A stretch of DNA of 64,000 nucleotides, taken from NCBI RefSeq assembly GCF_900115715.1, contig NZ_FOXM01000001.1, positions 310,001-374,000 on the forward strand, given 5' to 3'. Source of the DNA: Geopseudomonas sagittaria. Lineage in GTDB: Bacteria > Pseudomonadota > Gammaproteobacteria > Pseudomonadales > Pseudomonadaceae. Shown here in pieces: positions 1-64,000 of this stretch (the first letter of the stretch is position 1; every line of letters starts with the position of its first letter). The notes under the pieces are model-generated. The model was not told where the DNA came from, searched no databases, and saw nothing but the letters and a program-made list of their open reading frames with translations. The translations under genes and the position numbers were made by a program.

Positions 1-1597
1 GCGGCAGACAGCCGTAGACCGGCGCCGAGGCATCCACCCGCGCGGCGATGAAGGCGTCGCTGACCACCTGCGGCGCGCCCTGCAGCAACAGGCTGGCCTG
101 CAGTGCCACGGCGATCTCGCCGCACAGCTGGCGCGCGCGGTACTCCAGCCCCTCGCGATCCTGCAGGGCCAGCTTGAGGCGCAGCACCTGCGCCTTCAGC
201 CGCGCATCGCCGTGGCCGTCGCCCAGCTCGGCGAACAGCGCCTCGGCCACCGCCGGCACCTTCTCCAGGGTGCGCAGCACGTCGAGGCACTGCACGTTGC
301 CCGAGCCCTCCCAGATCGAGTTGACCGGCGCCTCGCGGTACAGCCGCGGCAGGATGCTTTCCTCGACGTAGCCGGCGCCGCCTAGGCACTCCTGCGCCTC
401 GCCGATGAACGCCGGCGCACGCTTGCACACCCAGTACTTGCCGACCGCGGTGAGCAGGCGGGCGAAGTGGCGCTCCTGCTCGTCCTCCGGGCGCTCCAGG
501 GCGTGGCCGAGGCGCAGGCTGAGGGCCAGCGCGGCCTCGCTGTCCAGGGCCAGGTCGGCCAGCACGTTCTGCATCAGCGGCTGCGCCTCGAGCACGCGAC
601 CGCCGACCTGGCGCTGCGCGCAGTGGTGCAGGGCCTGGCTCAGCGCCTGGCGCATCAGCGCCGCCGAGCCGGTCATGCAGTCGAAGCGGGTCAGCGCGAC
701 CATCTCGAGGATGGTGGCGATGCCACGGCCCTCCTCGCCGACCATCCAGGCCAGGGCGCCGCGGTACTCGAGCTCCGCCGAGGCGTTGCTGCGGTTGCCC
801 TGCTTGTCCTTGAGACGCTGGATATAGATGCGGTTGTGGCTGCCGTCCGGGCGCAGGCGCGGCAGCAGGAAGCAGCTCAGGCCCTGCTCGCTGTACGCCA
901 GGGTGAGGAAGGCGTCGGACATCGGCGCCGAGCAGAACCACTTGTGGCCGAGCAGCTCGTAGGCCTGCCCGGGACCGGGCGCGCCGAGGGCGAAGGCGCG
1001 GGTGCTGTTGGCGCGCAGGTCGGTGCCGCCTTGCTTCTCGGTCAGCGCCATGCCCAGGGTCAGGCCGCGCTTTTCCCCGGCCGGCAGCGGACGCGGGTCG
1101 TAGTCGAGGCTGAGGATCCCCGGCAGCCAGGCCTCGGCCAGCTCGGGCTGGCGGCGCAGCACGGCGACGCCGGCGCAGGTCATGGTCAGCGGGCAGGCGC
1201 TGCCGGCCTCGGCCTGGTTGTGCAGGTAGAACAGCCCGGCGCGCAGCGCCTGGGCGCCGGGGCGCGGCTCGCGCCAGGGCAGCGCGTGCAGGCCGTGGCT
1301 GATCCCCGCCTGCAGCAGGCGGTGCCAGGCCGGATGGAACTCCACCTGATCGATGCGGTAGCCGAAGCGGTCGTGGCTGTGCAGCTCGGGCGGCTGGCGA
1401 TTGGCGGCGAAGCCGGCGGCCAGCAGCGGGCCGCCGGCCAGCTCGCCGTACTCCGCCAGGCGCGCCTCGCCCCAGCCGGCACCGAAGCGCTGCAGCCACT
1501 CCTGCAGCGGTCGGTCGCCGCGGTACAGGTTGCTGCCGTCCAGCGGGGTCGGCTGGTTGGTGACTGTGTGGGTTTCCGCGTATTGCTCCAGACTCAT
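1..1597 (-). CDS. aidB: AidB-like acyl-CoA dehydrogenase, 3' end outside window
   Basis: A flavin-dependent acyl-CoA dehydrogenase-fold protein of the AidB branch, which in E. coli belongs to the adaptive response to alkylation damage. The frame is open from the ATG at 1597 to the window edge, giving 532 codons; the family is about 540-550 residues, so only a few C-terminal residues are missing. Family segments are visible: an N-terminal TVTNQPTPLDGSNLY-type motif, MALTEKQGGTD near the FAD/substrate region, YELLGHKWFCSAP, RLKDKQGNRSNAS, and VNSIWEGSGNVQCLDVLR. A strong GGAGGTGG ribosome-binding site precedes the start. It is transcribed divergently from thiD. Whether it is Ada-regulated cannot be seen here. 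Confidence 0.9.
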   Translation of the reverse strand, partial: MSLEQYAETHTVTNQPTPLDGSNLYRGDRPLQEWLQRFGAGWGEARLAEYGELAGGPLLAAGFAANRQPPELHSHDRFGYRIDQVEFHPAWHRLLQAGISHGLHALPWREPRPGAQALRAGLFYLHNQAEAGSACPLTMTCAGVAVLRRQPELAEAWLPGILSLDYDPRPLPAGEKRGLTLGMALTEKQGGTDLRANSTRAFALGAPGPGQAYELLGHKWFCSAPMSDAFLTLAYSEQGLSCFLLPRLRPDGSHNRIYIQRLKDKQGNRSNASAELEYRGALAWMVGEEGRGIATILEMVALTRFDCMTGSAALMRQALSQALHHCAQRQVGGRVLEAQPLMQNVLADLALDSEAALALSLRLGHALERPEDEQERHFARLLTAVGKYWVCKRAPAFIGEAQECLGGAGYVEESILPRLYREAPVNSIWEGSGNVQCLDVLRTLEKVPAVAEALFAELGDGHGDARLKAQVLRLKLALQDREGLEYRARQLCGEIAVALQASLLLQGAPQVVSDAFIAARVDASAPVYGCLP

Positions 1598-1721
1598 CGT
1601 CCACCTCCGCCATGCTGCATCTGTTGCAGTGAAGCAGAACCATCCGTTTTCGCCCGCCAGCCCCCTCTGGCCGGCCGGTTCGGGCAGCCAGCCGCGCGAC
1701 TTTGATGTAAGCTCGACAGCC

Positions 1722-2519
1722 ATGAACAGATACCCTTCGCGCCCCGTTGTCCTCTGTCTTTCCGGCCACGACCCCAGTGGCGGCGCCGGCCTGCAGGCGG
1801 ACATCGAAGCCCTGCTCGCCCAGGGCTGCCACGCTGCGCCTGCGGTCACCGCACTGACCGTTCAGGACACCGTCAATGTCAGCGACTTTCGCGTCCTCGA
1901 CCGCGCCTGGGTGCTCGCCCAGGCCCATGCGGTGATCAGCGACCTGCCTGTCGCCGCGGTCAAGCTGGGCATGCTCGGCTCGCTGGAAATGGTCGACACC
2001 GTGGTCGAGATCATGCAGTCGCTGCCCGGCGTGCCGCTGGTCTGCGATCCGGTGCTGCGCGCCGGCGGTGGCGGCGCCCTCGGCAAGGACGAGGTCGGCT
2101 ACGCCATGCGCGAACGCCTGCTGCCGCTGTGCCGCATCGCCACGCCGAACCTGCCGGAAGCGCGCATCCTCGCCGAACTGCCCGAGGGCAGCGCCGACCA
2201 GTGCGCCGCCAGACTGCTGGCGCACTGCGAGCACCTGCTGATCACCGGCGGCCATGGCGACGAGCACGAGGTGCACAACCGCCTGTACTCGCGCGACGGC
2301 AGCCAGCACACCTTCACCTGCATGCGCCTGCCCGGCAGCTACCACGGTTCCGGCTGCACCCTGGCCAGCACCCTGGCCGGGCGCCTGGCGCTGGGCGAGG
2401 AGCTGGTCAGCGCGGTGCGCACCGCGCTTGCCTACACCTGGCGCACCCTGCGCGATGCCGAGCAGCCCGGTCACGGCCAGTACGTGCCGCGCCGCCTGCC
2501 GCTGGATTTCTGCTCCTGA
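1722..2519 (+). CDS. thiD: Hydroxymethylpyrimidine / phosphomethylpyrimidine kinase ThiD
   Basis: A cytosolic ribokinase-family kinase of 265 residues that phosphorylates HMP and then HMP-P to HMP-PP, the pyrimidine half of thiamine. The N-terminal [17 protein letters not shown] segment is the substrate-binding signature. [15 protein letters not shown] near the C-terminus carries the anion hole and catalytic Cys typical of ThiD. The ATG at 1722 gives the usual N-terminus; the same frame is open further upstream but lacks family similarity there. It is followed 37 nt later by thiE, which joins the HMP-PP made here to the thiazole moiety. Confidence 0.95.
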
Positions 2520-2556
2520 CCCTTACTGCCGTGACTCCTTGCCTGGAACAGCGCCG

Positions 2557-3189
2557 ATGAAAACCCTGCGCGGACTCTACGCCATCACCGACAGCCAGCT
2601 GCTGGCCGATGGCCGCCTGCTGCCCTACGTCGAAGCCGCGCTCAAGGGCGGGGCGAAGCTGCTGCAATACCGCGACAAGTCCGAGGACGCCGCACGTCGC
2701 CTGCGCCAGGCCGAGGCGCTGCGCGAGCTGTGCCTGCGCCACGGCGCGCAGCTGATCATCAACGACGACGCCGAGCTGGCCGCGCGCCTGGGCGTCGGCC
2801 TGCACCTGGGCCAGGAGGACGGCTCGCTGGCCGTCGCGCGCGCCCTGCTCGGCCGCGACGCGATCATCGGCGCCACCTGCCACGCGCGCCTGGAGCTGGC
2901 CGAGCAGGCCCGCCAGGAAGGCGCCAGCTACATCGCCTTCGGCCGCTTCTTCGACTCGCAGACCAAGCCCGGCGCGCCGGCCGCCACCCCCGAACTGCTC
3001 GAGCAGGCCCGCGCCCGCTTCCGCCTGCCGATCGTCGCCATCGGCGGCGTGACCCTGGACAACGCGCCAGCACTGATCAACCGCGGCGCCAGCATGGTCG
3101 CGGTGATCCATGCCCTGTTCGCCGCCGAGAATGCCGCCGAAGTCGAGCGCCGCGCGCGCGCCTTCAGCCAACTGTTCGCCGACATCTGA
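2557..3189 (+). CDS. thiE: Thiamine-phosphate synthase ThiE
   Basis: A TIM-barrel enzyme of 210 residues that condenses HMP-PP with thiazole phosphate to give thiamine monophosphate and pyrophosphate. Visible family segments include GLYAITD at the start, [30 protein letters not shown], a TKPGAP loop after FGRFFDS, and IGGVTLDN near the end. The [10 protein letters not shown] stretch replaces the more widespread GxVFPTxTK form of the same loop. It lies between thiD and hemL on the same strand with short gaps (37 and 19 nt), so co-transcription is likely. Confidence 0.95.
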
Positions 3190-3208
3190 CCTTTCGAGAG
3201 ACTTTTCC

Positions 3209-4498
3209 ATGTCCCGCTCCGAGATCCTGTTCCACAACGCCCAGAAGCACATCCCCGGCGGCGTCAACTCGCCGGTGCGCGCCTTCCGCAGCGTCGGCGG
3301 CACTCCGCTGTTCTTCAAGCATGCCGAAGGCGCCTACGTCACCGACGAGGACGATAAGCGCTACGTCGACTACGTCGGTTCCTGGGGGCCGATGATCCTC
3401 GGCCACAGCCATCCGGCGGTGCTCGACGCGGTGCGCGAGCAGCTGCAGCACGGCCTGTCCTATGGCGCACCGACCGCCATGGAAACCGAGATGGCCGAGC
3501 TGGTGTGCAGCCTGGTGCCGTCGATGGAGATGGTGCGCATGGTCAGCTCCGGCACCGAGGCGACCATGAGCGCCATCCGCCTGGCCCGCGGCTACACCGG
3601 GCGCGACAGCATCATCAAGTTCGAGGGCTGCTACCACGGCCACTCCGACAGCCTGCTGGTCAAGGCCGGCTCCGGAGCGCTGACCCAGGGCGTGCCCAGC
3701 TCCGCAGGGGTGCCGGCGGACTTCGCCAAGCACACCCTGACCCTGCCGTTCAACGACATCAACGCGGTGGAACAGACCTTGGCCGAAGTCGGCCAGAGCG
3801 TGGCGTGCATCATCGTCGAGCCGGTGGCCGGCAACATGAACTGCGTGCCGCCGGCGCCGGGCTTCCTCGAGGGCCTGCGCACGCTGTGCGATGCGCACGG
3901 CGTGGTGCTGATCTTCGACGAGGTGATGACCGGCTTCCGCGTCGCCCTCGGCGGCGCCCAGGCCCACTACGGCATCACCCCGGACCTGTCGACCTTCGGC
4001 AAGATCGTCGGCGGCGGCATGCCGGTCGGCTGCTTCGGCGGCAAGCGCGCGATCATGGAATGCATCGCCCCGCTCGGCCCGGTCTACCAGGCCGGCACCC
4101 TGTCCGGCAACCCGCTGGCGATGGCCGCCGGCCTGACCACCCTCAAGCTGATCAGCCGCCCGGGCTTCCACGTCGAACTGAGCGACTACACTGCACGCAT
4201 GCTCGACGGCCTGCAGCAGCGCGCCGCCGCCGCCGGCATCCCGTTCGTCACCACCCAGGCCGGCGGCATGTTCGGCCTGTACTTCAGCGGCGCCGACGAC
4301 ATCGTCACCTTCAATGACGTGATGGCCAGCGACGCCGAGCGCTTCAAGCGCTTCTTCCACCTGATGCTGGACGGCGGCGTGTACCTGGCGCCGAGTGCCT
4401 TCGAGGCCGGCTTCACCTCCATCGCCCACGGCGACGCCGAGCTGAAGATCACCCTGGACGCCGCCGAGCGGGCCTTTGCCGAACTGAGCAAGGGTTGA
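3209..4498 (+). CDS. hemL: Glutamate-1-semialdehyde 2,1-aminomutase HemL
   Basis: A PLP-dependent class III aminotransferase-fold enzyme of 429 residues that isomerises glutamate-1-semialdehyde to 5-aminolevulinate, the first committed tetrapyrrole precursor of the C5 pathway. Key segments are [13 protein letters not shown] at the N-terminus, [24 protein letters not shown], the FDEVMTGFR motif, and [14 protein letters not shown] with the PLP-binding lysine. The ATG at 3209 is chosen because the homologous region starts at MSRSEILF. A long perfect inverted repeat starts 4 nt after the stop and probably ends the thiD-thiE-hemL unit. Confidence 0.97.
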
Positions 4499-4502
4499 AC
4501 CT

Positions 4503-4541
4503 GCGGCACGGACGCCCCGCCTTGCGGGGCGTCCGTGCCGC
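4503..4541 (+). terminator. Hairpin after hemL
   Basis: A perfect 18-bp inverted repeat (4503-4520 and 4524-4541) with a 3-nt loop begins just after the hemL stop codon. There is no clear T-tract, so it may act as an attenuating or mRNA-protecting hairpin rather than a classical intrinsic terminator. Confidence 0.65.
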
Positions 4542-4694
4542 AAACTGCGCCGGCCGGCAGATACTGGCCAATGGCCGGCAGGAAAAGCCGCTATTGCCCC
4601 TGTCATGACCCGGCCGCTTATTCCATAATGGGAACGCCAGCACGCCACGCTGGCCGAGCCTCCGCCCGCCGAACCAGGAGATGTCCGGATCGCC

Positions 4695-5243
4695 ATGAAC
4701 CGTGCTGGCTGCACCCTGCTGATGGGTTGCCTGTTGTCGACCGCCCCGCTGCTTGGCCATGCCGAGAGCAACTCCCTGCTGATTCCGGCGACCAGCCGCT
4801 GCGTGCTCGATACCCGCCCCGAGGATCTCGGGCAGGCGCTGGCCCACTGCCGCAGCCTGGCGGAGAGTGGCGACAGCCAGGCGCAGTACGAGCTGGGCGA
4901 ATACTTCTACGATGCCAGCCGTCACCCGCAGGACCTGCCGCAAGCGCTGCACTGGTACGAGCAGGCCTCGCTGCAAGGCCATGCCGAAGCGCAGCTGCGC
5001 CTCGGCACGCTGTTCTGGCGCGGCGAAGGCGTGCCGGCCAACAAGGTGCAGGCTTACGTGGTGCTGAAGATGGCGGCGGTCAACGGCGCCGAAGAGGCGA
5101 TGGACAGCGCCGACCTGGTCGCCGAAGAGATGAACCGCGAGCAGCTGGAGCAGGCCAACCGCGTGCTCGGCGAGATCTTCCGCAACTACCTGCAGGAGCT
5201 GCAGGCCAGCGACATGCGCTCGCCGTTCGCACCGCTGCCCTGA
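4695..5243 (+). CDS. Exported Sel1-repeat (TPR-like) protein
   Basis: A 182-residue protein with a cleavable-type signal peptide (MNRAGCTLLMGCLLS... ending near HAES) followed by Sel1-like helical repeats. SGDSQAQYELGEYFYDA and GHAEAQLRLGTLFWRGEGV are two recognisable copies of the 36-residue repeat. A third, weaker copy is built around NKVQAYVVLKMAAVNGAEEAM. Such proteins are periplasmic interaction scaffolds; the partner is not visible here. A CCAGGAGA-type ribosome-binding site lies about 15 nt before the ATG. In P. aeruginosa a hypothetical gene holds the same place between hemL and miaB. No specific function is claimed. Confidence 0.85.
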   Translation: MNRAGCTLLMGCLLSTAPLLGHAESNSLLIPATSRCVLDTRPEDLGQALAHCRSLAESGDSQAQYELGEYFYDASRHPQDLPQALHWYEQASLQGHAEAQLRLGTLFWRGEGVPANKVQAYVVLKMAAVNGAEEAMDSADLVAEEMNREQLEQANRVLGEIFRNYLQELQASDMRSPFAPLP

Positions 5244-5381
5244 GGGCAGCCGCGCGCGCTGGATCCGACTTGCAGGAGGCGCGCCCTCGCGGCACTGCGA
5301 GCCATCAGGCCGGCCCAACCGCTAGAGCATCGCCCCGAGGTCGGGCCTCCCACCAGAGCTGCGAATCATCCGCTATGCCTA

Positions 5382-5708
5382 TCAGCGCTCCGGCATCGGC
5401 GGCATGGGGAACGGCATGACATTGCTGCCGCCCTTGGCCTCGCTGATCTTCGCCGTGCCCAGGCGCTCGACCTCGTCGATGCGGATGATCGCGTGCATCG
5501 GCACGAAGCTGCGCAGCACGCCGTCGAACTGCGCCTTGAGCTTCTCCTCGCTGGGATCGACCACCACCTGGGTGCGCTCGCCGAAGACGAATTCCTCGAT
5601 CTCCAGGAAGCCCCACAGGTCGCTCTGGTAGATGGCCTTGGCGTACATCTCGTACACCTGACCCTGGTTGAGGAAAATCACCTTGAAGATGGGGGCGGGC
5701 TTGCTCAT
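5382..5708 (-). CDS. DUF1820 family protein
   Basis: A small conserved protein of 108 residues and unknown function, common next to miaB in gammaproteobacteria. Recognisable segments are PIFKVIFLNQGQVYEMYAK at the N-terminus, WGFLEIEEFVFGE, and IRIDEVERLGTAKIS. The tail is rich in Met and Pro. The ATG at 5708 is preferred over an upstream in-frame start at 5756 because family similarity begins at MSKPAPIFK. It is divergent from miaB and convergent with the Sel1-repeat gene. It has no signal peptide or membrane segment, so it is probably cytosolic. Confidence 0.85.
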   Translation of the reverse strand: MSKPAPIFKVIFLNQGQVYEMYAKAIYQSDLWGFLEIEEFVFGERTQVVVDPSEEKLKAQFDGVLRSFVPMHAIIRIDEVERLGTAKISEAKGGSNVMPFPMPPMPER

Positions 5709-5837
5709 GGTTTGACGAACCGACGGGGACTGCGGGAAAGGCGCGCATGTTAGCACGTCCTTCTGGCCGCCAAGCCTAGGAAGGCCCGGCGGCGCTCCCT
5801 ATAATGCGCGGTCCATTGATCCTCCCGACGAGCACCC

Positions 5838-7178
5838 ATGGCCAAGAAGCTTTTCATCGAAACCCACGGCTGCCAGATGAACGAGTACGACAGCTCGCGC
5901 ATGGCCGACCTGCTGGGCGAACATCAAGCCCTGGAGCTGACCGAGCGCCCGGAAGAGGCCGACGTCATCCTGCTCAACACCTGCTCGATCCGCGAAAAGG
6001 CCCAGGAGCGGGTGTTCTCCCAGCTCGGCCGCTGGCGCGAGCTGAAACAGCAGAACCCGGCGCTGGTGATCGGTGTCGGCGGCTGCGTGGCCAGCCAGGA
6101 AGGCTCGGCGATCCGCGAGCGTGCGCCCTACGTCGACGTGGTGTTCGGCCCGCAGACCCTGCACCGCCTGCCGGAGATGATCGACGCCGCGCGCAGCACC
6201 AAGAAGCCCCAGGTGGACATCTCCTTCCCCGAGATCGAGAAGTTCGACCGCCTGCCCGAGCCGCGCGTCGACGGCCCCAGCGCCTTCGTCTCGGTGATGG
6301 AAGGCTGCAGCAAGTACTGCACCTTCTGCGTGGTGCCCTACACCCGCGGCGAGGAAGTCAGCCGGCCGCTGGCCGACGTGCTCAGCGAGGTCGTGCACCT
6401 CGCCGAGAACGGCGTGCGCGAGGTGAACCTGCTCGGCCAGAACGTCAACGGCTACCGCGGCGATGCCGGCGACGGGCGCAGCGCCGACTTCGCCGAGCTG
6501 CTCCATGCGGTGGCGGCGATCGACGGCATCGAGCGCATCCGCTATACCACCAGCCATCCGCTGGAGTTCTCCGACGCCATCATCCAGGCCCACGCCGAGA
6601 TTCCCCAGTTGGTGAAGTTCGTCCACCTGCCGGTGCAGTCGGGCTCCGACCGCATCCTCGCGGCGATGAAGCGCAACCACACCGCCCTCGAGTACAAGTC
6701 GCGGATCCGCAAGCTCAAGGCCGCGGTGCCGGACATCAGCATCAGCTCGGACTTCATCGTCGGCTTCCCCGGCGAGACCGAGCGGGACTTCGAGCAGACC
6801 ATGAAGCTGATCGAGGAGGTCGGCTTCGACTTCTCCTACTCGTTCGTCTACAGCGCCCGCCCCGGCACCCCGGCCGCGGATCTCGCCGACGACACCCCGG
6901 AGGAGGTGAAGAAGCAGCGCCTGGCGATCCTCCAGGCGCGCCTCAGCCAGCAGGGCTTCGAGATCAGCCGGCGCATGGTCGGCTCGACCCAGCGCATCCT
7001 GGTCAGCGACTACTCGAAGAAGGACCCCGGCCTGCTACAGGGCCGCACCGAGAACAACCGGGTGGTCAACTTCCGCTCCAGCAACCCGCGCCTGATCGGC
7101 CAGTTCGTCGACGTGCACATTGACGAGGCGCTGCCGCACTCGCTGCGCGGCAGCCTGCTCGGCGAAAGCGGCGCCTGA
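5838..7178 (+). CDS. miaB: tRNA-2-methylthio-N6-dimethylallyladenosine synthase MiaB
   Basis: A radical-SAM methylthiotransferase of 446 residues that converts i6A37 to ms2i6A37 in tRNAs reading UNN codons. The N-terminal auxiliary cluster cysteines are C12, C49 and C83. The radical-SAM CxxxCxxC is C157, C161 and C164 (GCSKYCTFC). A C-terminal TRAM domain follows ([15 protein letters not shown] to the end). It acts downstream of MiaA, whose gene lies at the other end of this window. It heads a run with ybeZ, ybeY, corC and lnt. Confidence 0.98.
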
Positions 7179-7313
7179 TACCGCGCCAGCCCGCGGTGCC
7201 GGCCCCCATGGCCGGCACCGCACGACCTCCCGACCATGGCAGCGCTTTCCCCCCCGGGCACCTGCGGTTATTCTTCATCCATCACTCAGCCGAATGGCGG
7301 CCAACAGAAGACC

Positions 7314-8336
7314 TTGAACGCTCCCCTGGAACACCATCGCTTCATCCTGGAACCCTTCGAAGCACGCCGCTTCGCCAACCTCTGCGGACAGTTCGACGAG
7401 CATCTGCGCCTGATCGAACAACGCCTGGCCATCGAGATCCGCAATCGCGGCAACCAGTTCGAACTGGTCGGCGATGTCCAGCGCACCCAGACCGCCGAGC
7501 GCCTGCTGCGCCGCCTGTACCGCGAAACCCACAACGGCACCGAGCTGAGCCCGGAGATCGTCCACCTGTTCCTGCAGGAATCCGGCCTCGAAGACATCGC
7601 CATGCCCGGACAGGTGTCGAGCGTCACGCTGAAGACCCGCAAGGTGCACATCACCCCGCGCGGCACCAACCAGCAGCGCTACGTCAAGGCAATCCTCGAC
7701 AACGACATCAACTTCGGCATCGGCCCGGCCGGCACCGGCAAGACCTACCTGGCGGTGGCCTGCGCGGTGGACGCCCTGGAACGCGAGCAGGTGCGCCGCA
7801 TCCTGCTGGTGCGCCCGGCGGTGGAAGCCGGTGAGAAGCTCGGCTTCCTGCCCGGCGACCTGGCGCAGAAGATCGACCCCTACCTGCGCCCGCTGTACGA
7901 CGCCCTCTACGAGATGCTCGGCTTCGAGCAGGTGGCCAAGCTGATCGAGAAGCAGGTGATCGAGATCGCCCCGCTGGCCTACATGCGCGGACGTACCCTG
8001 AACAACAGCTTCATCATCCTCGACGAGAGCCAGAACACCACCCTGGAACAGATGAAGATGTTCCTCACCCGCATCGGCTTCGGTTCCACCGCGGTGATCA
8101 CCGGCGACGTCACCCAGGTCGACCTGCCGCGCGGCACCAAGTCGGGCCTCGCCCACGTGGTCGAGGTGCTGCGCGACGTGCCGGGGATCAGCTTCACCCA
8201 CTTCAAGGCCAAAGACGTGGTGCGCCACCCGCTGGTGCAACGCATCGTCGAGGCCTACGACCGCCACGAGCAGCGCCTGCAGGGCCTGGACGCCAGCGCC
8301 GGCGAACGCGAGAGGAACGACCGCGATGCAGGTTGA
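7314..8336 (+). CDS. ybeZ: PhoH-like ATPase YbeZ
   Basis: A PhoH-family P-loop ATPase of 340 residues, linked by context and family knowledge to YbeY and 16S rRNA processing. Walker A is [29 protein letters not shown] and the Walker B segment [11 protein letters not shown] follow. The start is inferred to be TTG at 7314, giving [10 protein letters not shown] as in Pseudomonas homologues. The frame is open to 7236, but the extra 26 residues look like untranslated leader. The 3' end overlaps ybeY by 11 nt, which suggests translational coupling. Confidence 0.92.
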
Positions 8337-8805
8337 ACTGGATCTGCAGCTGGCCACCGAGGCCGCCAACCTGCCCAGCGAGGCGCAGCTGCGCCAGTGG
8401 TGCGAGCTGGCCCTGCGCCAGCGCAGCGCGCCGTCGGAGCTGACCATCCGCATCGTCGACGAAGCCGAAGGCCGCGAGCTCAACCTCACCTGGCGCGGCA
8501 AGGACTACGCTACCAACGTGCTGTCGTTCCCGGCCGAGATTCCCGAGGGTCCGGGCGGCGTTCCGCTGCTCGACATCCCGCTGCTCGGCGACCTGGTGAT
8601 CTGCGCCCAGGTGGTCGCCCGCGAGGCGGGCGAACAGGGCAAGAGTCTGGATGCCCACTGGGCACACCTGACCCTCCACGGCTGCCTGCACCTGCTCGGC
8701 TACGACCACATCGACGACGACGAAGCCGAGGAAATGGAAGCGCTGGAACGACAATTGCTGGCCGAACTTGGCTATCCCGACCCCTATGCGTGTGACGAAG
8801 AGTAA
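8326..8805 (+). CDS. ybeY: Endoribonuclease YbeY
   Basis: A metal-dependent single-strand endoribonuclease of 159 residues needed for 16S rRNA 3'-end maturation and late 70S quality control. The signature zinc motif HGxxHLxGYDH is present as [11 protein letters not shown] near residue 118, followed by the acidic DDDEAEEME helix. [14 protein letters not shown] in the middle is the second family block. It overlaps the end of ybeZ and is followed 6 nt later by corC, as in most gammaproteobacteria. Confidence 0.96.
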
Positions 8806-8811
8806 GGACAC

Positions 8812-9651
8812 ATGAGCGACGACCGATCGAGCCAGGGGCAGAAGTCCTGGCTGGAAAGAATCACCCAGGCTTTTGCCCATGAACCGAAAAGTCGCCAGGA
8901 GCTCCTCGAGGTCCTGCGTGACGCCCATGACAACAAGCTGCTCGACACCGAGGCGCTGGCGATCGTCGAAGGCGCCATCCAGGTCTCCGACCTGCAGGTG
9001 CGCGACATCATGATCCCGCGCTCGCAGATCATCACCATCAAGGCCAGCCAGAGCCCGCAGGAGTTCCTCCCCGCGGTCATCGAGGCCGCCCACTCGCGCT
9101 ACCCGGTGATCGGCGAGAACCTCGACGAGGTGCTCGGCATCCTGCTCGCCAAGGACCTGCTGCCGCTGCTGCTGCACGGCAACGAGCTGTCCTTCGACCT
9201 GCAGAAGATGCTCCGTCCGGCCACCTACGTGCCCGAATCCAAGCGCCTCAACGTGCTGCTGCGCGAGTTCCGCAGCACCCACAACCACATGGCCATCGTC
9301 ATCGACGAGTACGGCGGCGTCGCCGGCCTGGTGACCATCGAGGACGTGCTCGAGCAGATCGTCGGCGACATCGAGGACGAGCATGACGTCGAGGAAGACA
9401 GCTTCATCAAGGCGCTGCCCAGCGGCGACTTCATCGTCAAGGCGCTGACCCCGGTGGATGAATTCAACGAGTTCTTCGAGGCCGAGTTCTCCGAGGAGGA
9501 ATTCGACACCATCGGCGGCGTGGTGATGAGCGCCTTCGGCCACCTGCCCAAGCGCAACGAGGTGATCGAACTGGGCGACTTCCGCTGCCGGGTGCTGAAT
9601 GCCGACAGCCGGCGCATCCACCTGCTGCGCCTGACCCCGCGGGCGCGCTGA
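8812..9651 (+). CDS. corC: CorC/YbeX-type CBS-domain protein
   Basis: A 279-residue soluble protein of the HlyC/CorC family, linked to Mg2+/Co2+ efflux and, through its operon, to rRNA maturation. Two CBS domains are visible, the first starting at VRDIMIPRSQI and the second around ATYVPESKRLNVLLREFR to the EYGGVAGLVTIEDVLEQIVGDI motif. A CorC_HlyC domain closes the protein (FDTIGGVVMSAFGHLPKRNE). No transmembrane segment is present, in contrast to the DUF21-containing relatives. It lies between ybeY and lnt. Confidence 0.93.
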   Translation: MSDDRSSQGQKSWLERITQAFAHEPKSRQELLEVLRDAHDNKLLDTEALAIVEGAIQVSDLQVRDIMIPRSQIITIKASQSPQEFLPAVIEAAHSRYPVIGENLDEVLGILLAKDLLPLLLHGNELSFDLQKMLRPATYVPESKRLNVLLREFRSTHNHMAIVIDEYGGVAGLVTIEDVLEQIVGDIEDEHDVEEDSFIKALPSGDFIVKALTPVDEFNEFFEAEFSEEEFDTIGGVVMSAFGHLPKRNEVIELGDFRCRVLNADSRRIHLLRLTPRAR

Positions 9652-9673
9652 GGCACCGCGCCCAGCGTAAGCT

Positions 9674-9711
9674 GCTGAGCGCCCCCACGCTCCCGCGTGG
9701 GGGCGCTCAGC
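9674..9711 (+). terminator. Hairpin between corC and lnt
   Basis: A perfect 17-bp inverted repeat (9674-9690 / 9695-9711) with a TCCC loop lies 22 nt after the corC stop. No T-run follows. It could partly uncouple lnt from the upstream genes. Confidence 0.6.
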
Positions 9712-9783
9712 GTCCAGCCACGGCTACCCGCCCGCGCCCCGCTCCTTTAAGCTGCCCTGCCCCGCATTCTGCAAGGATTCCCC

Positions 9784-11319
9784 ATGCGCTGGATCTCCCG
9801 CCCCGGCTGGCCGGGCCACCTGCTGGCCCTCGCGGCCGGCGCCCTCACCCCGCTGGCCCTGGCGCCCTTCGACCTGTGGCCGCTGGGCCTGCTGTCGCTG
9901 GCGCTGCTCCACCTCGGCCTCGGCCAGCTGGACGGCAAGGCCGCCGCCTGGCGCGGCTGGCTGTACGGCTTCGGCCTGTTCGCCGCCGGCACCAGCTGGG
10001 TCTACGTCAGCATCCATGACTACGGCGCCGCCTCCGCCCCGCTGGCGACGCTGCTGACCCTGCTGTTCGCCGCCGGGCTGGCACTGTTCTTCGCCCTGTT
10101 CGCCTGGGTCTGGGTGAAATGGCTGCGCCGCGAACGCGCCCCGCTGGGCAATGCGCTGGCCTTCGCCGCCCTGTGGCTGGCCCAGGAAGCCCTGCGCGGC
10201 TGGATCTTCACCGGCTTCCCGTGGCTGTACATCGGCTACAGCCAGCTGCACGGTCCGCTGGCCGGGCTGGCTCCGCTCGGCGGGGTGTGGCTGCTGTCGT
10301 TCGCCATGGCGCTGAGCGCCGCCCTGCTGGCCAACCTGCCGGCGCTGCTGCCGCGCGGGCGCTGCGTCCTGGCCGCCGCGCTGCTGCTGGCTGGCCTGTG
10401 GGGCAGCGGCCTGTGGTTCAAGGACCATCCCTGGACCTCTCCGGCGGGCGCGCCGCTGAAGGTTGCCGCCTTCCAGGGCAATGTCGAACAGAACCTCAAG
10501 TGGGATCCCGAGCAGCTCAACGCCCAGCTCGCCCTGTACCGCGACCTGACCTTCGCCGAGGCGCCGGCCGATCTGTACGTATGGCCGGAAACCGCGGTGC
10601 CGGTGCTCAAGGAGTACGCCGAGGGCTACCTGGCGGTGATCGGCCGCTTCGCCAGCGAGCGCAACGCGGCGCTGATCACCGGCGTGCCGGTGCGCCAGGC
10701 CGACGCCGCCGGGCAACCGCGCTACTACAACGCCCTGCAGGTGGTCGGCCAGGGCGCTGGCACCTACCTCAAGCAGAAGCTGGTGCCGTTCGGCGAGTAC
10801 GTGCCGCTGCAGGACCTGCTGCGCGGGCTGATCGCCTTCTTCGACCTGCCGATGTCCGACTTCGCCCGCGGCCCGGCCGACCAGCCGCTGCTGCAGGCAC
10901 GCGGCTACCGCATCGCGCCCTACATCTGCTACGAGGTGGTCTATCCGGAGTTCGCCGCCGGCCTCGCCGCGCAGAGCGAGCTGCTGCTGACGGTGAGCAA
11001 CGACGCCTGGTTCGGCACCTCGATCGGCCCGCTGCAGCACCTGCAGATGGCGCAGATGCGCGCCCTGGAAAGCGGCCGCTGGATGATCCGCGCCACCAAC
11101 AACGGCGTCACCGCGCTGATCGACCCGTTCGGGCGCATCGCCGCCGAGGTGCCGCAGTTCGAGCGCGCCGTGCTGCGCGGCGAGGTGGTGCCGATGCACG
11201 GTTTGACGCCCTACCTGCAGTGGCGCACCTGGCCACTGGCCGGGGTCTGCGTCCTGCTGCTCGGCTGGAGCCTGGTCGCCGCCCGGCGCAAGCGTCGGTT
11301 GTTTGCCGCCCTCGGCTGA
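9784..11319 (+). CDS. lnt: Apolipoprotein N-acyltransferase Lnt
   Basis: An integral inner-membrane enzyme of 511 residues that adds the third acyl chain to the N-terminal Cys of lipoproteins. The first ~200 residues form about six hydrophobic helices. The periplasmic nitrilase domain follows (KVAAFQGNVEQNLKWDPEQ) with the expected triad: Glu in WPETAVPV, Lys in KQKLVPFGEYVP and Cys in YICYEVVYPE. A last membrane helix lies near WPLAGVCVLLLGWSLVAARR. In P. aeruginosa leuS, lptE and holA lie between lnt and the lip genes; they are absent here. Confidence 0.97.
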   Translation: MRWISRPGWPGHLLALAAGALTPLALAPFDLWPLGLLSLALLHLGLGQLDGKAAAWRGWLYGFGLFAAGTSWVYVSIHDYGAASAPLATLLTLLFAAGLALFFALFAWVWVKWLRRERAPLGNALAFAALWLAQEALRGWIFTGFPWLYIGYSQLHGPLAGLAPLGGVWLLSFAMALSAALLANLPALLPRGRCVLAAALLLAGLWGSGLWFKDHPWTSPAGAPLKVAAFQGNVEQNLKWDPEQLNAQLALYRDLTFAEAPADLYVWPETAVPVLKEYAEGYLAVIGRFASERNAALITGVPVRQADAAGQPRYYNALQVVGQGAGTYLKQKLVPFGEYVPLQDLLRGLIAFFDLPMSDFARGPADQPLLQARGYRIAPYICYEVVYPEFAAGLAAQSELLLTVSNDAWFGTSIGPLQHLQMAQMRALESGRWMIRATNNGVTALIDPFGRIAAEVPQFERAVLRGEVVPMHGLTPYLQWRTWPLAGVCVLLLGWSLVAARRKRRLFAALG

Positions 11320-11329
11320 GCCGTGTAGA

Positions 11330-11365
11330 AACAAGAAGGGCGACCCGCGGGTCGCCCTTCTTGTT
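11330..11365 (+). terminator. Intrinsic terminator after lnt
   Basis: A perfect 36-bp palindrome (18-nt arms 11330-11347 and 11348-11365) lies 11 nt after the lnt stop. The GC core is GGGCGACCCG with its complement; A/T-rich ends (AACAAGAA / TTCTTGTT) make it a likely bidirectional terminator. Confidence 0.8.
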
Positions 11366-11446
11366 GGAGCTCTCTGCCTCGCCGTATGGGTTTGGCCACC
11401 CAGCAACCGGCCGCCAGGCAGGCCATGGCGATGCCTGACGGCATCG

Positions 11447-11484
11447 ATGGTGGGTTACGCCGCTGCGCGGCTAACCCACCCTAC
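11447..11484 (+). repeat. REP-like palindromic repeat
   Basis: An imperfect inverted repeat with GGTGGGTTACGCCGC on one side and GCGGCTAACCCACC on the other. This GGTGGGTTA/TAACCCACC type is a known dispersed intergenic repeat in Pseudomonas. It sits between the convergent lnt and lipA genes, at a place where P. aeruginosa has further genes. Confidence 0.7.
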
Positions 11485-11506
11485 AAGACGGGCGCAGGCT
11501 CGCTCA

Positions 11507-12484
11507 TCAGCCCTTGGTGTGGCCGTGGGCCTGCTGGTCGGCATGGTAGGACGAGCGCACCAGCGGACCGGAGGCGACGTTCTTGAAGCCCATCTTCTCG
11601 CCCTGCTCGGCGAACCAGGCGAAGGTGTCCGGGTGCACGAAGCGCTGCACCGGCAGGTGGTTGCGCGAGGGCTGCAGGTACTGGCCGAGGGTCAGCATGT
11701 CGATCTCGTGCTCGCGCATGCGCTGCATGGTCTCGATGACTTCCTCGTCGGTCTCGCCGAGGCCGAGCATCAGGCCCGACTTGGTCGGCACGCCCGGCAC
11801 GCGCTTCTTGAACTCTTCCAGCAGGTCCAGCGACCACTCGAAGTCCGAACCCGGACGCGACGACTTGTACAGGCGCGGCACGGTTTCCAGGTTGTGGTTG
11901 AACACATCCGGCGGCTCGCTGGCGGTGATGTCGAGGGCGATTTCCATGCGCCCGCGGTAGTCCGGCACCAGGGTTTCCAGCTGCACGCCCGGCGACAGCT
12001 GGCGGATCTCGCGCAGGCAGTCGGCGAAGTGCTGGGCGCCGCCGTCGCGCAGGTCGTCGCGGTCCACCGAGGTGATCACCACGTACTTCAGGCGCAGGTC
12101 GGCGATGGCCACCGCCAGGTTCTTCGGCTCGTCGGGGTCCAGCGCATTCGGCCGGCCGTGGCCGACGTCGCAGAACGGGCAGCGGCGGGTGCAGATGTCA
12201 CCCATGATCATGAAGGTGGCGGTGCCGCCGGAGAAGCACTCGCCGAGGTTCGGGCAGGAGGCTTCCTCGCACACGCTGTGCAGCTTGTGCTTGCGCAGCA
12301 GCTGCTTGATCCGCTCGACCTCCGGGGTGACCGGGATGCGCACGCGGATCCAGTCCGGCTTGCGCGGCAGTTCCTCGGTGGGAATGATCTTCACCGGAAT
12401 GCGCGCGACCTTCTCGGCACCGCGCAGCTTGACCCCGGCTTCCACCTTGCTCGGGCCCTTGCCCGCCGTGTCCATAGAACTCAT
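11507..12484 (-). CDS. lipA: Lipoyl synthase LipA
   Basis: A radical-SAM enzyme of 325 residues that inserts two sulfurs into protein-bound octanoyl groups. The auxiliary cluster cysteines are C72, C77 and C83 ([12 protein letters not shown]). The radical-SAM cluster is C98, C102 and C105 (CTRRCPFC). The C-terminal RSSYHA carries the conserved serine that ligates the auxiliary cluster. The start overlaps the lipB stop by 4 nt (ATGA), so the order on the minus strand is ybeD-lipB-lipA with tight coupling. Confidence 0.98.
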
Positions 12485-13137
12485 ATGCTTTCGATTCCGC
12501 CCGTCTGGGTCTTCGGTTCAGCGTAGCCGAGCTGGGTCACCAGCTGCGCACGCAGACGCGCACGCACTTCGGCAAATTCGATCGGTTCCCGGGCCACGTC
12601 CTTGAGCTGGGTCATCGCCATCCCGGCATAGCCGCAGGGGTTGATGCGCCGGAACGGTTCCAGGTCCATGTCGACGTTCAGCGCCAGGCCATGGAAGGAG
12701 CGGCCGTTGCGGATGCGCAGGCCGAGCGAGGCGATCTTCGCCGCGCCGACGTAGACGCCGGGGGCATCCGGCTTGGCATAGGCGTCGACGCCGTAGCTGT
12801 CCAGCAGCGCGACCAGGCTGCGTTCCATGCGGCTGACCAGTTCGCGCACGCCCACGCCGGAGCGGCGCACGTCGAGCAGCAGGTAGGCGACCAGCTGGCC
12901 GGGGCCGTGATAGGTCACCTGACCGCCGCGATCCGCCTGGATCACCGGAATGTCGCCGGGCATCAGCAGGTGCTCGGCCTTGCCGGCCTGGCCCTGGGTG
13001 AACACCGGCGGGTGCTCGAGCAGCCAGATCTCGTCGCTGGTATCGGCGTCGCGCTGGTTGGTGAAGCGCTGCATGGCCTGCCAGGCCTGCGGGTAGTCCA
13101 CCAGGCCCAGCTCGCGCACGCCGAGGACGGCGGGCAT
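12481..13137 (-). CDS. lipB: Octanoyl-ACP:protein octanoyltransferase LipB
   Basis: A cytosolic acyltransferase of 218 residues that moves octanoate from acyl carrier protein to the lipoyl domains later modified by LipA. Diagnostic blocks are [18 protein letters not shown], the Lys-containing [16 protein letters not shown] and the catalytic Cys in [12 protein letters not shown]. The ATG at 13137 is chosen because homology begins at [11 protein letters not shown]. It overlaps the ybeD stop by one base (TGATG). Confidence 0.97.
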
Positions 13138-13427
13138 CAGAGCACCACGTGCACGCGGCCGGTGGCGCGCAGCTCGACATGCAGCGCCTGCAACTGCTCG
13201 ACGCCGGTGGCGCGGATGGCCACCTGCACCGAGACGAAGCGGCCATTGCTGCTGTCGCGCATGCTCAGGGTGGTGACATCCAGATCCGGCGCGTGGCGGC
13301 GGACGATGTCGAGCACCAGATCGGCAAACCCCTCGCCGGCGTCGCCGATCACCTTGATCGGGTAGCCCTCGCAAGGAAATTCGATTTTCGGCGCCTGGAT
13401 TTCGCTATCGGTGTTGGTATCGGTCAT
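13137..13427 (-). CDS. ybeD: YbeD family (DUF493) protein
   Basis: A 96-residue ACT-like regulatory-fold protein of unknown biochemical role, almost always found beside lipB. The conserved core is [21 protein letters not shown], followed by NGRFVSVQV and the terminal [10 protein letters not shown]. The ATG at 13427 is preferred to an in-frame ATG at 13454 because a GAAGTG ribosome-binding site precedes it and homologues start at MTDT. It is the first gene of the ybeD-lipB-lipA unit. Confidence 0.9.
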
Positions 13428-13495
13428 GGTCACTTCGGGCTTGTGGCCCGCCATGCGGACGCCCCCGGTCGGAGCGTCACGCGCAGGTCAATCGG

Positions 13496-14656
13496 TCAGT
13501 TGAACAAACCATAGAAAAACAGTCGGATACTATCCCACACGCGGCGGAAGATACCACCCTCCTCGACGGCCTCGAGGGCCACCAGCGGCGCGCTGTGCAG
13601 CACCTGCTCGCCGAGGCGCACCTCGACCTTGCCGACTTCCTGGCCGGCAGCCACCGGCGCCTCGATCATCGGCTGCAGGGTCATGCTGGCTTGCAGCTGC
13701 TGCAACTGGCCACGCGGCAGGGTCAGGGTCAGGTTCTCGGCCAGGCCGGCCTTGAGCTGCCGCTCGGCGCCCTTCCACACCGGCGCCTGGGCCAGTTCGG
13801 CGCCCTTGGCGTAGAACTGGCGGGTCTCGAAGAAGCGGAAGCCGTAGGTCAGCAGTTTCTGGGTCTCGGCGGCGCGGGCCTGCTCGCTGTTGGTGCCGAA
13901 CACCACGGCGATCAGGCGCTGGCCGTCACGCACGGCGGAGGCCACCAGGCAGTAGCCGGCTTCCTCGGTGTGGCCGGTCTTCAGGCCGTCGACGGTCTTG
14001 TCGCGCCACAGCAGCAGGTTGCGGTTGGGTTGCTTGATGTTGTTCCAGAGGAACTCCTTCTGCGCGTAGAGGGCGTAATGCGCCGGATCCTCGTTGATGA
14101 TCGCGCGCGCCAGCAGGGCCATGTCGCGGGGCGAGGAATGGTGCTCCGGATGCGGCAGGCCGGTGGCGTTCATGAAGTGGCTGTTGGCCATGCCGAGACG
14201 GGCCGCCGTGGTGTTCATCAGGTCGGCGAAGGCGTCCTCGCTGCCGGCGATGTGCTCGGCGACCGCCACGCTGGCGTCGTTGCCGGACTGGATGATGATG
14301 CCTTGCAGCAGGTCGCCGACGCTCACCTGGGTATTGACCTGGACGAACATCCTCGAGCCGCCGGTACGCCAGGCGTTCTCGCTGATGGTCACCAGGTCGC
14401 TCTCGCCGATCTGGCCACGGTTGATTTCCAGGGTGGCGATGTAGGCGGTCATCAGCTTGGTCAGGCTGGCCGGCGGCAGGCGCTCGTCGCCGCTCTGCTC
14501 GACCAGAACCTTGCCGCTGTCGGCATCCATCAGCAGCCAGGCCTTGGCCGCCAGTTGCGGCGGCGCGGGGACGACCTGCTCGGCCGCCCAGGCGCTGGGC
14601 ATGGCGGTGAACAGGACTAGCAGGAACAGGCGGTGCACGAAGGTAGTGATGTTCAT
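13496..14656 (-). CDS. dacA: D-alanyl-D-alanine carboxypeptidase (PBP5/6 type)
   Basis: A periplasmic, membrane-anchored DD-carboxypeptidase of 386 residues that trims the terminal D-Ala from peptidoglycan pentapeptides. It has a Sec signal peptide (cleavage near AWAAEQ). The penicillin-binding motifs are S64-LTK-67, S124-G-N126 and K226-TG. A C-terminal PBP5-associated beta domain follows, then an amphipathic helix (WDSIRLFFYGLFN) for membrane attachment. The gene is also called dacC in P. aeruginosa. It is flanked by ybeD and rlpA, as in the standard elongasome cluster. Confidence 0.96.
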   Translation of the reverse strand: MNITTFVHRLFLLVLFTAMPSAWAAEQVVPAPPQLAAKAWLLMDADSGKVLVEQSGDERLPPASLTKLMTAYIATLEINRGQIGESDLVTISENAWRTGGSRMFVQVNTQVSVGDLLQGIIIQSGNDASVAVAEHIAGSEDAFADLMNTTAARLGMANSHFMNATGLPHPEHHSSPRDMALLARAIINEDPAHYALYAQKEFLWNNIKQPNRNLLLWRDKTVDGLKTGHTEEAGYCLVASAVRDGQRLIAVVFGTNSEQARAAETQKLLTYGFRFFETRQFYAKGAELAQAPVWKGAERQLKAGLAENLTLTLPRGQLQQLQASMTLQPMIEAPVAAGQEVGKVEVRLGEQVLHSAPLVALEAVEEGGIFRRVWDSIRLFFYGLFN

Positions 14657-14718
14657 CCGTCTCTCGAATAGCGAAGTAGGTCAGTCAGGCCCCTGCGGGC
14701 ATTACCACGAATGCGGCT

Positions 14719-15747
14719 TCAGTCCGGCCGCACCAGTCGCGGCTGGCCGAGGCTGGCCAGCCGCAAGGTGTCCTGCAGCTGCAGGACCTCATCCTGAGTG
14801 TCGATCGGCCCCAGCCTCACGCGGTGCAGCACCTGCTGGTTGTGCACGACCGAGCTGATAAACACCGGGGCAGTCCCCACCAGGCCGTTCAGCTTGGCCT
14901 TGAGGAGTTCCGCAGCGTCCGGGTTGGCGAAGGCGCCCACCTGGAGATACAGCCCAGCGGCTGGGACAGAAGCGTTTTTTTTTACCGCCAGCTCGACCGG
15001 CAGCACCGCGGCGGCATGCTGCGCCGGCGGAGGAGTATAGGCCTCGATCGGCGCGCCGACCGGCTGGGCGACAGTGCGCACCGCGCCCGGCGCCGGCAGC
15101 GTCAGCGGCTTGCTGCTGCGCGGTGCGTTGCTGGCCAGCATCATCGGTACCGGACGGCCCTGCTGGGCCCACCACTGGTGGGGATCGATGCCCTCGACCT
15201 TGACCCGCGCGGTGCCGCTCTCGGCGTAGCCGAGCTTCTTCGCCGCGGCGAAGGACAGGTCGATGATGCGGTCGGAATAGAACGGCCCGCGGTCGTTGAC
15301 CCGCAGGATCACGCTGCTGCCGTTGTCGAGGTTGGTCACCTTGACGTAGCTGGGCAGCGGCAGGGTCTTGTGCGCGGCGGTCATGCCGTACAGGTCGAAG
15401 GTCTCGCCGTTGGCGGTGGCCTGGCCGTGGAACTTGGTGCCGTACCAGGAGGCGGTACCGGTGGCCCGGTAGTTGCGCGCATCGTTGATCGGGTAGTAGG
15501 GCTTGCCGAACACCGTGTAGGGGCTGGCCTTGACCGGGCCGTTGTGCGGCATCGGTACGGCATCGGGGATGCGCGACACGTCGACGTCCCACCAGGGCGC
15601 GCCGTCGCGATGCGGCCGGGCGTAGCTCGCCGGGCCGGAGATCCGCCCGTCGGCACCGGCTGGTTGCGGTGCCTGGGTCGAGCTGCAGCTGGCCAGCAGC
15701 AGGCCGCTCAGTGCCAGGGCCAGCGGGGCAATCGCGCCAGGACGCAT
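14719..15747 (-). CDS. rlpA: Septal-ring lytic transglycosylase RlpA (lipoprotein)
   Basis: An outer-membrane lipoprotein of 342 residues that cleaves naked (peptide-free) glycan strands at division septa. The lipobox is LLASC, with the lipidated Cys at residue 21. A double-psi beta-barrel domain runs from about TGTASWYGTKFHGQATANGE to LSFAAAKKLGY. The SPOR domain is at the C-terminus (GLYLQVGAFANPDAAELLK onward). The start at 15747 leaves a 2-nt gap to the sltB stop. A run of nine A residues in the coding strand (plus-strand T at 14975-14983) lies in the linker before the SPOR domain and is unusual in this GC-rich gene. Confidence 0.95.
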   Translation of the reverse strand: MRPGAIAPLALALSGLLLASCSSTQAPQPAGADGRISGPASYARPHRDGAPWWDVDVSRIPDAVPMPHNGPVKASPYTVFGKPYYPINDARNYRATGTASWYGTKFHGQATANGETFDLYGMTAAHKTLPLPSYVKVTNLDNGSSVILRVNDRGPFYSDRIIDLSFAAAKKLGYAESGTARVKVEGIDPHQWWAQQGRPVPMMLASNAPRSSKPLTLPAPGAVRTVAQPVGAPIEAYTPPPAQHAAAVLPVELAVKKNASVPAAGLYLQVGAFANPDAAELLKAKLNGLVGTAPVFISSVVHNQQVLHRVRLGPIDTQDEVLQLQDTLRLASLGQPRLVRPD

Positions 15748-15749
15748 GC

Positions 15750-16751
15750 TCAGGGCTCCTGACGCTGGGTCAGCAGCGCGGTGGACAGCTGGTGCACGGC
15801 CATGGCGTACATCACGCTGCGGTTGTAGCGGGTGATCACGTAGAAGTTGGGCAGGCCCATCCAGAACTCGTCGCCCTGGGCGCCTTCGAGGCGGAAGGCG
15901 GTCACCGCGTAGTTGTCGTCCACCGTGTCCAGCGGCGTCCAGCCAAGCTGGCGCAGGTCGCCGACCGACTTGACCGGCTCCAGGCCCTGGGTCAGGCCGT
16001 CGGCGAAGCGGGTGCCTTCGATGCGCGCGCGGGTCACCACCGGGTCGCCGGCGACCCAGCCGTGGCGCTGGAAGTAGCTGGCCACGCTGCCGATGGCGTC
16101 CACCGGGTTGTTCCAGATGTCGATGCGCCCGTCCTTGTCGAAGTCCACCGCGTAGGCGCGGAAGCTGCTCGGCATGAACTGCGGCAGGCCCATGGCGCCG
16201 GCGTAGGAGCCGCTCAGGGTCAGCGGGTCGACCTGCTGCTCGCGGGTCAGCAGGAGGTACTCGCGCAGCTCCTTGCGGAAGAAGTCGGCGCGCGGCGGAT
16301 AGTCGAAGCCGAGGGTGGCCAGCGCGTCGAGCACGCGCCAGTTGCCGGTGTGGCGGCCGAAGAAGGTTTCCACGCCGATGATCGCCACGATCACCTGCGC
16401 CGGTACGCCGTACTCGCGCTCGGCGCGCGCCAGCGTCTCGGCATGGCGGTTCCAGAACTCCACGCCCTGGGCGACGCGCGCGTCGGTGATGAAGATCGGC
16501 CGGTACTCCTTCCACGGCTTGACCCGCTCGGCCGGCCGCGAAATCGCGTCGAGGATCGGCTGCTTGCGCTCGGCGCCGGCGAACAGCTGGCGCAGCGGGG
16601 CCTCGGCGAAGCCGTGCTCGCGGGTCATCTCGGCGATGAAGGCGTCGACCTGCGCCGCATTCTCGTAGGCACCCGCCAGCCCCGGCGCGGCGCCGATGGC
16701 GCCGAGCAGCCCGATGGCCGACAGTTTCACCCACTCTCGCAGTTTGTGCAT
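15750..16751 (-). CDS. sltB1: Lytic murein transglycosylase B (SltB1-like)
   Basis: A periplasmic family 3 lytic transglycosylase of 333 residues that cleaves glycan strands to 1,6-anhydroMurNAc products. A signal peptide ends near AGAYENA and has no lipobox Cys, so this is the soluble form. The catalytic Glu is at about residue 128 in GVETFFGRHTGNW. The SYAGAMGLPQFMPSSF motif and the WNNPVDAIGSVASYF block are family hallmarks. The ATG at 16751 is preferred over an upstream in-frame start because a GAAGAG ribosome-binding site precedes it. Confidence 0.93.
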   Translation of the reverse strand: MHKLREWVKLSAIGLLGAIGAAPGLAGAYENAAQVDAFIAEMTREHGFAEAPLRQLFAGAERKQPILDAISRPAERVKPWKEYRPIFITDARVAQGVEFWNRHAETLARAEREYGVPAQVIVAIIGVETFFGRHTGNWRVLDALATLGFDYPPRADFFRKELREYLLLTREQQVDPLTLSGSYAGAMGLPQFMPSSFRAYAVDFDKDGRIDIWNNPVDAIGSVASYFQRHGWVAGDPVVTRARIEGTRFADGLTQGLEPVKSVGDLRQLGWTPLDTVDDNYAVTAFRLEGAQGDEFWMGLPNFYVITRYNRSVMYAMAVHQLSTALLTQRQEP

Positions 16752-16771
16752 TGTGCTCTTCACTCTCGGCC

Positions 16772-17917
16772 TCAAACCTGGGCGATCCATTTACGGTGTG
16801 TGTGGATCGCCATCAAAATGCCAAATCCTGACAGCAGCGTCACCAACGAAGTTCCGCCGTAGCTGATGAAAGGCAAGGGCACCCCCACCACCGGCAGCAG
16901 TCCGCTGACCATGCCGATGTTGACGAATACGTAGACGAAGAAGGTCAGGGTGATGCTGCCCGCCAGCAGTTTGCCGAACAGCGTCTGCGCCTGCACGGTG
17001 ATCACCAGGCCGCGGGCGATCAGCAGCAGGTAGACCACCAACAGCAGGCACACGCCCACCATACCGAACTCCTCGCTCAGCACGGCAATGATAAAGTCCG
17101 TGTGACTTTCCGGCAAAAAGTCCAGATGCGACTGGGTGCCGAACAGCCAGCCCTTGCCGAACACCCCGCCGGAGCCGATCGCCGCCTTGGACTGGATGAT
17201 GTTCCAGCCGGTGCCCAGCGGGTCGCTCTCCGGATCGAGGAAGGTCAGCACTCGCTGCTTCTGGTAGTCGTGCAGCACGAAGTACCACATGGCCACCGCG
17301 ATCGGCACCGCCGCCGCCACCGCGCTGGTGATCCACAGCCAGCGCAGGCCGGCGATATACAGCACGAAGGCGCCGGAAACGAGGACCAGCATCGCCGTGC
17401 CGAGGTCGGGCTGCTTGAGGATCAGCACGAAGGGCACGCCGATCAGCGCCAGGGCGATGGCCAGGTGCTTGAAGCTGGGCGGCAGGCTGCGCCCGGACAG
17501 GTACCAGGCGATGGTGATCGGCATGATCAGCTTCATGAACTCCGAGGGCTGGAAACGGATCACCCCGGGAATGTTGATCCAGCGCGTGGCACCCATCGCC
17601 GTGTAGCCGAAGAACTCGACGCCGAGCAGCAGGCCGACCCCGCCGGTGTAGGCCAGCGGCGCCCAGCGTGCCATCAGGCGCGGCTCGATCTGGGCGATGA
17701 CCACCATCGCCAGCAGGCCGATGCCGAACGAGGTGGCCTGCTTGAACAGCAGCCCCCAGTGCTTGCCGCCGGCCGACCAGAGGATGAACAGGCCGACCGC
17801 GCCCAGGGTCAGCAGCAGCAACAGCAGGGGCCCGTCGATATGCAGGCGCTGCAGCAGGCTGGCGCGCCGGCGCAGCACGTCCTCGCCGGACAGGGTACGG
17901 TCGAAACTACTGCTCAC
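16772..17917 (-). CDS. rodA: Rod-shape SEDS glycosyltransferase RodA
   Basis: An inner-membrane SEDS-family peptidoglycan polymerase of 381 residues that pairs with PBP2 in the elongasome. It has about ten hydrophobic segments. Conserved blocks include GATRWINIPGVIRFQPSEFMK, LKQPDLGTAMLV, PESHTDFIIAVLSEEFG and the C-terminal PFISYGGTSLVTLL. The start is taken as GTG at 17917, since GGAGG is 6 nt upstream; an in-frame TTG at 17923 would abut that site. It overlaps the mrdA stop by 11 nt. Confidence 0.96.
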   Translation of the reverse strand: MSSSFDRTLSGEDVLRRRASLLQRLHIDGPLLLLLLTLGAVGLFILWSAGGKHWGLLFKQATSFGIGLLAMVVIAQIEPRLMARWAPLAYTGGVGLLLGVEFFGYTAMGATRWINIPGVIRFQPSEFMKLIMPITIAWYLSGRSLPPSFKHLAIALALIGVPFVLILKQPDLGTAMLVLVSGAFVLYIAGLRWLWITSAVAAAVPIAVAMWYFVLHDYQKQRVLTFLDPESDPLGTGWNIIQSKAAIGSGGVFGKGWLFGTQSHLDFLPESHTDFIIAVLSEEFGMVGVCLLLVVYLLLIARGLVITVQAQTLFGKLLAGSITLTFFVYVFVNIGMVSGLLPVVGVPLPFISYGGTSLVTLLSGFGILMAIHTHRKWIAQV

Positions 17918-19826
17918 GGGCAACCTCCGCCGTCTGGGGCGCTGCGAACTCGGCCTTCAGCCGGCCCTGTTCGTCGAGCAGCCAGGCATCCAGCACCTGC
18001 TTGGCCACCGGCCCGGCCACGCCGGAGCCGGACTCGCCGTTCTCCACCATCACCGCTACGGCGATCTTCGGGTCGTCGGCCGGGGCGAAGGCGACGAACA
18101 GCGCATGGTCGCGGTGCCGCTCGCGAACCTTGTTGCGGTCGTAGCGCTCGCCCTGGCGGATCGCCACCACCTGCGCCGTACCGCTCTTGCCGGCGATCAG
18201 GTACGGCGAGCCGAGACCGATCTTGCGGGCGGTACCACGCTCGCCATGCACCACCTCGACCATGCCGTGGGTGACCTGATCCCAGTAGCGGGGATCCTTG
18301 GCGACGATGTCCGGCGGTGGCTCGCGAGCCTCCAGCAGATCGCTGGCCACCAGCTGCTCGGGGGTCATGCCGTCGGCATCCATGAGCAAACGCGGGCGCC
18401 GCCACTGGCCGCGGCTGGCGACCAGCGCGGTGGCCTGGGCCAGCTGCAGCGGCGTGGTCAGCATGTAGCCCTGGCCGATGCCGGTGATCACCGTCTCACC
18501 CGGGTACCAGGCCTGGCGGCGGTTGATGCGCTTCCATTCGCGCGAGGGCATCAGTCCCGAGGCTTCCTCGAACAGGTCGAGGGACACCCGCTGACCGATA
18601 CCGAAGGCGCTCATGTAGTGGTGCAGGCGGTCGATGCCGAGCTTCATCGCCAGGTCGTAGAAATAGGTGTCGTTGGAGCGCGCCAGGGCCAGATCCAGGC
18701 TCACCCAACCGTCACCACTGCGGTTCCAGTTGCGGTACTTGTGGGTATTGCCGGGCAGCTGATAGAAGCCCGGGTCGTAGACCCGCGATGCCGCGTTGAT
18801 CACCCCGGCATCCAGGCCGGCCAGCGCCACCTGCGGCTTGACCGTCGAGCCGGGCGGATACAGGCCACGCAGCACGCGGTTGTACAGAGGCCGGTCGATG
18901 GAGTCGCGCAACGCGGCGTACTCCTTGAAGCCGATGCCGGTGACGAACAGGTTGGGGTTGTAGCTCGGCTGACTGACCATCGCCAGCACCCCGCCGGTAG
19001 CCGGCTCGAGGGCGATGATCGCCCCACGTCGACCGGCCAGCGCCGCCTCGGCGGCCTCCTGCAGCTTGAGATCGAGGTGCAGGCGGATGTCCTTGCCCGG
19101 CACCGGGTCGGTGTGCTTGAGCACCCGCAGCACGCGACCGCGGGCGTTGGTCTCGACTTCCTCGTAGCCGACCTGGCCGTGCAGCAGGTCCTCGTAGAAC
19201 TTCTCTGTTCCGGTCTTGCCAATATGGTGGGTGCCGCTGTAGTCGACCGGATCGAGCTCCTTCAGCTCGCGCTCGTTGATCCGTCCGACATAGCCGACCG
19301 AATGGGCGAAGTGCTCGCCCTGCGGGTAGTGGCGCACCAACTGGGCGACCACGTCGACCCCCGGCAGGCGGAACTGGTTGACCGCGATGCGGGCGATCTG
19401 CTCCTCGGAGAGTTCGAACAGGATCGGCACCGGCTCGAACGGCCGGCGCCCCTGGCGCAGGCGCTTCTCGAACAGCGCACGCTCCTCCTCGCCCAGTTCG
19501 AGCACCTCGACGACGGTATCCAGCACCTGCGGCCAGTCGCCGGCGCGCTCGCGGCTCACCGTCAGGCTGAAGCTCGGCCGGTTGTCGGCGATGATCACTC
19601 CGTTGCGATCGTAGATCAGCCCGCGGGTCGGCGGCAGCGGCTGCACGTGGATGCGGTTGTTCTCCGCCAGGGTCGAGTGGTGCTCGTACTGGATCACCTG
19701 CAGGTAGTACATGCGCGCCACCAGCACGCCGGTGAGCAGCAGCACGAACAGCGCGCCGACGATCGCGCGGCTGCGCACCAGGCGGGCGTCGCGTTCGTGG
19801 TCCTTGAGCTGGATCGGCTGCGGCAT
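17907..19826 (-). CDS. mrdA: Penicillin-binding protein 2 (PBP2)
   Basis: A class B transpeptidase of 639 residues that crosslinks peptidoglycan during rod elongation. One N-terminal membrane anchor lies around residues 21-38. A pedestal/dimerisation domain follows. The transpeptidase motifs are S327-TVK-330, S384-N-D386 and KSGT near residue 545. It overlaps rodA, its polymerase partner, and follows rlmH. In P. aeruginosa the gene is called pbpA. Confidence 0.97.
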   Translation of the reverse strand: MPQPIQLKDHERDARLVRSRAIVGALFVLLLTGVLVARMYYLQVIQYEHHSTLAENNRIHVQPLPPTRGLIYDRNGVIIADNRPSFSLTVSRERAGDWPQVLDTVVEVLELGEEERALFEKRLRQGRRPFEPVPILFELSEEQIARIAVNQFRLPGVDVVAQLVRHYPQGEHFAHSVGYVGRINERELKELDPVDYSGTHHIGKTGTEKFYEDLLHGQVGYEEVETNARGRVLRVLKHTDPVPGKDIRLHLDLKLQEAAEAALAGRRGAIIALEPATGGVLAMVSQPSYNPNLFVTGIGFKEYAALRDSIDRPLYNRVLRGLYPPGSTVKPQVALAGLDAGVINAASRVYDPGFYQLPGNTHKYRNWNRSGDGWVSLDLALARSNDTYFYDLAMKLGIDRLHHYMSAFGIGQRVSLDLFEEASGLMPSREWKRINRRQAWYPGETVITGIGQGYMLTTPLQLAQATALVASRGQWRRPRLLMDADGMTPEQLVASDLLEAREPPPDIVAKDPRYWDQVTHGMVEVVHGERGTARKIGLGSPYLIAGKSGTAQVVAIRQGERYDRNKVRERHRDHALFVAFAPADDPKIAVAVMVENGESGSGVAGPVAKQVLDAWLLDEQGRLKAEFAAPQTAEVAREQ

Positions 19827-19841
19827 GGGCGGGGGCGGACG

Positions 19842-20309
19842 CTACTTGTGGTACGGATGGCCGGACAGCACGGTCCAGGCCCGGTAGATCTGTTCGCCGA
19901 GCAGCACCCGCACCAGCGGGTGCGGCAGGGTCAGTGGCGACAGCGACCAGCGCTGCTCGCTGCGCGCGCAGACCTCCGGCGCCAGCCCTTCCGGGCCGCC
20001 GACCATCAGGTTGACGGTGCGCGCATCGAGGCGCCAGCGATCCAGTTCGACGGCCAGCTGCTCGGTGCTCCACGGCTTGCCGTGGACCTCGAGGGTGACC
20101 ACCCGCTCGCCGGGCTGCACCCGCGCCAGCATCGCCTCGCCCTCCTGACGGATCAGGCGGGCGATGTCGGCGTTCTTGCCGCGGGTGCTGAGCGGAATCT
20201 CCACCAGCTCGAGGGTCAGCTCCGGCGGCAGGCGCTTGACGTACTCCTGCCAGCCGTCCTCGACCCAACGCGGCATGCGCGAGCCTACGGCGATCAGTCG
20301 GATGCGCAT
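19842..20309 (-). CDS. rlmH: 23S rRNA pseudouridine-1915 N3-methyltransferase RlmH
   Basis: A SPOUT-family methyltransferase of 155 residues that modifies Psi1915 in helix 69 of 23S rRNA. The trefoil-knot SAM site is visible in [18 protein letters not shown] and in the C-terminal [19 protein letters not shown] block. The protein ends in the conserved hydrophobic YHK-type tail (SGHPYHK). It lies 9 nt after rsfS and 15 nt before mrdA, the normal Pseudomonas order. Confidence 0.97.
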
Positions 20310-20318
20310 GCCCGCCGC

Positions 20319-20672
20319 TTACTCGTCGGCGTGCTGGGCGCGGCTCTGCTCGGCGCCCTGCCACAGGCGCTCGAGGTCGTAGAACTGGCGGGTGGCCGGC
20401 TGCATCACGTGCACCACCACGTTGCCGAGGTCGAGCAGGCCCCACTCGCCGCTGTCCAGACCTTCGCTGCCGATCGGCTTGACGCCCTGCGCCTTGACCT
20501 TCTCCAGCACGGTGTCGGCCAGCGACTTGACGTGACGGCTGGAGCTGCCCGAGGCGATCACCATGAAGTCGGTGATGCTGGTTTTATCGCGCACGTCGAT
20601 GGTGGTGATGTCCTGGGCTTTCATGTCTTCCAGGGCGGCAATCACCACCTGGACCAGTTGTTCGGATTGCAT
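20319..20672 (-). CDS. rsfS: Ribosomal silencing factor RsfS
   Basis: A 117-residue Iojap-family factor that binds ribosomal protein uL14 and blocks subunit joining under nutrient limitation. The core is [25 protein letters not shown] with [12 protein letters not shown], then [16 protein letters not shown]. The ATG at 20672 begins at [10 protein letters not shown], where homology starts; the frame is open upstream into nadD sequence. It stands 10 nt after nadD. Confidence 0.95.
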
Positions 20673-20682
20673 TGTCAAAGGT

Positions 20683-21339
20683 TCACTCTTGTGTCGAAGG
20701 GGTGGCACGGTACAGACCGTGCTCATGGATGTAGGCCAGCACCGCGTCGGGCACCAGAAAACGAACGGAGCGAGCGCCAGCCAGGCGCTCGCGGATCTGC
20801 GTGGCGGAAATCGCCAACGGCATCTGCCAGACGAAGGCGATCTGCCCGGCCGGGCCCTTGAGCGCCTGCGGATCGGCCACGCTGCGCGCGGCCAGCAGGT
20901 CGCGCAGCATCTCCGGCGCCTCGCTGTCGGCATCCGGCCGCTGCAGCACCAGAATGTGGCAGTGGTCGAGCAGCTCCTGCCAGCGATGCCAGGTCGGCAG
21001 GCCGCAGAAGGCGTCCCAGCCGACCAGCAGCAGCAGTTGGACCTCGCTGCCCAGCTCGGCACGCAGCGACTCCAGGGTATCGATGGTCCACGACGGCTTG
21101 TCGCGCCACAGCTCGCGATCGTCTACCAGCAGCGGCGCCACGCCTTCCACCGCCAGGCGCACCATGTCCAGGCGCGCCTGGGCGCTGACCTGCGGCGTGC
21201 CGCGATGCGGCGGACGCGCGCTGGGGATCAGGCGCAGCTCGTCGAGGGCGAACTGTTCGGCCACCTCCAGTGCGGCACGCAGGTGGCCGATGTGGATGGG
21301 GTCGAAGGTGCCGCCGAGCAGACCGATGCGCTGGGTCAT
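20683..21339 (-). CDS. nadD: Nicotinate-nucleotide adenylyltransferase NadD
   Basis: A cytosolic nucleotidyltransferase of 218 residues that makes deamido-NAD from nicotinate mononucleotide and ATP. The [15 protein letters not shown] segment with HIGH is the nucleotide-binding motif near residue 10. PSARPPHR binds substrate. The C-terminal [10 protein letters not shown] block with Ser/Thr-x-x-x-Arg completes the ATP site. The start overlaps the proA stop by one base (TGATG), which indicates coupling. Confidence 0.96.
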
Positions 21340-22604
21340 CAGCCGCGCACGTGACCGTCGCCGAACACCACGTACTTCTCGCTGGTCAGCCCCTCCAGGC
21401 CGACCGGGCCGCGGGCGTGCAGCTTGTCAGTGGAGATGCCGATCTCGGCGCCCAGGCCGTACTCGAAGCCGTCGGCGAAGCGGGTGGAGGCGTTGACCAT
21501 CACCGAGCTGGAGTCGACCTCGGTGAGGAAGCGCCGCGCATCGGTGAAGCTTTCGGTGATGATTGAGTCGGTGTGGTGCGAGCCGTAGTGGTTGATGTGC
21601 TCGATGGCCTGCTCGAGGCCATCGAGCACGCGGATCGACAGGATCGGCGCATTGTACTCGGTGTGCCAGTCCTCCTCGGTCGCCTCCAGCACGTCGGCAC
21701 CGAGCAGCGCGCGGGTCGCCGCACAACCACGCAGTTCGACGCCCTTGGCGCGGTAGATCTCGGCCAGCGGCGGCAGCACGCGGGCGGCAATGCCCTGGTG
21801 GACCAGCAGGGTCTCCATGGTGTTGCACGGCGCATAGCGCTGGGTCTTGGCGTTGTCGGCGACGCGGATCGCCTTGTCCACGTCGGCGGCGATGTCGATG
21901 TAGACGTGGCAGATGCCATCGAGGTGCTTGATCACCGGCACCCGCGCGTCGCGGCTGATGCGCTCGATCAGGCTCTTGCCGCCGCGCGGCACGATGACGT
22001 CGACGAACTCGGGCATGGTGATCAGCGCACCCACCGCGGCGCGGTCGGTGGTTTCCACCACCTGCACGCAGGCCGCCGGCAGGCCGGCCTCGGCCAGGCC
22101 CTGCTGGATGCAGGCGGCGATGGCGCGATTGGAATGGATCGCCTCGGAACCGCCGCGCAGGATGGTGGCGTTGCCGGACTTCAGGCACAGGCTGGCGGCG
22201 TCGATGGTCACGTTGGGACGCGACTCGTAGATGATGCCGATCACGCCCAGCGGCACGCGCATCTTGCCGACCTGGATGCCCGAGGGCAGGTAGCGCATGT
22301 CGCGGATGGTGCCGATCGGATCGGGCAGGCCGGCTACCTGGCGCAGGCCCTCGATCATGTCGTCGATGCGCGCCGGGGTCAGCGCCAGGCGGTCGAGCAT
22401 GGCCTCGTCGAGACCGCTGGCACGGCCGTTGTCGAGATCCTGCGCGTTGGCGCGGATCAGCTCGTCGCGGGCCGCGTCGAGGGCGCGGGCGGCGGCCAGC
22501 AGGGCGTTGTTCTTCTGCGCGGTGGTGGCGCGTGCAGTGACGCGCGAGGCTTCACGTGCGGCGCGACCCAGGCGGGTCATGTAGTCGAGTACGGACTCGG
22601 TCAT
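21339..22604 (-). CDS. proA: Gamma-glutamyl phosphate reductase ProA
   Basis: An aldehyde-dehydrogenase-fold enzyme of 421 residues that reduces gamma-glutamyl phosphate to glutamate semialdehyde in proline synthesis. Its segments include [43 protein letters not shown] and the catalytic Cys in [13 protein letters not shown]. It is the first gene of the long minus-strand run to dacA and is divergent from mpg, with 134 nt between them. Confidence 0.97.
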
Positions 22605-22738
22605 GGTCTCGGCGATCCGGCGGCTGGAAAAAGTGGATGATTATAGCCCTGCCGCCACCGCATAGCCCAGCGCCGCGGACGGCCGGGTGCGTCGCCCGCT
22701 TGCTATGCTGGCCTCATCACCCTGCCGACCGAGCGCCC

Positions 22739-23458
22739 ATGCCGTCTCCCGCCCTGCCATCCGGCCTGCCCTGGCCCGGCGCCCATCCGCTGGCCGACGC
22801 CTTCTTCGACCGCGACGCCTGCCTGGTCGCCCGCGAACTGCTGGGCAAGGTGATCCGCCACCGCTTCGACGGCCTGTGGCTGAGCGCGCGGATCATCGAG
22901 ACCGAGGCCTACTACCTGGCCGAACGGGGCAGCCATGCCTCGCTGGGCTACACCGAGAAACGCCGCGCGCTGTTCCTCGATGGCGGACACATCTACATGT
23001 ACTACGCCCGCGGCGGCGACTCGCTGAACTTCAGCGCCCACGGCGCCGGCAATGCGGTGCTGATCAAGTCCGCCCTGCCCTGGCAGGATGCGCGGAGCGG
23101 CGCGGATGCGCTGGCGCGCATGCAGGCCAACAACCCCGACCGCCAGGGCCGGCCGCGACCGCCGGAACAGCTCTGCGCCGGGCAGACCCTGCTGTGCCGC
23201 GCGCTCGGCCTCAAGGTGCGCGACTGGGACGGCCGGCGCTTCGACTGGCAGCGCCTGTTCGTCGAGGATGTCGGCGAACGGCCGGCGCAGATCGTGCAGA
23301 CCACCCGCCTGGGGATTCCGCACGGACGCGACGAGCACCTGCCCTATCGCTTCGTCGATGCGACCTACGCGCGCCACTGCACACGCAATCCGCTGCGCCG
23401 CGGCCAGGTCGCCGGAACGGACTTCCACCTGATCGACCCGCAGGAGCACAACGCATGA
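22739..23458 (+). CDS. mpg: 3-methyladenine DNA glycosylase (AAG/MPG family)
   Basis: A 239-residue member of the mammalian-type alkyladenine glycosylase family that removes alkylated bases from DNA. Family segments are LARELLGKVI (here VARELLGKVIRH), the catalytic IIETEAY with an acidic residue, a HASLGYTEKRRALF stretch, GGHIYMYYARG and the terminal DFHLIDPQ. The ATG at 22739 is followed by a Pro-rich N-terminal arm. The stop overlaps the start of the downstream DedA-PAP2 gene by 4 nt (ATGA). Confidence 0.92.
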   Translation: MPSPALPSGLPWPGAHPLADAFFDRDACLVARELLGKVIRHRFDGLWLSARIIETEAYYLAERGSHASLGYTEKRRALFLDGGHIYMYYARGGDSLNFSAHGAGNAVLIKSALPWQDARSGADALARMQANNPDRQGRPRPPEQLCAGQTLLCRALGLKVRDWDGRRFDWQRLFVEDVGERPAQIVQTTRLGIPHGRDEHLPYRFVDATYARHCTRNPLRRGQVAGTDFHLIDPQEHNA

Positions 23459-25302
23459 GCCAATGGCTCGATACCCTGACCACCTGGCTCGGCGCTCAGC
23501 CCGAATGGCTGGGCCTGGCGATTTTCCTGATCGCCTGCATCGAATGCCTGACCATCGTCGGCATCGTGGTACCGGGCACCGTGGTGCTGTTCGCCGTCGC
23601 CGCGCTGGCCGGCAGCGGTGTCCTCACCCTGTGGCAGACCCTGCTGATCGGCTACGCGGGCGGCCTGCTCGGCGATGCGCTGTCCTATGCCCTCGGCCGG
23701 CGTTTCCACCAGGACATCCGCCGCCTGCCGCTGCTGCGCCGCCACCCGGAGTGGCTGGCCCAGGCGGAGTTCTACTTCCAGCGCTACGGGGTGGCCAGCC
23801 TGCTGCTCGGCCGCTTCATCGGCCCGCTCAGGCCGATGCTGCCGACCGTGGCCGGGATGCTCGACATGCCGCTGCCGCGCTTCATCACCGTCAGCCTGCT
23901 CGCCGCCGCCGGCTGGGCGGTGGTCTACCTGCTGCCCGGCTGGATGGCCGGCGCGGCCCTGGGCCTGGCACTGCCGGAAGGCTTCTGGTGGCAGGCCGGA
24001 TTGCTCGGCGGCAGCCTGGCCGCACTGTTGGCGCTGATCGCCCAGGCCAGCCTGCGCGAACGGCGGGCGGCGGCGCCGCTGGCCGCCGCACTGAGCACGC
24101 TCCTGCTGCTCGCCCTGTTGCTCGGCTGGCGTCACTTCGCCCTGTTCGACCAGATCCTGCTCGAACTGCTGCAGGGCCTGCGCACCGCGGAGCGGGACGT
24201 GTGGATGATGCAACTGAGCCGCCAGGGCGATGCTGCCGTGCAACTCGGCGCCGGCCTGCTGCTCGGCCTGCTGTTGCTGGCGGCCCGCCAGTGGCGCACG
24301 CTGCTGTTCGCCACCCTGAGCCTGGGCGGCAGCGCCCTGGCCAATCAGGGCCTCAAGCTGCTGCTCGCCCGTGCCCGCCCGGACATTCTGCTGCAGCCGC
24401 TGGATAGCTTCAGCCTGCCCAGCGCGCACAGCTCGGCAGCCTTCGCCTTCTGCCTGACCCTCGGCGTGCTGGTCGGCCGTGGCGCCGCGGCGCGCATCCG
24501 TCTGGCCTGGCTGCTGCTGGCCTGCCTGCCGGCCGCCGCCATCGCCATCTCGCGGGTCTATCTCGGCGCGCACTGGCCGACCGACGTGCTGGCCGGCGCC
24601 CTGCTCGCCGGCTGTGTCGGCGCCCTCGCCCTGCTGCTGGCGCAGCGCCGAACACCGCTGCCGGCGCTGCCGCGGCGGCTGTGGTGGGCGCTGGCGCCAA
24701 GCCTGCTGTTCGGCGCCGTGCTCGCCGGACTGACCAGCGACGGCAACGCACAGCAGCGCTACCAGACCGCTCAGGCGACCATGGCCACCACCAGCGGCAG
24801 CAGGATCGCCGTGGCGCCGCCCATCAGGCTCATCGCCAGGGCCGAGAAGGCACCGGTTTCCTCGCCCTCCTGCAGCGCCTGGGCGGTGCCCACCGCATGG
24901 GCGGTGATGCCCAGCGCCATGCCGCGCGCCGCCGGGCTGTGCACGCCGATGCCGGTCAGCAATCCGGGGCCGAAGATCGCCCCGATCACCCCGACGATCA
25001 GCACGAACACCGCCGCCAGCGCGGCGATGCCGCCGAGCTGCTCGGCGATCAGCATGGCGATCGGCGAGGTCACCGACTTGGGCAGTACGGTCATCTGCAT
25101 CACCTGGTCGGCGCCGAACAGCCAGGCGAAACCGATGCCCAGCGCGGTGGCCAGGCTGCCGGCCAGCGCCAGGGTCAGCAGGATCGGCCAGAGCAGCTGG
25201 CGGATGCGCCTGAGGTTGAGGAACAGCGGAATGGCCAGGGCCACCGTGGCCGGACCGAGGAATACCGAAAGCATGCTGACGCTGGCGCGGTACTCGGCGT
25301 AG
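23455..25302 (+). CDS. DedA / PAP2-phosphatase fusion membrane protein, extended C-terminus
   Basis: An integral membrane protein in one frame of 615 codons. Residues 1-~200 are a DedA/SNARE-associated domain (ECLTIVGIVVPGTVV, GRFIGPLRPMLPTVAGML). From about residue 215 there is a PAP2 phosphatase with the three motifs KLLLARARPD, PSAHSS and SRVYLGAHWPTD. DedA proteins are linked to undecaprenyl-phosphate recycling and PAP2 domains to its dephosphorylation. Known fusions of this type are about 440 residues and end near GAVLAGLTSDG. Here no stop follows, and the frame continues for ~170 low-similarity residues antisense to lrgB. The true end is uncertain. Confidence 0.8.
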   Translation: MSQWLDTLTTWLGAQPEWLGLAIFLIACIECLTIVGIVVPGTVVLFAVAALAGSGVLTLWQTLLIGYAGGLLGDALSYALGRRFHQDIRRLPLLRRHPEWLAQAEFYFQRYGVASLLLGRFIGPLRPMLPTVAGMLDMPLPRFITVSLLAAAGWAVVYLLPGWMAGAALGLALPEGFWWQAGLLGGSLAALLALIAQASLRERRAAAPLAAALSTLLLLALLLGWRHFALFDQILLELLQGLRTAERDVWMMQLSRQGDAAVQLGAGLLLGLLLLAARQWRTLLFATLSLGGSALANQGLKLLLARARPDILLQPLDSFSLPSAHSSAAFAFCLTLGVLVGRGAAARIRLAWLLLACLPAAAIAISRVYLGAHWPTDVLAGALLAGCVGALALLLAQRRTPLPALPRRLWWALAPSLLFGAVLAGLTSDGNAQQRYQTAQATMATTSGSRIAVAPPIRLIARAEKAPVSSPSCSAWAVPTAWAVMPSAMPRAAGLCTPMPVSNPGPKIAPITPTISTNTAASAAMPPSCSAISMAIGEVTDLGSTVICITWSAPNSQAKPMPSAVARLPASARVSRIGQSSWRMRLRLRNSGMARATVAGPRNTESMLTLARYSA

Positions 25303-25487
25303 TCGATGCCGCACAGCAGCAGCACGCCGACCACCAGGGTCATCGACAGCAGCACCGGCTGCAGGAATACCCAGCGGGTGCGCTCGAACAGCGCCAGGGC
25401 CAGCTGGTAGGCGCCGAGGGTGATGCCGAAGCCGAACAGCGGATGCTCGAGGATTGCCTGCAGGGCGGCAGCCAGTGTGCCACTCAT
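24771..25487 (-). CDS. lrgB: LrgB/CidB family membrane protein
   Basis: A 238-residue polytopic inner-membrane protein of the LrgB family. Such proteins work with an LrgA/CidA partner in murein hydrolase and autolysis control, and in some bacteria in pyruvate or carboxylate transport. Conserved blocks are FLGPATVALAIPLF, the VLPKSVTSPIAM motif and the SPAARGMALGITAHAVGTA segment. It overlaps lrgA by 4 nt. The 3' part of the opposite-strand DedA-PAP2 frame overlaps most of this gene; the family match makes lrgB the real coding frame here. Confidence 0.93.
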   Translation of the reverse strand: MSGTLAAALQAILEHPLFGFGITLGAYQLALALFERTRWVFLQPVLLSMTLVVGVLLLCGIDYAEYRASVSMLSVFLGPATVALAIPLFLNLRRIRQLLWPILLTLALAGSLATALGIGFAWLFGADQVMQMTVLPKSVTSPIAMLIAEQLGGIAALAAVFVLIVGVIGAIFGPGLLTGIGVHSPAARGMALGITAHAVGTAQALQEGEETGAFSALAMSLMGGATAILLPLVVAMVA

Positions 25488-25849
25488 GCCCCTCCCTCCT
25501 CGCGACGCTGCTGACGATCGATCAGCTTCTGCATCAGCCAGCCGGCAAACAGCATGGCCAGCAGCGTCGACAGCACCAGGGTGCCGGCCAGCGCCCAGAA
25601 GTCGGCGGCGATCGCCTCGGCATAGGCCATCACCCCTACCGCCGGGGGCACCAGCAGCAGCGGCAGGTAGCGCAGCAGGGCGCCGCCCGCCTCGCCGACC
25701 GGCGCCGGCACCTCGCCACGCCAGACCAGGAAGGCGAACAGCAGCAGCATGCCGATGATCGGCCCCGGCAACATCGGCAACAGCAGCACGTTCAACCCCG
25801 TGCCCAGCAGCTGGAACAGCACCAGCCAGCTAATACCTCGCAACAGCAT
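25484..25849 (-). CDS. lrgA: CidA/LrgA holin-like protein
   Basis: A 121-residue membrane protein with four hydrophobic segments, of the CidA/LrgA holin-like family. The LPGPIIGMLLLF motif near residue 27 and the LLPLLLVPPAVGVMAYAE block are diagnostic. A GGAGGTG ribosome-binding site precedes the ATG. It is the first gene of a two-gene lrgAB unit, divergent from the epimerase-like gene with 150 nt between. No LytR-type regulator is adjacent. Confidence 0.92.
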   Translation of the reverse strand: MLLRGISWLVLFQLLGTGLNVLLLPMLPGPIIGMLLLFAFLVWRGEVPAPVGEAGGALLRYLPLLLVPPAVGVMAYAEAIAADFWALAGTLVLSTLLAMLFAGWLMQKLIDRQQRREEGGA

Positions 25850-25999
25850 CGCAACACCTCCATGAACTCGGCCGCATTATAGGGCCACCAACACCAATTA
25901 CACTTGGGTCGACTTGACCGCAGCCGAGCGCCCATGCTGATCTAGAGACATGACCGCGCGACACGCGCGGGCAAGCATAACAAGCAGAACGAGCAGCCC

Positions 26000-26647
26000 A
26001 TGCCGCACAACAACAGTCCCCGCAACCTGCTCATCCTCGGTGCCAGTGGCCTGACCGGCGAGCACCTGCTGGACCGCGTGCTCAGCGAGCCCACGGTCCA
26101 GCGGGTACTGGCGCCCAGCCGCCGGCCACTGTCGACTCACCCGCACCTGGAAAATCCGCGCGGCAACCTGCTGGAAATCCTCCAGCAGCTGCAGGGCCCG
26201 ATCGACACCGTGTTCTGCTGCCTGGGCACCACCCTGCGCCAGGCCGGTTCCGAATCCGCCTTCCGCGCCATCGACCACGACCTGGTGATCGCCTGCGCCC
26301 AGCGCGCGCGCGAACTGGGCGCGCGCCACTTCGTGGTGCTCAGCTCGCTGGGCGCCGATCCGCACTCGCGGGTGCTCTACAGCCGGGTCAAGGGCGAGAT
26401 GGAGGAAGCCCTCAAGGCCCAGGGCTGGCCACAGCTGACCATCGCCCGCCCCTCGCTGCTGCTCGGCGAGCGCTGCCAGCGCCGCCTGCTCGAACAGGTC
26501 ACCGCACCACTGGCACGTGTATTGCTTGGAAAATGGCGCGCCATTTCCGTGTGCACACTGGCGCGCGCCCTCTGGCGCCTGGCGCTGGAAGAGGGACAAG
26601 GCGTGCGCATCGTCGAGTCCGACGAACTGCGCCGCCTGGGCCGCTAG
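26000..26647 (+). CDS. NAD(P)-binding Rossmann protein (atypical SDR, TIP30-like)
   Basis: A 215-residue atypical short-chain dehydrogenase/reductase. The N-terminal [19 protein letters not shown] carries the GxxGxxG-like dinucleotide motif. [22 protein letters not shown] and [23 protein letters not shown] (with YxxxK) are typical of the Oxidoreductase-HTATIP2 group. The substrate is unknown. A homologous hypothetical occupies the corresponding place in P. aeruginosa. No signal peptide or membrane segment is seen. Confidence 0.85.
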
Positions 26648-26763
26648 ACCAGCAGCACCATCGTCCTGTCACAACCGGCGGCTAGTCTGGCCGGCGCAAC
26701 ACCGCAAGCCGCGACTACAGCGGCGCCTAGATAAAGATGGATTCTTACCCAAGGGGACACCAC

Positions 26764-27150
26764 ATGACCAATTTCACACCCTGGACCGAGCAAGGACTGC
26801 ATGGCATCGCCGTCATCCAGGCCCAGCGTTGCTGGCTGACTCAGCTGGCGGAAACCCTCAGCGCACACCTGCACCTCGACAGCTCGCGGGACGCGGTCGG
26901 CGAATGCCTGACGCATCTGATGAGCGGCCTGCTGCAATCGCTGGTCAGCGAGGAGCAAGCCTTTGTCGAACTGGGCAGCCCGGTCGACGACGCCCATCTC
27001 GCCGAACACAACGCGCTGTGCCTGGAGGTGCTCGAACTGATCAAGCACCACGAGCGCGGCGAGCTGGTCGGCCTGCCACTGCTGCAGCGCCTGCAGGACT
27101 GGCTCAGCCAGCACTGCGACGGCACCCCGCACCGCTCCGTCCTGCACTGA
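26764..27150 (+). CDS. Small protein with weak hemerythrin-like pattern
   Basis: A 128-residue helical protein I cannot assign firmly. The ATG at 26764 is preceded by AAGGGG at good spacing. The pattern SEEQAFVELGSPVDDAHLAEHNAL, then LIKHHERGE and DWLSQHC, recalls the E-x-H-x3-H and WLxxH spacing of bacteriohemerythrins, which bind a di-iron O2 site. Some expected His ligands near the N-terminus are not obvious. It follows the Rossmann gene by 116 nt. It is the last gene before the catabolic block and its flanking ygiQ fragment. The hemerythrin assignment is an inference. Confidence 0.6.
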   Translation: MTNFTPWTEQGLHGIAVIQAQRCWLTQLAETLSAHLHLDSSRDAVGECLTHLMSGLLQSLVSEEQAFVELGSPVDDAHLAEHNALCLEVLELIKHHERGELVGLPLLQRLQDWLSQHCDGTPHRSVLH

Positions 27151-27679
27151 GACGCCGCTCGGCGCTTGGCCGGACCGATCAGGTCGCTGCGCCCATGGCC
27201 CTCAGCGCCTCGCGCAGCAGCGGCCAGTTCCTCGCGTAGGGTCCCGGCTGGTCGGCGCTGGAGTTGATACCCTTTGGGTCCTCCCCGGCCAGGCGACGGC
27301 CGGGAGGCCTCTGGCCGCCCAACTGTTCAAAAAACAGCCAATCGCGTAAAGCCCCCACCACATCAGGCCTGCAGCCATCGCCGCACAAGTTGTCCACAGA
27401 CTGCCGCACCGAAACTGTGTTCAGTCGCGCGAGCCCTCCTGCAGTGACCGCTCGAAATTTGCGCAAGCGCCGGAAGACCGCGCCACGCCTGGCACGCAGG
27501 CGGCTGCCAACAAGTTATTCACAGCCCCGCCCACTGCCCATGTGTACAACTTCCGCAACCGTCCTGCGGACAACCACGCAGGGCGAATGCGGACACTTTC
27601 GCGTCGAACCTGGACAGTTGTTCCGCGCCGCCGCCACCGACAATCAGCGCAACCCGCGTCATCGGTTAAGGAGTCCGTC
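27151..27679 (+). other. 529-nt non-coding stretch at left edge of the catabolic block
   Basis: It holds a short relic of ygiQ (27164-27230) and then no recognisable gene. Two near-identical 15-nt direct repeats of the form ACAAGTTRTYCACAG occur at about 27385-27399 and 27510-27524; both contain DnaA-box-like nonamers. A third similar nonamer in inverse orientation is at 27541-27549. The last part (TAAGGAG) is the ribosome-binding site of the serine dehydratase gene. Confidence 0.6.
27164..27230 (-). pseudogene. Orphan fragment of ygiQ (direct repeat of 45329-45396)
   Basis: 67 nt match the intact ygiQ gene at 45329-45396 with one substitution and one 1-nt gap, in the same orientation; similarity fades over the next few bases. 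In the minus frame the start of it reads [13 protein letters not shown], against [13 protein letters not shown] in the intact protein. The 1-nt gap breaks the ygiQ frame. There is no other part of ygiQ here, so this is a relic. Confidence 0.85.
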
Positions 27680-29056
27680 ATGGCCATCAGCGTGTTCGAC
27701 CTGTTCAAGATCGGTATCGGCCCTTCCAGCTCGCATACCGTCGGCCCCATGCGCGCCGCCGCCCTGTTCATCGGCGCCCTGCGCGAGCGCCGCCTGCTCG
27801 AGCGCATCACCCGCATCGAGGTGCGCCTGTACGGCTCGCTGTCCGCCACCGGCGTCGGCCACGGCAGCGACCGCGCGGTGATCATGGGCCTGATGGGCGA
27901 ATGGCCCGATCTCATCGACCCCGCCAGCATCGCCCCGCGCATCGACGAACTGCACACCTCCGGCGAGCTGCTGCTCGGCGGCCAGCAGCCGGTGCCCTTC
28001 GACTGGGCGCGCGACATGCGCCTGCTCGACGAGAACCTGCCCTACCATCCCAACGCCATGACCCTGATCGCCTGGGGCGAGGACCGCGAGCTGCGCCAGG
28101 ACACCTACTACTCGGTGGGCGGCGGTTTCGTGGTCGATGCCGAACAGGCCGCCGCCGGACAGCTCGATCAGGACCATTCGGTGCTGCCCTACGACTTCTC
28201 CAGCGGCGACGAACTGCTGCGCCTGTGCCGCCAGCACGGCCTGCGCGTTTCCGAACTGATGCTGGCCAACGAGAAGGTCTGGCGCAGCGAGGCCGAGATC
28301 CGCGCCGGCCTGCTCAAGCTGTGGGGCGTGATGCAGGAGTGCGTGGCCAACGGCCTCAAGCACGACGGTCTGCTCCCCGGCGGTCTCAAGGTACAGCGCC
28401 GCGCCGCGCGCCTGCACCGCAGCCTGCAGGAGATCGGCAAGCCCAACGTGATCGGCTCGACCCTGTCGGCGATGGAGTGGGTCAATCTGTACGCCCTGGC
28501 GGTCAACGAGGAGAACGCCGCCGGCGGGCGCATGGTCACCGCGCCCACCAACGGCGCGGCGGGGATCATCCCGGCGGTGCTGCATTACTACATGCGTTTC
28601 AACCCCGAGGCATGCGAGGACGACGTGGTCGACTACCTGCTCGCTGCAGCGGCAGTGGGCATCCTGTGCAAGAAGAACGCCTCGATCTCCGGTGCCGAGG
28701 TCGGCTGCCAGGGCGAGGTCGGTTCGGCCTGCGCGATGGCCGCGGCCGGTCTCGCCGAGGTGCTCGGCGCCACGCCGGGGCAGCTGGAGAACGCCGCCGA
28801 GATCGGGCTCGAGCACAACCTCGGGCTGACCTGCGACCCGGTCGGCGGCCTGGTGCAGATACCGTGCATCGAGCGCAACGCCATCGCCGCGGTGAAGGCA
28901 ATCAACGCGGCGCAGATGGCCCTGCGCGGCGACGGCGAGCACTTCATCTCACTGGACCGGGTGATCCGCACCATGCGCGACACCGGCGCCGACATGCACG
29001 ACAAGTACAAGGAAACCTCTCGCGGCGGCCTGGCGGTCAGCGCCATCGAGTGTTGA
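27680..29056 (+). CDS. sdaB: L-serine ammonia-lyase (iron-sulfur type)
   Basis: A single-chain L-serine dehydratase of 458 residues that converts serine to pyruvate and ammonia. The N-terminal beta domain begins with [19 protein letters not shown]. The C-terminal alpha domain carries the [4Fe-4S] cysteines at C343, C385 and C396, at the same numbers as I recall for E. coli Sda[19 protein letters not shown] and [18 protein letters not shown] are family blocks. TAAGGAG precedes the ATG at 27680. In this block it would drain serine made by GlyA from sarcosine-derived glycine. P. aeruginosa also places an sdaB next to a GbdR-type regulator. Confidence 0.95.
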
Positions 29057-29088
29057 TAGCCGCGCCCCATTTCCGGAGAACCGCCCCC

Positions 29089-30090
29089 ATGACCGCCATG
29101 CCAAACCGGGCGTCCGAGCCACGCCCCCTGGAGTCCATCGCCTTCCTGCTGGTCGAGCACTTCAGCCTGGTCGCCCTGGCGGCAGCGGTCGAGCCGCTGC
29201 GAATGGCCAACCAGCTGAGCGGCCGCGGCCTGTTCCGCTGGCACACCCTGACCCTCGACGGCCGCCCGGTGCGCGCCAGCAACGGCATGCTGGTTTCCCC
29301 GGACGGCACCGCGCGCGGCCAGGCCGCGGCGGATGCCCTTATCCTCTGCGGCGGCGAGGGCGCGAGCGGGCACGACGACCCGGCGCACGCCCGCCTGCTG
29401 CGCGAGCAGGCCGCCCGCGGCGTGCACCTCGGTGCACTCGGCACGGGCAACTGGACGCTGGCGCACGCCGGCCTGCTCGACGGCTACCACTGCAGCAGCT
29501 GGGAGTGCCGGCCGGACCTGCACAAGGACTTCCCGGCCATCTCCCTCAGCCCGCGACACTTCGTCCTCGACCGCGACCGCTACACCGCGGCAGGCGGCAC
29601 CGCCGGGCAGGCGATGATGCTGCAGCTGATCGGCCGCAGCCACGGCGCCGAGCTGATGGCGGCGATCGACGAAACCCTGGCCTTCGCCCACCTGCCTGCC
29701 GAGCCGGCTGACCGACGCCTGGCGCCGGTGCGGCTGCGCGGCACCGGTCATCCCAAGCTCGCGGTAGTGATCCCGCTGATGGAGCACAACCTCGAGAAAC
29801 CCATCGAACTCGAGCTGTTGGCCGGTTACATCGCGTTGTCGCGGCGCCAGCTGGAGCGGCTGTTCCAGAAACACCTGAACTGCTCGCCGTCGCGCTACTA
29901 CCTCAAGCTGCGCCTGCTGCGTGCCCGCCAGCTGCTCAAGCAGACCGACCAGCCCATCATCGCGGTGGCCCGCAGCTGCGGATTCCTGTCGGCGCAGAGC
30001 TTTTCGCGCTGCTATCGCGAGCACTTCGGCATCCCGCCCAGCACCGAGCGCCCGACCAGTCCGCACGCGGACCACCCGCTCCTGCACTGA
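29089..30090 (+). CDS. GbdR-like AraC regulator with altered GATase1 domain
   Basis: A 333-residue transcription factor with an N-terminal DJ-1/PfpI (GATase1-like) sensor domain and a C-terminal AraC/XylS double HTH ([22 protein letters not shown], then [21 protein letters not shown]). The C-terminal half resembles GbdR, the glycine-betaine/dimethylglycine regulator. The sensor pocket differs: where the second regulator in this block has GICTGSH and LHWE, this protein reads GALGTGNW and SSWE, so the usual Cys and His are missing. It follows sdaB by 32 nt and precedes a strong terminator. Ligand unknown; creatine or sarcosine is a guess from context. Confidence 0.85.
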
Positions 30091-30111
30091 TCCCGCGTTC
30101 ACCCACCCTCG

Positions 30112-30149
30112 GGCCCGCCCGTGCAGACCGCACGGTCCGGGCCTTTTTT
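30112..30149 (+). terminator. Intrinsic terminator after AraC-type regulator
   Basis: A GC-rich hairpin with arms GGCCCGCCCGTGC and GCACGGTCCGGGCC (one bulged T) is followed by six T residues. It separates the sdaB-regulator pair from the creatinase gene. Confidence 0.85.
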
Positions 30150-30322
30150 GCAGCGCGCGCCCCGCCCCGGCAGGAAGCCGTGCGGACGTCGCAAGCAACA
30201 CACCGCTCATCTCGTGGCGAGGGTGCCCTTCACGGCGCCCTCCCCCGGGGCTATACCGACGGCCATTTTTCCGACGCCACGCGAGCCCCGCGGGGAAAGT
30301 TGACCCGCCGGCCAACGACAGC

Positions 30323-30358
30323 GGATCCGATCAACTTCAGGTCGGAAACGTGCAAAAA
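30323..30358 (+). promoter_or_regulatory. Copy A of 36-nt conserved upstream element (creatinase)
   Basis: This element matches 33343-33378, upstream of creatininase, at 30 of 36 positions. Both begin with GGATCC and end with the same TGCAAAAA; the core here is GTCGGAAACGTGCAAAAA. It is 86 nt before the creatinase ATG. Its placement suggests an operator for one of the two AraC-type regulators. Confidence 0.55.
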
Positions 30359-30444
30359 CCAACCGGTTGGCTCTGTTGCAATGCAATCCAACGGCACGCC
30401 AGAACCGGCGCGTCGTCCACACAACGATCACAAGGATTCACGCC

Positions 30445-31656
30445 ATGCAGATGCCCAAAACCATCCGGATCCGGAACGGCGAAAAGGTCAAGTCGACGTT
30501 CTCCGCCCAGGAATACGCCAACCGCCAGGCCAAGCTGCGCGCCCATCTGGCGGCGGAAAACCTCGACGCGGCGATCTTCACCTCGTACCACAACATCAAC
30601 TACTACAGCGACTTCCTGTACTGCTCGTTCGGCCGCCCCTACGCCCTGGTGGTGACCCAGGACGACGTGGTGACCATCAGCGCCAACATCGACGGCGGCC
30701 AGCCGTGGCGCCGCACCCAGGGCACCGACAACATCGTCTACACCGACTGGCAGCGCGACAACTACTTCGTCGCCATCCAGCAGGCGCTGCCCAAGGCACG
30801 GCGCATCGGCATCGAGTTCGACCACCTGAACCTGCAGAACCGCGACAAGCTGGCCGCCCGCTATCCGGAAGCCGAGCTGGTCGACGTCGCCGCACCGTGC
30901 ATGCGCATGCGCATGATCAAGTCCGCCGAGGAACACGTGATGATCCGTCACGGCGCGCGCATCGCCGACATCGGCGGCGCCGCGGTGGTCGAGGCGCTGC
31001 GCGACCAGGTGCCGGAATACGAAGTGGCCCTGCACGCCACCCAGGCCATGGTCCGCGCCATCGCCGACACCTTCGAGGACGTCGAGCTGATGGACACCTG
31101 GACCTGGTTCCAGTCCGGCATCAACACTGACGGCGCGCACAACCCGGTGACCACCCGCAAGGTGAACAAGGGCGACATCCTCAGCCTGAACTGCTTCCCG
31201 ATGATCGCCGGCTACTACACCGCGCTGGAACGCACCCTGTTCCTCGATCACTGCTCCGACGACCACCTGCGCCTGTGGCTGGCCAACGTCGAGGTACACG
31301 AAGCCGGCCTCAAGCTGATCAAGCCGGGCATGCGCTGCTGCGACATCGCCAAGGAGCTGAACGAGATCTTCCTCAGCCACGACCTGCTGCAGTACCGCAC
31401 CTTCGGCTACGGCCACTCCTTCGGCACCCTCAGCCACTACTACGGCCGCGAGGCCGGGCTGGAACTGCGCGAGGATATCGACACCGTGCTGGAGGCGGGC
31501 ATGGTGGTGTCCATCGAGCCGATGATCATGCTGCCCGAGGGCCTGCCGGGCGCCGGCGGCTACCGCGAGCACGACATCCTGATCGTCACCGAGGACGGCG
31601 CCGAGAACATCACCAAGTTCCCCTACGGTCCGGAGAAAAACATCATCCGCAAGTAA
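30445..31656 (+). CDS. Creatinase (creatine amidinohydrolase)
   Basis: A cytosolic pita-bread-fold hydrolase of 403 residues that splits creatine into sarcosine and urea. It is very close to the P. putida enzyme, with the same length and the same residue numbers: catalytic H232 (AHNP), E262 and E358 (SIEP), and carboxylate-binding R64 and R335. Like that enzyme it belongs to the aminopeptidase P fold but lacks the metal-binding set. The ATG at 30445 gives MQMPKTIRIRNG as in homologues. Downstream lie an MFS carrier and creatininase; its product sarcosine feeds SoxBDAG. Confidence 0.98.
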   Translation: MQMPKTIRIRNGEKVKSTFSAQEYANRQAKLRAHLAAENLDAAIFTSYHNINYYSDFLYCSFGRPYALVVTQDDVVTISANIDGGQPWRRTQGTDNIVYTDWQRDNYFVAIQQALPKARRIGIEFDHLNLQNRDKLAARYPEAELVDVAAPCMRMRMIKSAEEHVMIRHGARIADIGGAAVVEALRDQVPEYEVALHATQAMVRAIADTFEDVELMDTWTWFQSGINTDGAHNPVTTRKVNKGDILSLNCFPMIAGYYTALERTLFLDHCSDDHLRLWLANVEVHEAGLKLIKPGMRCCDIAKELNEIFLSHDLLQYRTFGYGHSFGTLSHYYGREAGLELREDIDTVLEAGMVVSIEPMIMLPEGLPGAGGYREHDILIVTEDGAENITKFPYGPEKNIIRK

Positions 31657-31995
31657 CCCGCAGAAGAGGCGGGCGCCAGGGTCGGCCTGTCGCCCCGCCA
31701 TTACGACCGGCTCAGTCCGGCCGTCTGCGCCCCCCCAGAAGGAGGATACAGAACGACACTCAGCGGCGACCGCCAGGGCCAGGCCCGGCGTCCTCCGCAA
31801 CACATGAACTACCAGCTGCCGAACAATCCATTACATAACAACAGAGGTGTGGGCGATGGTCAGGTTAAACTGCAGCACTCTCCGCCACGGAGAGCGCCGC
31901 GCGACATGTGCAGTGAACGAGCAGGGTGACCCGAGGCGGCCACCAGTTGAGACGACAGGGATCGAAACGGGTCAGCCGACCTGCGGAGGTGCCCG
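31657..31995 (+). other. 339-nt spacer between creatinase and MFS carrier
   Basis: It holds a short inverted repeat (CTCTCC/GGAGAG, 31879-31895) and a possible 47-codon leader ORF listed separately. I see no recognisable riboswitch and no strong terminator after creatinase. Confidence 0.5.
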
Positions 31996-31999
31996 ATGA
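31856..31999 (+). CDS. Possible 47-aa leader peptide coupled to the MFS gene
   Basis: An ATG at 31856 with AGAGGTG upstream opens a 47-codon frame. Its TGA overlaps the ATG of the MFS gene by 4 nt (ATGA), so ribosomes finishing it could re-initiate on the carrier. The sequence begins MVRLNCSTLRHGERR and is polar, Arg- and Thr-rich, with three Cys. I recognise no family. In GC-rich DNA a frame of this length can occur by chance, so it is only a candidate. Confidence 0.3.
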   Translation: MVRLNCSTLRHGERRATCAVNEQGDPRRPPVETTGIETGQPTCGGAR

Positions 32000-33336
32000 G
32001 CACGCTCAACGATTCCCTGGCCTACGGCCAGCCCAGCCGTAGCGAGACCGCGGCCGAACGCAGCACCCTGCGCCGCGCCGCCACCGCCAGCTTCATGGGC
32101 AACTTCGTCGAATGGTTCGACTACGCCGCCTACGGCTACCTGGCGGCGGTGATCGCGGTGGTGTTCTTCCCGGCGACCGACAAGACCACCGGCCTGCTGG
32201 CCACCTTCGCGGTGTTCGCCATCTCCTTCATCGTCCGCCCGATCGGCGGCATCGTCTGGGGCCACATCGGCGACCGCTACGGCCGGCGCAACGCCCTGTC
32301 GCTGTCGATCCTGATCATGTCCGGCTCGACCTTCTGCATCGCCTTTCTGCCCACCTACGCCCAGGTGGGCATGCTCGCCCCGCTGCTGCTCCTGCTGATC
32401 CGCCTGGTGCAGGGCTTCTCCGCCTCCGGCGAGTACGCCGGCGCGGCGGCCTTCCTCGCCGAGTACGCCCCGGACCGCAAGCGCGGCTTCTACACCTGCC
32501 TGGTGCCGGCCAGCACCGCCGCCGGCCTGCTGTTCGGCTCGCTATTCGCCGCCGGCCTCTACTCCCAGCTCGACAGCGAACAGCTGCACGGCTGGGGCTG
32601 GCGCCTGCCGTTCCTGCTCGCCGCCCCGCTGGGCCTGATCGGCCGCTACATCCGCCTGCATCTGGAGGACACCCCGAAGTTCCGCGAGATGGAAAAGGCC
32701 CTGGAGCACAAGGCGACCAAGCACAGGGCGCCGATCGGCGAGCTGCTCGGCGTGTACCGCAAGCGCGTGCTGGTGGCCATCGGCGTCACCTGCCTCAACG
32801 CGGTGGCCTTCTACCTGATCCTCAGCTACATGCCCACCTACCTGTCCACCGAGATGGGCATGACCGAGACCGACTCGTTCCTCGCCTCCACGGTGTCGCT
32901 GGCCACCTACATCGTCTTCATCTTCCTGATGGGCATGCTGTCCGATCGCTTCGGCCGCAAGACCATGCTGATCGCCGCCTCGCTGCTGTTCCTCGCCATC
33001 ACTGTGCCACTGTTCAGCGCGCTGGAGGGCCAGACCTTCGCCTTCATCCTGCTGATCCAGATCGCCTTCGGCCTGATGCTGGCGATGAACGACGGCACCC
33101 TGCCGTGCTTCCTCGCCGAGGTGTTCCCCACCCGCGTGCGCTACAGCGGCTTCGCCTTCAGCTTCAACACCGCCAACGCACTGTTCGGCGGCACCGCGCC
33201 GTTCATCGCCACCTGGCTGATCAGCCAGACCGGCGACAAGCTGGCGCCGGCCTGGATGCTGGTAGCCGCCGCGGGGGTGGCGCTGCTGGCGATGCTGTGC
33301 ATCCGCGAGACCGCCCACCAGGCGCTGAGCGACTGA
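31996..33336 (+). CDS. MHS-family MFS carrier, probable creatine/betaine-type symporter
   Basis: A 446-residue major facilitator with twelve predicted helices, of the metabolite:H+ symporter (ProP/KgtP-like) family. NFVEWFDYAAYGYLA in the first helix, RPIGGIVWGHIGDRYGRR (the MFS loop motif) and LIRLVQGFSASGEYAGAA are family marks. LGMLSDRFGRKTM-like sequence repeats in the second half. GGAGGT precedes the ATG at proper spacing. Position between creatinase and creatininase suggests uptake of creatine or a related quaternary or guanidino compound; that is an inference from context. Confidence 0.85.
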   Translation: MSTLNDSLAYGQPSRSETAAERSTLRRAATASFMGNFVEWFDYAAYGYLAAVIAVVFFPATDKTTGLLATFAVFAISFIVRPIGGIVWGHIGDRYGRRNALSLSILIMSGSTFCIAFLPTYAQVGMLAPLLLLLIRLVQGFSASGEYAGAAAFLAEYAPDRKRGFYTCLVPASTAAGLLFGSLFAAGLYSQLDSEQLHGWGWRLPFLLAAPLGLIGRYIRLHLEDTPKFREMEKALEHKATKHRAPIGELLGVYRKRVLVAIGVTCLNAVAFYLILSYMPTYLSTEMGMTETDSFLASTVSLATYIVFIFLMGMLSDRFGRKTMLIAASLLFLAITVPLFSALEGQTFAFILLIQIAFGLMLAMNDGTLPCFLAEVFPTRVRYSGFAFSFNTANALFGGTAPFIATWLISQTGDKLAPAWMLVAAAGVALLAMLCIRETAHQALSD

Positions 33337-33342
33337 AACACG

Positions 33343-33378
33343 GGATCCTGCCAACTTCGGGTCGGATTCGTGCAAAAA
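33343..33378 (+). promoter_or_regulatory. Copy B of 36-nt conserved upstream element (creatininase)
   Basis: A second copy of the element at 30323-30358, starting just 7 nt after the MFS stop and 126 nt before the creatininase ATG. Its core is GTCGGATTCGTGCAAAAA. The six differences cluster in three short patches, as expected of a duplicated operator under selection. Confidence 0.55.
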
Positions 33379-33503
33379 AACTTAACCGATATCTGCTATC
33401 AGGTGCGCAGCCACGCAGCGTGGCTCCCTCCGGAGCCTGCGCTGCCCTGCGAACAAAGGACACGGGCCCGGCCTCGGGCCTGTCCGCTCCATGGAGAACA
33501 ACA

Positions 33504-34280
33504 ATGAGCAAGAGCGTTTTCGTTGGCGAACTGACCTGGAAGGAATACGAAGCGCAGGTCGCCCAAGGTGACTGCGTGCTGATGCTGCCGGTCGGCGCCT
33601 TGGAACAGCATGGCCACCACATGTGCATGAACGTCGACGTGCTGCTGCCCACCGCGGTCTGCCAGCGGGTCGCCGAGCACATCGGCGCCCTGGTGCTGCC
33701 CGGCCTGCAGTACGGCTACAAGTCGCAGCAGAAGTCCGGCGGCGGCAACCACTTCCCCGGCACCACCAGCCTGGACGGCGCCACCCTGACCGGCACGGTG
33801 CAGGACATCATCCGCGAACTGGCCCGCCATGGCGCGCGGCGCCTGGTGCTGATGAACGGCCACTACGAGAACTCGATGTTCATCGTCGAGGGCATCGACC
33901 TGGCCCTGCGCGAGTTGCGCTACGCCGGCATCCACGACTTCAAGGTGGTGGTGCTGTCCTACTGGGACTTCGTCAAGGACCCGGCGGTGATCGAGCAGCT
34001 CTACCCCGAGGGCTTCCTCGGCTGGGACATCGAGCACGGCGGCGTCTTCGAGACCTCGCTGATGCTCGCCCTCTACCCCGGCCTGGTGCACCTGGACAAG
34101 GTGGTCGACCACCCGCCCGCCACCTTCCCGCCCTACGACGTCTTCCCGGTCGACCCGGCGCGCACGCCGGCGGCGGGCACCCTGTCGTCGGCGAAGACCG
34201 CCAGCCGGGAAAAGGGCGAACTGATCCTCGAGGTGTGCGTCAGCGGCATCGCCGAGGCCATCCGCCAGGAGTTCCCGTAA
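33504..34280 (+). CDS. crnA: Creatininase (creatinine amidohydrolase)
   Basis: A cytosolic binuclear-metal amidohydrolase of 258 residues that interconverts creatinine and creatine. It is very close to the P. putida enzyme, and the functional residues fall on the same numbers: E34, H36, D45, H120 and E122 for the metals, W154 and W174 over the active site, and E177-H178. It opens with MSKSVFVGELTWKEYE. Together with creatinase it gives creatinine to sarcosine plus urea. The next gene, 104 nt on, is an NCS1 permease likely to import the substrate. Confidence 0.98.
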   Translation: MSKSVFVGELTWKEYEAQVAQGDCVLMLPVGALEQHGHHMCMNVDVLLPTAVCQRVAEHIGALVLPGLQYGYKSQQKSGGGNHFPGTTSLDGATLTGTVQDIIRELARHGARRLVLMNGHYENSMFIVEGIDLALRELRYAGIHDFKVVVLSYWDFVKDPAVIEQLYPEGFLGWDIEHGGVFETSLMLALYPGLVHLDKVVDHPPATFPPYDVFPVDPARTPAAGTLSSAKTASREKGELILEVCVSGIAEAIRQEFP

Positions 34281-34384
34281 ACCAACCGCGCCCGAGGCGC
34301 GCCAAGCCTCGCCCTGAACTGCCGATCAGCGACTTCAACAACAAATACAAAAGGATCCGCGCGATCCGAGAGGAAGTTTCCGCC

Positions 34385-35779
34385 ATGTCGAATTCAGACG
34401 CACACAAAGAGTACGGTCTCAGCAAGATAGCCCCGCACGAACGCAGCTATGGCTTCGTCGACACGGTCTGGCTCTGGTTCGGCTCGGGAGTCAACACCGG
34501 ATCCTGGTTCTTCGGCGGCATGGCCGCGGCGCTGGGCATGATGTTCGTGCTGCAGTACAGCGTGCTGTGGCTGCCGCTGATGATGATTCCCTGGGCGGCG
34601 GTCGCCTACATCGGTTACCGCTACGGCGCCAGCACCGCGGTGGTGGCGCGTCCGTCGCTGGGCACCAAGGGCTCGCGGCTGACCGGCATCGCCCAGTTCC
34701 TGGTGCTGATCGGCTGGCCCAGCGTGAACAGCTTCATCGCCGCCATCTCGCTGAGCCACGTGTTCGGCGCCGCCTTCGACTGGCCGGTGTTCGGCCAGCC
34801 GGGCTCCACGGGACCGATGGTGCTCGGCATCCTGCTGACCGCCGTGGCCCAGGGGGTGATCGCCTTCCTCGGTCATGAGGCGATCCGCTACCTGGAGCGC
34901 ATCGCCGGCTTCCTGCTGCTGGTGCTGGGCGGCTGGGTCACCTACATCGTCCTGTCGAAGTGGAACCTCGAGCAGATCATGGCCTTCCAGGTCCAGAATC
35001 CGACCCACAGCGTGGCCTTCTTCATCGACCTGGCGTTCGGCTTCTCCTGGACCTGGGCGCAGGTGGCGGACTTCTCGCGCTTCGCCAAGACCGGCCGGGC
35101 GGCCACCGTGGGCAGCTGGCTGGGCCTGAACATCGGCCAGGGCTGGTTCATGCTGATCGGCGCGATCGGCACCATCGGCGTCGCCTTGCAGACCGGCAGC
35201 ATCGACCCGAACAACTCCGACCCGAGCTCCACCCTGGCCACCCTCGGCCTGGGCATGGTGTCCTTCCTGGTGCTGATCTTCGCCACCGTGAGCACCAACG
35301 TCAGCGTGCTTTACGGTTCGGGCATGGGCCTGCTCAGCGCCTTCAAGGGTCTGACGCCGAAGAAGGCCCTGGCGATCATCGTGGTGCTGCAGCTGGCGCT
35401 GTGCTTCGTGCCGATGGCGTTCGACTCGTTCCTGCACTACTTCGAAACCTTCCTCGGCGTGATCGGCGGCCTGTTCATTCCTCTATGGACCATCATCCTG
35501 ATGGACTACTTTGGCGTGCGCGGCAAGCGTCTTTCCGATGCTGACCTGTTCGCCGAGGCCGGTGGGGCCTACTACGGCAGCACGGGATGGAACGCGGCGG
35601 GGATCACGTCGCTGGTATTGGGCTTTGCGGTGTACTTCGTCCTGGCCCACGTCTTCAAGGATGTTGCCGCCCAGACTACCGCGAGCATCCCGGCGATCCT
35701 GGTGTCTGGCTTGGCCTACGCGCTGCTGGTGAAGAAGCCTGCCGTGGCGCTTAGCGCGAGTTTCGAGCGAGGCGCCTGA
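34385..35779 (+). CDS. NCS1-family (cytosine-permease-like) transporter, probable creatinine importer
   Basis: A 464-residue inner-membrane protein with about twelve helices of the nucleobase:cation-symport-1 family. WLWFGSGVNTGSWFFGGMAA in the first helix, the RPSLGTKGSRLTGIAQFLVLIGW segment and FSWTWAQVADFSRFAK are family blocks. Creatinine is a small imidazolone similar in shape to NCS1 substrates. The gene follows creatininase and is closed by a terminator. Substrate choice is inferred from context only. A GAGAGGAAG ribosome-binding site lies before the ATG. Confidence 0.85.
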   Translation: MSNSDAHKEYGLSKIAPHERSYGFVDTVWLWFGSGVNTGSWFFGGMAAALGMMFVLQYSVLWLPLMMIPWAAVAYIGYRYGASTAVVARPSLGTKGSRLTGIAQFLVLIGWPSVNSFIAAISLSHVFGAAFDWPVFGQPGSTGPMVLGILLTAVAQGVIAFLGHEAIRYLERIAGFLLLVLGGWVTYIVLSKWNLEQIMAFQVQNPTHSVAFFIDLAFGFSWTWAQVADFSRFAKTGRAATVGSWLGLNIGQGWFMLIGAIGTIGVALQTGSIDPNNSDPSSTLATLGLGMVSFLVLIFATVSTNVSVLYGSGMGLLSAFKGLTPKKALAIIVVLQLALCFVPMAFDSFLHYFETFLGVIGGLFIPLWTIILMDYFGVRGKRLSDADLFAEAGGAYYGSTGWNAAGITSLVLGFAVYFVLAHVFKDVAAQTTASIPAILVSGLAYALLVKKPAVALSASFERGA

Positions 35780-35805
35780 CAGGCCCGCGATCTCGATGCT
35801 GAAGC

Positions 35806-35840
35806 ATGCCGCCCCCTGAGAAGGGGGCGGCATCGTTGTT
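35806..35840 (+). terminator. Intrinsic terminator after NCS1 permease
   Basis: A 12-bp perfect stem (35806-35817 / 35822-35833) with a GAGA loop is followed by CGTTGTTTT. It closes the creatinine gene unit before the convergent regulator. Confidence 0.85.
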
Positions 35841-35954
35841 TTCAGGGGACATGGGCCGCGGTTGGCCCCATTGGCTTTGCAGGTGCGCTGTCGGCGCTGG
35901 TTGGTCGGCGCGGTGCCCACTGATGGCCATCACGAAGGGCTACGCGGCTGCCCC

Positions 35955-36968
35955 TCAACTGTGCAGCGGACTCTGCTTGCGCTCGCCGCGCGGCGAGTGG
36001 CCGAAGAAGCGGCTGTAGCACTTGGAGAAGTGCGCCGGCGAGGCGAAGCCGCAGGCCAGGGCGACGTCGCGTACCTGCGACTCGCTGCGCAGCAGCAGAT
36101 CGCGAGCGCGGCTCAGACGCAGCTGCAGGTAGTACTGGCTCGGCGTGTGCTCCAGGTACTTGTGGAACAGCCGCTCCAGCTGGCGCACCGACACCTCGTT
36201 GAGCTGAGCCAGCTCCTCCAGCTCCAGCGGCTCTTCCAGATTGGCCTCCATGATCGCGACTATCTGGCTCAGCTTGGGCTGGGCGTGGCCGAGCTTCTGG
36301 CGCAGCGGCACGCGCTGCTGCTCACGGGCGCCGCGCATGCGGTCGCAGAGCAGCAGTTCGGCCGCGCGGGTGGCGATCTCCACGCCGTTCGGCTCGCGGG
36401 CGATCAGCTGCAGGGTCATGTCCATCGACGCGGTGCCGCCGGAACAGGTGTAGCGGTCGCGGTCCAGCTCGAACAGCTGGTTGGAGATGACGATGTCCGG
36501 GAAGCGTTCCTTGACCTGCTCGATATCCTCCCAGTGCAGGGTGCAGCGATAACCGTTGAGCAGGCCGGAACAAGCCAGCAGGTGGCTGCCCGTACAGATG
36601 CCAGCCAACGGTATGCCGTGCGCGGCCTGGCGGCGCAGCCAGTTGATCAGCTCGCGGGGATATTTCGCTGGCATGGGGTTGGAGCCGACCACGAAGATCG
36701 CATCCAGCTGCGGTACATCCGCGAGGTAATGATCGGGCACCACGCGCATGCCGTTGCTGGCCTGTACCGGCTCGAGGTCCTGGGCGATCACCAGGGTACG
36801 GTACAGCGGTCGGCGGGCCGCCAGGTTGGTCATGCGCAAGGTCTCGATCGCCGAGGCGAAACCGATGGTGGTGAAGTTGGGGATCAACAGGAAACCGAAG
36901 GTCTTGGCCTGCCCGCTGTCCGAGCTGACCGTCGCAGCCAGATTCGCTGCCGTCGACACACGCGCCAT
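35955..36968 (-). CDS. SouR/GbdR-type GATase1-AraC regulator
   Basis: A 337-residue transcription factor with an N-terminal DJ-1/PfpI-like sensor domain and a C-terminal AraC HTH (VSVRQLERLFHKYLEHTPSQYY, GFASPAHFSKCYSRFFGHSPRGER). The sensor keeps the usual GICTGSHLLA Cys and the LHWED motif. Relatives such as SouR, GbdR and CdhR respond to sarcosine, glycine betaine/dimethylglycine and carnitine. It is divergent from glyA-soxBDAG-purU across a 470-nt region, so a sarcosine-responsive activator of that operon is the most likely role. It is convergent with the NCS1 permease. Confidence 0.88.
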   Translation of the reverse strand: MARVSTAANLAATVSSDSGQAKTFGFLLIPNFTTIGFASAIETLRMTNLAARRPLYRTLVIAQDLEPVQASNGMRVVPDHYLADVPQLDAIFVVGSNPMPAKYPRELINWLRRQAAHGIPLAGICTGSHLLACSGLLNGYRCTLHWEDIEQVKERFPDIVISNQLFELDRDRYTCSGGTASMDMTLQLIAREPNGVEIATRAAELLLCDRMRGAREQQRVPLRQKLGHAQPKLSQIVAIMEANLEEPLELEELAQLNEVSVRQLERLFHKYLEHTPSQYYLQLRLSRARDLLLRSESQVRDVALACGFASPAHFSKCYSRFFGHSPRGERKQSPLHS

Positions 36969-37438
36969 TACTGCTACTCCTCACGGGCCGTGCCGCAGCG
37001 GACAGGGACTGCCCCAGGCGTTTCGGCCGATTCTTGTTCTTGTTTTCAGGGAGGTCTGCGAGCCTCCGCAACCGATCTTACACCCATTCGCGACATCCTC
37101 CAGTGCCGTCCGACGATGCCCCCCGCCATCGACCTGGGACACACGTGCCGCGCTGTGTCGCGCGCTGCGCACCTGACCCGCCCTGCCCGTGCAGGCCAGT
37201 TTGAGCATTTTCACGTCGCAAATAGGCAAATGGGCCGCCGGGCTATTTCGCACAATCGGCTCAACAAGCTTTCCAGCCGGCTCGCGCCGGCGGCGCCAGC
37301 TCTCTCCGGACAAGTGGCGACACGGACCGGCGAGGCGCCCCACTCAGCTTAGGGGGGGCGGAAGGTACGCCCCGATCAACCCGGGCCTGGGCAGCCCGAT
37401 TCCAACTGGCGACCACGAATGTCGCAGGGAGATCCGAG
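36969..37438 (+). other. 470-nt divergent regulatory region, regulator / glyA-sox
   Basis: No gene is recognised. It must hold promoters for both the regulator (minus) and glyA-soxBDAG (plus). A candidate operator-like sequence at 37215-37232 is listed separately. I find no clear sigma-70 promoter and no glycine riboswitch. Confidence 0.5.
37215..37232 (+). promoter_or_regulatory. Operator-like sequence upstream of glyA
   Basis: GTCGCAAATAGGCAAATG shares the form GTCGnAAnnnnGCAAAnn with the cores of the two conserved elements before creatinase and creatininase. It is much weaker than the A/B pair and lies 207 nt before the glyA ATG. Confidence 0.3.
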
Positions 37439-38692
<1,254 letters not shown>

Positions 38693-38744
38693 TTCGTTAG
38701 CCCCCGGGGCGGTTGAGGGGCATGCCGGCCAACCCGCCGAGCCC

Positions 38745-38784
38745 CTCACCCCGGCCCTCTCCCCACGGAGAGGGCGACAAGTAT
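38745..38784 (+). repeat. Intergenic GC-rich repeat between glyA and soxB
   Basis: The stretch contains CCCTCACCCCGGCCCTCTCC followed by an inverted GGAGAGGG. It belongs to the widespread CCCTCACCCC/CCCTCTCC intergenic repeat type. Another element of this kind is present after soxG. Confidence 0.5.
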
Positions 38785-38798
38785 CAGGAGCCTCCCAG

Positions 38799-40049
38799 AT
38801 GCAACAATATTCCGGCTTCGGCCTGTTCAAGCACTCTCTGAGCCACCACGAAAACTGGCAACGCATGTGGCGCAATCCGACGCCGAAGCCGGTCTACGAC
38901 GTGATCATCGTCGGCGGTGGCGGTCACGGCCTGGCTACCGCCTACTACCTGGCCAAGGAATTCGGCGTGAAGAACGTCGCGGTGGTGGAGAAAGGCTGGC
39001 TGGGCGGCGGCAACACCGCGCGCAACACCACCATTGTCCGCTCCAACTACCTGTGGGACGAGTCCGCGCAGCTGTACGAGCACGCGATGAAACTGTGGGA
39101 AGGCCTGTCCCAGGACCTGAACTACAACGTGATGTTCTCCCAGCGTGGCGTCTACAACCTGTGCCACACCCTGCAGGACATGCGTGACTCGGCGCGCCGG
39201 GTCAACGCCAACCGCCTGAACGGCGTCGACGGCGAACTGCTGGACGCCCGCCAGGTGGCCGAGGAGATCCCCTTCCTGGACTGCAGCAAGAACACCCGCT
39301 ACCCGATCATGGGCTCCACCGTCCAGCGTCGCGGCGGCGTGGCCCGTCACGATGCCGTGGCCTGGGGCTACGCCCGTGCCGCCGACGCCCTGGGCGTCGA
39401 CCTCTTGCAGAACACCGAAGTGCTCGGTTTCCGCAAGCAGGATGGCGCGGTGATCGGTGTCGAGACCAATCGCGGCTTCATCGGCGCCAAGCGTGTCGGC
39501 GTGGTCACCGCCGGCAACTCCGGGCACATGGCCAAGCAGGCAGGTTTCCGCCTGCCGCTGGAATCCCACCCGCTGCAGGCCCTGGTGTCCGAGCCGATCA
39601 AGCCGGTCATCGACAGCGTGATCATGTCCAACGCCGTGCACGGCTACATCAGCCAGTCCGACAAGGGCGACCTGGTCATCGGTGCCGGTATCGACGGCTA
39701 CAACGGCTACGGTCAGCGCGGTTCCTACGGGACCATCGAGCACACCCTGCAGGCCATCGTGGAGATGTTCCCGATCCTCTCCCGGGTGCGCATGAACCGC
39801 CAGTGGGGCGGCATCGTCGACACCACCCCGGACGCCTGCCCGATCATCTCCAAGACCCCGGTGAAGAACCTGTTCTTCAACTGCGGCTGGGGCACCGGCG
39901 GCTTCAAGGCCACCCCCGGCTCGGGTCATGTGTTCGCGGCGAGCCTGGCGCGCGGCGAGATGCATCCGCTGGCCAAGCCCTTCTCCATCGACCGTTTCCA
40001 TACCGGCGCACTGATCGACGAGCACGGCGCCGCCGCCGTGGCTCACTAA
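38799..40049 (+). CDS. soxB: Sarcosine oxidase subunit beta
   Basis: The flavoprotein subunit (416 residues) that oxidises sarcosine. The Rossmann motif [20 protein letters not shown] is at residues 35-54. The [14 protein letters not shown] segment contains H184, which by position corresponds to the histidine that carries covalent FMN in heterotetrameric sarcosine oxidase. The protein starts [20 protein letters not shown], the usual TSOX beta N-terminus. CAGGAG precedes the ATG. It heads soxB-soxD-soxA-soxG. Confidence 0.97.
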
Positions 40050-40060
40050 GGAGACCCGCC

Positions 40061-40387
40061 ATGTTGCACATCTTCTGCCCCTACTGTGGCGAGCTGCGCT
40101 CCGAAGAGGAATTCCATGCCAAGGGCCAGGCACACATCCCGCGCCCCCTGGAGCCGAATGCCTGCACCGACGAGGAGTGGGGCGACTACATCTTCTTCCG
40201 CGACAACCCGCGCGGCATCCACCACGAGCTGTGGGTCCACGCCGCCGGCTGCCGCAAGTACTTCAACGCCACGCGCCACACCGTGAGCTACGAAATCCTC
40301 GAAACCTACAAGATCGGTGAGAAACCCACCGTCACCGAGGCCACCGTCGGCGAGAAGAAAGCCCCGACCGCAGGAGTAACGGCATGA
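40061..40387 (+). CDS. soxD: Sarcosine oxidase subunit delta
   Basis: A 108-residue zinc-binding small subunit of heterotetrameric sarcosine oxidase. The zinc ligands are visible as C6 and C9 (FCPYCG), H60 and C64 (HAAGC). YIFFRDNPRGIHHELWVH is the conserved core. It lies 11 nt after soxB, and its stop overlaps the soxA start by 4 nt (ATGA). Confidence 0.96.
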   Translation: MLHIFCPYCGELRSEEEFHAKGQAHIPRPLEPNACTDEEWGDYIFFRDNPRGIHHELWVHAAGCRKYFNATRHTVSYEILETYKIGEKPTVTEATVGEKKAPTAGVTA

Positions 40388-43300
40388 GCCAGGTCAACCG
40401 TCTTCCCAAGGGTGGCCGCGTCGATCGCAGCCAACCGCTGACCTTCACCTTCAACGGCGAGAACTACCAGGGCTTCGCCGGTGACACCCTGGCCGCAGCC
40501 CTGCTGGCCAACGGCGTCGACATCGTCGGCCGCAGCTTCAAGTACTCCCGTCCGCGCGGCATCGTCGCTGCCGGTGCGGAAGAGCCCAACGCCGTCCTGC
40601 AGATCGGTTCCACCGAAGCCGCCCAGGTGCCCAACGTGCGTGCCACCCAGCAGGCGCTGTACGCCGGTCTGGTGGCGACCAGCACCAACGGCTGGCCAAA
40701 CGTGAAAAACGATGTCATGGGCATCCTCGGCAAGGTCGGCGGCGGCATGATGCCGCCCGGGTTCTACTACAAGACCTTCATGTATCCGCAGAACCTGTGG
40801 CTGACCTACGAGAAGTACATCCGCAAGGCCGCCGGCCTCGGCCGTGCGCCCCTCGAGGCCGACCCGGACATCTACGACCACCTGAACCAGTACTGCGACG
40901 TGCTGGTGATCGGCGCCGGCCCGGCTGGCCTGGCCGCGGCCCTGGCCGCCGGCCGCAGCGGTGCCCGCGTGATCCTGGCCGACGAACAGGAAGAGTTCGG
41001 CGGCAGCCTGCTGGACACCCGCGAAACCCTGGACGGCAAGCCCGCTGCCGAGTGGGTGGCCAAGGTCATCGCCGAGCTGGAAAAAATGCCGGAAGTGACC
41101 CTGCTGCGACGCGCGACCGTGAACGGCTATCACGACCACAACTTCCTCACCATCCACCAGCGCCTGACCGACCACCTGGGCGAGATCGCGCCCCGCGGCC
41201 AGGCCCGTCATCGCGTCCACCGCGTCCGCGCCAAGCGCGTGGTGCTGGCCGCCGGCGCCCACGAGCGGCCGCTGGTGTATTCGAACAACGACGTACCCGG
41301 CAACATGCTCGCCGGCGCCGTCTCCACCTACGTGAACCGCTACGGGGTAGCCCCAGGCAGCCAACTGGTGCTGTCCACCAACAACGACTATGCCTACCGC
41401 GTTGTGCTGGACTGGCTGGATGCCGGCCAGCGGGTGGTGGCCGTGGCCGATGCCCGCAGCAACCCGCGTGGAGCCTGGGTGGAGGAGGCGCGTGCCCGTG
41501 GCGTGCGCGTCCTCACTGGCAGCGCCGTGGTCGAAGCCCGTGGCAGCAAGCGCGTCAGCGGTGCCCGCATCTGCGCCATCGACCTGAAGAACCACAAGGT
41601 CACCAGCTCCGGCGAACTGGTCGAGTGCGACCTGATCGTCAGCTCCGGCGGCTACAGCCCGGTGGTGCACCTGGCGTCGCACCTGGGCGGCAAGCCGATC
41701 TGGCGTGAAGACATCCTCGCCTTCGTCCCCGGCGAAGGCTTCCAGAAGCGCCACTGCGCCGGTGCCGTGAATGGCGTATTCAGCCTGGGCGATGTCCTCG
41801 CGGACGGTTTCGCAGCCGGTGCCAAAGCCGCTGCGGGAGCAGGCTGCAAAGCGGTCGAAGGCACCCTGCCGAAAACCGAGAAACGCAAGGAAGAAGCCAC
41901 GCTTGCGCTGTTCCAGGTGCCCCACGAGAAGGCCACTTCCCGTGCGCCGAAGCAATTCGTCGACCTGCAGAACGACGTGACCTCCGCCGGTATCGAACTG
42001 GCTACCCGCGAGGGCTTCGAGTCGGTCGAGCACGTCAAGCGCTACACCGCGCTGGGCTTCGGTACCGACCAGGGCAAGCTGGGCAACATCAACGGCCTGG
42101 CCATCGCGGCCAAGTCGATGGGCATCAGCATCGCCGAGATGGGCACCACCATGTTCCGCCCGAACTACACTCCGGTGACCTTCGGTGCCGTGGCCGGCCG
42201 TCACTGCGGCCCCCTGTTCGAGCCCAAGCGCTACACCGCCATGCACCGCTGGCACCTGCAACAGGGCGCGGAATTCGAGGACGTCGGCCAGTGGAAGCGC
42301 CCGTGGTACTTCCCCAAGCGCGGCGAAGACATGCACGCCGCGGTGGCCCGCGAATGCAAGGCCGTGCGTGACAGCGTGGGCATCCTCGACGCCTCCACCC
42401 TGGGCAAGATCGACATCCAGGGCCCGGATGCGCGCGAGTTCCTCAACCGGGTCTACACCAACGCCTGGACCAAGCTGGATGTGGGCAAGGCCCGCTACGG
42501 CCTGATGTGCAAGGAAGACGGCATGGTCTTCGATGACGGCGTGACCGCCTGCGTCGGCGAGAACCACTTCATCATGACCACCACCACCGGCGGTGCCGCC
42601 CGGGTGATGGAATGGCTGGAGATCTACCACCAGACCGAATGGCCGGAGCTGAAGGTCTACTTCACCTCGGTCACCGACCACTGGGCGACCATGACCCTGT
42701 CCGGCCCCAACAGCCGCAAGCTGCTGGCCGAAGTCACCGACATCGACCTGGACAAGGAGGCCTTCCCCTTCATGACCTGGAAGGAAGGCCTGGTAGGTGG
42801 TGTACCGGCGCGGGTGTTCCGTATCTCCTTCACCGGCGAGCTGTCCTACGAGGTGAACGTGCAGGCCGACTATGCGCTCGGCGTGTGGGAGAAGATCATC
42901 GAGGCCGGCAAGAAGTACAACCTGACCCCCTACGGCACCGAAACCATGCACGTGCTGCGGGCCGAGAAGGGCTTCATCATCATTGGCCAGGACACCGACG
43001 GCTCGGTGACCCCGGACGACCTGAACATGGGCTGGTGCGTCGGTCGCAACAAGCCGTTCTCCTGGATCGGCTGGCGCGGCATGAACCGCGAAGACTGCCT
43101 GCGCGAAAACCGCAAGCAACTGGTGGGGCTCAAGCCCATCGACCCGGACAAGGTGCTGCCGGAAGGCGCCCAGCTGGTGTTCGATGCGAAGCAGTCCATC
43201 CCGATGAAGATGGTCGGCCACGTCACCTCCAGCTACATGAGCTCGACCATGGGCTACTCCTTCGCCATGGCCGTGGTCAAGGGCGGCCTCAAGCGCATGG

Positions 43301-43401
43301 GCGAGCGCGTGTTCGCACCGCTGGCCGATGGCAGCGTGATCGAAGCCGAAATCTGCAGCTCCGTGTTCTATGACCCGAAAGGGGACCGCCAGAATGTCTA
43401 A
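40384..43401 (+). CDS. soxA: Sarcosine oxidase subunit alpha
   Basis: The 1005-residue large subunit. The N-terminal part has a ferredoxin-like domain (LTFTFNGENYQGFAGDTLAAALLANG). An FAD/NAD-binding module starts at VLVIGAGPAGLAAALAAGR around residue 172. The C-terminal ~400 residues are a GcvT-like aminomethyltransferase domain that passes the methyl-derived carbon to tetrahydrofolate (GILDASTLGKIDIQGPDA onward). Electrons pass to O2, giving H2O2. The start overlaps soxD and the end overlaps soxG by 8 nt. Codons ending in T (CGT, GGT) are more common here than in the core genes around the block. Confidence 0.97.
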   Translation: MSQVNRLPKGGRVDRSQPLTFTFNGENYQGFAGDTLAAALLANGVDIVGRSFKYSRPRGIVAAGAEEPNAVLQIGSTEAAQVPNVRATQQALYAGLVATSTNGWPNVKNDVMGILGKVGGGMMPPGFYYKTFMYPQNLWLTYEKYIRKAAGLGRAPLEADPDIYDHLNQYCDVLVIGAGPAGLAAALAAGRSGARVILADEQEEFGGSLLDTRETLDGKPAAEWVAKVIAELEKMPEVTLLRRATVNGYHDHNFLTIHQRLTDHLGEIAPRGQARHRVHRVRAKRVVLAAGAHERPLVYSNNDVPGNMLAGAVSTYVNRYGVAPGSQLVLSTNNDYAYRVVLDWLDAGQRVVAVADARSNPRGAWVEEARARGVRVLTGSAVVEARGSKRVSGARICAIDLKNHKVTSSGELVECDLIVSSGGYSPVVHLASHLGGKPIWREDILAFVPGEGFQKRHCAGAVNGVFSLGDVLADGFAAGAKAAAGAGCKAVEGTLPKTEKRKEEATLALFQVPHEKATSRAPKQFVDLQNDVTSAGIELATREGFESVEHVKRYTALGFGTDQGKLGNINGLAIAAKSMGISIAEMGTTMFRPNYTPVTFGAVAGRHCGPLFEPKRYTAMHRWHLQQGAEFEDVGQWKRPWYFPKRGEDMHAAVARECKAVRDSVGILDASTLGKIDIQGPDAREFLNRVYTNAWTKLDVGKARYGLMCKEDGMVFDDGVTACVGENHFIMTTTTGGAARVMEWLEIYHQTEWPELKVYFTSVTDHWATMTLSGPNSRKLLAEVTDIDLDKEAFPFMTWKEGLVGGVPARVFRISFTGELSYEVNVQADYALGVWEKIIEAGKKYNLTPYGTETMHVLRAEKGFIIIGQDTDGSVTPDDLNMGWCVGRNKPFSWIGWRGMNREDCLRENRKQLVGLKPIDPDKVLPEGAQLVFDAKQSIPMKMVGHVTSSYMSSTMGYSFAMAVVKGGLKRMGERVFAPLADGSVIEAEICSSVFYDPKGDRQNV

Positions 43402-44023
43402 CGTGAACGTCTACAAACAGCGTCCTGATGCCGCCCGTGCCGAATCGCCGCTGTTCCATGCCGGCCTCGATGAGCTGGCGCGCAAGGGCAAGAGCAGCGC
43501 AGGTGTGATCCTGCGCGAGAAGAAGCTCCTCGGCCACCTGGTGATCCGTGGTGACGCCAAGGACCCGGCCTTCGCCGGCGGCGTGCACAGCGCCCTGGGC
43601 CTGGAGCTGCCGGTGGCACTCACCCTGACGGCCAAGGGCGACACCTCGCTGCAATGGCTCGGCCCGGATGAGTGGCTGTTGATCGTGCCCGGCGGCCAGG
43701 AGTTCGAGATCGAACAGCGCCTGCGCAAGGCACTGGACGGCCAGCACATCTCGGTCGTGAACGTCAGCGGTGGCCAGACCATCGTCGAACTCTCCGGCGC
43801 CAATGCCCGTGACATGCTGATGAAGTCGACCGCCTACGACGTGCACCCGAGCAACTTCCCGGTGGGCAAGGCCGTGGGCACCACCTTCGCCAAGGCTGGC
43901 GCGGTGATCCGCCACACCGGCGAAGACACCTGGGAACTGCTGATCCGCCGCAGCTTCTCCGACTACATCTGGCTCTGGCTGCAGGATGCCAGCGCCGAGT
44001 ACGGACTGGCGGTGAAAGCCTGA
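43394..44023 (+). CDS. soxG: Sarcosine oxidase subunit gamma
   Basis: A 209-residue subunit of heterotetrameric sarcosine oxidase, structurally similar to the GcvT C-terminal region. Conserved segments include AKGDTSLQWLGPDEWLLIVPG, ISVVNVSGGQTIVELSG and WELLIRRSFSDYIWLWLQDA. The ATG at 43394 follows an in-frame upstream start at 43370 that lies within soxA; homologues begin with MSNVNVYKQRP. It is the last subunit gene of the sox set; purU follows after a palindromic repeat. Confidence 0.95.
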   Translation: MSNVNVYKQRPDAARAESPLFHAGLDELARKGKSSAGVILREKKLLGHLVIRGDAKDPAFAGGVHSALGLELPVALTLTAKGDTSLQWLGPDEWLLIVPGGQEFEIEQRLRKALDGQHISVVNVSGGQTIVELSGANARDMLMKSTAYDVHPSNFPVGKAVGTTFAKAGAVIRHTGEDTWELLIRRSFSDYIWLWLQDASAEYGLAVKA

Positions 44024-44031
44024 CGGAAACA

Positions 44032-44065
44032 CCCAACCCCCTCCCGCATGCGGGAGGGGGTTGGG
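44032..44065 (+). repeat. Perfect 34-bp palindrome between soxG and purU
   Basis: Arms of 17 nt (CCCAACCCCCTCCCGCA and its complement) meet without a spacer 8 nt after the soxG stop. A related C-rich stretch with CGGGAGAGGG follows at about 44098-44136. It could be a terminator-like hairpin or a dispersed repeat; T-tract is absent. Confidence 0.6.
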
Positions 44066-44154
44066 CTGGGGAAGGCGCAGCAGCACCTGGAGCAGCCCTC
44101 CCCCCCCGCCCCTCCCCCAGCGGGAGAGGGCAGACAAAACATCCGAGTCCGCAT

Positions 44155-45012
44155 ATGAGCCGCACACCCGATACCTGGATTCTCACCGCCCACAGCCCGA
44201 GCCTGCTCGGCACGGTGGACGTGATCACCCGCTTCCTGTGCGAACAGGGCTGCTACGTCACCGAGCACCACAGCTTCGACGACCGCCTGGCCTGTCGCTT
44301 CTTCATCCGTGTCGAGTTCCGCGCCCCGGCCGGCCTCAGCGAGGCGGACTTCCGCGCCGAGCTGGCGAAGCGGGTCGCGCCCTTCTCGATGGAAACCGAG
44401 CTGACCCCGCCGGGCTACCGGCCCAAGGTGGTGATCATGGTCTCCAAGGCCGACCACTGCCTGCACGACCTGCTCTACCGCCAGCGCATCGGCCAGCTGC
44501 CGATGGATGTCGTCGCGGTGGTCTCCAACCACCCGGACCTCGAACCGCTGGCCCGCTGGCACGGCATCCCCTTCCACCACTTCCCCCTCGAGCCGCTGGA
44601 CAAGCCCGCCCAGGAAGCGCGCGTGCTCGAGGTGGTCGAGTCCAGCAGCGCCGAGCTGGTGATCCTCGCCCGCTACATGCAGGTGCTCTCCGCCGAGCTG
44701 TGCAGCCGCCTGGAAGGCCGGGCGATCAACATCCACCACTCGCTGCTGCCCGGCTTCAAGGGCGCCAAGCCTTACCACCAGGCCTACCTGAAGGGGGTCA
44801 AGCTGGTCGGCGCCACCGCCCACTTCATCAACAACGACCTCGACGAGGGTCCGATCATCACCCAGGGCGTCGAGACGGTGGACCACGCCCACTACCCCGA
44901 GGACCTGATCGCCAAGGGCCGCGACATCGAGTGCCTGACCCTCGCCAAGGCAGTCGGCTACTTCCTCGAGCGCCGGGTGTTCCTCAATGCCAACCGCACC
45001 GTGGTTCTCTAA
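44155..45012 (+). CDS. purU: Formyltetrahydrofolate deformylase PurU
   Basis: A 285-residue enzyme that hydrolyses 10-formyl-THF to formate and THF. The N-terminal ~85 residues form an ACT domain (DTWILTAHSPSLLGTVDVIT). The formyltransferase-type C-terminal domain has the catalytic Asn-His in INIHHSLLPGFKGAKPY and the Asp in HFINNDLDEGPIITQ. In sarcosine growth it restores free THF for SoxBDAG. In P. aeruginosa a glutathione-independent formaldehyde dehydrogenase gene (fdhA) comes next; here a terminator and ygiQ follow instead. Confidence 0.96.
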   Translation: MSRTPDTWILTAHSPSLLGTVDVITRFLCEQGCYVTEHHSFDDRLACRFFIRVEFRAPAGLSEADFRAELAKRVAPFSMETELTPPGYRPKVVIMVSKADHCLHDLLYRQRIGQLPMDVVAVVSNHPDLEPLARWHGIPFHHFPLEPLDKPAQEARVLEVVESSSAELVILARYMQVLSAELCSRLEGRAINIHHSLLPGFKGAKPYHQAYLKGVKLVGATAHFINNDLDEGPIITQGVETVDHAHYPEDLIAKGRDIECLTLAKAVGYFLERRVFLNANRTVVL

Positions 45013-45015
45013 AAA

Positions 45016-45050
45016 GCAAAAGGCCGGAGCCATGAGCTCCGGCCTTTTGC
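45016..45050 (+). terminator. Bidirectional terminator between purU and ygiQ
   Basis: A perfect 15-bp stem, GCAAAAGGCCGGAGC with its complement, encloses a CATGA loop. A- and T-rich arm ends serve both the plus-strand purU and the minus-strand ygiQ. Confidence 0.85.
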
Positions 45051-45074
45051 CGTCCATCGAATGAGGAGGACGCC

Positions 45075-47342
<2,268 letters not shown>

Positions 47343-47436
47343 GGCGATAACCAGGAACTCTCGGAGGGATTTACGCGGGCGCGGAGGATAGCACAAAAAA
47401 TGAGCAAACCCGACGCCCGGAGTCGGGATTAGCGCC

Positions 47437-48510
47437 TCAGTAGCGGTGGCGACGCGGCACCCGCGCGGCGACCTTGCTGAGCAGCTCGTAGCCGATGGTG
47501 CCGCAGGCCGCGGCCACCTCGTCCACCGGCAGCTGCGCGCCCCACAGCTCCACCGGCGAACCGACCTGCGCCTCGGGCAGCGCGGAGAGGTCGACGGTCA
47601 GCAGGTCCATGGACACCCGACCGACCAGCGGCACGCGCTGCCCGCAGACCAGCACCGGCGTGCCCGCCGGGGCGCTGCGCGGATAGCCGTCGGCGTAGCC
47701 GCAGCTGATGGTGCCGATGCGCGTCGGCCGTTCGGCGACCCAGCTGGCGCCGTAGCCGACGCTGTCGCCGGCCGGCACCTCGCGCACGGCGATCAGCGCG
47801 CCACTGAGGGTCATCGCCGGCTTGAGACCCAGCTCGGCTGCCGAGCGGTCGGCGAACGGGCTGGCGCCGTAGAGCATGATGCCCGGCCGCAACCAGTCCA
47901 GGTGCGCCTCGGGACGACTGAGGATCGCCGCCGAGTTGGCCAGCGAGCGGCTGGCGAACGGCAGATCGTCAAGACTGCGAAACACCGCCAGCTGCGCCGC
48001 GTTGAGCGGATGCTCGGGCTGATCGGCGCAGGCGAAGTGGCTGAGCAGGTTGAGTTCGGCGACCTGCTCGGCGCCGCTCAGCCGGGCATGCCAGGCACGC
48101 AGCTCGGACTCTGCGAAGCCCAGACGATGCATGCCGCTGTCCAGCTTGAGCCAGACGTTCAGCGGCTGGGCCAGCGTCGCGCCGAGCAGCGCCTCGGCCT
48201 GTTCGGCGCTCTGCACCACCACGTCCAGCGCCAGCTGCGCCGCCATGCGGTACTCGGCCGCCTCGAAGCAGCCCTGCAGCAGCAGCAGCCGCGCCTTGCC
48301 GTGCAGGCCGCGCACCTCGCCGGCCTCCTCCAGGCAGGCAACGATGAAGCCGTCGGCCTCCGGCAGGGCGCTGACCACCTCGCGCGCGCCATGGCCATAG
48401 GCATTGGCCTTGACCACCGCGAAGACCTGCCGCTGCGGCGCACAGGCCCTGGCCTGCGCATAGTTGTGGCGGATGGCGGACAGATCGATGGTGGCAACCA
48501 GGGGGCGCAT
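47437..48510 (-). CDS. alr: Alanine racemase
   Basis: A PLP-dependent fold III enzyme of 357 residues that makes D-alanine for peptidoglycan. K34 in [10 protein letters not shown] binds PLP. The second catalytic residue is the Tyr in [20 protein letters not shown] and [13 protein letters not shown] are also typical. The ATG at 48510 gives [17 protein letters not shown]; the frame is open upstream. It lies between ygiQ and dnaB, and a terminator lies upstream of it after dnaB. A second, dad-linked racemase is common in the genus but not in this window. Confidence 0.95.
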
Positions 48511-48530
48511 GACGGTTCGGCCTCGAAACG

Positions 48531-48570
48531 GAAAACGGGCGCCCATCTTACCCGCTGGGCGCCCGTTTTC
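48531..48570 (-). terminator. Intrinsic terminator after dnaB
   Basis: Arms GAAAACGGGCGCCCA and its complement (48531-48545 / 48556-48570) enclose a 10-nt loop. On the minus strand the T-rich arm end follows the stem, ending dnaB transcription just before alr. Confidence 0.8.
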
Positions 48571-48594
48571 CTTGATCTGACCGCTGGATGCCGA

Positions 48595-49989
48595 TCACTC
48601 GTCCTCGAAGTTGTACATTCCCGCCGCCAGGTTCTCGAAGCGCGTGTACTTGCCGAGGAAGGCCAGGCGCACGGTGCCGATCGGGCCGTTCCGCTGCTTG
48701 CCGATGATGATCTCGGCGACGCCCTTGTGCTCGGTTTCCGGGTGATAGACCTCGTCGCGGTAGACGAACATGATCACGTCGGCGTCCTGCTCGATGGCGC
48801 CCGATTCGCGCAGGTCGGAGTTGATCGGCCGCTTGTTGGGGCGCTGCTCCAGCGAGCGGTTGAGCTGCGACAGGGCGATCACCGGGCAGTTGAACTCCTT
48901 GGCCAGGCCCTTCAGCGAGCGGGAGATCTCGGAGATCTCGTTGGTGCGGTTCTCGCCGCCGGAACCGCCGATCTGCATCAGCTGCAGGTAGTCGACCATG
49001 ATCAGCGCCAGCTCGCCGTGCTCGCGCACCAGGCGGCGGGTGCGCGCGCGCATTTCCGAAGGGGTGATGCCGGCGGTGTCGTCGATGAACAGCTTGCGTT
49101 CGTTGAGCAGGTTGACCGCCGAGGTCAGCCGCGGCCAGTCGTCGTCGTCGAGGCGCCCGGAGCGCACCTTGGTCTGGTCGATGCGCCCCAGCGAGGACAG
49201 CATACGCATCACCAGCGATTCGCCGGGCATCTCCAGCGAGTAGACCATCACCGCCTTGTCGCTGCGCAGCACGGCGTTCTCCACCAGGTTCATGGCGAAG
49301 GTGGTCTTGCCCATCGACGGACGGCCGGCAACGATGATCAGGTCGCCGGGCTGCAGGCCGCTGGTCTTGTCGTCCAAGTCGGCGAAACCGGTGGAGATGC
49401 CGGTGATCGCCTCATGGGTGTTGAACAGGGTGTCGATGCGGTCGATGGCCTTGGTCAGCAGCTCGTTGAGGCCGACCGGACCGCCGCTCTTCGGCCGCGC
49501 CTCGGCGATCTGGAAGATCTTGCGCTCGGCCTCGTCGAGGATCTCGTCGGCGCCACGCCCCTGCGGGTTGTAGGCGCTGTCGCCGATCTCGTTGCTGATG
49601 CCGATCAGCTGCCGCAGGGTGGCGCGCTCGCGGATGATCTGCGCGTAGGCCTTGATGTTGGCCACCGAGGGGGTGTTCTTGGCCAGCTCGCCGAGATAGG
49701 CCAGACCGCCGGTCTGCGCCAGCTGCCCCTCCTTGTCCAGTTGCTCGGACAGGGTGACCACGTCGAACGGCTGGTTGCGCTCGGCCAGCTTGTAGATGGC
49801 GCGGAAGATCAGGCGATGGTCGTGGCGATAGAAATCGCCATCGGAGACCAGATCCAGCACCCGCTCCCAGGCATTGTTGTCCAGCATCAGGCCACCGATC
49901 ACGGCCTGTTCGGCCTCGATGGAATGCGGCGGCACCTTGAGGGCGGCGGTTTCCAGATCGTACTGTTCGGGGACGCTGATTTCGTTCAT
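48595..49989 (-). CDS. dnaB: Replicative DNA helicase DnaB
   Basis: The hexameric 5'-3' fork helicase, 464 residues. The N-terminal helical domain begins around PPHSIEAEQAVIGGLMLD. The RecA-like C-terminal domain has Walker A in AGRPSMGKTTFAMN, Walker B in LALIMVDYLQLM and the DnaB motif SRSLKGLAKEFNCPVIALSQLNR. No intein is present. It follows rplI with a terminator between them, as is common in gammaproteobacteria. Confidence 0.98.
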   Translation of the reverse strand: MNEISVPEQYDLETAALKVPPHSIEAEQAVIGGLMLDNNAWERVLDLVSDGDFYRHDHRLIFRAIYKLAERNQPFDVVTLSEQLDKEGQLAQTGGLAYLGELAKNTPSVANIKAYAQIIRERATLRQLIGISNEIGDSAYNPQGRGADEILDEAERKIFQIAEARPKSGGPVGLNELLTKAIDRIDTLFNTHEAITGISTGFADLDDKTSGLQPGDLIIVAGRPSMGKTTFAMNLVENAVLRSDKAVMVYSLEMPGESLVMRMLSSLGRIDQTKVRSGRLDDDDWPRLTSAVNLLNERKLFIDDTAGITPSEMRARTRRLVREHGELALIMVDYLQLMQIGGSGGENRTNEISEISRSLKGLAKEFNCPVIALSQLNRSLEQRPNKRPINSDLRESGAIEQDADVIMFVYRDEVYHPETEHKGVAEIIIGKQRNGPIGTVRLAFLGKYTRFENLAAGMYNFEDE

Positions 49990-50024
49990 GGGCTCGCGAT
50001 GTTCTTGTGCTGCAGAAAGACAAA

Positions 50025-50055
50025 GGGCACGCCTGCGAAGACGCAGGTCGTGCCC
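50025..50055 (-). terminator. Intrinsic terminator after rplI
   Basis: The arms GGGCACGCCTGCG and CGCAGGTCGTGCCC pair with one bulge. On the minus strand the hairpin is followed by TTTGTCTTT, which ends the ribosomal-protein operon before dnaB. Confidence 0.75.
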
Positions 50056-50103
50056 GATGTTAACCGCCCGGCATCATCGATGCACGGGCGCTGGGTGGCT
50101 GCC

Positions 50104-50550
50104 TCAGGCAGCCACCACCACCACGCGAACGGTGGCCTCGACGTCGCTGTGCAGGTGCACGGCCACGTCGTATTCGCCGACCTGACGGATGGTACCGTTG
50201 GGCAGGCGGACTTCGCTCTTGGCCACTTCCACGCCGGAGGCGGTCAGGGCGTCGGCGATGTCGTGGGTACCGATGGAACCGAACAGCTTGCCTTCATCGC
50301 CAGCGGTGGCGGTGATGGTGACTTCCAGTTCGGCCAGCTCGGCAGCGCGGGATTCGGCGTAGGCCTTCTTCTCGGCAGCCAGCTGCTCCAGCTCGGCACG
50401 GCGGGCTTCGAAGGCAGCGACGTTCTCGGCGCTGGCCACGGTGGCCTTGCCCTGCGGCAGCAGGAAGTTACGGCCGTAACCGGCCTTGACGTTCACCTTG
50501 TCGCCCAGGTTGCCCAGGTTGGCGATTTTTTCCAGCAGGATGATTTCCAT
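50104..50550 (-). CDS. rplI: 50S ribosomal protein bL9
   Basis: A 148-residue protein, the typical length of bL9. It has the N-terminal [30 protein letters not shown] motif split by the known GxG loop, a long central helix ([24 protein letters not shown]) and a C-terminal RNA-binding domain ([16 protein letters not shown]). It lies 21 nt after the DUF2232 gene at the end of the rpsF-rpsR operon. Confidence 0.98.
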
Positions 50551-50571
50551 TTGGCTCTAACCTCTTAACTT

Positions 50572-51465
50572 TTAACCTTCACCGTCCGTGGGACCCTGCG
50601 CACCATCGCGCGCAGCACGCCCACGGAAATCAAACAGACTGTCGACAACGGCCAACACGACCAACAACGGATACACCAGCTGCATGAACAACAGCAGCGA
50701 CACGTACAGCCCCACCAGCCAGAAGCGCCCCAGGCGCTGCTGGGCCACCAGCCCGTGCAGCAGGGCCACCCCGGCGAACGCCAGTGGCACACTGCACAGC
50801 GGCGTCAGCATGGCCAGCTCGATACCCAGACCCGGCAGCAGGAAGATTCCCACCAGCAGGGCCACGGCGATCGGCGCCGGCAGTCGTACCGCGCGAAACT
50901 CGCGGGCAAAACCACCCGGGTTGTACAGCAGCGCCTGCCAGTAACGCCCCAGCAGCAGGCTGAGCAGACTGAGCAGCTGCAACAGGGCAGCCATCAGACC
51001 GGTCAGCACCGGCGTCAGCAGACTGCCGACCCGCGCCTGTTCGTCTGCACTCATCTGCTGGTAGGCGTCACCCAGCATCTGCGGCATCAGTTCGAGCAGC
51101 TCGGCGGCATTGCGCTTGACCGTCTCGCCGAATACGGCATCGATGATCACGCCATACAGTACGCCGAGCAGCACGCTGGCCAGCAGCACCCGCGTCCAGG
51201 AGACGCTGGCACGCAACACCAGGGCCAGGACCAGCGTGCCGAACAACACCAGCAGCGGCCGCGGCTCGCCGAAGTGCCACCACAGCAGGGTCGGCAGCAG
51301 CGCCCAAACCACGATACCCAGGGCATCGTTGAGACCGCGGCGCAGCAACACCAGCGAGCCGGCGGCCGCGCTCACCCAGAACAGCAGGGGCAGCGCCGCC
51401 GCGATGACCACCGCGAAGGTGGCCTGCAGGCGTCCACGCATGACGAAGTCAGCCAGTGCCCGCAT
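50572..51465 (-). CDS. DUF2232-family membrane protein (YybS-like)
   Basis: A 297-residue polytopic membrane protein with about eight hydrophobic segments and a charged C-terminal tail (RGRAARDGAQGP). The family is of unknown function and is often found between rpsR and rplI in Pseudomonas, as here. FWVSAAAGSLVLLRRGLND near the N-terminus and YGVIIDAVFGETVKRNAAELLE are recognisable. No enzyme motif is visible. Confidence 0.8.
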   Translation of the reverse strand: MRALADFVMRGRLQATFAVVIAAALPLLFWVSAAAGSLVLLRRGLNDALGIVVWALLPTLLWWHFGEPRPLLVLFGTLVLALVLRASVSWTRVLLASVLLGVLYGVIIDAVFGETVKRNAAELLELMPQMLGDAYQQMSADEQARVGSLLTPVLTGLMAALLQLLSLLSLLLGRYWQALLYNPGGFAREFRAVRLPAPIAVALLVGIFLLPGLGIELAMLTPLCSVPLAFAGVALLHGLVAQQRLGRFWLVGLYVSLLLFMQLVYPLLVVLAVVDSLFDFRGRAARDGAQGPTDGEG

Positions 51466-51499
51466 CTATTGCGTCCGTTGACCTGTCGACGGCCGGGCC

Positions 51500-51730
51500 T
51501 TAACGGCCGTGGCTGTCGGTGTAGGGCAGCAGGGCCAGGTAGCGGGCGCGCTTGATAGCGGTAGCCAGCTGACGCTGATACTTGGCTTTGGTACCGGTGA
51601 TACGGCTCGGAACGATCTTGCCGGTTTCGGAAACGTAGGCCTTCAGGGTGTTGAGATCCTTGTAATCGATCTCCAGAACACCTTCAGCGGTGAAACGGCA
51701 GAACTTGCGACGACGGAAAAAACGTGCCAT
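51500..51730 (-). CDS. rpsR: 30S ribosomal protein bS18
   Basis: A 76-residue protein that binds 16S rRNA together with bS6. It begins [17 protein letters not shown] and holds the core [33 protein letters not shown]. It ends with the usual YTDSHGR. It follows rpsF by 31 nt. Confidence 0.99.
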
Positions 51731-51761
51731 GAAAGTGGCTCCTCAAAACTGGTTACGAAGA

Positions 51762-52172
51762 TTACTCGTCGGCGCTGTCGCCGTCGCTGCCTTCAGCGGC
51801 GCCATCGGCGCTGTCGCTGCGGTCACGACGCTCGCGGCGCTCGTTGCGGCTTTCTTCGGCCTTGAGCATCTCGGACTGTTCGGTCACGGCTTCGTCGCGA
51901 CGGATGACCAGGTTACGGATCACGGCGTCGTTGTAGCGGAAGTTGTCTTCCAGCTCGGCCAGGGCAGCACCGCTGCACTCGACGTTCATCAGCACGTAGT
52001 GAGCCTTGTGGACGTTGTCGATGGCGTAGGCCAGCTGACGACGACCCCAGTCTTCCAGACGGTGGATCTTGCCGCCGTCTTCTTCGATGGTCTTGGTGTA
52101 ACGCTCGACCATACCGCCAACCTGCTCACTCTGATCCGGGTGAACCAGGAAGACGATTTCGTAATGACGCAT
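51762..52172 (-). CDS. rpsF: 30S ribosomal protein bS6
   Basis: A 136-residue ribosomal protein that pairs with bS18 in the platform. The core is [45 protein letters not shown] and [19 protein letters not shown]. The C-terminal tail is acidic and Ser/Asp-rich ([19 protein letters not shown]). E. coli S6 has glutamates added post-translationally at its C-terminus; this tail ends in E but is not a poly-E tail. AAGGAG precedes the ATG. Confidence 0.98.
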
Positions 52173-52289
52173 AAATGCTCCTTACGGTTATGCAGCCTGC
52201 CGCCAGGGCGGTCAGGCAAGGAGTGAATGTTTCGTATGTGCTTGCCGGCCGCGGGCGCGCATGCGCCTGCCAGAACGACAAGGGGTGGC

Positions 52290-52318
52290 ATTGTACGGAC
52301 GGCCGTGCCGCCCCGCAA
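52290..52318 (-). promoter_or_regulatory. Putative sigma-70 promoter of rpsF operon
   Basis: On the minus strand a TACAAT -10 (52290-52295) stands 17 nt from a TTGCGG -35 (52313-52318), about 120 nt before the rpsF ATG. The -35 is inside the hairpin after rlmB. Confidence 0.5.
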
Positions 52319-52330
52319 GCAATGCGGGGC
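52310..52330 (-). terminator. Hairpin after rlmB
   Basis: An 8-bp stem GCCCCGCA / TGCGGGGC with a 5-nt loop lies 5 nt after the rlmB stop. No T-run follows, so it is probably a weak terminator. Confidence 0.45.
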
Positions 52331-52335
52331 GCTAT

Positions 52336-53088
52336 TCAGGCGCCGGTGGACGGCCGGCGCTGGCGCACCGCCTCGAACAGACAGACGCCGGTAGCCACCG
52401 AGACGTTGAGACTGCTGACGCTGCCACCCATCGGCAACTTGGCCAGGTAGTCGCAGTGCTCACGGGTCAGGCGGCGCATGCCACTGCCCTCGGCGCCCAT
52501 CACCAGCACGGTAGGGCCGCGCAGGTCGAGATCATAGATCTCCTGGGTCGCCTCGCCGGCGGTGCCGACGATCCACAGCCCCTGCTGCTGCAGCTTCTCC
52601 AGGGTGCGCGCCAGGTTGGTTACCGCCACCAGCGGAATCACTTCCGCGGCGCCACAGGCGACCTTGCGCACCGTGGCATTGAGGGTGGCCGACTTGTCCT
52701 TGGGCACGATCACCGCCTGCACGCCGGCCGCATCGGCTGTGCGCAGACAGGCACCGAGGTTGTGCGGATCGGTGACCCCGTCGAGCACCAGCAGCAGCGG
52801 CACCGACTCCTTGCGCGCCAGCAGCTCCTCGAGGAAGTTCTCGCCCCACACCTGGCTGGGGCTGACCTCGGCGACCACGCCCTGGTGCACGCCCTCGGCC
52901 CACTCGTCCAGCTCGCGCCGCTCGCGCTGACCGACCGGCACGCGCGCCGCGCCGGCCAACTGCACCAGCGCCTGCACCCGCGGATCCTGACGCCCCTCGG
53001 CCAGCCACAACTGCTTGACCCGTTTGGGATGATGGCGCAGCAAGGCCTCCACGGCATGCACGCCGTAAACCCGTTCCCACTGACTCAT
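52336..53088 (-). CDS. rlmB: 23S rRNA (guanosine-2251-2'-O)-methyltransferase RlmB
   Basis: A SPOUT methyltransferase of 250 residues that modifies G2251 in the 23S P-loop. It has an N-terminal L30e-like substrate-binding part ([20 protein letters not shown]). The catalytic knot domain has [21 protein letters not shown] with the conserved Asn/Arg, then [15 protein letters not shown] and [15 protein letters not shown]. The start overlaps the rnr stop by 4 nt (ATGA). Confidence 0.97.
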
Positions 53089-55850
53089 TCTTTGACCTTG
53101 CGTTTACGTATGGCTCGCCCGCCCGGCGCATCCGCTGCGGGCGTCTTGTCGGCGGCTCCAGCCGCCTTGCCGGCCTTGCTCGGCTTGGCGATCTTCACCG
53201 GCCGGTGGGTGACCTTCTTGCCTGTCGCCTTGCCTGGCACCTTGCCGGCGCCGGCCGCCTTGGCCTTGCCGCCCTTGCCGTCCTTGGCCGCCTTCGCCGG
53301 TGCTCGCGACTCGTCGAGCAGCTTCTTCTTCAACGCGCGACTCTTCTCCACTTCGGTATTGCCCAGCAGCATGTCGGCCTGCTCCAGCAGCTGCGGGGCC
53401 ACTTCCGGCAGGGCCTGCACCCGCCCGGTCTTGCCCGCCCGGCTGCGCGACACCGGCTCCACCGGCGCCTCGCTCGCCCGCGGCGCATCCGCCTGGCGGG
53501 TATCGGGCTTGCGCCCGCCCGCCTTGGCCTTGCCAGCCCGGGTCTTGCCCGAGCCAGCCTTGCCTACAGCCGACTTGCCGGCCTCACGCTGGCGGGACGG
53601 CGCCGCCGTCGGAATGGCGCCGGCGATCTCGAAATCGATCTTGCGCTCGTCCAGATCGACCCGCGCCACCAGCACCTCGATGGTGTCGCCCAGGCGGTAG
53701 CTGCGCCCGGAGCGCTCGCCGCTCAGGCGGTGATGGACCGGATCGAAGTGGTAGTAATCGCCCGGCAGCGCGGTCACGTGGACCAGGCCCTCGACATAGA
53801 TGTCGGTCAGCTCGACGAACAGGCCGAATCCGGTGACCGCGGTGATCACCCCCGGGAAGCTGTCACCCACCCGCTCGCGCATGTACTCGCACTTCAGCCA
53901 GTTGACCACGTCGCGGGTCGCCTCGTCGGCGCGCCGCTCGGTCATCGAGCACTGCTCGCCGAGCTGCGCCAGGCGACCCTCGTCGTAGGGATAGATGCGC
54001 GCCTTGGGCATGCTCGCCGCACCGACCCGGCGCACCTTCTCGCTTGCGCGCTTGGAGCGGATCACGCTGCGGATCGCCCGGTGCACCAGCAGGTCCGGAT
54101 AGCGACGGATCGGCGAGGTGAAGTGGGTGTAGGCCTCGTAGTTGAGGCCGAAGTGGCCGGCATTGTCCGGGCTGTACACCGCCTGACTCAGCGAACGCAG
54201 CATGACCGTCTGGATCAGGTGCTGATCCGGACGCTCGCGCACCGCCTCGAGCAGGTTCAGGTAGTCCTTGGGTGTCGGTTCGCCCTTGCCGCGATACAGG
54301 GTCAGCCCCAGCTCACCGAGGAAGCTGCGCAGCTTTTCCAGCTTCTCCGCCGGCGGGCCGTCGTGCACGCGGTACAGCGCCGGCACCTCGTGCTCCATGA
54401 GAAAACGCGCGGTGGCGACGTTGGCGCAGAGCATGCACTCCTCGATCAGCCGATGCGCATCGTTGCGCTGGGTCGGACGGATCTCGGTGATCTTGCGGTC
54501 GGCACCGAAGACGATGCGCGTCTCCTGGGTCTCGAAGTCGATGGCGCCGCGCACCTGGCGCGCCGCCAGCAGCGACTTGTACAGCGCATACAGCTGACGC
54601 AGGTGCGGCACCAGGTGCGGCATCTGCTGGCGCTGGTACTTGGCTTCGGTGGAGTTGGGCTTCTCGAGCAGCTGGCTGACCTTGGTGTAGGTCAGGCGCG
54701 CATGGGAGTGGATCACCGCTTCGTAGAACTGGTAGCCGGTCAGCTCGCCGCTCTTCGACACGGTCATCTCGCAGACCATGGCCAGGCGATCGACCAGCGG
54801 ATTGAGCGAGCACAGGCCGTTGGACAGCTCCTCGGGCAGCATCGGGATCACCCGCTCGGGGAAGTACACCGAGTTGCCGCGCTTGACCGCCTCCTCGTCC
54901 AGCGCCGAGCCTACCTTCACGTAGTGCGACACGTCGGCGATGGCAACGAACAGACGCCAGCCTGCGCCCTTGATCGCCTCGGCGTACACCGCGTCGTCGA
55001 AGTCGCGGGCATCCTCGCCGTCGATGGTGACGAAGGGCAGCTCGCGCAGATCGACGCGCTTCGCCTTGTCCTTCTCCTCCACCTCCGGCTTGAGCTTCTT
55101 CGCTTCGGCGAGCAGCGCCTGCGGCCACTCGTGGGGCAGATCGTAGCTGCGCATGGCAACCTCGATCTCCATGCCGGGCGCCATGTAGTCGCCGAGCACC
55201 TCGACCACTTCGCCCTGGGCCTGACGGAACACCGTCGGCCACACATCGATGCGCACCTGGACGAACTGGCCGTGGTGCGCCGCGCCCTGTTTGCCCGGCA
55301 GGATCAACACCTGCTGCTGGATCTTCGGATTGTCGGCCACCACCATGGAAATGCCGCTCTCCTCGAAGAAGCGGCCAACCAGGGTTTCGTGGGCGCGCTC
55401 GAGCACCTCGACCAGCGCACCTTCGCGGCGGCCACGCCGGTCGAGACCGGAAACCCGCGCCAGCGCACGATCGCCGTCGAACACCAGGCGCATCTGCGCC
55501 GGACTGAGGAACAGGTCGTCACTGCCGTCGTCGGGAATCAGGAAGCCGAACCCGTCGCGATGGCCGCTGACCCGCCCGCGGATCAGATCCAGCTTGTCCA
55601 CCGGCGCATAGGCGCCGCGGCGGGTATAGATCAGTTGACCGTCGCGCTCCATGGCGCGCAGCCGGCGGCGCAGGGCCTCCTCGGCCTCCTCGCCTGCCAG
55701 ACCCAGCTCTTCGAACAACTGGGCACGGGAAGCCGGCGCACCGCGCTCGGCCAGATGCGCGAGGATCAGCTCGCGACTGGGGATGGGGTTTGCGTATTTT
55801 TCCGCCTCGCGGGCGGCCTCGGGATCGAGGGTTTGCCAATCATCGGCCAT
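53085..55850 (-). CDS. rnr: Exoribonuclease RNase R with long basic C-terminal tail
   Basis: A 3'-5' processive exoribonuclease of 921 residues that degrades structured RNA. N-terminal HTH_12 and cold-shock domains lead to the RNB catalytic domain, with the Asp cluster in [19 protein letters not shown]. An S1 domain follows ([25 protein letters not shown]). After the S1 domain there is a ~150-residue Lys/Ala/Gly-rich tail ([18 protein letters not shown] type), longer than in the 813-residue E. coli protein. The ATG at 55850 begins [12 protein letters not shown]; the frame is open upstream. Confidence 0.95.
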
Positions 55851-55961
55851 GTGTCCGGTTTTACCTGTGGTTGTCTTGCTCGTGATCATGCCTATATTGA
55901 AGCGCGAAAGGGTTGCTTCGTGCAGCCTCATCGGCACAATAAAATTTTTTCATATCAGGGG

Positions 55962-55990
55962 TTTACAAGCCCCCGCAGGCTCCGTATAGT
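55962..55990 (+). promoter_or_regulatory. Strong sigma-70 promoter of tandem tRNA-Leu genes
   Basis: TTTACA (55962-55967) and TATAGT (55985-55990) are spaced by 17 nt, 62 nt before the first tRNA. Five of six positions match the -35 consensus. Confidence 0.75.
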
Positions 55991-56052
55991 TTGCGCCCAC
56001 AGCAGCAGTGAACGCTGTAAAGATAGAGCAGATGAGCGATCATCGCACTATT

Positions 56053-56139
56053 GCCCAGGTGGCGGAATTGGTAGACGCGCTGGTTTCAGGTATCAGTGGT
56101 GGCAACACCGTGGAAGTTCGAGTCTTCTCCTGGGCACCA
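56053..56139 (+). tRNA. tRNA-Leu(CAG), first copy
   Basis: An 87-nt class II tRNA with encoded CCA. The acceptor arms are GCCCAGG / CCTGGGC. The anticodon stem is CTGGT/ATCAG with loop TTCAGGT, placing CAG at 56087-56089; it reads CUG, the main Leu codon here. The long variable arm is GGTGGCAACACC. It is the first of a tandem pair. Confidence 0.96.
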
Positions 56140-56212
56140 ATTCTAAACATCAGCTTCGGCTGATGTGCAGTAAGAAGCAGTCAGCTTCGTCGTGTAACGG
56201 CAAAAATGGCAC

Positions 56213-56299
56213 GCCCAGATGGCGGAATTGGTAGACGCGCTGGTTTCAGGTATCAGTGGTGGCAACACCGTGGAAGTTCGAGTCTTCTTCTGGGCACCA
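56213..56299 (+). tRNA. tRNA-Leu(CAG), second copy
   Basis: The same 87-nt tRNA, 73 nt after the first. It differs at two positions that pair with each other: the acceptor arms are GCCCAGA / TCTGGGC, so a G-C pair has become A-U. The anticodon CAG is at 56247-56249. A classical terminator follows directly. Confidence 0.96.
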
Positions 56300-56303
56300 A
56301 TTC

Positions 56304-56337
56304 AAAAAAAACCGGATCTCACGATCCGGTTTTTTTT
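56304..56337 (+). terminator. Intrinsic terminator of tRNA-Leu transcript
   Basis: A CCGGATC/GATCCGG stem with a TCAC loop is flanked by eight A and eight T residues, a textbook bidirectional terminator. Confidence 0.95.
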
Positions 56338-56400
56338 CGCCTGCAGAAAAGTATTCTCCTCTACCGCACCCGCCGCCAGCCTCACTCATTTTTGCCGGGC

Positions 56401-56428
56401 AAAAAAAGACCGCCCGCAGGCGGTCTTT
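56401..56428 (-). terminator. Intrinsic terminator of purA
   Basis: A 10-bp stem AAAGACCGCC / GGCGGTCTTT (56405-56414 / 56419-56428) with a CGCA loop lies 16 nt after the purA stop; on the minus strand it is followed by a run of T (56401-56407). Confidence 0.93.
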
Positions 56429-56444
56429 CTCATGCAACCAGCGA

Positions 56445-57794
<1,350 letters not shown>

Positions 57795-58982
57795 TCAGGA
57801 AGCCAGCGGCGAGACCTGCCAGCCACCCTCCTGTAAACGCAATTCGCTGTCGCAGCCGGCCTCGCGGGCATCCGCCAGGGTCTGCCCCGGCAGCGCCTGG
57901 ACCACGCGGCGACCACTGCGACGCAACTCGAGCACCACCTGCCACAGCTGCGCATCACCATCCAGCGGCGCCCAGACGCCCAGCGGGTCGGCGGCCTGGA
58001 TGGCCTGGCCCAGCGTCACCAGGGTCTTCAGATCGGTGGAGAAGCCGGTGGCCGGACGCGCGCGACCGAAGTCGGCGCCGATATCGTCGTAACGGCCACC
58101 CTGGGCGATGGACTGGCCAACACCCGGCACGAAGGCGGCGAACACCATGCCGGTGTGGTAGTGATAGCCGCGCAGCTCGCCCAGATCGAAATACAGCGGC
58201 AGCGCCGGGTAGCGCGCGCTCAGCTCGCTCGCCACCTCGTCCAGCTCGGCCAGCGCCGCCAGCACATCGGCCGGGGCCGCCGCCAGCTGCTCGCGCGCCT
58301 GCGCCAGCACTTCACGCCCGCCACACAGTTCGGCCAGCGCGCGCAGCATGGCCGCCTGCGCGGCCGGCAGCGCCGCGGTCAGTGCCGCCACTTCGTCGAT
58401 GGCCTTGCGCTGCAGGGCGTCGAACAACTGCTGTTCGGTTTCGCCGGACAGGCCGGCAGCGCGGGCCAGGCCGCGGTAGATGCCGACATGACCGAGGTCC
58501 ATGTGCACCTCGGCGACCCCTGCCAGCTCCAGCACCTCGAGCATCAGGCCGATGACCTCGCGATCGCTGGCCGTGCTGGCGTCGCCGTACAGCTCGGCAC
58601 CGATCTGGATCGGGCTGCGCGAGGTGGACAGGGCCGCCGGACGCGCATGCAGCACGCTGCCGGCGTAGCACAGGCGGCTCGGCCCTTCCTGGCGGTGGGT
58701 ATGGGCATCGAGTCGCGCCACCTGCGGCGTGATGTCGGCGCGAAAGCCCATCTGCCGACCGGACAGCGGATCGGTGACCTTGAAGGTGCGCAGATCGAGA
58801 TCCTGAGCGGCTCCGGTGAGCAGCGACTCCAGGTATTCGACATGCGGGGTGATGACGAGCTCGTAGCCCCAGTTGCGGAACAGGTCCAGCACCTGACGGC
58901 GAGCCGTCTCTATGCGCGCTGCCTCAGCCGGCAGCACCTCTTCGATTCCGTCCGGCAGCAGCCAGCGGTCCAGCGTTGCCAT
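57795..58982 (-). CDS. hisZ: ATP phosphoribosyltransferase regulatory subunit HisZ
   Basis: A 395-residue HisRS-like paralog that activates the short-form HisG of histidine synthesis. It has the aminoacyl-tRNA synthetase class II fold ([33 protein letters not shown] with motif 2-like [11 protein letters not shown]). The anticodon-binding domain of HisRS is absent. The start at 58982 has GGGGAGAGG upstream. It lies between a DUF2065 gene and purA. Confidence 0.95.
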
Positions 58983-59014
58983 ATTGCCTCTCCCCTTTCG
59001 GCCGGGCGTGGTGT

Positions 59015-59200
59015 TCAACGTAGCCAGTACAGCAGACCCGTTCCCAGCAGCATGCTGCCCAGTCCGATCAGCCGCAGCTGGCGATCCTCCAGCCCGGCCA
59101 GACTGATGACAGCCTCGCGCCAGCGCCGCGGACAGAGGAACGGCAGAATGCCTTCCAGTACCAGCAGCAGACAAAAAGCGATGCCAAGTTCTTGCCACAT
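59015..59200 (-). CDS. DUF2065 family small membrane protein
   Basis: A 61-residue protein with two hydrophobic helices ([19 protein letters not shown] and [18 protein letters not shown]) around a conserved PRRWREAV loop. The family is of unknown function and is usually found between hflC and hisZ or purA. The ATG at 59200 starts MWQELG; the frame is open upstream. Confidence 0.85.
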
Positions 59201-59214
59201 GGTTCCCGCAGACG

Positions 59215-59238
59215 CAAAAAAGCCGGGAAATCCCGGCT
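59215..59238 (-). terminator. Intrinsic terminator after hflC
   Basis: An AGCCGGGA / TCCCGGCT stem with a 2-nt spacer is followed on the minus strand by TTTTTT. A second hairpin (CCCGGCGG / CCGCCGGG, 59271-59297) lies between it and the hflC stop. Together they likely separate hflKC from the DUF2065-hisZ-purA genes. Confidence 0.85.
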
Positions 59239-59305
59239 GACTCATGATAACACGTTTTCCCCGCGGTCACCCCGGCGGCTGCGCAGCAACCGCCGGGTGG
59301 CCCGA

Positions 59306-60175
59306 TCAGGGACGGGCCTTCTCCAGATAACGGAAGAAGTCGCCCTTGGGGTCCAGCACCATCACGTCGCGCTTGCCGGCGAAGCTCTCGCGATACGCCT
59401 GCAGACTGCGATGGAAGGCATAGAACTCCGCATCCTGGCCGTAGGCCTTGGCGTAGATCGCCGCCGCCTGGGCATCGCCCTGACCGCGCAGCTCTTCCGA
59501 CTCGCGATAGGCCTCGGCCAGCAGCACGCGACGCTGACGATCGGCGTCGGCACGGATGCCCTCGGCCAGCTCGCGACCCTTGGCACGGTGCTCGCGGGCT
59601 TCACGCTCACGCTCGGTGCTCATGCGCTCGAACACGCTGCGGTTGACTTCCTTGGGCAGGTCGATGGCCTTGACCCGCACATCCAGCACCTCGATGCCCA
59701 GCTCGCGGCGCGCCATGCGATCCAGCAGCTGGGTGATGTCGGCCATCAGCGCATCGCGCTCGCCGGACACCACCTCGTGCAGGGTGCGCTTGCCGAACTG
59801 GTCGCGCAGGCCGGACTCCAGACGCCGCGACAGGCGCTCGTCGGCGATCTGCTTCATGCCCGAGGTCGCGGTGTAGAAGCGCTCGGCGTCGGCCACCCGC
59901 CACTTGGCGAAGGAGTCGACCATCACCGCCTTCTTCTCCAGGGTGAGGAAGCGCTGGGTCGGCGTGTCCAGGGTCAGCAGGCGCGCGTCGAACTTGCGCA
60001 CCTGGTTGACGTAGGGAATCTTCACGTGCAGCCCCGGCTGCACGTCGGCTTCGACGATGCGACCGAACTGCAGCAGCACTGCCTTTTCGGTCTGCAGGAC
60101 GATGTAGAAGCAGTTCCAGCCCACCAGCGCCAGCACAGCGGCGGCAATCAGGGCGATCAGCGACTTGTTGCTCAT
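59306..60175 (-). CDS. hflC: HflC, subunit of the HflKC FtsH-modulating complex
   Basis: A 289-residue SPFH/prohibitin-family protein with one N-terminal membrane helix ([22 protein letters not shown]) and a periplasmic SPFH domain ([26 protein letters not shown]). With HflK it forms a cage around the protease FtsH. It overlaps the hflK stop by one base (TGATG). Confidence 0.97.
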
Positions 60176-61332
60176 CAGCGGCTCTCCCTCGAACGCAGAT
60201 CACGCTGCAGATCGCTATTGATCCGCGGCATCGCCTCCGCCGCGCCAGACTGAATGCTCGGCGCAGCGGACCCGGCCGCTGCGGAGCGACCCTCCATCAT
60301 CTTGTCCAGCGGCAGGTAGAGCAGATTGTTCCCCCCCTGCTCGCCGGTGATCAGTACCTTGCTGGTATTGCCCAGCAGGTCCTGCATGGTTTCCAGGTAG
60401 AGACGCTCGCGGGTCACTTCCGGGGCCTTGCGGTACTCGGCCAGCAGGCGACTGAAACGATCGGTCTCACCCTGGGCGCGGGCCACCACTTCCTCGCGGT
60501 AGCCGTTGGCGTCCTCGACGATGCGCTGGGCCTGGCCGCGCGCCTCCGGAATCACGCCATTGGCGTAGGCCTCGGCCTGGTTCTTCTCGCGCTGCTCATC
60601 CTCGCGGGCGCGGATCACGTCGTCGAAGGCTTCCTGCACTTCGCGCGGCGCGGCGGCGCTCTGGATGTTCACCTGGGTCACGGTGATGCCGGTCTTGTAG
60701 GTATCGAGGAAGCGCTGCAGGCGTTCGCGCACGTCGATGGCCATCTGCTCGCGGCCCTCGGTCAGCACCTGATCCATCGAGGTCGAACCGACCACGTGGC
60801 GCAGGGCGCTGTCGGTGGCGTGCTGCAGGCTGACTTCCGGCTGGTCGACGTTGAGCACGAACTCCTGCAGGTTGCTCACCCGGTACTGCACGGTCAGCGG
60901 CACTTCGATGATGTTCTCATCCTCGGTGAGCATCTGCCCCTGCTTGCTGTAGGCGCGCTCGCGGGTGACGTTTTCCTGGAACTTGCGGTCGATCGGCGGC
61001 AGATAGAGGTTCAGGCCCGGCCCTACGGTTTCGTAGTACTTGCCGAAGCGCAGGATGACGGCCTGCTCCTGCTCATCCACCACGTAGACGGCACTGTACA
61101 GCCAGAGCGCAGCGAGCACGCCGAAGCCGATCAGCAGCAGGCCGATACCGCCCTTGCCACCGCCCGCGCCATCGTCGCCACCACGCTTGCGTCCGCCGAA
61201 CAGCCTGTTGAGGTTGTCCTGCAGCTTGCGCAAGGCTTCGTCCAGATCCGGTGGCCCCTGACGACCGCCGCCACGGCGGCCACCCCAGGGATCCTTGTCG
61301 TTCGAGTTGCCACCCGGCTCGTTCCAGGCCAT
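60175..61332 (-). CDS. hflK: HflK, subunit of the HflKC FtsH-modulating complex
   Basis: A 385-residue SPFH protein with a Gly/Arg-rich cytosolic N-terminus (GGRRGGGRQGPPD), one membrane helix (GIGLLLIGFGVLAALWLYSAVYVV) and a long SPFH plus coiled region (RAREDEQREKNQAEAYANGVIPEARGQ). The ATG at 61332 begins MAWNEPGGNSND as in homologues. It lies 99 nt after hflX and overlaps hflC. Confidence 0.97.
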   Translation of the reverse strand: MAWNEPGGNSNDKDPWGGRRGGGRQGPPDLDEALRKLQDNLNRLFGGRKRGGDDGAGGGKGGIGLLLIGFGVLAALWLYSAVYVVDEQEQAVILRFGKYYETVGPGLNLYLPPIDRKFQENVTRERAYSKQGQMLTEDENIIEVPLTVQYRVSNLQEFVLNVDQPEVSLQHATDSALRHVVGSTSMDQVLTEGREQMAIDVRERLQRFLDTYKTGITVTQVNIQSAAAPREVQEAFDDVIRAREDEQREKNQAEAYANGVIPEARGQAQRIVEDANGYREEVVARAQGETDRFSRLLAEYRKAPEVTRERLYLETMQDLLGNTSKVLITGEQGGNNLLYLPLDKMMEGRSAAAGSAAPSIQSGAAEAMPRINSDLQRDLRSRESR

Positions 61333-61431
61333 AGCGTTCTCCCCACTGATAACGCATCGACGCGCAATTGGCGCACATCCATCCATGCTACAGAAAGCCC
61401 CCAAGCAACGGCAAAGCCAGCCGCCCGGGCT

Positions 61432-62733
61432 TTATTGCAAAGTATGTTGTGCCAGAAATTCTTCGGGCTTCCAGCCTTCGCGACTGACCAGCCGATTCAG
61501 CTCCACCCGCGGCAGACGCACCTTCAACAGGGTAGCGCCCCCTTCGTCGTGCCCCTCTTCCTGCACGGCACCGAGCGAGAAGAACTGGGCACGCAGACGG
61601 CCAAGCTGCTGCGGCAGGCACAGCGTACCGATGAACAGGTCGTCGGCGAGCAGTTCGCTGATGGCCTGGTGCAGCAGATCCAGCCCCAGTCCCTCGCGCG
61701 CCGACAACCACACGCGCACCGGCTTGCCGCTGTCGTCGCGCTGGATCTGCGGCATCACCCCGGGCAGCAGGTCGAGCTTGTTGTAGACCTCGAGGGTCGG
61801 CAACTCGTCCGCGCCGATCTCCTTGAGGACCGAATACACCTGCTCGATCTGCAGCTGGCGCTCCGGCTCGTGGGCATCGATCACGTGCAGCAGCAGGTCG
61901 GCATTGCTCGATTCCTCGAGCGTGGCGCGGAACGCCTCGACCAGCTTGTGCGGCAGGTGGCGGATGAAGCCTACGGTATCGGCGAGGATCACCGGGCCGA
62001 CGTCGGCGAACTCCAGACGGCGCAGGGTCGGGTCGAGGGTGGCGAACAGCTGGTTGGCGGCGAACACATCCGCCTCGGTCAGCGCGTTGAACAGCGTCGA
62101 CTTGCCGGCGTTGGTATAGCCAACCAGCGAGACCACCGGCACTTCCGCTCGCTTGCGCCCGCGGCGTGCCAGCTCGCGCTGGCCGCGCACCTTCTCCAGG
62201 CGCTGCTTGATCTGGCGAATGCGCACGCGCAACAGGCGGCGGTCGGTTTCCAGCTGGGTCTCGCCCGGACCGCGCAGGCCGATACCACCCTTCTGCCGCT
62301 CCAGGTGGGTCCAGCCACGCACCAGGCGCGTGCTCAGGTGATCCAGCTGGGCCAGCTCGACCTGCAGCTTGCCTTCGTGGGTGCGCGCGCGCTGGGCGAA
62401 GATGTCGAGAATCAGACCGGTACGGTCCAGCACGCGACACTCGAAAACCCGCTCGAGATTGCGCTCCTGACTGGGCGTAAGGGTGTGATTGAAGATGACC
62501 AGGTCGGCAGCGTCGCGCTTGACCTGCTCGCAGATCTCCTCGACCTTGCCGCTGCCGATCAGGAAGCGGGCGCTCGGCTGGTGCCGCGGAATGTTGACGA
62601 AGCCAACCACCTCGGCGCCTGCCGAACGAGCCAACTCGAGGAACTCGTCGGGATCTTCACGCGCCTCGGGCGCCTGACCTTCCAGATGAACCAGAATGGC
62701 CCGGTCACCGCCCTCATGGCGCTCAAAGAACAA
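61432..62733 (-). CDS. hflX: GTPase HflX
   Basis: A ribosome-associated GTPase of 433 residues that splits stalled or heat-damaged ribosomes. The N-terminal nucleotide-binding domain has the HflX glycine-rich GGIGLRGPGETQLETDRR loop. The G domain has G1 GYTNAGKST, G3 DTVGFIRHLP and G4 NKLD. The start is TTG at 62733, giving MFFERHEGGDRAI as in Pseudomonas homologues, with GGAG about 11 nt upstream. It lies 15 nt after hfq. Confidence 0.95.
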   Translation of the reverse strand: MFFERHEGGDRAILVHLEGQAPEAREDPDEFLELARSAGAEVVGFVNIPRHQPSARFLIGSGKVEEICEQVKRDAADLVIFNHTLTPSQERNLERVFECRVLDRTGLILDIFAQRARTHEGKLQVELAQLDHLSTRLVRGWTHLERQKGGIGLRGPGETQLETDRRLLRVRIRQIKQRLEKVRGQRELARRGRKRAEVPVVSLVGYTNAGKSTLFNALTEADVFAANQLFATLDPTLRRLEFADVGPVILADTVGFIRHLPHKLVEAFRATLEESSNADLLLHVIDAHEPERQLQIEQVYSVLKEIGADELPTLEVYNKLDLLPGVMPQIQRDDSGKPVRVWLSAREGLGLDLLHQAISELLADDLFIGTLCLPQQLGRLRAQFFSLGAVQEEGHDEGGATLLKVRLPRVELNRLVSREGWKPEEFLAQHTLQ

Positions 62734-62748
62734 GACTGGCGACTCCGC

Positions 62749-62997
62749 TTATTCGTCGTTGCCCGACTCGCCCTGCTCGCTGCTAGGCAGACGCACCGGA
62801 CGGCTCGGAACAACGGTGGAAATGGCGTGCTTGTAGACCATCTGGCTGACGGTGTTCTTCAGCAGGATGACGAACTGGTCGAACGATTCGATCTGACCCT
62901 GCAGCTTGATGCCGTTGACCAGATAGATGGAAACCGGAACGCGCTCTTTGCGCAGGGTGTTCAGGTAAGGGTCTTGTAGCGAATGCCCTTTTGACAT
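62749..62997 (-). CDS. hfq: RNA chaperone Hfq
   Basis: An 82-residue Sm-like hexameric RNA chaperone that pairs small RNAs with mRNAs. The Sm1 and Sm2 motifs are in [21 protein letters not shown] and [14 protein letters not shown]. The distal and proximal surface residues (Q8, K56-H57 region) look normal. The ATG at 62997 starts [10 protein letters not shown] with AAGGAG upstream. The tail ([11 protein letters not shown]) is short, as usual for Pseudomonas. Confidence 0.98.
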
Positions 62998-63024
62998 TGT
63001 CCACACTCCTTCAGGGGATAAGTA

Positions 63025-63052
63025 ATTGTATGTAGTAGGTCGGAATCGACAA
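63025..63052 (-). promoter_or_regulatory. Putative hfq-proximal sigma-70 promoter
   Basis: On the minus strand TTGTCG (63047-63052) and TACAAT (63025-63030) are 16 nt apart in the miaA-hfq gap, 28 nt before the hfq ATG. It could give hfq expression independent of miaA. Confidence 0.45.
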
Positions 63053-63110
63053 AGTAAGTAATGGCTTGCTGCTGCGCTTCCCCACAGGATAGCCGGCTGC
63101 GGGCCGAAAC

Positions 63111-64000
63111 TCAGCCTTTAATGGAGACCGCGTGCAGGTATTTCAAGGTGCGTGCCAGATTGTCGCAGGCCAGACTGTCCAGCCAGTGCAACTGCGACCA
63201 ACTGCGCAACCAGGTGAATTGTCGTTTGGCCAGCTGGCGGGTAGCGATGATGCCGCGCTCGGCCATCTCCTCTCGACTCAGAAGTCCTTCGATATATTCC
63301 CATACCTGCCGGTAACCCACCGAACGAATCGAGGGCAATCCGGCATGCAGGTCGCCGCGGGCGTGCAGTGCTTCGACTTCGGCAATGAAACCTTGTTCCA
63401 GCATCAGCTGAAACCGCCGAGCGATGCGCTCATGGAGCAGCTGACGCTGCCCCGGAGCGATAGCCAAGTGGGCGACAGTATAGGGCAAAGCCTGTCCCTG
63501 CGGCGTACCCGCGTGCAGATTTTGCAACACCTGCCGGCGGCGGTGCTCGCTCATGCTCAAGCCGCTGACCCGGTACACCTCCAGCGCCCGCACCAGGCGC
63601 TGCGGATCGTTGGGATGGATGCGCGCGGCCGACTCCGGATCGACCCGCGCCAGCTCCGCATGCAGGACCGCCAGCCCTTCGGCGGCGGCCTGCGCCTCGA
63701 GCTGGGCGCGCACCGCGGGATCGGCCGCGGGCATGTCGGCCAGCCCTTCGAGCAGCGCCTTGAAGTACAGCATGGTGCCGCCGACCAGCAGCGGAATCCG
63801 CCCGGCGGCGGTGATTTCGGCCATCGCCGCCAGCGCATCGCTGCGAAACTCCGCCGCCGAATAGCTCTCGGCCGGGTCGCGGATGTCGATCAGGCGGTGG
63901 GGAAATTCGTCCAGCAGCTCGCGCGAGGGCTTGGCCGTGCCGATGTCCATGCCGCGATAGACCAGCGCCGAGTCGACACTGACGATCTCGCAGGGCAGCA
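63111..64000 (-). CDS. miaA: tRNA dimethylallyltransferase MiaA, 5' end outside window
   Basis: The C-terminal ~296 codons of the enzyme that adds dimethylallyl to A37 of tRNAs, the substrate for MiaB. The frame runs to the window edge. Visible segments include [20 protein letters not shown], the [20 protein letters not shown] core, [28 protein letters not shown] and QFTWLRSW near the end. The Walker A motif (GPTASGKT type) is beyond the edge. It is followed by hfq in the conserved miaA-hfq-hflX order. Confidence 0.97.

Follow-up and report, generated by a model that had tools for sequence, protein, structure and literature searches.

The window, a 64,000-nucleotide stretch of the Geopseudomonas sagittaria genome, carries a gene block in the order L-serine dehydratase, araC1, creatinase, MFS symporter, creatininase, NCS1 permease, araC2, glyA, sarcosine oxidase-type genes and a formyltransferase-type gene. 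The gene at 30445–31656 (plus strand) was assigned from its Creatinase_N and Peptidase_M24 domains and its relatives; it reaches no NCBIfam cut-off, and the name creatinase is one that we assume from the earlier note and the setting. The MFS symporter (31996–33336) and the NCS1-type permease (34385–35779), both on the plus strand, were identified by profile and domain matches, and the creatininase (33504–34280, plus strand) matches TIGR04448 with 381 bits against a cut-off of 235. Two regulators, araC1 (29089–30090, plus strand) and araC2 (35955–36968, minus strand), each combine a DJ-1/PfpI domain with an AraC helix-turn-helix and are thus of the GATase1-AraC (GATR) type. glyA, for serine hydroxymethyltransferase, lies at 37439–38692 (plus strand) with the sarcosine oxidase-type genes behind it.

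The creatine/sarcosine block is flanked by a 78-bp repeat, 94% identical, at 27161–27237 and 45326–45403. The right copy lies in the 3' part of a gene with Radical_SAM_N and DUF3362 domains, presumably of the YgiQ type, and the left copy is a remnant. In genomes G001, G005, G006 and G007, all lacking a close creatinase, the gene to the left of the block adjoins the YgiQ-type gene; no such left neighbour was present in the stretch fetched for G003 and G004. The block therefore appears to have been inserted as an island. Further along the window, at 56053–56299, are two tandem near-identical tRNA-Leu (CAG) genes.

The earlier note had described a 36-nt element repeated before creatinase and creatininase, and its copies (30323–30358 and 33343–33378) are indeed identical at 30 of 36 positions, with little match in their flanks. 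Ungapped extension gives 41 nt at 80% identity. On the left the element starts a few bases earlier than drawn in the note, at about 30319 and 33339; the note's distance of 86 nt to the creatinase ATG is correct, and the 126 nt given for creatininase recomputes to 125 nt. An all-pairs comparison of direct 36-mers in the window returned at least 30 of 36 identities only for the element pair, the tandem tRNA-Leu pair and the 78-bp repeat (27161/45326). The genome search that the note had proposed found no further copies of the 26-base core in the 4.6-Mb genome with up to three mismatches. A site model, built from creatinase promoters with the first window element included, scores the pair at 58.8 and 47.6, followed in the window by 12.7 (37194–37232) and then −0.1; its maximum over 20 random 64-kb windows is 2.2. 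Before the NCS1 gene the best score is −0.1, in agreement with the note's statement that nothing similar lies there. The note had overlooked a 21-bp direct repeat inside the element, a −10-like sequence downstream of it and a divergent member before glyA. There are no Rfam matches at gathering scores in 20000–50000, and none of the papers listed in a literature search dealt with this operator.

We scanned related genomes with the creatinase as query; the best 80 matches correspond to 78 loci, and all counts refer to the matches listed. These comprise 56 Pseudomonas/Stutzerimonas loci with creatinases of 84–98% identity (L008–L063) and 22 more distant loci (L064–L085). Among the matches listed, every close creatinase copy in the 56 loci (57 of 57) has the site 78–97 nt upstream, with a lowest score of 45.8; in the distant loci all scores in the 220 nt before creatinase are below 0 (23 of 23 copies). 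Because the model was built from the promoters of the close copies, these values are partly circular; a typed 24-letter consensus, used instead of the score model, gives the same alignment. No site accompanies three creatinase-like copies at 66–67% identity (the second copy in G002, G109 and G182), and the creatinase-like gene (66–67%) of L007, L121 and L122 lacks the operator. Two of the distant loci, of P. protegens and a relative (L067 and L069; creatinase 72%), have a diverged form about 127 nt upstream of creatinase, a degenerate GGTCGG site with TCTG..AAT at the usual spacing from it, and no close araC2 in the locus.

Across the 56 distinct creatinase promoters among the matches listed, conservation covers a block that extends, counted from the first base of CAAC, from about −14 to +27. 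This block is a direct repeat: the correlation at lag 21 is 0.52 (next best 0.22), a value matched by 30 of 20,000 column permutations, and mean identities at this lag are 7.86 of 16, a figure that no other lag between 14 and 26 brings above 6.18. The same 21-bp spacing separates the I1 and I2 half-sites of AraC. In the window, operator 1, before creatinase (30319–30358, plus strand), consists of an upstream half-site at 30319–30334, a downstream half-site at 30340–30355 and an A-tract to 30358; operator 2, before creatininase (33339–33378, plus strand), has its half-sites at 33339–33354 and 33360–33375. GGTCG occurs in 56 of 56 creatinase promoters and GGTCGG in 55 of 56 (among the matches listed). 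The site resembles a GATR operator both in its pair of direct half-sites, repeated every 21 bp, and in its GTCGC-type core, with G rather than C as the sixth base. Its downstream half-site, GGTCGG-N6-RCAA, is much stronger than the upstream one; the upstream half-sites in the window are weak (9/18 and 8/18 identities to their own downstream half-sites), and P. putida-type sites have a degenerate upstream half.

Downstream of the operator block, 56 of 56 distinct creatinase promoters (among the matches listed) have TCTG at offsets 40–43 and AAT at 48–50, and the stretch in between is poorly conserved. In the window these bases belong to a predicted extended −10 of the creatinase promoter, TGTTGCAAT, at 30374–30382 (plus strand), from which a transcription start near 30390 is predicted. 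The predicted extended −10 of the creatininase promoter, TGCTATCAG, at 33394–33402 (plus strand), has the TG at the shared offset and lacks the AAT of the other promoters; its hexamer TATCAG differs from the (S)(S)AAT typical of the others. A distance of 17 nt separates the −10-like hexamer from positions 22–27, which are themselves mostly AAAAAA. No consensus sigma-70 promoter pair is found in 29900–37500, in keeping with an activator-dependent promoter. Because a −35 hexamer is missing and the downstream half-site touches the −35 region, the site occupies the position of a class II activator; as in class II AraC-activated promoters, it abuts or overlaps a region without a good −35 and the −10 follows at a fixed distance.

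The same arrangement recurs before creatininase. Among the matches listed, the site precedes creatininase, or a gene run ending in creatininase, in 20 of 25 Pseudomonas/Stutzerimonas loci. Six of these have the window's gene order, with the site 72–125 nt upstream of creatininase, and in eight the creatininase gene is inverted and has its own site 90–142 nt upstream (both among the matches listed). Weaker creatininase sites, which match 17–18 of 24 consensus letters and fall below the score threshold, are present in L024, L027 and L063. In L017–L019 the site lies 4.2–4.3 kb upstream of creatininase on the same strand, before a gene run that consists of ABC-transporter genes by Pfam in L017 and was judged by ORF sizes in L019. 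Creatininase directly follows creatinase without a site of its own in L015, L020, L021 and L028, and L033 has a creatininase with no site recognised by the consensus or the score model.

Outside the creatinase and glyA classes, 28 further sites were examined: 10 belong to creatininase or to the gene run that ends in it, 8 to an inverted creatininase, and most of the other 10 precede ABC-transporter genes (L024:7340 has no assigned ABC gene). All 28 have TG at the shared offset and 25 have AAT, the window's creatininase promoter being among the three without it. Operator and −10 precede a gene run that includes a solute-binding protein, a permease or an ABC ATPase at L017:10876, L020:1760, L027:3063 and L031:13142 by Pfam, and a similar run by frame sizes at L021:2774, L023:14720 and L028:2879. 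These ABC genes are a candidate creatine or creatinine importer in other Pseudomonas. In L014 (P. thermotolerans), at 4574–4600, creatininase is missing along with the second operator and NCS1 codons 1–87, and similarity to ncs1 begins at codon 88, exactly where the mfs gene ends; since this looks like one deletion, which explains the joint loss, it is not independent evidence.

The earlier note read the pair as a shared operator for one of the AraC-type regulators, a reading that gains support from how the sites are conserved and placed, from their spacing to the promoter and from their persistence where creatininase has been rearranged. Both elements are very probably operators of a GATase1-AraC activator, most likely araC2, which is favoured by co-occurrence in 26 of 26 genomes and by a quick tree. 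Among 248 genomes of the family, some of which are the same contigs as the named loci, 26 have a creatinase of at least 84% identity; exactly these 26 also have an araC2 of at least 72%, and the site is present in all of them. The next relative of araC2 is at 51%. This co-occurrence partly reflects linkage because araC2 is usually clustered with creatinase; in G003 the two genes lie on a single contig at a distance of 1.5 Mb. No araC2 match at E 1e-60 is found in G109 or G182.

In the quick tree, which carried long-branch warnings and in which the araC2 group was chosen by at least 66% identity and the protein of KT2440 itself was left out, 51 rows fall under one fork with support 100. This group includes proteins of P. 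putida loci ordered creatinase-MFS-regulator, and we take the regulator beside creatinase in those loci to be CahR. With its GATase1 (DJ-1/PfpI) and AraC helix-turn-helix domains and its place in the P. putida clade, araC2 is a candidate CahR ortholog. Neither araC1 (393 bits) nor araC2 (387 bits) reaches the cut-off of 480 for the GbdR equivalog NF052371. The GbdR family has 16 matches in the genome, and beyond these two only one exceeds 60 bits (275 bits, on contig C25); we infer that this third GATR is ArgR-like since it lies beside an astC/argD-type transaminase gene.

The most serious competitor of araC2 is araC1, a GATR of the same family that immediately precedes creatinase in the window and adjoins it in G003 as well, where araC2 is 1.5 Mb away. 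At 60% identity or more araC1 is listed in 11 of 248 genomes, ten of them with a close creatinase; however, the remaining genome, G004, has araC1 at 80% and neither creatinase nor site. Among the listed loci of P. fluorescens and P. putida type, moreover, nearby araC1 matches are mostly at 44% or less (exceptions are L025, with a short match at 57%, and L033, at 56%), yet the site is present, although more diverged araC1-like genes in the equivalent position of L011, L012 and L014 mean that the 60% threshold gives no clean test of absence. We therefore consider it improbable that the operators serve araC1 instead of araC2.

Still less likely is that the sites belong to another GATR, such as the ArgR-like gene on C25, or to several GATRs jointly. 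This would accord with the half-site logic common to ArgR and CdhR in the available text of PMC10963909 and PMC5806209, and with the overlap of GbdR and CdhR sites at one place in P. aeruginosa that the available part of PMC5806209 describes. Matches to a site pattern, however, track the close creatinase: they occur in 25 of the 26 genomes that have it and, as single matches with two mismatches, in 5 of the 222 others (a backwards control pattern has matches in four genomes).

That the elements are sigma-54 (−24/−12) promoters is very hard to sustain. Both window copies have GG-N10-GC spacing, and the GG is invariant, but the −12 doublet is AC instead of GC in 39 of 56 distinct creatinase promoters (among the matches listed) and a separate −10-like sequence is invariant downstream; the reading was rejected on the missing GC. 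A recent duplication or mobile repeat without regulatory role, as 83% identity of two copies within one window might suggest, was rejected as well, since the flanks are unrelated, the genome has no other copy of the 26-base core at up to three mismatches and in 20 of 20 sites at 10 loci the mean identity within a class across loci exceeds the identity to the partner site within the locus (some margins are below one base), so that the two elements are old, separate orthologous classes and not recent copies of each other.

A third, divergent operator (operator 3) precedes glyA at 37194–37232 (plus strand; score 12.7), with a −10-like CACAAT at 37251–37256. Its class, mostly with a GTCGCAAA core, is found in 25 of 248 genomes, including seven without a close creatinase (G004, G017, G033, G100, G139, G165 and G208); in G004 a 417-codon frame, the length of glyA, lies behind it. 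Since the class occurs in creatinase-less genomes, we do not assign the site to araC2, and it is probably a related operator of another GATR, for which araC1 is possibly the regulator in this genome.

For araC2 as activator of operators 1 and 2, we propose the following mechanism, which extrapolates from the arrangement of sites and promoters. An inducer, creatine and perhaps creatinine, would bind araC2, which would then fill both tandem half-sites; with their 21-bp period these share one face of the helix. Since the downstream one abuts or overlaps a −35 region without a consensus hexamer, araC2 would recruit sigma-70 RNA polymerase to the extended −10 by class II activation. Operator 1 would drive creatinase-MFS and operator 2 creatininase-NCS1, so that, with one operator per gene pair, uptake and hydrolysis of creatine and creatinine would rise together. 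The two regulated transcripts claimed by the earlier note are plausible in view of the two promoter-like regions and a terminator-like hairpin after the NCS1 permease gene (35806–35833, plus strand; eight such patterns in the region versus 3.5 in shuffles), and there may be read-through from the first transcript into the second.

Hinkel et al. reportedly described in 2022 the regulation of creatine use by CahR in Pseudomonas putida KT2440, CahR being, as we assume, the AraC-type regulator adjoining creatinase and an MFS gene. The system in the window resembles this one in that the araC2 group takes in P. putida loci of that gene order, and may differ from it in that the same operator here also precedes creatininase-NCS1.

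In the available part of PMC5806209, CdhR has GGTCGC half-sites with a 15-bp spacer that are said to resemble GbdR, SouR and ArgR sites, and the ARG boxes in the available part of PMC10963909 are TGTCGCN6GNAA in tandem, 5 bp apart; as given there, both arrangements imply a 21-bp period. Like the CdhR and GbdR sites of P. aeruginosa in that text (PMC5806209), those studied here are direct GGTCGC-type half-sites with a 21-bp period and accompany GATase1-AraC regulators. Unlike CdhR, described in the same part as class I with a site well upstream (PMC5806209), the window site abuts the −35 region in a class II position. The ARG boxes of ArgR, so far as the text of PMC10963909 was available, share the tandem half-sites and the 21-bp period, whereas the half-site here is GGTCGG-N6-RCAA and its occurrence tracks creatinase.

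For creatinine use, the analysis provides an operator and a promoter that can be put to the test, and it would extend the creatine regulon to creatininase and the NCS1 permease and, in other species, to a candidate creatine/creatinine ABC importer. We tentatively suggest, at slightly less than even odds, a lineage-wide creatine/creatinine regulon under one GATR, in which the module is kept before creatininase, creatininase-NCS1 or ABC uptake genes through reshuffling, wherever it was needed, and a related GATR-class operator couples in the next step, glyA and sarcosine oxidase. If this is true, creatinine use would be wired through a creatine sensor, with feed-forward across two regulators. 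The loci also form a natural series of how a metabolic regulon keeps its wiring while its genes move.
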